From Flavobacterium sp. UBA6203 (lineage in GTDB: Bacteria > Bacteroidota > Bacteroidia > Flavobacteriales > Flavobacteriaceae), in the NCBI GenBank assembly GCA_002421645.1, contig DIST01000061.1, forward strand, positions 1 to 28,127: a stretch of DNA of 28,127 bases. Reading direction: 5' to 3'. Under the pieces are notes generated by a model, which made no database searches, was not told where the DNA came from, and was given only the letters and a program-made list of their open reading frames with translations. Below, piece after piece: positions 1 to 28,127 of this stretch. Every line of letters starts with the position of its first letter. Positions within the stretch are counted from its first letter, which is position 1. A program made the position numbers and the translations under genes.

Positions 1-320
<320 letters not shown>

Positions 321-337
321 TTAGATTATCAAATATA

Positions 338-370
338 AAAAAGCTCCTATTGAAAAATAGGAGTTTTTTT
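338..370 (+). terminator. Rho-independent terminator of trxB
   Basis: A perfect 7-bp stem CTCCTAT (344-350) / ATAGGAG (357-363) with a 6-base loop is followed by seven T residues. It is preceded by an A run, so it could also work on the other strand. The stop codon of the leftward gene ending at 347 lies inside the left arm. Confidence 0.85.
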
Positions 371-796
371 GTAAATTGATATTATGATTTCATTTAAACA
401 ATTTTCACAAACGACAGGTTCAATTTTATAGTCATTTAAATAAATATCATAGATGTCTTCTGTTCCTTTATGAATGTTAATTTTTTCTTTTTTGTTTAAA
501 AATATAAGTTGTGAGAGCTTGTAATCATTATTTTTATTTTTTTTAAAAATTATAACAATTTCATTTGTATTATTTCTGTCATAATATTTTTTAATAGCTT
601 TTTCAAAAGAAGAAGATATCTTGAACTCAAGATTTAAACTGTCTACCTTTCTTCTATTTACTATTAATATATTTTCATCTTCAACAAGAATATTTGAGTA
701 ATAGTTTTCTGTTTCAGTTTTAAAAATTTCTTGAGATACAGAATTTGTTGAAAATAAAGATAGTATCAATAAGGTTAGGGTCCTAAATATTATCAT
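347..796 (-). CDS. Small exported protein of unknown function
   Basis: I do not recognise this 149-residue protein. I choose the ATG at 796 because it opens a clear signal peptide (MIIFRTLTLLILSLFS, cleavage near NSVSQ). A longer reading frame back to 841 adds 15 Lys/Asn/Phe-rich residues and would start inside the gap terminator. The mature part is rich in Lys, Asn, Ile and Glu, with one CENC pair near the C-terminus (VVCENCLNEI) that could bind metal or form a disulfide. No transmembrane segment follows the signal, so it is probably periplasmic. A near-consensus promoter box TATCTTTA lies at 817-824. The stop codon sits within the trxB terminator hairpin. The very low GC suggests an accessory gene. 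Confidence 0.6.
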   Translation of the reverse strand: MIIFRTLTLLILSLFSTNSVSQEIFKTETENYYSNILVEDENILIVNRRKVDSLNLEFKISSSFEKAIKKYYDRNNTNEIVIIFKKNKNNDYKLSQLIFLNKKEKINIHKGTEDIYDIYLNDYKIEPVVCENCLNEIIISIYKKTPIFQ

Positions 797-839
797 TTGT
801 AAATAATTATATTTTTTAAAGATAATAAAATTTTTAAAC

Positions 840-872
840 AAAAAAGCCCCTAGTTTTCACTAAGAGCTTTTT
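840..872 (-). terminator. Terminator of gap
   Basis: Read on the minus strand, the arms at 860-867 and 846-853 pair over 8 bp (GCTCTTAG with CTAGGGGC, including two G-U pairs). They are flanked by an A run upstream and a T run downstream. On the plus strand the same hairpin has mismatches, so it is oriented for gap. Confidence 0.75.
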
Positions 873-891
873 AAAATTTTAAAACTATCTA

Positions 892-2340
892 CTAATAGTA
901 GCTATATCTTCTAACTTTAGCAATGTATTTCGCTAAACGAATAACTTGGTGGCTGTAACCATATTCGTTATCGTACCATACATACATTACAATGTTTTTT
1001 CCGTCTCCAGAAACAATAGTTGCATTACTGTCAAAAATAGCAGGAGCAGAAGTTCCTACAATATCCGAAGATACTAACTCGTTGTTCAAAGAGTATTTGA
1101 TTTGCTCTACAAGATCACCTTCTAAAGCGTATTTTTTCATAATGTTGTTTACTTCTTCAATAGAAGTGTTTTTTCCAACTTCTAAATTCAATACTACTAG
1201 TGAACCGTTTGGAACTGGTACACGAATCGCGTTTGAAGTTAATTTTCCAGCTAATGCAGGTAACGCTTTTGCAACAGCACTTCCAGCACCTGTTTCAGTA
1301 ATAACCATATTTAAAGCAGCAGCACGACCTCTACGGTATTTTTTGTGCATGTTATCTACTAAGTTTTGGTCATTTGTATAAGCGTGAATCGTTTCTAAGT
1401 GTCCTTTAACCACACCTAAAGTATCTTCAACCGCTTTTAAAACTGGAGTAATGGCATTCGTTGTACAAGAAGCAGCAGAATAAATATTTACTTCATCTGG
1501 ATTGTAATCTTCATGATTTACACCGTAAACTATATTTGGAACTCCTTTTCCAGGTGCTGTTAATAAAACTTTTTCAGCTCCTTTAGAAGTTAAATGACGT
1601 TTTAATGCTTCTTCAGTTGTGAAAGCTCCGGTGTTGTCGATAACTAATGCATCTTCAATTCCGTAAGCAGTATAATCAATTTCCTCTGGAGAATTTGCTG
1701 TAATGATGTGAACGGTTGTTCCGTTAATCAATAAAGCATTGTTTTCTGGATCAGCAATTACCGAACCATGAAAGTCTCCGTGAACAGAATCATAACGTAA
1801 TAATGAAGCTCTTTTTTCTAATAAAACAGCATCATTTTTATCTCTTGTTACAATTGCTCTTAAACGTAATTGTTGTCCTTTTCCAATTTTAGACATCATT
1901 TCACGAGCTAATAAACGACCAATTCTACCAAATCCGTATAAAACCACGTCTTTTGGTTTAATTTCTTGGAAGTTTTTAGCATTTTTTAATTTGTCGATAA
2001 CGAATGCTTTTGCATCGTTGTATTTGTCGTCTTCTAAATGATATTCGTAAGTTAATTTTCCAATATCAATTCTTGATGGTGGCAAATCTAAATCAACAAT
2101 AGCGCTTGCAATTTCAACTGAATCAAAAACGTTGATTGGTTTTCCAACGAATGCACCAGCGTACTCATGTAAGTTGATGATTTCGCTAACATTTTTGTCA
2201 ATTAATTGATTACGGAATAAAACCAATTCGATTGATTTGTCATACCATAAATCGCTAATTATTTTGATAAATTCTACACCAGCTTTTCTTCTGTCTGCCT
2301 GAAAAGCTAATTCTTTTTCGTATAAAGAGATATTGCTCAT
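892..2340 (-). CDS. gap: Glyceraldehyde-3-phosphate dehydrogenase, long form with N-terminal extension
   Basis: The enzyme oxidises and phosphorylates glyceraldehyde 3-phosphate with NAD(P) in glycolysis and/or gluconeogenesis. The protein has 482 residues against about 335 in classical GAPDH. The first ~130 residues are an extra helical domain, and the Rossmann fold begins at DVVLYGFGRIGR (131-142). The catalytic cysteine is Cys292 in SAASCTTNAITP and the partner histidine is His319 in ETIHAYTND. The C-terminal WYDNEYGYSHQVI helix is intact. This long architecture is known from Bacteroidota and some Proteobacteria and is an orthologue type, not a recent fusion. The gene starts with ATG, has a perfect promoter box 27 bp upstream and its own terminator, so it looks monocistronic. 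Bacteroidota often carry a second, short GAPDH, so the direction of flux through this one cannot be read from sequence. Confidence 0.95.
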   Translation of the reverse strand: MSNISLYEKELAFQADRRKAGVEFIKIISDLWYDKSIELVLFRNQLIDKNVSEIINLHEYAGAFVGKPINVFDSVEIASAIVDLDLPPSRIDIGKLTYEYHLEDDKYNDAKAFVIDKLKNAKNFQEIKPKDVVLYGFGRIGRLLAREMMSKIGKGQQLRLRAIVTRDKNDAVLLEKRASLLRYDSVHGDFHGSVIADPENNALLINGTTVHIITANSPEEIDYTAYGIEDALVIDNTGAFTTEEALKRHLTSKGAEKVLLTAPGKGVPNIVYGVNHEDYNPDEVNIYSAASCTTNAITPVLKAVEDTLGVVKGHLETIHAYTNDQNLVDNMHKKYRRGRAAALNMVITETGAGSAVAKALPALAGKLTSNAIRVPVPNGSLVVLNLEVGKNTSIEEVNNIMKKYALEGDLVEQIKYSLNNELVSSDIVGTSAPAIFDSNATIVSGDGKNIVMYVWYDNEYGYSHQVIRLAKYIAKVRRYSYY

Positions 2341-2366
2341 GAAAATAAATGTGTTGTTTTGTGGTG

Positions 2367-2374
2367 CAAAAGTA
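2367..2374 (-). promoter_or_regulatory. Bacteroidota -7 promoter box for gap
   Basis: The minus strand reads TACTTTTG, a perfect match to TAnnTTTG, 27 bp from the gap start codon. I could not place a convincing -33 TTTG. Confidence 0.6.
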
Positions 2375-2465
2375 TAGATTTCAAACGTTTTCGTAAAATT
2401 TATTTATATTTTTTTAGCGAAATATTTCGAAAAAATAAATTGGGCTTTTATTCCCTTTATTTTTC

Positions 2466-2473
2466 TACTTTTG
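2466..2473 (+). promoter_or_regulatory. Bacteroidota -7 promoter box for the PagL-like gene
   Basis: TACTTTTG matches TAnnTTTG exactly. The TTG at its end (2471-2473) is in frame with the gene, but being part of the promoter it cannot be the translation start. This places the start at the ATG at 2486. Confidence 0.65.
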
Positions 2474-2485
2474 AAAAAAAATGAA

Positions 2486-3121
2486 ATGAAATTAAAATTA
2501 CTATTTCTCCTTACCTTTTTATTTTTTATTGCAGGATACTCTCAAGATTCAATTCCAAAATATAAATGGTTACGGACAGGTTTTTTAGTTGGCTATGCTT
2601 CTCAAAACACATTTATAAAACAAGAGGCTGATTATACATACGAAAATAAAATATTAAAATTTTCAAATCATTTTAATCTGTATAGAAAAAATAAACATTT
2701 TTTTGAAATTTTAATAGAGCCAAGTTATTATCGATCAAAGCACCAAATGATAAATTATTGGTTTATACCTCACACAGTTGAAAATGGTGATGAGTTGAGA
2801 GAAAAATATATGAAATTAAAATCAATTAATGAATATGTATTGAACATTGGAATTATTTACAGGAGAAATTTGAATAATAATTCATCTGTTTTTGCTGTTT
2901 TGAACACTGGTCCAATGTATATAGATACAGATACTGAACGATTAAAGAAAGGTTTTGCTTTTAGTGATGTTTTTGGATTAGGGTATAATTATCGAATTGG
3001 TAATATTTCCTTAGATGCAAAATGTATGTTTAGACATGTTTCAAATGCCAATTTACAATTACCAAACTTTGGATTAAATGCTGTAGGATTTGAAATTGGT
3101 GTTTATAATGAACTTTTTTAA
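2486..3121 (+). CDS. PagL-like acyloxyacyl hydrolase / lipid A 3-O-deacylase family outer-membrane protein
   Basis: PagL-type enzymes are outer-membrane beta-barrels that remove an acyl chain from lipid A. This 211-residue protein starts at ATG 2486 with a signal peptide (MKLKLLFLLTFLFFIAGYSQ). The body is rich in alternating aromatic strands (FEILIEPSYYR, YVLNIGIIYRR) and ends in Phe, as barrel proteins do. Near the C-terminus lies FRHVSNANLQLPN, which contains the family's His-x-Ser-Asn signature (His184, Ser186). The third catalytic residue in Pseudomonas PagL is, from memory, a Glu 14 positions after the His. Here that position is Asn198, while Glu203 is nearby, so activity is uncertain. 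The gene is divergent from gap and followed by a strong bidirectional terminator. The family call rests on the HxSNA motif and length. Confidence 0.72.
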   Translation: MKLKLLFLLTFLFFIAGYSQDSIPKYKWLRTGFLVGYASQNTFIKQEADYTYENKILKFSNHFNLYRKNKHFFEILIEPSYYRSKHQMINYWFIPHTVENGDELREKYMKLKSINEYVLNIGIIYRRNLNNNSSVFAVLNTGPMYIDTDTERLKKGFAFSDVFGLGYNYRIGNISLDAKCMFRHVSNANLQLPNFGLNAVGFEIGVYNELF

Positions 3122-3126
3122 ACAGA

Positions 3127-3160
3127 AAAGTCGTAAATCAATCTGATTTACGACTTTATT
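3127..3160. terminator. Bidirectional terminator between the PagL-like gene and htrA
   Basis: A perfect 14-bp inverted repeat (3127-3140 / 3144-3157, core AAAGTCGTAAATCA) with a 3-base loop lies between two convergent genes. A and T runs flank it on either side. Confidence 0.85.
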
Positions 3161-3181
3161 TATGCTTTGTAATCTTAGTTT

Positions 3182-4555
3182 TTACATAATAATAACATAC
3201 ATTTGTCCATTAGGCGTTATTATTTTATATCGTACTTTTTGATTTTCTTTTTTTGCTAAATAGCTCGAAACAGTTTCCATATCTTTTGCAGCTTGGCCAT
3301 CAATACTTAAAACTACAGCTCCTTCAAAAATTTCTGCATATTCAGTATATTCTGGATTTGAAATGGATTTGATTTTAATTCCTTCTTTGATTCTAAATTG
3401 TTTTTTATCATTGGCATCGATGTCTTCAAATTCAATTCCGTTAAATTCATAATTAAGCATCTCTTTTTTTGTCAATTTTACAGGAATTGTTTTTTGTTTT
3501 CCATCTCTCATAATACTTACTTGAACAATATCATTAGGTCTTTTAGTATTGATGTGAGCTGATAATTCGGCAAAGCTATTAATTTTTTTATCATCTAATT
3601 GTACAATAATATCGCCTTTAGTTAAACCAGCTTTTTCAGCACCAGAATTTTTAGTTACTTTGTTAATATAAAATCCTTGTGTTTCGTTTATACCTAATTC
3701 TTTCGCAAAGTTTGAATTTAATTCACCACCTTCAATTCCTAAAACACCTCTTTGTACATTACCAAACTGCATTAAATCTTCAATAATTTTTCGAGTCAAA
3801 TTCGATGGAACAGCAAATGAATAACCAGCATAACTTCCTGTTGGCGAAGAAATCATCGTATTAATTCCAACTAATTCTCCACGAGTGTTTACCAAGGCAC
3901 CACCGCTATTTCCTGGATTTACCGCTGCATCTGTTTGAATAAATGATTGGATTCCATCATTTGCTAAATTTCTCGCTTTTGCTGAAACAATTCCAGCAGT
4001 AACTGTAGAATTTAAATTGTACGGATTTCCAACTGCTAAAACCCATTCGCCAACTTTTATTCCATCTGAATCTCCAAAAACAGCAAATGGCAACTTTTCA
4101 TCAGCATCAATTTTTAACAAAGCAATGTCCATTTTAGAATCGGTTCCAACTAATTTTGCTATGTATGATTTGTTGTTGTTTAATGTAACTTCCAATTCGG
4201 TTGCATCTTTAATAACATGGTTGTTTGTAACTATATAACCATCCTCAGTAATAATAACTCCAGAACCTGTTCCAATTTGCGTTTGCTCTCTGTCTCCTCT
4301 GTAACCATAAAAGAAATCCATAACAGGAATTTTAGAAACAGTTTTGTTTTTTACGTGAACAACTGCATGAATTGTATTTTCAGCTGCTGCTGTAAAATCA
4401 ATATTTTCAGCACTTAAATTTACATTTTTGGCATAATTAGGTGATGCAAGGGTAATTTTACTTGCATTATTCGGTTCTAAAAAGAATTTGTAAGCGCCTA
4501 ATGTTACGGCACCACTTAATAAAGAAACCGCGAATAAACTTCCAAATTTTTTCAT
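3182..4555 (-). CDS. degP: HtrA/DegP-family periplasmic serine protease with PDZ domains
   Basis: This protease/chaperone degrades misfolded envelope proteins. With the ATG at 4555 it has 457 residues. An upstream GTG at 4576 is in frame, but it sits only 2 bp after a perfect promoter box, so I prefer 4555. A single hydrophobic N-terminal segment (FGSLFAVSLLSGAVTLGAYKF) acts as signal or anchor. The trypsin-like domain has the full triad: His113 (TNNHVI), Asp143 (SKMDIALLKI) and Ser217 (NPGNSGGALVN). One clear PDZ domain follows (about 270-365, GVLGIEGGEL...). A degenerate second PDZ ends the protein (about 385-457), beginning near EGIKIKSISNPEY. Bacteroidota usually have one or few such proteases, so this may be the main DegP-type enzyme, though assignment to DegP, DegQ or DegS is not possible here. 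Confidence 0.93.
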   Translation of the reverse strand: MKKFGSLFAVSLLSGAVTLGAYKFFLEPNNASKITLASPNYAKNVNLSAENIDFTAAAENTIHAVVHVKNKTVSKIPVMDFFYGYRGDREQTQIGTGSGVIITEDGYIVTNNHVIKDATELEVTLNNNKSYIAKLVGTDSKMDIALLKIDADEKLPFAVFGDSDGIKVGEWVLAVGNPYNLNSTVTAGIVSAKARNLANDGIQSFIQTDAAVNPGNSGGALVNTRGELVGINTMISSPTGSYAGYSFAVPSNLTRKIIEDLMQFGNVQRGVLGIEGGELNSNFAKELGINETQGFYINKVTKNSGAEKAGLTKGDIIVQLDDKKINSFAELSAHINTKRPNDIVQVSIMRDGKQKTIPVKLTKKEMLNYEFNGIEFEDIDANDKKQFRIKEGIKIKSISNPEYTEYAEIFEGAVVLSIDGQAAKDMETVSSYLAKKENQKVRYKIITPNGQMYVIIM

Positions 4556-4577
4556 CTTTTTATAATTTTTGTTCACT

Positions 4578-4585
4578 CAAAATTA
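4578..4585 (-). promoter_or_regulatory. Bacteroidota -7 promoter box for htrA/degP
   Basis: The minus strand reads TAATTTTG, a perfect TAnnTTTG, 22 bp upstream of the ATG at 4555. Confidence 0.55.
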
Positions 4586-4654
4586 TAACAAAAAATATTC
4601 CAAAAAATCACTTTAACGCTCGATTAACAATGTTTAACATCTTATTAATATTTG

Positions 4655-4662
4655 TACTTTTG
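4655..4662 (+). promoter_or_regulatory. Bacteroidota -7 promoter box for the dapF operon
   Basis: TACTTTTG matches TAnnTTTG exactly and ends 17 bp before the dapF ATG. It would drive dapF, the acetyltransferase, mltG and the DUF2279 gene. Confidence 0.6.
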
Positions 4663-4679
4663 CATAAATTAATTACACA

Positions 4680-5465
4680 ATGCAACTTACATTTTATAAA
4701 TATCAAGGAACAGGAAACGATTTTGTTATGATTGATAATCGTACCGAATTTTTTCCCAAAAATAACACCAAACTCATCGAACAATTGTGCGACAGAAGAT
4801 TTGGTATAGGTGCTGATGGTTTGATTCTATTAGAGAATCATTCACAATATGATTTTAAAATGGTATACTATAATTCCGATGGAAACGAAAGTTCGATGTG
4901 TGGAAATGGAGGCAGATGTCTTGTCGCATTTGCCAAACAAATGGGCGTTATCGAAAATAAAGCCGAGTTTGAAGCAGTGGATGGATACCATTTCGCAACT
5001 ATTGATACGAACGGAATTGTAGCGCTTCAAATGAAAGATGTAGATACGGTGAACCAACATGAAGATTACACTTTTTTAAATACGGGTTCTCCTCATCATG
5101 TGCAATTGGTAGATAATTTAGTAGAATTAGATATTAAGACGGAAGGTGCTAAAATTCGTTATTCCGATTTGTATGGAAAAGCAGGAAGTAATGTCAATTT
5201 TGTATATCAATTAGCGAATGACATTTTTGCAGTTCGTACGTATGAGCGCGGCGTTGAAGATGAAACTTTGTCTTGTGGAACAGGAGTAACAGCGGTTGCT
5301 ATCGCCATGCATCAAACCGGAAAAACAAACAACAATATCATAGATTTAAACGTAGAAGGCGGAAAATTAAAAGTACAATTCGATGTAGATAACGGAAAAT
5401 ACACCAACGTTTTCTTAATCGGGCCAGCAACATTTGTTTTTGAAGGGAAAATTGAAATCAACTAA
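4680..5465 (+). CDS. dapF: Diaminopimelate epimerase
   Basis: The enzyme converts LL- to meso-diaminopimelate in the cytoplasm, supplying the lysine pathway and the peptidoglycan cross-linking residue. It uses two cysteines and no cofactor. Both are present: Cys74 in SMCGNGGRC and Cys199 in TLSCGTGVTA. Other family landmarks are YQGTGNDFVMIDNR at the N-terminus, FGIGADGLILLE, and RTYERGVEDETLSCG. The length of 261 residues is close to the usual size. The gene leads a tightly packed operon with the acetyltransferase 18 bp downstream and then mltG, another peptidoglycan gene, which fits a cell-wall theme. Confidence 0.97.
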   Translation: MQLTFYKYQGTGNDFVMIDNRTEFFPKNNTKLIEQLCDRRFGIGADGLILLENHSQYDFKMVYYNSDGNESSMCGNGGRCLVAFAKQMGVIENKAEFEAVDGYHFATIDTNGIVALQMKDVDTVNQHEDYTFLNTGSPHHVQLVDNLVELDIKTEGAKIRYSDLYGKAGSNVNFVYQLANDIFAVRTYERGVEDETLSCGTGVTAVAIAMHQTGKTNNNIIDLNVEGGKLKVQFDVDNGKYTNVFLIGPATFVFEGKIEIN

Positions 5466-5483
5466 TAATCAATTTTAAATATT

Positions 5484-6014
5484 TTGACTACACTTAAAGG
5501 ATATAATATTTACTTACGCGCACTTGAACCCGAGGATTTAGAGTTTATCTACAAAATAGAAAACAACGAATCGGTTTGGGAAGTAAGCAATACGCAAACG
5601 CCGTACAGTCGATTTTTGATTCGTCAGTATTTAGAAAATGCGCATCAGGATATCTACGAAGCCAAACAATTGCGGTTAGCTATTTGCTTAAATGACACAT
5701 TCAAAGCAGTGGGTTTAATTGATTTATTTGATTTTGATCCAAAAAACAATCGAGCAGGAGTTGGGATTGTCATTTCAAATGAAAGTAATCGAAATTCAGG
5801 AATCGGTTCCGAAGCTTTGCAACTTGTTGTCAATTATGCATTCAATCAATTGCAATTGCATCAATTATACGCAAATATTGGTTCAAAAAATGAAATTAGT
5901 ATTTCCCTTTTTACTAAATTTGGCTTTCAAAAAATCGGAGTAAAAAAAGATTGGAATAAAATCAACAATCAATACGAAGATGAAATGTTATATCAATTAA
6001 TCAATCACATTTAA
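5484..6014 (+). CDS. GNAT family N-acetyltransferase, RimJ/RimL type
   Basis: The protein transfers acetyl groups from acetyl-CoA to an amine. RimL-like members often act on protein N-termini or small amines, and the substrate is unknown here. It has 176 residues. The N-terminus LKGYNIYLRALEPEDLEFIY is typical of the family. The acetyl-CoA loop is in NRNSGIGSEALQLVVNYAF (around 110-130), a variant of RxxGxG with Asn-Ser before the Gly. The C-terminal strand LFTKFGFQKIGVKKDWNK is the usual end of the fold. The start codon is TTG at 5484; no in-frame ATG exists before the conserved N-terminal motif. It lies between dapF and mltG in one operon with spacers of 18 and 11 bp, a linkage I recognise from other flavobacteria. 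Confidence 0.88.
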   Translation: MTTLKGYNIYLRALEPEDLEFIYKIENNESVWEVSNTQTPYSRFLIRQYLENAHQDIYEAKQLRLAICLNDTFKAVGLIDLFDFDPKNNRAGVGIVISNESNRNSGIGSEALQLVVNYAFNQLQLHQLYANIGSKNEISISLFTKFGFQKIGVKKDWNKINNQYEDEMLYQLINHI

Positions 6015-6025
6015 AAAATAACCCC

Positions 6026-7066
6026 TTGAACGTAAAAAAAATAATTTCAATAATCGCTGTTGCCGGAATCGTAGTTGCAACTGCAGTTGGTGTTTATGTC
6101 TATTTCAAAGCTTTTACACCTAATACTCAATTTTCACAAGACGAAGTTTATGTTTACATTCCTTCTAATTCAACTTATGAACAAGTAGTCGAAATTGTAA
6201 AACCGTTTGTAAAAGATTTTGAAAAATTTGATTTCGTAGCTACATCAAGAAATTACAGTACGAATGTAAAAGCCGGAAAATTTCTTTTCAAAAAAGACAT
6301 GACGAGTTTTGATATGGTAAGAAGTTTACGTTTAAACGTCCCAGTAAAAGTAGCTTTTAACAATCAAGAAACATTAGGAAAGTTAGTACAACGTTTAGCA
6401 ACTCAATTAGAACCGGATAGTTTAAAATTAGAAGTAGCGTTTACTAATACGCCATTTCTAGAAGAAAACGGATTAACTGAAGAAACTATCTTGGCACTTT
6501 TTATTCCAAATACATACGAGTTCTATTGGAATACTCCAGCAGACAAAATCGCTCAAAAATTAGCAAAAGAATACCGTATTTTCTGGAATAAGGAACGTAC
6601 AGAAAAAGCAAAAGCGTTAGGATTAACTCCAATTCAAGTGTATACCTTAGCGTCAATTGTACATAAAGAAACGGCTAAAGTAGATGAAAGACCAACAGTA
6701 GCTGGCGTTTATTTAAACCGTTTGAAACAAGACATGCCGTTACAAGCAGATCCAACTGTCATTTTTGCAATTAAAAAACGTTCGGGTAATTTTGACCAAG
6801 AAATTAAACGCGTTTTCTTTAACGATTTGCGAATTAATTCTCCTTACAATACTTATATCAACAAAGGGTTACCTCCTGGACCAATTGCAATGCCTGATGT
6901 TTCGGCTATCGATGCGGTTTTAAATGCAGAAAAACACGATTATATTTATTTCTGTGCCAATCCAGACAAGCCGGGTTATCATGCTTTTGCATCAAGTTAC
7001 GAAGCACACCAAGTGAATGCTAAAAAATATGCTGATTGGGTGACGAAGTTAGGAATTGATCGTTAA
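6026..7066 (+). CDS. mltG: Endolytic peptidoglycan transglycosylase
   Basis: MltG cleaves nascent glycan strands at the inner membrane and sets their length. The 346-residue protein starts with TTG at 6026, since no in-frame ATG occurs before the single N-terminal transmembrane helix (residues 5-27, IISIIAVAGIVVATAVGVYV). A LysM-like/YceG region follows. The catalytic glutamate is Glu215 in LASIVHKETAKVDERP, matching the family's ASIVEKET signature. Downstream landmarks are VAGVYLNRL, MPLQADPTV, SPYNTYINKGLPPGPIAMP and YIYFCANPDKPGYHAFA, all intact. It is co-transcribed with dapF. The downstream ORF starts 13 bp after its stop within a repeat element. Confidence 0.95.
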   Translation: MNVKKIISIIAVAGIVVATAVGVYVYFKAFTPNTQFSQDEVYVYIPSNSTYEQVVEIVKPFVKDFEKFDFVATSRNYSTNVKAGKFLFKKDMTSFDMVRSLRLNVPVKVAFNNQETLGKLVQRLATQLEPDSLKLEVAFTNTPFLEENGLTEETILALFIPNTYEFYWNTPADKIAQKLAKEYRIFWNKERTEKAKALGLTPIQVYTLASIVHKETAKVDERPTVAGVYLNRLKQDMPLQADPTVIFAIKKRSGNFDQEIKRVFFNDLRINSPYNTYINKGLPPGPIAMPDVSAIDAVLNAEKHDYIYFCANPDKPGYHAFASSYEAHQVNAKKYADWVTKLGIDR

Positions 7067-7075
7067 TTTTTATAA

Positions 7076-7179
7076 GCGAATGGCTTGGGCTTTATCAGTA
7101 AACCATTTTCCTGCTTTCCATTTCAATCTATGCTTTCAGCATAGGATTTTCATTTCAATCAGGGCTAGTTGGCTATTCG
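7076..7179. repeat. REP-like hairpin element overlapping the start of the DUF2279 gene
   Basis: The ends carry CGAAT (7077-7081) and ATTCG (7175-7179) in inverted orientation. Inside are matching flanks CCATTTCAAT (7118-7127) and CATTTCAATC (7151-7160) around a perfect 6-bp hairpin, CTATGC-TTTCA-GCATAG (7128-7144). On the minus strand it reads ...AACTAGCCCTGATTGAAATG ... GGAAAGCAGGAAAATGG. From memory, this resembles a dispersed intergenic repeat of Flavobacterium genomes with a variable central hairpin. Only one copy is in this window, so the repeat status rests on recognition. Confidence 0.6.
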
Positions 7180-8063
7180 TTTTTCTGTTTGTATCTGTTT
7201 TTTCTCAGGCGCAATCGGATATCAATACTTTTTTAAAACCTTCTGATACACTAAATAAGCCTAGACGAACTGGAGTTTACATTGGCGAATCCGCTGCTTT
7301 GGGTGCTACTTTAATTGGTTTAAATCAAATTTGGTACAAAGATTATCCACAAACTAATTTTCATTTCATCAATGATAATAAGCAGTGGTTACAAATGGAT
7401 AAACTGGGCCATATGTATTCAACCTATCATTTAGGTAGAGTAGGTGCCGAAATGTTGCAATGGAGTGGCGCGTCCAAAAAAGAACAATTAATTTATGGAT
7501 CTACTCTTGGGTTAGGATTTTTAACGGTAGTTGAGGTTTTTGATGGTTTTTCACAAGAATGGGGAGCATCTTCTGGCGATATAATTGCCAATGTTTCCGG
7601 AACAGCGCTTTATGTATCACAAGAATTACTTTGGAAAGAACAACGTATTACCCCAAAATTTTCATTTCATCAAACTAAATTTGCATCGCAACGTCCAGAA
7701 ACATTAGGCGCTTCTCTAAACGAACAAATTTTGAAAGATTATAACGGTCAAACGTATTGGTTGTCGTTCAATGTTCATTCGTTCACAAAAGATAAGTTTG
7801 TTCCTAAGTGGTTAAACCTTGCTATAGGCTACGGTGGAGAAGGAATGCTGTACGGAAAAGATGCCGAAGCAATAGAAAATGGAATCATTCAAAACCCATA
7901 TCGTCAATTTTATCTGAGTTTGGATGTTGACTTGACGAAAATTACTACAAAATCACATTTTTTAAAGACGCTTTTTTCGGTTTTTAACACAATAAAAATT
8001 CCTGCACCTACTTTGCAATACGATGAGTATAACGGACTTAGAGCGCACTTCATCTACTTTTAG
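7080..8063 (+). CDS. DUF2279 / YfiM-like predicted envelope protein
   Basis: The conserved core is clear: LDKLGHMYSTYHLGRVGAEML-like and DGFSQEWGASSGDIIAN motifs are those of the DUF2279 (PF10043) family of predicted periplasmic or outer-membrane proteins; function unknown. Nearby hydrophobic strands and an aromatic C-terminus (LRAHFIYF) suggest membrane association. The start is a problem. The natural signal peptide core is LFVFLFVSVFSQAQSD, yet the 33 residues before it are encoded by the REP-like element at 7076-7179, and the first ATG in frame is at 7080 (a TTG at 7056 overlaps mltG). The element has therefore supplied or replaced the original 5' end. The gene sits at the end of the dapF-mltG operon. 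Confidence 0.8.
   Translation: MAWALSVNHFPAFHFNLCFQHRIFISIRASWLFVFLFVSVFSQAQSDINTFLKPSDTLNKPRRTGVYIGESAALGATLIGLNQIWYKDYPQTNFHFINDNKQWLQMDKLGHMYSTYHLGRVGAEMLQWSGASKKEQLIYGSTLGLGFLTVVEVFDGFSQEWGASSGDIIANVSGTALYVSQELLWKEQRITPKFSFHQTKFASQRPETLGASLNEQILKDYNGQTYWLSFNVHSFTKDKFVPKWLNLAIGYGGEGMLYGKDAEAIENGIIQNPYRQFYLSLDVDLTKITTKSHFLKTLFSVFNTIKIPAPTLQYDEYNGLRAHFIYF
7343..7351 (+). other. Isolated perfect DnaA-box match
   Basis: TTATCCACA occurs once inside the DUF2279 coding sequence. A single 9-mer in coding DNA is probably chance and is listed only because dnaA lies 3 kb away. Confidence 0.15.
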
Positions 8064-8075
8064 AAAAGATTAACG

Positions 8076-8100
8076 TGTTGTAAATCAACATTATAATTTT
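8076..8100 (+). terminator. Weak terminator candidate after the DUF2279 gene
   Basis: A 5-bp stem TGTTG (8076-8080) / CAACA (8086-8090) is followed by TTATAATTTTTTTT. The stem is short and lacks GC strength. Confidence 0.35.
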
Positions 8101-8105
8101 TTTTG

Positions 8106-8113
8106 TATATTTG
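8106..8113 (+). promoter_or_regulatory. Bacteroidota -7 promoter box
   Basis: TATATTTG is a perfect TAnnTTTG, 46 bp before the ATG at 8160. A TTG at 8078-8080 could be the -33 element, with spacing slightly longer than usual. The transcribed leader is about 40 bases. Confidence 0.55.
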
Positions 8114-8159
8114 CATCGGTAATTTCAGATGGGTGACAGACGCTGAGAAATAACAATTC

Positions 8160-8807
8160 ATGATAAAAAAAAGGTCGTATTTTACAGGATTGACACTCCT
8201 AGTATTAATGGTTTCTTCAGGTTTTATAACCTTTAAGAAAGAAAAGTTAGAAGGGTTCCATTTGTCGAACTATGAGGGTATTAAGTACCATGTTCCAAAT
8301 GAATATGAGAACGAAGAAGTAATTATTCCAGTTAAAGTGCCAAATGTTGGTAAATCATTTTCTGGTTTTGCTCAAAAAATGGCTTACAAAGAGTCAAGAG
8401 GTATGTTACATTTAGTGAATCCATACGGATACATGGGTAAATACCAATTCGGGAGAAGTACACTACGCACTGTGGGTATTTATGATTTTCAAGAATTTTT
8501 GCGTAACGCTGAATGGCAAGATGAAGCTTTTAAAGCTTTAATCGCTAGAAACAAGTGGGAATTACGTAAAGAAATTCAAAAATATTCTGGTAGAGTAATA
8601 AATGGTGTAGAAATTACAGAATCAGGTTTGATTGCGGCAGCGCATTTAGGCGGAGCGGGTTCGGTAAAAAAATATTTAAGAAGTAATGGACGTAATGGTT
8701 TTAAAGATGGTTTTGGAACTTCGTTATCAAGCTACATCAGAAAATTTTCAAATTACAATATTTCGCACATTGAAGCAGATGCAAATGCTAAAGTAGATTT
8801 AGAGTAA
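8160..8807 (+). CDS. Exported lysozyme-fold protein (putative peptidoglycan transglycosylase)
   Basis: The 215-residue protein begins with a signal peptide or anchor (YFTGLTLLVLMVSSGFITF). The middle holds AYKESRGMLHLVNPYGYMGKYQF: Glu78 in ESRG is where lytic transglycosylases of the SLT/goose-lysozyme group carry the catalytic glutamate, and GYMGKYQF matches their G-YQF motif. A later segment, ESGLIAAAHLGGAGSVKKYL, matches the family's AAHLGG helix. I infer a periplasmic peptidoglycan-cleaving role. No LysM or other binding domain is present. It has its own promoter and reads into the 3' end of the convergent methyltransferase gene, with only 2 bp between stop codons. Its terminator is inside that gene. 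Confidence 0.75.
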   Translation: MIKKRSYFTGLTLLVLMVSSGFITFKKEKLEGFHLSNYEGIKYHVPNEYENEEVIIPVKVPNVGKSFSGFAQKMAYKESRGMLHLVNPYGYMGKYQFGRSTLRTVGIYDFQEFLRNAEWQDEAFKALIARNKWELRKEIQKYSGRVINGVEITESGLIAAAHLGGAGSVKKYLRSNGRNGFKDGFGTSLSSYIRKFSNYNISHIEADANAKVDLE

Positions 8808-8809
8808 TT

Positions 8810-9544
8810 TTACATTTTGTGAATAATAAAAATACAAGGTCGATTATGTAAATCGGCCTTTTCTTTTTTCCATTCGTTAACCGTTTTGGTTTTTATGAAT
8901 TCTGTTGGTAACGTAATATCGCATGCCACACATAAAAGAGTACTAGGTTGTAGAATTTGCAACAAATCTTCCATCAATTTATTATTGCGATAAGGTGTTT
9001 CAATAAACAATTGCGATTGATTTTTATCTTGCGACAAACGTTCGAAATTTTTCAACGCTTGTTTTTTATCGTTTTTATCGATAGGCAAATAACCATTAAA
9101 AGCAAAACTTTGTCCATTCATTCCACTCGCCATCAAAGCTAATAAAATAGAACTTGGTCCTACTAACGGAACTACTTGAATTCCTTTTTCATGAGCCAAT
9201 TTCACAATAACAGCACCGGGGTCAGCTACTCCAGGACAACCGGATTCACTCATTAATCCAATGTTTTCACCTCTTAATAATGGTTGGATGAATTCATTGT
9301 GTTCAGCAAAATCGGTATGTTTATTTAAAACTGAAATCTTTAAATCGGGTTGTTTTTTCTCGGGATGAATGCTTTTGATGAATTTTCGAGCAGTTTTCTC
9401 GTTTTCAACAATATAATAATCTACGAAATCAATGGTTCTCTTTATAGTTTGAGGCAAAACATCTTCAGGAACTACCGTAGTTTCTCCAGGATTGGAAAGT
9501 GTAATAGGAATTAAATACAGTTTGCCTAAAGTGTTTGATTTCAT
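8810..9544 (-). CDS. RsmI-related SAM-dependent methyltransferase (tetrapyrrole methylase fold)
   Basis: RsmI 2'-O-methylates C1402 of 16S rRNA. This 244-residue protein shares its order of motifs: GKLYLIPITLSN at the N-terminus, VENEKTARKFI, IGLMSESGCPGVADPGAVIV (around 100-120, the SAM-binding loop), VVPLVGPSSILLALMASG, and FAFNGYLP. The motifs differ from classical RsmI (GLVSDAGTP becomes LMSESGCPG; GN after P is absent), so it belongs to a sister subfamily whose target is not certain. The ATG at 9544 is chosen over an upstream in-frame start at 9580, which would overlap the phosphatase gene and adds residues with no family match. It is the last gene of the dnaA operon, 4 bp behind the phosphatase. 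Confidence 0.82.
   Translation of the reverse strand: MKSNTLGKLYLIPITLSNPGETTVVPEDVLPQTIKRTIDFVDYYIVENEKTARKFIKSIHPEKKQPDLKISVLNKHTDFAEHNEFIQPLLRGENIGLMSESGCPGVADPGAVIVKLAHEKGIQVVPLVGPSSILLALMASGMNGQSFAFNGYLPIDKNDKKQALKNFERLSQDKNQSQLFIETPYRNNKLMEDLLQILQPSTLLCVACDITLPTEFIKTKTVNEWKKEKADLHNRPCIFIIHKM
8836..8870 (+). terminator. Terminator for the lysozyme-fold gene, inside the convergent methyltransferase gene
   Basis: A perfect 10-bp stem (8836-8845 AAGGTCGATT / 8851-8860 AATCGGCCTT, one G-T pair) with a 5-base loop is followed by a T-rich run to 8870. It lies within the last codons of the opposing gene. Confidence 0.75.
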
Positions 9545-9548
9545 GATA

Positions 9549-10004
9549 TTATTGCTTAAGTTTTCTTGCGATTTCCTCACAAGCTTGGTCTAACATGTCA
9601 AAAACGTTTTCAAATCCGTCTTGACCACCGTAATACGGGTCGGGAACATCGACGTTTTCATTTGGAAAAATTTCGTTTAGAATCAGCTTGACTTTTGATT
9701 TTGCTTCTTCATTTGGAGCTAAAGCCAAAACATCTTTGTAATTAGAATTATCCATTACAAAAATATGGTCAAAAATATCAAAATCACTTTTTTTGAATTG
9801 TCTTGCTCTTTGGTTGGTGATGTCTAAACCTCTATTTTTTGCAGTTGAAATCGAACGTTTATCAGGTAATTCGCCTGCGTGCCAACCTCCAGTCCCTGCT
9901 GAATCTACAATAAAATCTTCAGAAAGTTTAGAGCGCATAATACCTTCTGCCAAAGGAGAACGGCAAATATTTCCTAAGCAAACCATTAAGATTTTAGAAG
10001 CCAT
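9549..10004 (-). CDS. Low-molecular-weight protein tyrosine phosphatase
   Basis: The enzyme removes phosphate from tyrosine (sometimes arginine) residues in the cytoplasm. The P-loop CLGNICRS is complete, with nucleophile Cys9 and Arg15 (CX5R), and the general acid is Asp122 in VPDPYYGG. The 151-residue length is standard. In exopolysaccharide clusters such phosphatases pair with a tyrosine kinase, but no kinase is here. Instead the gene lies 3 bp downstream of dnaA and 4 bp upstream of the methyltransferase gene, so it is co-transcribed with the replication initiator. Arginine phosphatase activity (YwlE-like) cannot be excluded from sequence. Confidence 0.94.
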   Translation of the reverse strand: MASKILMVCLGNICRSPLAEGIMRSKLSEDFIVDSAGTGGWHAGELPDKRSISTAKNRGLDITNQRARQFKKSDFDIFDHIFVMDNSNYKDVLALAPNEEAKSKVKLILNEIFPNENVDVPDPYYGGQDGFENVFDMLDQACEEIARKLKQ

Positions 10005-10007
10005 GAA

Positions 10008-11435
10008 TTATAGCGATAATTTCTTGTTGATATCGTCAACGAATTTACGGAATTGTTTGTCAGTAGTCACTAAGTTGTCAACTGTTTTACAAGCATGAAG
10101 AACTGTTGCGTGGTCTCTATCTCCAATTTGCGAACCAATGTTTGCCAAAGAAGCTTTCGTGAATTTCTTAGCAAAGAACATCGCTAACTGTCTCGCTTGT
10201 ACAACGTGACGTTTTCTAGTTTTCGATTGTAACGTTTCAACATCCAATTGGAAATAATCCGAAACAATTTTCTGGATATAATCAATTGAAATTTCACGTT
10301 TTACGTTTTTAACGAATTTCTCAACTACTTGCTTAGCTAAATCAATAGTAACTTCACGTTTATTGAAAGAAGATTGAGCAATCAAAGAAATGATAGCGCC
10401 TTCTAATTCACGAACGTTAGATTTAATATTTTTAGCAACGTATTCGATAATTTCTTCTGGCATTTCTACTCCATCACGGAATAAAATGTTTTTCAAAATT
10501 GAAATACGCGTTTCGTAGTCAGGTTGGTGTAATTCTGCTGATAATCCCCATTTGAAACGAGATAGTAAGCGTTGCTCAATATCTTGCATGTCAACTGGTG
10601 CTTTGTCAGAAGTTAGAATTACTTGTTTTCCGTTTTGGTGTAAGTGGTTGAAGATGTGGAAAAATACATCTTGCGTTCCTGATTTACCAGATAAGAATTG
10701 AACGTCGTCAATAATCAAAACATCAATTAATTGATAGAAGTGAATAAAGTCGTTACGAGTATTTTTCTTAACCGAATCAATATATTGTTGTGTGAATATT
10801 TCAGCGGAAATATACAGCACGGTTTTTTCTGGATATTTGTCTTTTATTTCAACTCCAATAGCGTGCGCTAAATGCGTTTTTCCTAATCCAACACCACCAA
10901 AAATCAATAATGGATTGAATGAGGTTCCACCAGGTTTGTTAGCAACCGCCATACCTGCACTTCTTGCTAAACGGTTCGAATCTCCTTCAAGGAAATTATC
11001 AAAACTGTAATTAGCATTTAATTGCGATTCGATTTTTAAATTACGAATTCCAGGAATGATAAACGGGTTTTTAAGTTCTGGATTTTTGTTCACAATTGGC
11101 ACATCTACTTCCTGAGGTTTTACCGCGGTTCTATTATAACTCGGAATTTGCTCTGTAAATGGAAGTTTATTGCCATAAGTGTTTTCCATTTTAATTTTAT
11201 ACAATAACTTTGCACCTGGTCCTAACTCTTTAGTCAAGGCAACTTTTAATAATTTAACATAGTGCTCTTCTAGCCATTCGTAGAAGAATTTACTAGGTAC
11301 TTGAATTGACAATGCATTGTCGTTTAGTTCAACTGACTGAATAGGTTCAAACCAAGTTTTATAAGCTTGATCTTGAATATTGTCTTTTATGAAAGACAGA
11401 CAGTTGTTCCATACCGATTGCGCAGTTTTTGTCAT
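10008..11435 (-). CDS. dnaA: Chromosomal replication initiator protein
   Basis: DnaA binds origin boxes as an ATP-dependent oligomer and opens the origin. All four domains are seen in the 475 residues. The N-terminal helicase-loading domain covers about 1-80 (VWNNCLSFIKDNI, TWFEPIQ). A linker follows to about 140. The AAA+ domain has Walker A GGVGLGKT (180-187) and Walker B DVLIIDDVQF (238-247), with the sensor region RLLSRFKWGLSAELHQPDYETR. The C-terminal DNA-binding helix-turn-helix ends with the signature GDRDHATVLHACKTV (around 445-460). ATG 11435 is the natural start. It leads a three-gene operon. The 203-bp upstream region is AT-rich but holds no convincing box cluster. Confidence 0.97.
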   Translation of the reverse strand: MTKTAQSVWNNCLSFIKDNIQDQAYKTWFEPIQSVELNDNALSIQVPSKFFYEWLEEHYVKLLKVALTKELGPGAKLLYKIKMENTYGNKLPFTEQIPSYNRTAVKPQEVDVPIVNKNPELKNPFIIPGIRNLKIESQLNANYSFDNFLEGDSNRLARSAGMAVANKPGGTSFNPLLIFGGVGLGKTHLAHAIGVEIKDKYPEKTVLYISAEIFTQQYIDSVKKNTRNDFIHFYQLIDVLIIDDVQFLSGKSGTQDVFFHIFNHLHQNGKQVILTSDKAPVDMQDIEQRLLSRFKWGLSAELHQPDYETRISILKNILFRDGVEMPEEIIEYVAKNIKSNVRELEGAIISLIAQSSFNKREVTIDLAKQVVEKFVKNVKREISIDYIQKIVSDYFQLDVETLQSKTRKRHVVQARQLAMFFAKKFTKASLANIGSQIGDRDHATVLHACKTVDNLVTTDKQFRKFVDDINKKLSL

Positions 11436-11638
11436 AAATTCAATTAATTATTACTAGTTATTTTTTATTTTGTAATAGGTTACAAAAGTGAACGGAACGG
11501 AAATTCAGTTCGGATGATTTGGGTTAGCAAATATGTGAACAAAATATTGTAAAAAAAAATTTTTTACTATTGATTTAATAAAAAAAATTTTGTAGTGAAA
11601 ATTATGTTTTTTTAAGATTGTATTAATATTATTTTAAC
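11436..11638. other. Divergent AT-rich region upstream of dnaA
   Basis: This gap must hold the promoters of dnaA and the thioesterase gene. It contains one near DnaA-box TGTGAACAA (11534-11542, two mismatches from consensus on the minus strand) and a very AT-rich tract at 11541-11638. I see no cluster of boxes, so I do not call an origin. No perfect TAnnTTTG box was found for either gene. Confidence 0.4.
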
Positions 11639-12049
11639 ATGAGAGAATATGTTTATCAAGTCCGAGTACGTTATGCGGAAACAGACCAAATGGGAGTCGT
11701 TTATCACGGAAATTATGCGCAGTATTTTGAAATGGGACGCGTGGAATGGTTAAGAAACTTGGGGGTTTCATATAAATGGATGGAGGAAAATGGTGTTATG
11801 CTTCCTGTGGTTTCATTAACAATGAATTACAAAAAACCAGCACGTTATGATGACTTGTTAACTGTTAAGACAATATTAAAAAGTCAGACTTCAGTAAAGA
11901 TAGAGTTTGACTATGAAATCTATAATGAAGCAAATGAGTTATTAACAACGGGTTATTCCATGTTAGTTTTTGTAGATATGAAAACGGGGCGTCCAATTTT
12001 GCCACCAAGTTATGTTTCTGAGAAGATAAATTCGTTTCTTGAAGTTTAA
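11639..12049 (+). CDS. ybgC: YbgC/4HBT-type acyl-CoA thioesterase
   Basis: Hot-dog fold thioesterases hydrolyse acyl-CoA or acyl-ACP thioesters. The 136-residue protein shows the family signature RYAETDQMGVVYHGNYAQYF, with the catalytic Asp16 and the HGNY helix, then GRVEWLRNLGVSY and the strand TGYSMLVFVDMKTGRP. The length is standard. In Proteobacteria YbgC is linked to tol-pal, but here it stands alone between dnaA (divergent) and yigZ (convergent), so its substrate is open. Its last 4 bases overlap the end of yigZ. Confidence 0.9.
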   Translation: MREYVYQVRVRYAETDQMGVVYHGNYAQYFEMGRVEWLRNLGVSYKWMEENGVMLPVVSLTMNYKKPARYDDLLTVKTILKSQTSVKIEFDYEIYNEANELLTTGYSMLVFVDMKTGRPILPPSYVSEKINSFLEV

Positions 12050-12660
12050 ATTTCGATTAGTTTTATTTCGTATAAATTTTCAAAAGTGTCCAATAAGTTT
12101 TGGACATTTTTTTTTCGGATTGAAATTTCGATTTCGCAATCCATTTCCATTTTTTGAGAAACGATTTGTAGATTTTTTTCTTTGATTATGCGCATCACTT
12201 TATTCATATTGGCATACCCAAAAGAAATAATAAAATGTTTGTCAATAGTTCGTTCTACAATTTCAGAATTTTCCAATGCCATTTGGGCTGCAATCTTGTA
12301 AGCAGAAATTAATCCACCAACTCCTAGTTTTACGCCTCCAAAATAGCGAACTACTACTACCAACAAATTCGTAACTTCAAATGACTGAATTTGGCCGTAA
12401 ATAGGCATTCCGGCACTATTATTCGGTTCTCCGTCGTCATTTGCTCGATACTGAATTTTTTCTGTACCAATTTGATAGGCATAACACCAATGACGAGCCG
12501 AAAAATGCTCTTTTCGCAAGCGCTCTAAAATTTCTTTGATTTCTTCTTCGGTAGTTACAGGAAAAGCGTAGCCAAAGAATTTGCTGTTCTTTTCTTTGTA
12601 TAATACTTCTTCTGAAGCTGCTGCAATAGTTTTATACGTGTCTTTTTCTGGAAAATCCAT
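12046..12660 (-). CDS. yigZ: YigZ/IMPACT family protein (UPF0029)
   Basis: Members of this family have an N-terminal UPF0029 domain with the fold of ribosomal S5 domain 2 and a C-terminal ferredoxin-like domain. The molecular role in bacteria is unsettled. The 204-residue protein shows the signature segments KNSKFFGYAFPV, HWCYAYQIG, RANDDGEPNNSAGMPI and VRYFGGVKLGVGGL (the strongest diagnostic). The gene is 1 bp behind the transporter gene and is the last of the ribD operon. Its 3' end overlaps the convergent thioesterase gene by 4 bp and also contains that gene's terminator. Confidence 0.93.
   Translation of the reverse strand: MDFPEKDTYKTIAAASEEVLYKEKNSKFFGYAFPVTTEEEIKEILERLRKEHFSARHWCYAYQIGTEKIQYRANDDGEPNNSAGMPIYGQIQSFEVTNLLVVVVRYFGGVKLGVGGLISAYKIAAQMALENSEIVERTIDKHFIISFGYANMNKVMRIIKEKNLQIVSQKMEMDCEIEISIRKKNVQNLLDTFENLYEIKLIEI
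12082..12114 (+). terminator. Terminator for ybgC, inside the convergent yigZ gene
   Basis: The stem TGTCCAA (12087-12093) / TTGGACA (12100-12106) is extended by an A run before and a run of eight T residues after. It lies in the last codons of yigZ. Confidence 0.8.
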
Positions 12661-12661
12661 T

Positions 12662-13522
12662 TTAATAGGTAACTAAAAATAAGGCAAATAATGCTAATCC
12701 TATTCCGAAAGCATTGCGAATAGAAATTCTTTCTTTAAAGAAAAGGATCCCTGCAAAGGTAGAAACAATTACGATAGCAATATTGTGAATCGTAAATAAA
12801 GTAGCACTTTCAAATGCTTTTGCTTCTAACATTTTGACTAAAAAGTACAATGAAAAATAATTAGGTAAACCCAATGCAATGCCGCCTAAAATATTTCTTC
12901 CTGAAAATTGAATTTTTCCTCTAAGGATTAGAAATACTATCGTTAGTATTCCCACACTAAAAGCACAGAAAAAAGTAACAGACGAAAATAAACCAATTTT
13001 ATTTGAAGGAACATGAAACGTTTGTAAGTATTTTAAACTCGCATCAATAGTTCCAGCACCAAAGAAAACTAAAATAGGGTAGAGTAGGTTGGAAGCTTGT
13101 TGTACTTCTCCAGTTTCTTTTTTTGAAGTAAAATATACTGCCACTAAGGCTAATAGAATTCCAATAATCTTAATAAAGCCAAGTTGTTCGTTGTATAAAA
13201 TAACACCTAATGTAATAGGAATTATTACCGACATTTTAGAAGCCACCGAAGCCACCGAAAGTCCGTTTCGTTGCGAAGTTAATGTGGTAGCATAAAAAGT
13301 AGAGATAAAAACAAAACCTAAAAGAATACTTCCTTTAAACCAATCTTCGTTGATAATTTCAGTTGGTACAATACTCGAATCTAAAAAGAAAAGCCCCACC
13401 AAAAACGCAATAAAATAATTTACCACTAAAGCTTGTAAGGCATCAATATTGAATTTGGCGAATAGTTTAATTATAACAAAAAGTACGGCATTAAATAAAA
13501 TGCTCAGCAGTAAATAAATCAC
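12662..13522 (-). CDS. EamA/DMT superfamily transporter
   Basis: The 286-residue protein is almost entirely hydrophobic with about ten membrane helices in two repeated halves, as in EamA permeases (metabolite or amino-acid exporters). Typical pieces are GFVFISTFYATTLTSQRNGLS, IIPITLGVILYNEQLGFIKIIGILLALVAVYF at the end of half one, and the matching FAGILFFKERISIRNAFGIGLALFALFLV at the end of half two. The start is GTG at 13522, 6 bp after the HAD gene stop. The substrate is unknown. Co-transcription with ribD raises a flavin-related cargo as a guess only. Confidence 0.85.
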   Translation of the reverse strand: MIYLLLSILFNAVLFVIIKLFAKFNIDALQALVVNYFIAFLVGLFFLDSSIVPTEIINEDWFKGSILLGFVFISTFYATTLTSQRNGLSVASVASKMSVIIPITLGVILYNEQLGFIKIIGILLALVAVYFTSKKETGEVQQASNLLYPILVFFGAGTIDASLKYLQTFHVPSNKIGLFSSVTFFCAFSVGILTIVFLILRGKIQFSGRNILGGIALGLPNYFSLYFLVKMLEAKAFESATLFTIHNIAIVIVSTFAGILFFKERISIRNAFGIGLALFALFLVTY

Positions 13523-13528
13523 AATGGT

Positions 13529-14131
13529 TTAAATTATTTTTTTATCGAATAGTTGGGTGATATCTTCAATTCCAGGTTGGATGTTCCAAATTTTAAAGCC
13601 TAGTTTTTCTGCAATATCTGTGTTTTCTTTTTTGTCATCGATGAATAATGTTTTTTTTGGGTTTAAATTATGATTGTTAATAACGTATTTGAACGCATTT
13701 TCATCAGGTTTTCTTAAGCCAATTTCATAAGAGAAATATACTTTTTCAAAGCAACTATAAAAATCTCTTGCGAAAGTTTGACCTTCAACATGTTCAAATT
13801 TTTCAATATGAGTATGATCGGTATTGCTTAAAAGAAATAAACGGTATTTTGAAGAAATCATTTGTAAAAATTCCAATCGATATAGAGGGAAATCGCCCAA
13901 AATAGAATTCCAAGCGGCTCTAATTTCAAGTAAATCTGCATTTGGAAGATGCTTTTGAAAACCTTGCATGAATTCGAGTTCGTCAATTTTCCCAATTTCG
14001 TATCGTTTATTCAAAGCATCCAAATCGTCATGCCAAGCGGTTAAACCGAGTTTTTTAAATTCTGTTTCAATAGCTTGTTTATTTAAATCAATAAAAACAT
14101 CGCCAAAATCAAAAATAATCGCCTCAATCAT
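13529..14131 (-). CDS. HAD-superfamily phosphatase, YihX-like
   Basis: This is a cytoplasmic phosphatase candidate of 200 residues. The ATG at 14131 is chosen because the HAD motif I follows directly: MIEAIIFDFGDVFIDLN, with nucleophile Asp8. The second Asp of the classical DxD is Gly10, as in YihX-type enzymes (DLGNV), so this is not damage. Motif II is LLSNTDHTH, motif III lysine is in GLRKPDENAFKYV, and motif IV is LFIDDKKENTDIAEKLG; all are present. An alpha-helical cap lies between motifs I and II. The gene overlaps the end of ribD by 8 bp, implying translational coupling. Riboflavin synthesis needs a phosphatase right after RibD, which makes this gene a candidate for that step. Confidence 0.88.
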   Translation of the reverse strand: MIEAIIFDFGDVFIDLNKQAIETEFKKLGLTAWHDDLDALNKRYEIGKIDELEFMQGFQKHLPNADLLEIRAAWNSILGDFPLYRLEFLQMISSKYRLFLLSNTDHTHIEKFEHVEGQTFARDFYSCFEKVYFSYEIGLRKPDENAFKYVINNHNLNPKKTLFIDDKKENTDIAEKLGFKIWNIQPGIEDITQLFDKKII

Positions 14132-15167
14132 AATTCTTGAAAATTTTAAGTTCATCATTCATTATGTCAAAACCAGCAACCGAATTTCCGGAAAAGGCAG
14201 GGGCTAATGTGCCGTTTTGAAATGTTGTTTGTCCAATAAAAACTCGTGCTTCATCCCATAAATTCATCTCAATAAAAGATTGCAACGTTTTAGAACCACC
14301 TTCAATAATTACAGATTGTATGTCGTTTTGATATAAAATAGTACAAATTGAAGGAATCAGGTTAATATCAAAGATAGCATTTTCATAGATACAATTTTCA
14401 GTTGAAATGAAATTTTCGCTTTCCGTAATAAAAATTGTTTTTTGGGAATCATTCTTAACATGATACTTTTCAGAAATTTTTCCTGATTTATCCAACACAA
14501 TTCGAATTGGATTGTTTCCTGAAAAATCACGTGCATCCAATTTTGGATTATCGTCTAAAACAGTATTTGTTCCTACTAAAATAGCTTGTTCTTCAGAACG
14601 CCATTTGTGAACCAATTGTCTTGAGTATTGATTCGTAATCCAAACAGGATTTTTTTCTTCTCTCGAAATCGGAGCAATAAAACCATCAGCAGTTTCCGCC
14701 CATTTCAAAATAATATAAGGTCTTTTCTTTTGATGAAAGGTGAAAAAACGTTTGTTGAGTTCGTTGCATTCGTCTTCTAAAATCCCAACGGTTACATTTT
14801 TACCACTTTCGACTAGTTTTTTAATGCCGTTCCCCGCCACTTTTGCAAAAGGGTCAACTGTTCCAATAACTACATTTGGAATTTCATTTGCAATGATTAA
14901 ATCGCAACATGGAGGCGTTTTCCCGAAGTGACTACACGGTTCTAAACTCACGTAAATTGTAGCTTCTTTCAATAACGACTTATCTTTTACTGAATTCACA
15001 GCATTGACTTCCGCATGAGGTTCGCCTGCTTTTTTGTGCCAACCTTCTCCGATAATTTTACCTTCGTGCACAATTACACTTCCCACCAACGGATTAGGAT
15101 ACGTGGTTCCCAAACCATTTTTGGCGAGTTCAATACAGCGTTTCATGTAAAATTCGTGTGTCGTCAT
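14124..15167 (-). CDS. ribD: Bifunctional riboflavin biosynthesis deaminase/reductase
   Basis: RibD deaminates 2,5-diamino-6-ribosylamino-pyrimidinone phosphate and then reduces the ribosyl side chain with NADPH. In the 347 residues the N-terminal deaminase domain carries the zinc site His51/Glu53 (EPHAEVNAV) and Cys78/Cys87 (SLEPCSHFGKTPPCCDLI). The reductase domain begins near 145 (RPYIILKWAETADGFIAP) and includes ILVGTNTVLDDNPKLDAR and IIEGGSKTLQSF. The start ATG at 15167 is only 4 bp from a perfect promoter box, so the mRNA may have almost no leader. It heads the operon ribD - HAD - EamA - yigZ. Confidence 0.96.
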   Translation of the reverse strand: MTTHEFYMKRCIELAKNGLGTTYPNPLVGSVIVHEGKIIGEGWHKKAGEPHAEVNAVNSVKDKSLLKEATIYVSLEPCSHFGKTPPCCDLIIANEIPNVVIGTVDPFAKVAGNGIKKLVESGKNVTVGILEDECNELNKRFFTFHQKKRPYIILKWAETADGFIAPISREEKNPVWITNQYSRQLVHKWRSEEQAILVGTNTVLDDNPKLDARDFSGNNPIRIVLDKSGKISEKYHVKNDSQKTIFITESENFISTENCIYENAIFDINLIPSICTILYQNDIQSVIIEGGSKTLQSFIEMNLWDEARVFIGQTTFQNGTLAPAFSGNSVAGFDIMNDELKIFKNYD

Positions 15168-15171
15168 AATA

Positions 15172-15179
15172 CAAAAGTA
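15172..15179 (-). promoter_or_regulatory. Bacteroidota -7 promoter box for the ribD operon
   Basis: The minus strand reads TACTTTTG, a perfect TAnnTTTG, 4 bp from the start codon. Transcription would begin at or next to the ATG. No FMN riboswitch fits in the space. Confidence 0.6.
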
Positions 15180-15247
15180 GTATTTTTAAATAGAATTAAT
15201 AATCGATTCTACCAATTTACGTACTTTTACCCAACAATAAAAATGCT

Positions 15248-15724
15248 ATGTTAATTAGAGAAATCCAACAAAAAGATAATGAGTCGATTGCTAAAGTAAT
15301 TCGTGATATTTTTCATGAATTAGATGCGCCAAAAGTAGGGACAGCTTATGCAGATCCCATTTTAGATACGTTATACGAAGTATATCAAGCACCACGTTCT
15401 GTATATTATGTTGTGGAAAAAGAGGGAATAGTAGTTGGAGGTTGCGGAGTTGCACCTCTAGAAAATACAGATGCAACTGTATGTGAATTGCAAAAAATGT
15501 ACTTTGCTCCTGAAATCAGAGGAACTGGTTATGCGGAAAAAATCATTGAAAAATGTTTAGAATATGCCAAAACACAAGGATTTGAAATCTGTTATTTAGA
15601 AACCTTATCTTTCATGACAACCGCTCAAAAATTATACAAACGAATAGGTTTTGAAAATATCGAGGGTCCAATGGGAAATACCGGTCATAACAGTTGTGAA
15701 GTTTGGATGACTAAGAATTTGTAG
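15248..15724 (+). CDS. GNAT family N-acetyltransferase
   Basis: The 158-residue protein has a standard GNAT fold: N-terminal strand and helix MLIREIQQKDNESIAKVIRDI, then VVGGCGVAPL, then the acetyl-CoA loop ELQKMYFAPEIRGTGYAEKII (around 82-102, RGTGYA is the R/QxxGxG/A motif), and CYLETLSFMTTAQKLYKRIGF as the last helix and strand. The substrate is unknown. An imperfect promoter box TACTTTTA is at 15222-15229. prmC follows after 41 bp, so the two may share a transcript. Confidence 0.88.
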   Translation: MLIREIQQKDNESIAKVIRDIFHELDAPKVGTAYADPILDTLYEVYQAPRSVYYVVEKEGIVVGGCGVAPLENTDATVCELQKMYFAPEIRGTGYAEKIIEKCLEYAKTQGFEICYLETLSFMTTAQKLYKRIGFENIEGPMGNTGHNSCEVWMTKNL

Positions 15725-15765
15725 AATTAAGATTTCAGTATTAAGAATTAAGACCAATTTAGCTT

Positions 15766-16647
15766 ATGCTACTAAAACAATACAAAACCCACTTTTTCGA
15801 TTCTTTAAAAAATATCCAAGACGAACAAGAAATTGAAAGTTACTTTTTCATTCTAACCGAATATTTGCATAATTTAAAGCGAGTAGACGTTGCTTTGAAT
15901 CCGAATTTTGAACTTTCAGATGCAGCAATTGAAAAGTGGAATACAATTTTAGTGGATTTACAACAAGAAAAACCCATTCAATACATCACAGGAGAAGCGT
16001 GGTTTTACGGTTTGCAATTTGAAGTCAATGAAAACACATTAATTCCAAGACCAGAAACGGAAGAACTTGTTGAATGGATTTTGAATTCACCCATAACCCA
16101 ACACCCAACACCTTTTACCATTTTAGACATTGGAACAGGAACAGGATGTATTCCGATTTCATTAAAAACTAATTTACCTCAAGCCAATGTTTCGGCAATT
16201 GATGTTTCCGAAAAAGCATTAGAAGTGGCTAAAAGAAATGCAGTTTCAAATAAAGTTGATGTTAATTTTATTCAAGCTAACATATTAGAAGTGGAAGATT
16301 TATCTCAACTCCAATCACCCATCACCCATCACCCATCACCTTACAATATCATCGTCTCCAATCCACCTTATGTTCGTAATTTAGAAAAAGAAGAAATCAA
16401 AAAAAATGTCTTAGACTACGAACCACATTTAGCGCTATTTGTAGAAGATACTGATGCATTACTTTTTTATAGAAAAATTGCACAATTAGCACTGAAAAAC
16501 TTAACTCCAAACGGATTATTATTCTTCGAAATCAATCAATATTTAGGAAAAGAAACCATTGAATTATTACAAAATTTAGGCTTCAAAAATGTTGAATTGA
16601 AAAAAGATATTTACGGTAATGATCGAATGATTAGATGTTCGATTTAG
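15766..16647 (+). CDS. prmC: Release factor glutamine N5-methyltransferase, with repeat-encoded insertions
   Basis: PrmC methylates the GGQ glutamine of peptide release factors. The N-terminal helical domain carries PIQYITGEAWFYGLQFEVN and LIPRPETEELVEW; the methyltransferase domain has motif I ILDIGTGTGCIPIS (around 120) and the catalytic NPPY at 199-202. At 293 residues it is slightly long. The reason is visible: residues about 108-116 (SPITQHPTP) and 184-192 (SPITHHPSP) are encoded by heptamer DNA repeats, and they replace the loops before motif I and before NPPY. Both insertions are in frame and in loops that vary in the family, so the enzyme probably works. Slippage in a 7-bp repeat would shift the frame, which would be costly for this gene. 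Confidence 0.94.
   Translation: MLLKQYKTHFFDSLKNIQDEQEIESYFFILTEYLHNLKRVDVALNPNFELSDAAIEKWNTILVDLQQEKPIQYITGEAWFYGLQFEVNENTLIPRPETEELVEWILNSPITQHPTPFTILDIGTGTGCIPISLKTNLPQANVSAIDVSEKALEVAKRNAVSNKVDVNFIQANILEVEDLSQLQSPITHHPSPYNIIVSNPPYVRNLEKEEIKKNVLDYEPHLALFVEDTDALLFYRKIAQLALKNLTPNGLLFFEINQYLGKETIELLQNLGFKNVELKKDIYGNDRMIRCSI
16088..16112 (+). repeat. Heptamer array in prmC, first copy
   Basis: The units are CACCCAT, AACCCAA, CACCCAA and CACC, about 3.6 units. It encodes SPITQHPTP in frame, just before methyltransferase motif I. Confidence 0.75.
16314..16340 (+). repeat. Heptamer array in prmC, second copy
   Basis: Three perfect ATCACCC units plus ATCACC. It encodes SPITHHPSP in frame, just before the NPPY motif. 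Repeated heptamers cycle through all three frames in 21 bases, and ATCACCC gives no stop codon on this strand but does on the other. Confidence 0.85.
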
Positions 16648-16655
16648 GTTTGTAG

Positions 16656-16745
16656 CACAAAGTTTAACAAAGTTTTTTCACAAAGTCCCACGTAGATATA
16701 ATTTAAAAACCTTGTGAACCTTGTGCCTTCTTCGTGTTCCTTGTG
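16656..16745. repeat. Inverted CACAAAG / CCTTGTG array between prmC and the permease gene
   Basis: The left half has CACAAAG (16656-16662), AACAAAG (16666-16672) and CACAAAG (16679-16685). The right half has CCTTGTG at 16710-16716, 16719-16725 and 16739-16745 plus a diverged copy between. The halves are roughly inverted and could fold into a long hairpin between the two convergent genes, possibly serving as terminator. Confidence 0.5.
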
Positions 16746-16754
16746 GTTAACTTT

Positions 16755-17996
16755 TTATTCATATCTCAACGCTTCCACTGGATCTAATTTCGAAGCTTTT
16801 ATTGCAGGAATTAATCCAGAAAGTATTGTAACGGCAAAAGTTACTATAAAAGCCCATATAATTGCCATCCAAGGTGTTGTAAAAGCGAATCCAATAGCTG
16901 ATGCGATTCCAAATCCAATTAAAATTCCTAAAATGATACCAACAATTCCTCCAATTTGACCAATAATCAAAGTTTCGGTAAAAAACTGCCACGCAATCGT
17001 ACTTCGTTTCGCACCAAGTGATTTTCTAACTCCAATTTCTCGCGTTCTTTCGGTAACAGAAACCAACATGATGTTCATTAAGGCAATCGAAGAACCAAAA
17101 ATGGTAATAATTCCAATTACCCATGCCGAAATTCCCAAAACAGCTGTATTAGAAAGTAAGGTTTGAATTAAATCATCGCTTCGTTCTATTCCGAAGTTAT
17201 CTTTTTCTATTGGATTTAGTTTGCGAACTCTTCGCATTGTGATAATGGCATCATCAACCGCTTCATCCAGCAAACCTTCATTGGTAACCATAACATCTAA
17301 ATCGTAGTTAATGTTTGGAGCAGAAAACAGTGAACGCGCCACTTGTGTTGGAATTAAAACACGTAAATCTTGACTGTTTCCAAAAGTAGAACCTTTCTCT
17401 TTCAAAACCCCAATCACTTTAAATTTGGCACCACGAATTGAAATGGTTTTGTCTAACGGATTGATGTTTTCAAACAATCCTTTTTCAAAATCCGAACCTA
17501 AAACACAAACGTAATTGTTGTTTGCTATGTCAAAGGAATTGAAATTTCTACCTTTTACAACTTCTAAACCTTTATTCGGACAAAAATTTTCATCCACACC
17601 AACGATAGAAATTTCTGGATCGGTCTTTTTTTCTCCATATTTCACTTCAACCGCCGAGCCTGCTGTAAATGATAACGATGTGGTAGTAAACGGAAAATTA
17701 AATTTATCTTGAAAAGCCTTAGCTTCAGGGTAACTGATGATAGGATTGACACGTTGTTCGGTATCGTTTTGATTAATTTCAGACGAAAAATCATATTGAC
17801 TTATAGAAAAAGTATTCGCTCCCATAGAAGCAAAATCTTTTAAAATTGTATTCTCTAGCGCTGAAACTACCGTAAGAATCCCAACTAAAGCCGTGATTCC
17901 AATAGCAATAATCATTACTGTTAATGAAGTACGCAAAGCCTGACTTCTAATGGAATCAAGCGCAATTTTTGTATTTTCCTTAAATAATCCTACCAT
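16755..17996 (-). CDS. ABC transporter permease, MacB/FtsX type
   Basis: This is the membrane subunit of a type VII (MacB-like) ABC system. The 413 residues give the classic four-helix layout: an N-terminal cytoplasmic helix (FKENTKIALDSIRSQALRTSLT), TM1 (VMIIAIGITALVGILTVVSA), a periplasmic MacB domain of about 220 residues, then three C-terminal helices (ISAWVIGIITIFGSSIALMN, IIGQIGGIVGIILGILIGFG, MAIIWAFIVTFAVTILSG). The signature SVTERTREIGVRKSLGAKRS and the end PAIKASKLDPVEALRYE are intact. No ATPase gene adjoins it, so the partner must be elsewhere or lost. Family members move lipoproteins, drugs or signals; the cargo is unknown. Confidence 0.92.
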   Translation of the reverse strand: MVGLFKENTKIALDSIRSQALRTSLTVMIIAIGITALVGILTVVSALENTILKDFASMGANTFSISQYDFSSEINQNDTEQRVNPIISYPEAKAFQDKFNFPFTTTSLSFTAGSAVEVKYGEKKTDPEISIVGVDENFCPNKGLEVVKGRNFNSFDIANNNYVCVLGSDFEKGLFENINPLDKTISIRGAKFKVIGVLKEKGSTFGNSQDLRVLIPTQVARSLFSAPNINYDLDVMVTNEGLLDEAVDDAIITMRRVRKLNPIEKDNFGIERSDDLIQTLLSNTAVLGISAWVIGIITIFGSSIALMNIMLVSVTERTREIGVRKSLGAKRSTIAWQFFTETLIIGQIGGIVGIILGILIGFGIASAIGFAFTTPWMAIIWAFIVTFAVTILSGLIPAIKASKLDPVEALRYE

Positions 17997-18041
17997 GACT
18001 ATAAGACTAAAGTAAGAGTAAAATGTTACACATAAAAAGTA

Positions 18042-18069
18042 AGAATTTAGAATTTAGAATTTAGAAAGT
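18042..18069. repeat. Left inverted heptamer array of the four-helix-bundle cassette
   Basis: Three perfect AGAATTT units (18042-18062) plus the diverged AGAAAGT. The inverted counterpart is at 18540-18567. Related inner sequence (AATTCTGAAA then AAATCT) follows on both sides. Confidence 0.85.
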
Positions 18070-18124
18070 GAAATTCTGAAATTTTAAATCTCGGAATTGA
18101 TTTTTAATACTGCTAAATATATTC

Positions 18125-18132
18125 GATATTTG
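18125..18132 (+). promoter_or_regulatory. Near-consensus promoter box inside the cassette
   Basis: GATATTTG differs from TAnnTTTG at the first base and lies 18 bp before the ATG at 18151. Confidence 0.35.
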
Positions 18133-18150
18133 CATGAAAATAATTGGCTA

Positions 18151-18513
18151 ATGAAAGAATTTGACTTAAAGAAGCGAACAAAATCATTTACAATTTCAAT
18201 TTTGAATTTGGTAGATAATTTACCAATGAAAAATTCTACAAGAATTATTGCAAATCAATTGGGAAAATCTGGGAGTTCTGTTGGGGCAAATTACAGAGCT
18301 TCATTACGAGCAAGAAGTGATAATGAATATTTGTCAAAGATGAATATTGTTTTAGAAGAAACAGATGAATCTCATTTTTGGTTAGAAGTTCTTCAAGAAT
18401 TAAATGTTGTTGATAATAAAGTGTTGAATGAACTCCTAAATGAAGCAAATGAATTAACTGCAATTTTTGTAACAACCTTAAAAAACACAAAAAGCAGAAT
18501 TAATAATAAATAA
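18151..18513 (+). CDS. Four-helix-bundle protein (S23 / 23S rRNA intervening-sequence family)
   Basis: This small family (TIGR02436/PF05635 type) was first found in intervening sequences of 23S rRNA genes; bAvd of diversity-generating retroelements is a relative. The function of stand-alone copies is unknown. The 120-residue protein starts at ATG 18151, directly at the conserved DLKKRTKSFTISILNLVDNLP. The family hallmarks NSTRIIANQLGKSGSSVGANYRA and the Asp/Glu-rich helix KMNIVLEETDESHFWLEVL are clear. A TTG at 18097 is in frame but upstream of the likely promoter. The gene is enclosed by inverted heptamer arrays (18042-18069 and 18540-18567) with no rRNA or reverse transcriptase nearby, which suggests a small mobile or once-mobile cassette. 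Confidence 0.88.
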   Translation: MKEFDLKKRTKSFTISILNLVDNLPMKNSTRIIANQLGKSGSSVGANYRASLRARSDNEYLSKMNIVLEETDESHFWLEVLQELNVVDNKVLNELLNEANELTAIFVTTLKNTKSRINNK

Positions 18514-18539
18514 ATTATTTTTTAGATTTCTCATTTTCA

Positions 18540-18567
18540 GAATTCTAAATTCTAAATTCTAAATTTA
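18540..18567. repeat. Right inverted heptamer array, abutting hisS
   Basis: GAATTCT, two perfect AAATTCT units and AAATTTA. The array ends 2 bp before the hisS ATG and so forms its immediate 5' leader. Confidence 0.85.
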
Positions 18568-18569
18568 AA

Positions 18570-20246
18570 ATGGCACAAAAACCAAGCATACCAAAAGGAA
18601 CAAGAGATTTTTCACCAGCAGAAGTGGCGAAACGCAATTATATTTTCAGTACGATAAAAACCAATTTTGAGAAATTTGGCTTTCAACCTATTGAAACACC
18701 TTCGTTTGAAAATTCTGAAACCTTAATGGGAAAATATGGAGAAGAAGGCGATCGACTGATTTTTAAGATTTTGAATTCGGGAGATTATTTTAAAGATTTA
18801 AAGGCTGATATTCGTAATAATGCTTTTCTATCGGTAAAATTCAATTTGCTTGTTACTGGACTTATAAATGGATTGAAAAAAAATATTGCGAATTATTCGC
18901 ATAATCTTTTTTTAGAAAAGTTAGATTTTGGATTGAAATATATGTTTGAAAATGATTTTTCAAACAATAAAATAATTTCAGAGTTTTTGATTAGTAAAGA
19001 AAATGAAATTCTAAATTTTATTAATAGTGACGAATGTGATTTAGAAAAAGAAAGTCCTGAAGAGATGGTCTTTAAGCAAGAAAATATCTTTTTAGATTTT
19101 TATAATGCTTATTTAGAAAGTAAAACTTTAGATTATAAAAATAGTGGATCAAAAATTTCCGAAAAAGCCCTTCGCTACGATTTAACCGTTCCTTTTGCGC
19201 GTTATGTAGTGCAACATCAAAACGAAATTGAGTTTCCGTTCAAGCGTTACCAAATTCAACCGGTTTGGCGTGCAGATCGACCTCAAAAAGGACGTTTTAG
19301 AGAGTTTTATCAATGTGATGCCGATGTGGTGGGTTCGAATTCGCTTTGGCAAGAAGTGGAGTTGGTGCAATTGTATGACTCGGTTTTCACGCAATTAGGT
19401 TTAGGTGGCGTTACCATTAAGATTAACAATCGTAAAATCTTATCAGGAATTGCTGAGGTAATTGGCGCTTCGGATAAATTGATTGATTTTACGGTAGCCT
19501 TAGATAAATTAGACAAAATAGGTGAGGACGGCGTGAAAAAAGAAATGTTAGAAAAAGGCATTTCGGAAACCGCAATTGAAAAAGTACAACCATTGTTCAA
19601 TTTCACAGGAACAATCAACGAAAAAATAGAAAAATTAGCACATTTACTTGCTAATTCAGAAGAAGGAATGAAAGGAGTTAACGAGTTGCAATTCATTTGT
19701 GATAACGTTACCACTTTAGGCTTACAAACCGCTTTCTTGGATTTAGATGTTACATTAGCGCGTGGTTTAAATTACTACACAGGAGCCATTTTTGAAGTCG
19801 CTGCGCCAAAAGGTGTGGCAATGGGTTCGATTGGTGGCGGTGGTCGTTATGATGATTTGACAGGGATTTTCGGATTGAAAAACATGTCGGGTGTAGGAAT
19901 TTCATTTGGTTTAGATCGAATTGCTTTGGTAATGGAAGAAGTTGGTTTGTTTCCAGAGGCTGTTTTAGCCACATCAAAAGCGTTGTTCTTAAACTTTGGT
20001 GATAAAGAAGCTTTATATGCGATGAAAGCTATTGGAAAATTACGCCATAAAGGAATCAAAGTCGAATTATATCCAGATAAATCAAAAATCGACAAACAAT
20101 TCAAACACGCAGACAGAAGAGGAATTCCATTTGCAGTAATTGTAGGGGAATCGGAAATAGAGCGTGAAGAATTTGGGTTGAAAAACTTAGCTACTGGCGA
20201 ACAACAAAAAGTGGACTTTGCAACATTAGTTACTTTATTGCAATAA
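18570..20246 (+). CDS. hisS: Histidyl-tRNA synthetase with a large in-frame insertion
   Basis: HisRS charges tRNA-His. Class II motif 1 lies in [17 protein letters not shown], motif 2 in [19 protein letters not shown], the HisA loop in [15 protein letters not shown], and motif 3 in [15 protein letters not shown]; the anticodon-binding domain fills the last ~90 residues. All are intact. The protein has 558 residues, about 100 more than I recall for Flavobacterium HisRS (about 455-460). The excess lies between NSGDYF (69-74) and SEKALRYDL (197-205), a loop that is about 24 residues long in relatives. The inserted DNA is far more AT-rich than the flanks. Start is ATG 18570, 2 bp after the heptamer array. 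The frame is uninterrupted, and hisS is essential, so the product must tolerate the insertion unless another copy exists. Confidence 0.95.
18804..19127 (+). other. In-frame insertion in the HisRS catalytic domain
   Basis: Boundaries are approximate (residues about 79-186). My hand count over 18841-19140 gives 65 G+C in 300 (22%), against about 40% for 19201-19320. The segment translates into a mostly helical, Asn/Lys/Phe/Ile-rich domain with pieces such as [19 protein letters not shown] and [16 protein letters not shown]. It lacks intein hallmarks. I recognise no family. Confidence 0.75.
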
Positions 20247-20300
20247 TTAATAGCTGAACTTTGTTATGCGCAAACTTGTCACGCTGAAAGCGTCTCTTTT

Positions 20301-20367
20301 ACACAGAGCTTCTTGGAGTTTTTTTTTTGATTTTGATTGTGTTGAAAGAGATTCATAGAGCGTTTCA
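20301..20367 (+). repeat. Direct repeat, copy A
   Basis: It begins ACACAGAGCTTCTTGGAG, continues through a T run, then ATTTTGATTGTGTTGA and ends AGAGCGTTTCA. It is similar along its whole length to copy B at 20465-20530. Confidence 0.8.
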
Positions 20368-20420
20368 ATTATTAATATTAGGAACACAGATTTAAGTAAT
20401 CTTAAAAATTCTAAAAATAA

Positions 20421-20456
20421 CTTTGCGTGCTTTGCGAAAAACTTTGTGCCTTTGCG
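20421..20456 (+). repeat. CTTTGCG/CTTTGTG short repeat block
   Basis: Four units at 20421, 20430, 20442 and 20450, unevenly spaced by 8-12 bases. It resembles the CCTTGTG block at 16710-16745. Confidence 0.65.
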
Positions 20457-20464
20457 TTAAAATT

Positions 20465-20530
20465 ACACCGAGATTCGCTGAGTTTTTTTTAATTTTGATT
20501 GTGTTGAGTAGAGCTACAAAGAGCGTTTCA
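20465..20530 (+). repeat. Direct repeat, copy B
   Basis: It begins ACACCGAGATTCGCTGAG, then a T run, AATTTTGATTGTGTTGA, and ends AGAGCGTTTCA. Confidence 0.8.
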
Positions 20531-20535
20531 CTTTC

Positions 20536-20599
20536 TTGAATTTGTAATTGTTTTTTGAACTTGAACTTGATTTTGCCCTTGAACTTGTAATTGATTTTT
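20536..20599 (+). repeat. TTGAACTTG-type repeat block
   Basis: TTGAATTTGTAATTGTTTTT (20536-20555) recurs as TTGAACTTGTAATTGATTTT (20579-20598), with TTGAACTTGA units between. Its translation would prolong the next ORF by 18 Phe/Glu/Leu-rich residues, which I reject as coding. Confidence 0.6.
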
Positions 20600-20601
20600 A
20601 T

Positions 20602-20949
20602 ATGAATGTAGACGACGAAGCTAAAAAAGTAATTTGGTCCCTTCAGAATAACAAACGTACTGAAGCGGAACGAAATGTATTTGCTCCAACCGGTAAAAAA
20701 CCGATGAATAAAAACGTAGTTTATGTTTTGTCGGCGATTGGAATTACTTTTTTGATGAGTTTTGCGTTGTCTTTATTTTCTAAAGAAACGACTCAGTTTT
20801 GTTTTCTAATTGAAAGTTATTGCTTCAATTCAACTGAAAATCCAATGGCTTACACTTTTTATATCTTTATGAATCTTTGGATTTTAATTTTAGGAATAAC
20901 CATCGCCTATCTTATTGGAAAAAAAATAGGCGATCGATTCAAAATTTAA
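20602..20949 (+). CDS. Small membrane protein of unknown function
   Basis: I do not recognise a family. With ATG 20602 it has 115 residues: a charged cytoplasmic N-terminus of about 35 residues (MNVDDEAKKVIWSLQNNKRT...), a first helix VVYVLSAIGITFLMSFALSL, a short outside loop with two Cys (FCFLIESYCFN), and a second helix FYIFMNLWILILGITIAYLIG, ending with KKIGDRFKI. An earlier in-frame TTG at 20548 lies in repeat DNA and is rejected. The stop codon overlaps that of the giant leftward gene by 4 bp. An inverted repeat ATCGCCTAT (20902-20910) / ATAGGCGAT (20926-20934) sits in its 3' end. Confidence 0.72.
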   Translation: MNVDDEAKKVIWSLQNNKRTEAERNVFAPTGKKPMNKNVVYVLSAIGITFLMSFALSLFSKETTQFCFLIESYCFNSTENPMAYTFYIFMNLWILILGITIAYLIGKKIGDRFKI

Positions 20950-23900
20950 TTACGTATCATAATTTTTTCACTGAAGTATTTGCCTTCATTAGTTTTAATT
21001 TTTACAATATAAACACCAGTTGCAATGTTTTTAATTGGTAGTTTGATATAGTTTTCAAAGCTGTTTACTTTCCAAGTATTTATTTTTTGTCCAAGTATTG
21101 AAAATAAAATGACTTCTTTGATTTCATTATTCTTCGAATTAATAATTTCTAAACTATGATATTCAGAATTATAAAATACAACATTCTCAATACTTTCTTG
21201 AGTATTGTTGGAAAGTGTTTGGTTTGAAAAACGTAGCGAGAATCTATTATTTAAAGTTCCTGCTGGAATTGTAACACTATAATTTGTTAATCGAATATCA
21301 TTATAGCTATTTGTAACATTGTCATGTATATAAATGGGTTGATTTAGGTCTAAATTTTCAACACCTTCAAATATAAAACTAACACTTCCTAATTGACTAG
21401 ATTTTATAGTTATCGGATAAATGGCATTTATGTTAAAATATCCAACACCTTGAATAACTAATTTATAGTTTCCTGATTGAAAATAGGCGTCATCAGGTTG
21501 AACATCGATTATTTCTCCATCATATCCTAAATTATAACCATCGTCTGCATTTTCGTTCATAAATCCAATTAAGAGTTGTCGATGAAAATTTGTACTACCA
21601 ACATATCCTAATCTTATTCGGGTAAAATTATCAGGATTTTCATCTTCATTTCCATTCTCAGTTCTCACTTTTGCGTTTTGTTGTTTAAACATTTCATTTG
21701 AGTTTAAACTGGTTTCTTTTACAAATTTTCTTTGACTGTTTTGAAATATAATTTGACCACCACTAGCATTACCTTTTACAAAATATCCTTGTGCAACAGG
21801 GATATATCTTCCCGGAATTCTTGAGCTTGAGCCTAATCCGCTAATTAATGCAGGTGAAACGGGAGGAACACCACCAACTAAATTTCGAGCAGCATAACCT
21901 CCTTGATATCCTGCTAAAACGTGAGTATTGTTTGAAGCATAATGTTCCCAAAAATATAAAGTTCCAGTGATTGCACTTAAATTATTAATAATGAATTCAT
22001 TTGCATCAAGCGCAGAAGGATACGGATTTCCAATTAAGTTAATGTTGTTAACTCCGATTAGAATTCCAGTATGATTTATTATTCCATTATTTGGTTTTCC
22101 AGTGAAAACATAATTTTGAGGTTGAATATTTGGAGGGGCCACAATTCCACTTCCTTTCATTGTGTAGGCTTGACCTGTTTGGAGTATAGTGTTTTCGTTA
22201 ATCTGTTGCCAATTGGCATATTCTGAAGTAAGATTAATAAATTTATATAACCAATATCGAGCTAATTGCATTGGGTTTGGAGCACCATCGTAGCCTGAAA
22301 TCCATGATATATTTTGAGGATTTGCAGCATTAGTACCATCTCGAAGTATACTTCCAACAGTAAATCCAGTGTTGTTATTTGTAATGCTTGCAATAGAGCT
22401 AACAGGTGATGACCAATAATTGTAATTGTATAAATTTCCAGTTCCTTTTTGGTCTTTTTCAATAGTACCAATACTTGTAGGATCTAAATCACTATCTGCT
22501 GTTTGAAGTAATTGTGAATAATTAACTAAATCAATTGTACCATCTAATTTTAAGTACCAATCATTTTGTAATTTGGTGTCATTAGTAACGTCAATTAGAA
22601 CGTTTGAATCTACAATCATTCCTAAATCGATATGATTTGTATTTGAATTGATATTGTGTTTTACATGAACAATTGACCAATCATAATCGGTAATATCTAA
22701 TCCACGAATTTCCTTTGAAACTGAGTTTATGGCTGTTGGAAAATCACCTGTTTGTTCTGTTACAAATGGCATTGGCGCTTCTTGAACGGCAATTGTTTTT
22801 ACATTAAATATTTTTGCGCCAGGAGTTGTATCTATTGTTGAGGTTGTGTGATTATCAATTACATCGTCTTTATAATTGTCCAATCTAAAGTAGCGAACAA
22901 GATTGATCCATGGCAAACTTGGAATGTCTTTAGGGATAATAGTTCCACGAGTTATACTATTATTATCTTGAATTTCTTGGTACACCACTTTTTGGTATTG
23001 GGAATCGGTTAATGCTATATTAAATAGGCGAACTTCATCAATTTTACCTTTAAAAAATTGTGTATTAGTGATTGAGTTTTTTCCAATGGTAAAAAGGGAA
23101 GTATCTGATATATTTCCAGAAATAGATGTGCTATTTACCATTTCGCCATTAATATATAATTTTAATAGTTCGTTTGGACCATCGTAAACCGCACCAATAT
23201 GAATCCATTGTGCCGAATTTAGAGCCAAATTATTGCTTAACATTGTTCCGTTAGCAACTACTTCTACTTCTTTGGAATTATTTATTTTAATGTAAAATTT
23301 GTCTTGACCTGCTACAATTCCTTCAGAAGAAAATGCAGAGTTGATATTGATCCAAGCCATTAATGAAGCATTTGGCCAATTGGTTATAACGTTGTTGTCA
23401 GTTGCATAATCATTTCTACCATCAAATTCGATGAATAATTTTCGTTCTAAATTTCTAGGTGAACCAAAAACAGTATTATTGGTATCAAAAGCGTCTAAAA
23501 TTCCATCACCATCGGTATCTGTCGTTCCGTCAATAATTCCATCGTTATTGGTGTCTAAACTAGCGTAAAGGGTGTGTGAAATATCAAAAGTTACTCCGTT
23601 TGACATTACATCTAAATAGTCAGGAATTCCATCGCTATCGGTATCTTTAACATAATCAACAAAAGGAGCTAAATTAGTACCTTGATTATTATTTCCATAA
23701 ACATTAAAGGCATAATCATAAATATCTAAAATTCCGTCACCAAAACCTTCTAGGGTGCCGTCTCCATCTGTATCTTTGTTTCTAAAATCTTCTGTTTCTA
23801 AGCCATCTCCTGCGCCATCACCATTAATGTCGCCATCTCCATTTTCATAGCCTGCATAAGCATTTATATTTCCAGCCCAAGATTCATCTACGTCAAAAAC

Positions 23901-25862
23901 ACTATCATTATCACTATCTAAATCCAAATAATTAGGAGCGCCATCGCCATCGTTATCAGGAATAATATTAGATTCTGCTACATCGTGCATTCCGTTTTGA
24001 TTGCTATCAACCCATTGGTGCAAATAAGCTTTTCCATCAGATAAATTGCCTAACCCTACTTCAACCACATCTGGAATTCCATCATTGTCAGAATCTAAAT
24101 CAAACACATCGGCAATAGTATCTCCATCTAAATCACACAACGTTTGTGAAATTAAAATGTCATCTAAAGCCAAATCATTTCCTAATCCTCCTGTTTCATT
24201 ATTAATAAAAATTACTTGAAATGCACTGACATTAAGGTTAATGTTTGCTGTAAAATGTTGCCAATCACCAGCTAAATTTCCAGCTGTAGTAGGCGGAATA
24301 TCTCCAGTTTCAATAAAAGTAATTAGGTTGTTACTCATATCACGAAATTCTACTCGTACATCAGGTCGTAATCGAGTTGCAATTCCAGGAGCATCAGTTC
24401 TATCTAAGTTTAAAACCCAGAAACTGTAGGTGATTGGGATGTTTGGTAGTGCACCTGTAATGGTTGCTGTATAGAAAATACCTGGAGTGTATGACGCATT
24501 AAAAATTGCCATTCTTCCATTTGGGTTTCCAGTATGATCGCCACCCATGTGCCAATATGATGGTGCCCAAGAAGCAATTTGTGCTGATGAACCAACGGTG
24601 TATTTTCCATCATTTAGGTCGGTTAAGTTTAGATTAGGACATTCTGGAGTGTTTATTCCAACAGTTCCATCTTCAAAACAATAAGTTGTTAGTGCATTAT
24701 AAGTTGTATTGATAGTTGTTCGACTTCCAGCTCCAAAAGTTTCATAAAGAAATTTATAGTTTACTTTATTTCCATTTAATGAATTGCAATTTGATTCTTC
24801 AACATTGTCTCTAATTCCGTCATTATCATCATCTATATCAATGTTGTCGAAAATTCCGTCATTGTCACTATCATAAAAAGTTTGAATTCCTTTACCTATT
24901 AATTCAAACAAAAACGGATTCACATCATCGCTATTACTTGCGATAGATACTTGTGCTGTTTTAGTCCCAATAGAACTTGGATTAAATTGTATTTGAAAAG
25001 TACTAGAATTGTTGATATTTATACTACTATTTGGATTTTGTATAACTGTAAAATCAGAACTTCCATTTATTTGTATGATTGGAGTGCCTGTTAAGTTAAT
25101 TGTGTTTGAACCAATGTTTTTAATACTAAAAGTTCTTGAAACTGGATCAGAAATAATTTGAGTTTCACCAAAATCACTTCCATAATTTGAGGTAGCTGAG
25201 GCATTATGTGGTATTACATTATTGTTTGTTCCAAGAATTTCTAAATGATTTCCTGTAATATTTCCATACAAACTTACATTGTCAATGAAATAATAATCGG
25301 AGGTATTATTTGAACCATTTAATTCATCAAATCGAATTCTTATCTTAACTTGTGTGTTGCCATTTGGAATAGAAAATGTATAGGGAGATCCTACAGTATT
25401 ACCAGCGCTTGCGGCATGATTAAACGCATAAACATCTGAAGTAGTACTTGTTTTTCCATCAATTAGCTTTATGGATGTTGTGTATGAAACGCCATTATTG
25501 TAAGAAATATCTAAAAACAAATCATCATTGTCGTCAGGAGTTCCATTTGATGAAAAATATAGATTTAAGGTTAAATTAGTGTAATTACTAATGTTGATGT
25601 TGTCAAAGCTTATGTAAGGATCGTCAGGTGTGCTACTGCTTGAGCCTCCTAATCGTATTGAATTTGGCGATGAAATATAGGTCGAGGAATTTGCTCCAAT
25701 TGAGCCAGAATTTAGCGTCGAATTATAGTTCCAATTATCCTCAGGTCTACTGTCAAAACCTTGATATTTTATTTGATTTTGAGATAAAACAACAGAAAAA
25801 TTTAAAATGAAAATTAAATTTAATACTAAATTTAGCTTTCTATATGAGCCTTCTTTTTTCAT
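20946..25862 (-). CDS. Giant T9SS-exported multidomain protein (TSP3 repeats, LamG, type A sorting domain)
   Basis: The 1638-residue protein has a signal peptide (LNLVLNLIFILNFSVVLSQ). In order it shows a beta-rich N-terminal region, a choice-of-anchor-D-like domain (about 205-325, FSIKNIGSNTINL, FQIQFNPSSIGTKTA), a first thrombospondin type 3 calcium repeat (DSDNDGIFDNIDIDDDNDG, about 331-350), and a jelly-roll domain (about 370-570). A long run of DxDxDG calcium repeats follows (about 574-800), then a LamG/concanavalin-like domain (about 804-965, LFIEFDGRNDYA to FKGKIDEVRLFN), a large conserved region with NLIGNPYPSALDANEFI, and a C-terminal T9SS type A sorting domain (about 1558-1638, ending GVYIVKIKTNEGKYFSEKIMIRN). 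It is expected to be secreted or tethered at the cell surface as an adhesin or sugar binder; the ligand is unknown. Confidence 0.92.
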   Translation of the reverse strand: MKKEGSYRKLNLVLNLIFILNFSVVLSQNQIKYQGFDSRPEDNWNYNSTLNSGSIGANSSTYISSPNSIRLGGSSSSTPDDPYISFDNINISNYTNLTLNLYFSSNGTPDDNDDLFLDISYNNGVSYTTSIKLIDGKTSTTSDVYAFNHAASAGNTVGSPYTFSIPNGNTQVKIRIRFDELNGSNNTSDYYFIDNVSLYGNITGNHLEILGTNNNVIPHNASATSNYGSDFGETQIISDPVSRTFSIKNIGSNTINLTGTPIIQINGSSDFTVIQNPNSSININNSSTFQIQFNPSSIGTKTAQVSIASNSDDVNPFLFELIGKGIQTFYDSDNDGIFDNIDIDDDNDGIRDNVEESNCNSLNGNKVNYKFLYETFGAGSRTTINTTYNALTTYCFEDGTVGINTPECPNLNLTDLNDGKYTVGSSAQIASWAPSYWHMGGDHTGNPNGRMAIFNASYTPGIFYTATITGALPNIPITYSFWVLNLDRTDAPGIATRLRPDVRVEFRDMSNNLITFIETGDIPPTTAGNLAGDWQHFTANINLNVSAFQVIFINNETGGLGNDLALDDILISQTLCDLDGDTIADVFDLDSDNDGIPDVVEVGLGNLSDGKAYLHQWVDSNQNGMHDVAESNIIPDNDGDGAPNYLDLDSDNDSVFDVDESWAGNINAYAGYENGDGDINGDGAGDGLETEDFRNKDTDGDGTLEGFGDGILDIYDYAFNVYGNNNQGTNLAPFVDYVKDTDSDGIPDYLDVMSNGVTFDISHTLYASLDTNNDGIIDGTTDTDGDGILDAFDTNNTVFGSPRNLERKLFIEFDGRNDYATDNNVITNWPNASLMAWININSAFSSEGIVAGQDKFYIKINNSKEVEVVANGTMLSNNLALNSAQWIHIGAVYDGPNELLKLYINGEMVNSTSISGNISDTSLFTIGKNSITNTQFFKGKIDEVRLFNIALTDSQYQKVVYQEIQDNNSITRGTIIPKDIPSLPWINLVRYFRLDNYKDDVIDNHTTSTIDTTPGAKIFNVKTIAVQEAPMPFVTEQTGDFPTAINSVSKEIRGLDITDYDWSIVHVKHNINSNTNHIDLGMIVDSNVLIDVTNDTKLQNDWYLKLDGTIDLVNYSQLLQTADSDLDPTSIGTIEKDQKGTGNLYNYNYWSSPVSSIASITNNNTGFTVGSILRDGTNAANPQNISWISGYDGAPNPMQLARYWLYKFINLTSEYANWQQINENTILQTGQAYTMKGSGIVAPPNIQPQNYVFTGKPNNGIINHTGILIGVNNINLIGNPYPSALDANEFIINNLSAITGTLYFWEHYASNNTHVLAGYQGGYAARNLVGGVPPVSPALISGLGSSSRIPGRYIPVAQGYFVKGNASGGQIIFQNSQRKFVKETSLNSNEMFKQQNAKVRTENGNEDENPDNFTRIRLGYVGSTNFHRQLLIGFMNENADDGYNLGYDGEIIDVQPDDAYFQSGNYKLVIQGVGYFNINAIYPITIKSSQLGSVSFIFEGVENLDLNQPIYIHDNVTNSYNDIRLTNYSVTIPAGTLNNRFSLRFSNQTLSNNTQESIENVVFYNSEYHSLEIINSKNNEIKEVILFSILGQKINTWKVNSFENYIKLPIKNIATGVYIVKIKTNEGKYFSEKIMIRN

Positions 25863-26138
25863 AATTTTATTTCTTTAATTAAAAGTTTAGTTTATTACTT
25901 TTACTAGGGGAAGAAAATTATTTTTTTGGCAAATAATTGAAAATTACAGTGGAAGGAGTGTACAATTTAGTATGATAATTGCTTTTTAATTCAACTAAAA
26001 TACATATAAAATTATTGAAATATTATTTAAAGTCAAACAAATAATTAATAATCGTTATGTTTTTATTAATAACTGATGAAGACTAGTGATTAGATGAATA
26101 TACAATGGTTGTTTAGAGGTTAAAAAATTGATTATTAG
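25863..26138. other. Intergenic region between the T9SS cargo gene and dus
   Basis: The 276-bp AT-rich gap has no supported ORF. It must contain the promoter of the leftward giant gene and the end of the dus transcript. I found no perfect TAnnTTTG box and no convincing terminator. Confidence 0.4.
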
Positions 26139-27086
26139 TTATTTAGTGTTTTTAAATATTTCTGTGACAATTTTTTCGTAATTTTTGGCATTGCCTGCTT
26201 TTTTAATTTTTTTATAGGTTTTTTGGGGATCAGAAAAAGATTCTGAAAAGTACTCCCAAAAACCTAACATCTTCATTCGAATAGGAGTTGGGCCTTGTAA
26301 ATAGGCATCATACTCTCTGTAAATTTCATCATGAAAAGCTTCAAAAATCTCAAATCGGTTTTTTGGATATTCTGTCGTGTTGTTTTTAATCATAGACGGC
26401 AGAAAAGGGTCGGCAATTAAACCTCTACCAATCATCCAATGGTCTATGGAAGGGAATCGTTCTTGTAATTCTTTAAATTTAGTTACCGAAGTAATATCTC
26501 CATTATAATAAATTTTATGCTTTGTATGGTCCAAGCATTTTTGAAATGAATCTAAATCTACACCGCCTTTATATAATTGTTTTCCAATTCGGGCATGAAT
26601 CGCAATATTTTTAATTGGATATTGATCTAAAATAGGAAAAACCTCTAAAATTTCGGTTGGATTATCATATCCCATTCGCATTTTCATTGAAACAACAATA
26701 TTCGTTTCATTGTGAACGCGTTTTAAGATGTACTCAATTTGCGAAGTATTGCTAATCAGTCCAGAACCCATACCGCATTTAGCTACCATTGGATACGGAC
26801 ATCCTAAGTTCCAATTCAATTCTTTATACCCAAATTGTTGCACATATTTTGCTACAAATAAAAATTCTTCGGCATCATTTGTAATGATTTGTGGAATAAC
26901 CTCTAAAGTAGTGTTGTTTTCGGGAAGAATATCACGCTCGTACGAACCTTTTACAACTAATTTACCATTTAATTTAATGTAGGGAGAATAAAACGTATCA
27001 ATGCCACCAAAGTGTTTGTGAAATGCGTTTCGAAATCTAAAATCGGTGAAACCTTGTAATGGAGAAGAAAGTAATGTGATATTCAT
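26139..27086 (-). CDS. tRNA-dihydrouridine synthase family protein
   Basis: Dus enzymes are FMN-dependent reductases that make dihydrouridine in tRNA. The 315-residue TIM-barrel protein shows the N-terminal LLSSPLQGFTDFRFRNAF (FMN-binding start), the catalytic Cys96 in NWNLGCPYPMVAKCGMGSGLI, VVSMKMRMGYDNP, IAIHARIGKQLYKGGVD, and KIYYNGDIT then HWMIGRGLIADPF for phosphate binding. DusC-like specificity is suggested by the form of the GCP motif, but not proven. A perfect promoter box lies 4 bp from the start codon in the 27-bp gap behind the esterase gene, so it can be expressed on its own, possibly with a leaderless mRNA. Confidence 0.92.
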   Translation of the reverse strand: MNITLLSSPLQGFTDFRFRNAFHKHFGGIDTFYSPYIKLNGKLVVKGSYERDILPENNTTLEVIPQIITNDAEEFLFVAKYVQQFGYKELNWNLGCPYPMVAKCGMGSGLISNTSQIEYILKRVHNETNIVVSMKMRMGYDNPTEILEVFPILDQYPIKNIAIHARIGKQLYKGGVDLDSFQKCLDHTKHKIYYNGDITSVTKFKELQERFPSIDHWMIGRGLIADPFLPSMIKNNTTEYPKNRFEIFEAFHDEIYREYDAYLQGPTPIRMKMLGFWEYFSESFSDPQKTYKKIKKAGNAKNYEKIVTEIFKNTK

Positions 27087-27090
27087 GAAG

Positions 27091-27098
27091 CAAAGATA
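27091..27098 (-). promoter_or_regulatory. Bacteroidota -7 promoter box for dus
   Basis: The minus strand reads TATCTTTG, a perfect TAnnTTTG, 4 bp before the start codon. Confidence 0.55.
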
Positions 27099-27113
27099 AG
27101 AGAAACCACTGAA

Positions 27114-27797
27114 TTACTCTCTTTTCTGTTTAAATATCCATTCATATATGGCATTTTCATGAAACAAGCGTTCAACATTGCTGTGATTTCCACCTTTTAT
27201 AATGGTAAAAGTAACATCTGCATTTTCATTGCATTTTTTTATAGCCTCTACTATTTTTTTTGATTCCGACATTGGAACAATATAATCTACATTACCATGT
27301 TGAATCCATAAAGGAATTGTTGCTAATTTGCACGCGTCTTTAACATTTCCTCCACCACAAATTGCTACGGCAGCAGTAATTTTGTCAGGATATTTTCCAG
27401 CAAAATGTAGCGTTCCATAACCGCCTAAACTCATCCCGCAAACGTAAATTCGAGATTCGTCTACGTTATAATTTTTCTTTACGTATTCTAAAACTTCTAA
27501 GACTTTATCTGGATTCCAACTTCCTTTTGCTAATTGGGGGGCGATTACAATTGCTGGAATTTTTCTTCCTTTATCCAAAGCTCTTAATATTCCATAACGT
27601 CTAACACGATTCAAATCGGTTCCTGAAAGACTTTTTCCGTGAAGAAAAATTAAAATAGGTTGTTTTTTGGAATTTTCATTTTCGGGAACATTAATCCAAA
27701 AGGGATAAGTAGTTTTGTTCTTAATAGTTTTCAGTTGAGAGAATCCCAAAGAATTAATTAGAAATAAAATAAGGATGTAAAAATATTTTGAATTCAT
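27114..27797 (-). CDS. Exported alpha/beta-hydrolase esterase (LpqC / dienelactone-hydrolase type)
   Basis: This is a secreted or periplasmic serine esterase of 227 residues. ATG 27797 is chosen because it opens a signal peptide (MNSKYFYILILFLINSLGFSQ); a start at 27833 would only add 12 residues ahead of it. The oxyanion stretch is ILIFLHGKSLSG, the nucleophile Ser123 lies in the elbow GMSLGGYG, the acid is Asp171 in QHGNVDYIVP, and His205 is in KGGNHSNVE, so the triad is complete. The family includes feruloyl esterases and PHB depolymerase-like enzymes (COG4099 type), which suggests polysaccharide ester cleavage as one option. A perfect promoter box lies at 27842-27849. Confidence 0.9.
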   Translation of the reverse strand: MNSKYFYILILFLINSLGFSQLKTIKNKTTYPFWINVPENENSKKQPILIFLHGKSLSGTDLNRVRRYGILRALDKGRKIPAIVIAPQLAKGSWNPDKVLEVLEYVKKNYNVDESRIYVCGMSLGGYGTLHFAGKYPDKITAAVAICGGGNVKDACKLATIPLWIQHGNVDYIVPMSESKKIVEAIKKCNENADVTFTIIKGGNHSNVERLFHENAIYEWIFKQKRE

Positions 27798-27841
27798 TTT
27801 TAGGTGCTTAAAACATAATGAAAATTCATTCAATTGTTATG

Positions 27842-27849
27842 CAAAATTA
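27842..27849 (-). promoter_or_regulatory. Bacteroidota -7 promoter box for the esterase gene
   Basis: The minus strand reads TAATTTTG, a perfect TAnnTTTG, 44 bp from ATG 27797. Its position also speaks against use of the start at 27833, which would leave a leader of only a few bases. Confidence 0.5.
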
Positions 27850-27979
27850 ATTATTTAAAATACTTTTTATAGAAAAAATCTTTATTAATTCTTTTAAAGA
27901 ATTCCATCTTTGTATAAATCTATTTTAAAATTTTCTATAAAATTTTCTTTAGCATATTAAGTACTAATTTTATTTCTTG

Positions 27980-27987
27980 TAAATTTG
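27980..27987 (+). promoter_or_regulatory. Bacteroidota -7 promoter box for the gene at 27992
   Basis: TAAATTTG is a perfect TAnnTTTG and ends 4 bp before the ATG, suggesting a leaderless or nearly leaderless mRNA. Confidence 0.55.
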
Positions 27988-27991
27988 TCCC

Positions 27992-28127
27992 ATGAAACAA
28001 TTTCTAATCTTATTAACAGCGCTAATGTTCCTGAAGCCAATACTTCCGGTTTTAGAGTATGCTGTGAATTATGATTACATTGTTACCAACCTTTGTGAGA
28101 ACAAATCCAAACCCGAATTAAAATGTA
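27992..28127 (+). CDS. Small exported protein, 5' part only
   Basis: The window ends after 45 codons. The visible part is a signal peptide or membrane segment (MKQFLILLTALMFLKPILP) followed by VLEYAVNYDYIVTNLCENK and then KC at the edge. It resembles small conserved flavobacterial exported proteins in which the next residues form a second cysteine motif, but that part is outside the window. Function unknown. The gene is divergent from the esterase gene. Confidence 0.65.
   Translation, partial: MKQFLILLTALMFLKPILPVLEYAVNYDYIVTNLCENKSKPELKC

What the first reader, a model, noticed from the sequence alone, without database searches (positions are those of the whole stretch)
18804..19127. About 100-residue foreign-looking domain inserted in frame in HisRS
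The sequence shows HisRS motif 1 and motif 2 separated by an extra ~100 residues between NSGDYF and SEKALRYDL. The corresponding stretch in Flavobacterium HisRS, as I recall it, has about 24 residues. Hand-counted GC is 22% in the insert versus about 40% just after it, and Asn/Lys/Phe/Ile dominate. The reading frame is preserved through an essential gene. There are no intein splice residues. The insert lies in a hairpin loop at the surface of the catalytic domain. It could be a domestic regulatory domain, a decayed mobile ORF captured in frame, or a protective insertion (for example against a toxin or phage factor that targets HisRS). It is also next to a likely mobile cassette.
Basis: partly seen in the sequence, partly recalled or inferred. 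Interest (0 to 1): 0.78.

Follow-up and report, generated by a model that had tools for sequence, protein, structure and literature searches.

The report
Hypervariable swappable domain inside histidyl-tRNA synthetase
An essential protein-making enzyme of Flavobacterium carries an extra helical domain that differs almost completely between near-identical relatives and can pass between species, as if it were a recognition or escape site in a conflict with an unknown attacker.

Summary
The insert is real. Window HisRS (18570-20246 +, 558 aa) has a 124-aa loop where its nearest held relatives have 22 aa; it is 22% GC against 35-38% around it.

It is not an isolated oddity. A search for long HisRS proteins listed 62 (window included) with C-terminal cores at least 95% identical to the window's. 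Their inserts fall into 33 groups at 80% identity and 12 BLAST families. Two proteins with identical cores have inserts 28% identical. Families recur in other genera.

In F. xueshanense and F. urumqiense about 450 bp of hisS, most of the insert included, is 93-97% identical while flanks are mostly 66-91%: a recombination tract. Within families the insert looks constrained (dN/dS 0.13-0.38, five pairs). Insert GC3 does not follow host GC3. AlphaFold2 gives a five-helix domain without a significant fold match. GlyRS and ProRS in 26 of the same genomes do not vary this way.

Best reading: a domain kept diverse by balancing selection, probably because a phage protein or rival toxin acts on HisRS here and the variable head blocks it. 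The diversity and exchange are shown; selection and attacker are inferred. The mobile cassette next door is not associated.

The parts
18570..18782 (+). hisS 5' core, 71 codons ending NSG
   Evidence: 89-90% aa identical to near relatives over residues 1-82/83
18783..19154 (+). hypervariable insert, 124 aa (net +102 over the 22-aa loop); type A family
   Evidence: GC 22.3%
18786..18881 (+). predicted long helix 1 of the insert (stalk, inferred), residues 73-104
   Evidence: AlphaFold2
18882..19055 (+). predicted three short helices of the insert (head, inferred), residues 105-162
   Evidence: pairwise identity 0.14-0.32 in blocks 101-160 of type A
19056..19154 (+). predicted long helix 5 of the insert (stalk, inferred), residues 163-195
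   Evidence: last 9 residues of the insert-only model have pLDDT under 50
19155..20246 (+). hisS 3' core (ISEKALRYD onward: rest of the catalytic domain and anticodon domain) and stop
   Evidence: 98% aa identical to G001/G013 over residues 193-558; Pfam

Best explanation
The insert is a predicted five-helix domain set into the loop between HisRS motifs 1 and 2. SHOWN: it is one allele of a multi-allelic, extremely divergent set carried by nearly unchanged HisRS cores; families recur across genera and in one species pair a short recombination tract carries the insert; presence and absence have changed many times; GlyRS and ProRS do not vary like this. SUPPORTED: each allele family is constrained. 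INFERRED: diversity is kept by balancing (probably rare-allele) selection from an antagonist acting on HisRS, either a phage-encoded inhibitor or modifier or a toxin from rival bacteria. Two long helices form a stalk carrying a variable head that physically covers or changes the docking surface on the catalytic domain. A new head escapes the current antagonist, so rare and imported heads spread, while the catalytic core stays fixed because the enzyme is essential.
For: Of the 120 proteins listed (window included) carry a long insert on a C-terminal core >=95% identical to the window's. They fall into 33 insert groups at >=80% identity; 1804 of 1891 pairs have inserts <35% identical; P0005 and P0006 have identical 360-aa cores and inserts 28% identical. 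Of 84 pairs with cores >=99% identical, 74 have inserts <35% and 6 >=80%; shuffled inserts give mean 0.19. They span 12 of 31 BLAST families, some shared with Winogradskyella, Lutibacter, Wocania and Aquimarina. Recombination tract in L099/L116. dN/dS 0.13-0.38 in five pairs. Label 'long' needs at least 13 changes on the core tree, 8 forced by starred branches. Insert GC lower than core in 41 of 41; GC3 uncorrelated with host (rho 0.05, p 0.77). Insert model: mean pLDDT 80.6, pTM 0.74. In type A, mean pairwise identity per 10-residue block is 0.97-1.00 at residues 41-70 and 201-250 and 0.14-0.42 at 81-190. GlyRS and ProRS uniform in 26 genomes.
Against: No antagonist is known or found: no match of the window insert in phage genomes, none of two other inserts in viral contigs, no defence-family hit for three proteins. 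Within-family dN/dS is below 1, so positive selection was not seen directly; only 5 pairs (9 genes, one of them in two pairs) were tested and dS is above 1 in four of the pairs. The expected peak of synonymous diversity at the insert is weak and equally present in pairs without inserts. Most sampled same-genus genomes do without the domain, which a universal attacker would hardly allow. The low GC3 of the inserts is not explained by escape alone. The stalk/head contrast in conservation is modest: block 81-90, in helix 1, is as variable (0.25) as the head.
Confidence: 0.5

Rival explanations
1. Sensor: the variable head recognises phage or invader proteins and then shuts off HisRS, stopping translation in the infected cell. 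Diversity reflects the range of triggers, as in toxins with a variable sensing domain (CapRel-like, recalled).
For: Same population pattern as escape; the domain sits in the catalytic half of the enzyme between blocks 97-100% alike; allele families look constrained, as expected of a binding function.
Against: No match to any defence family for three proteins. HisRS has no toxic activity to unleash; the only route would be loss of charging. The state without the domain is common.
Confidence: 0.15
2. Internal function: the domain tunes tRNA-His acceptor-stem binding or links HisRS to a cellular partner; diversity follows co-variation with that partner.
For: Insert position ahead of motif 2; dimeric GlyRS has an insertion between motifs 1 and 2 that reaches the acceptor stem (recalled).
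Against: Alleles differ while the core stays the same and no linked gene was seen: in the near clade (5 insert, 17 other loci, so little power) the lowest p for a neighbour family within 5 kb is 0.27. Unrelated alleles on cores >=99% identical are hard to reconcile with a conserved ligand such as tRNA-His. tRNA-His itself was not compared.
Confidence: 0.13
3. No function: the loop tolerates in-frame foreign DNA, a selfish or accidental insertion that drifts quickly.
For: AT-rich inserts of many sequences at a permissive loop; lengths 93-169 aa; repeated presence/absence changes; outside the order loops of about 50-65 aa also occur.
Against: Constraint inside families; confident helical model for one type; recurrent families across genera, several matching by profile comparison; no significant copy of type A outside hisS in 27 genomes; no stand-alone homologue of type A; among the Flavobacteriales sequences read, loop sizes fall into about 20-25, about 40 and 93 or more residues.
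Confidence: 0.15

Closest known systems
Bacterial class IIa histidyl-tRNA synthetase (6nhi, Elizabethkingia)
   Different: 6nhi has a short loop; in the sequence alignment nothing matches window residues 78-186
Segmentally variable genes (PMC387263; passages read)
   Same: Variable segment inside a conserved enzyme; the passages discuss aaRSs and ProRS
   [quoted passage not shown] here alleles are unrelated between near-identical cores and exchanged between species
Target replacement against Bacteroidales toxins (BSAP; PMC4999547, part of abstract and passages read)
   Same: A target is replaced by a non-targeted version rather than lost
   Different: Those targets are surface molecules and the toxin gene is adjacent to the replacement; here the protein is cytosolic and no linked gene was seen
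Type I restriction HsdS recognition domains (recalled)
   Same: Variable domains swapped by recombination in conserved flanks, each allele functionally constrained
   Different: HsdS recognises DNA and is not essential
Insertion between motifs 1 and 2 of dimeric GlyRS (recalled)
   Same: Similar topological position
   Different: tRNA-binding; GlyRS of these genomes shows no such length variation

Membership tests
Histidyl-tRNA synthetase | Class II HisRS core and anticodon domain | tested here: met
   PF13393 and PF03129 above cut-off; 6nhi aligned over residues 3-77 and 187-548
Histidyl-tRNA synthetase | Sole HisRS of the cell, hence essential | tested here: inconclusive
   One HisRS in each of the 13 insert-bearing same-genus genomes, but the window's own assembly is not held
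Intein | Hint/splicing domain with its boundary residues | tested here: not met
   No intein family at E <= 1 in Pfam; insert starts with D or E in 154 of 160 rows, and the core after it reads S-E at the two fixed positions in 156 and 159 of 160
In-frame repeated mobile DNA (Rickettsia palindromic-element type, recalled) | Related copies elsewhere in the genome | tested here: not met
   Type A profile: significant matches in 2 of 27 genomes, both in hisS; five genomes have only weak matches (E 0.08-0.72) elsewhere. Other types were not searched this way
Toxin-immunity or BSAP-type cassette | Partner gene linked to the replaced allele | tested here: inconclusive
   No enriched neighbour within 5 kb in the near clade, 5 against 17 loci, low power. 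Over all 85 loci several gene families differ (p down to 1.9e-9), which I put down to genus
Segmentally variable gene | Long variable region between well-conserved regions | tested here: met
   Conservation profile
Known protein domain or fold | Significant match of the insert | tested here: inconclusive

The most novel reading that the evidence does not exclude
A cytosolic aminoacyl-tRNA synthetase serves as an immune-type locus: a trans-species, multi-allelic pool of a new helical domain, dozens of alleles deep in one species complex, spread by cassette-like recombination and maintained by an undiscovered class of phage or bacterial weapons that attack histidyl-tRNA synthetase.
Probability: 0.4. 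Interest if true: 0.95.

Novelty: new variant of a known kind. Interest (0 to 1): 0.85.

Why it matters
Hypervariable, horizontally shared alleles are familiar in surface antigens, restriction enzymes and toxins, not in an essential cytosolic translation enzyme. If the reading is right, it points to an unknown factor that targets HisRS, gives a genetic handle to find it (allele-specific resistance), and shows how an essential enzyme escapes attack. Even without the attacker, it is a domain family that no library used here names, and a natural record of which insertions a synthetase tolerates.

Tried and rejected
The window insert found only itself among 127 candidates; the type A insert profile found no stand-alone relative among 1119 candidates. 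Phage genomes: none for the window insert; with whole P0007, 22 records, at most 76% covered, which fits the core alone. Viral contigs: two HisRS genes with short loops and none for two inserts. PHROGs, seven inserts: six weak matches, best E 0.0063, five without function and one virion structural protein at 0.066. The idea that the upstream IVP gene brought the insert was rejected. A diversity peak around the insert was not supported: synonymous differences near it are high, but equally in pairs without inserts. Repeats in and around the insert are short or imperfect, as expected in AT-rich DNA. Papers: searches found no paper; some searches listed 3, 3 and 1, none on this by title and abstract start. 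Searches were for background. PMC4938167 was seen in passages only and did not help. Only the CC-licensed part of PubMed Central was searched. tRNA-His was not compared.

Limits of counts. The 62 near-clade proteins represent 90% clusters and were picked for length, so they show diversity, not frequency. P0002 and P0094 of the 120 (longer proteins, short loops) were set aside. In one search three loci gave no loop by my pattern (L123, L127, L140); the text printed for L127 shows a long insert that was thus missed. Nine twice-fetched loci were dropped (160 to 151 inserts); some loci and P proteins are still the same gene. The 31-family count depends on the BLAST cut-off.

Full report
OBSERVATION. 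The window encodes one HisRS of 558 aa at 18570-20246 +. Its loop between NSG and ISEKALRYD has 124 aa (18783-19154). G001 and G013, 98% identical over residues 193-558 and 89-90% over the first 82-83, have 22 aa there. GC is 22.3% in the insert against 35.2% and 38.3% in the flanks. The window lies in or near Flavobacterium, its hisS closest to UBA6195 (short loop), with F. celericrescens and F. sasangense near by; this is inference, as the window's assembly is not held.

HOW COMMON. Of 299 same-genus genomes, 291 gave a hisS match. Long inserts were read in 13: G014 and G067, G070, G081, G093, G171, G179, G192, G204, G252, G255, G301, G308. Some hits were partial at contig ends, and about 30 large genomes, whose frames were not printed, were judged from score alone, so 13 is a minimum. 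In the order sample 136 of 148 matched, with long inserts in G403 and G337 and G027; five further frames of 515-544 aa (G378, G393, G406, G430, G440) match without a gap at the loop and were not read. In the class sample 187 of 198 matched and the list of matches was cut, so not all were seen. Of five read from it, G450 has an insert of well over 100 aa, G571, G629 and G446 have loops of roughly 50-65 aa, and G498 has a short loop. Among the Flavobacteriales sequences read, loops have about 20-25, about 40, or 93 and more residues.

HYPERVARIABILITY. A search that admitted only long proteins and scored the HisRS core alone gave 2526 hits, of which the best 120 are listed. Sixty-two of these, the window included, carry a long insert and have C-terminal cores at least 95% identical to the window's. 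Their inserts form 33 groups at 80% identity, and 1804 of 1891 pairs are below 35%. P0005 and P0006 have identical 360-aa cores and inserts 28% identical. For the 84 pairs with cores at least 99% identical the median insert identity is 0.24, and 6 pairs share the insert at 80% or more; shuffled sequences give 0.19. Over 151 long inserts there are 31 BLAST families at E <= 1e-5. The window's family (type A, 36 members) also holds sequences from Lutibacter, Winogradskyella and Wocania. Another family joins Aquimarina, Winogradskyella and P proteins, and a third joins L149 (ALC-1), L071 (G403) and P0010, whose core is 99% identical to the window's. Profile comparison of the first 28 clusters gives matches between several (c3-c16 95%, c2-c7 91%, c2-c8 85%, c0-c2 83%, c5-c9 83%); only 5 of 378 pairs reach 50%, and the window's own cluster reaches at most 42%. 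One deep superfamily is therefore plausible but not shown.

MOVEMENT. F. xueshanense (L099) and F. urumqiense (L116) are mostly 66-91% identical in the flanking DNA and in the rest of hisS, but 93-97% from base 50 to 500 of hisS and 89% from 500 to 650; the insert lies at 213-567. In the same pair insert dS is 0.137 and core dS 1.205. This is one clear tract; only the eight pairs were scanned along the gene. The label 'long insert' needs at least 13 changes on the core tree of 85 rows, 8 forced by starred branches; F. lacisediminis (long) and F. cheniae (short) are sisters. Insert GC is lower than core in 41 of 41 genes, GC3 in 38 of 41, and insert GC3 does not correlate with core GC3. This suggests a circulating AT-rich pool that does not settle to host composition, or selection on composition.

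FUNCTIONAL CONSTRAINT. In five DNA pairs of the same family dN/dS in the insert is 0.13-0.38, against 0.06-0.13 in the core; dS exceeds 1 in four of the five, so these are rough. AlphaFold2 on full-length HisRS (mean pLDDT 69.3, pTM 0.52) gives residues 81-180 pLDDT 79-91 as helices, with lower values at both ends of the insert; much of the core scored poorly, which I put down to the shallow alignment. The insert alone gives mean pLDDT 80.6 and pTM 0.74 with helices 2-33, 40-54, 59-71, 73-81 and 92-124. I read this as two long helices forming a stalk with three short helices as a head; the topology is inferred from the secondary structure, as I had no coordinates, and only type A was modelled. 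Identity in type A is 0.14-0.32 in blocks 101-170, 0.25 at 81-90, 0.42 at 91-100, 0.34-0.41 at 171-190 and 0.97-1.00 in the core blocks 41-70 and 201-250. No significant fold match was found, which does not prove a new fold.

CONTROLS. GlyRS frames are 516-544 aa, and ProRS matches span 1458-1461 bases, in all 26 genomes tested, 15 of which carry the HisRS insert. The type A profile matches significantly only in hisS of G171 and G093 among 27 genomes; five others have weak matches elsewhere. The IVP gene is not associated. Neighbour gene families differ between insert and other loci over all 85 (p down to 1.9e-9), which I ascribe to the other genera among the insert loci; within the near clade (5 against 17) nothing is enriched.

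MECHANISM. Shown: many divergent alleles on a fixed core, families shared between genera, one transfer tract. Supported: a folded, constrained domain. Inferred: selection for rare alleles by an agent that contacts this part of HisRS. I prefer escape from an attacker because unrelated heads on one enzyme share no obvious common ligand, and because the short loop is a viable state. A sensor role, an internal partner, and a permissive loop are given as rivals. Evidence against: no attacker found, no dN/dS above 1, no clear diversity peak, and most sampled same-genus genomes do without the domain. In print: searches found nothing on this, in the CC-licensed library only. PMC387263 and PMC4999547 were read in passages.

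Noticed in passing
window 18097-18513 +: 23S_rRNA_IVP (PF05635) gene between GAATTTAGAATTTAGAA-type repeats upstream of hisS; 96-99% alike in L073, L111, L101, L097 and L148, 59% in L141 and L142, and not found within 1.5 kb upstream in the other 78 of 86 loci: probably a mobile intergenic gene.
   Followed up: partly
L005, L006, L011, L015-L018, L042, L043, L048-L051: A second loop type of about 40 aa (NFFYNKSKIELPESIEELQ...) recurs with clearly similar sequence in these loci, unlike the long inserts. L141, L142, L144, L158, L165, L167 and L168 (the last two F. davisii and F. columnare) have loops of the same length, sequence not read.
   Followed up: no
L172-L175: The same HisRS loop is also enlarged and variable outside the order (G450, G571, G629, G446).
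   Followed up: partly
P0006 and P0089: N-terminus and insert 96-97% alike but C-terminal core only 85%: a recombinant gene or a metagenome chimera.
   Followed up: no
P0002: 820-aa HisRS-containing protein with extra precomputed Pfam domains (PF02474, PF02784), perhaps a fusion or gene-calling artefact.
   Followed up: no
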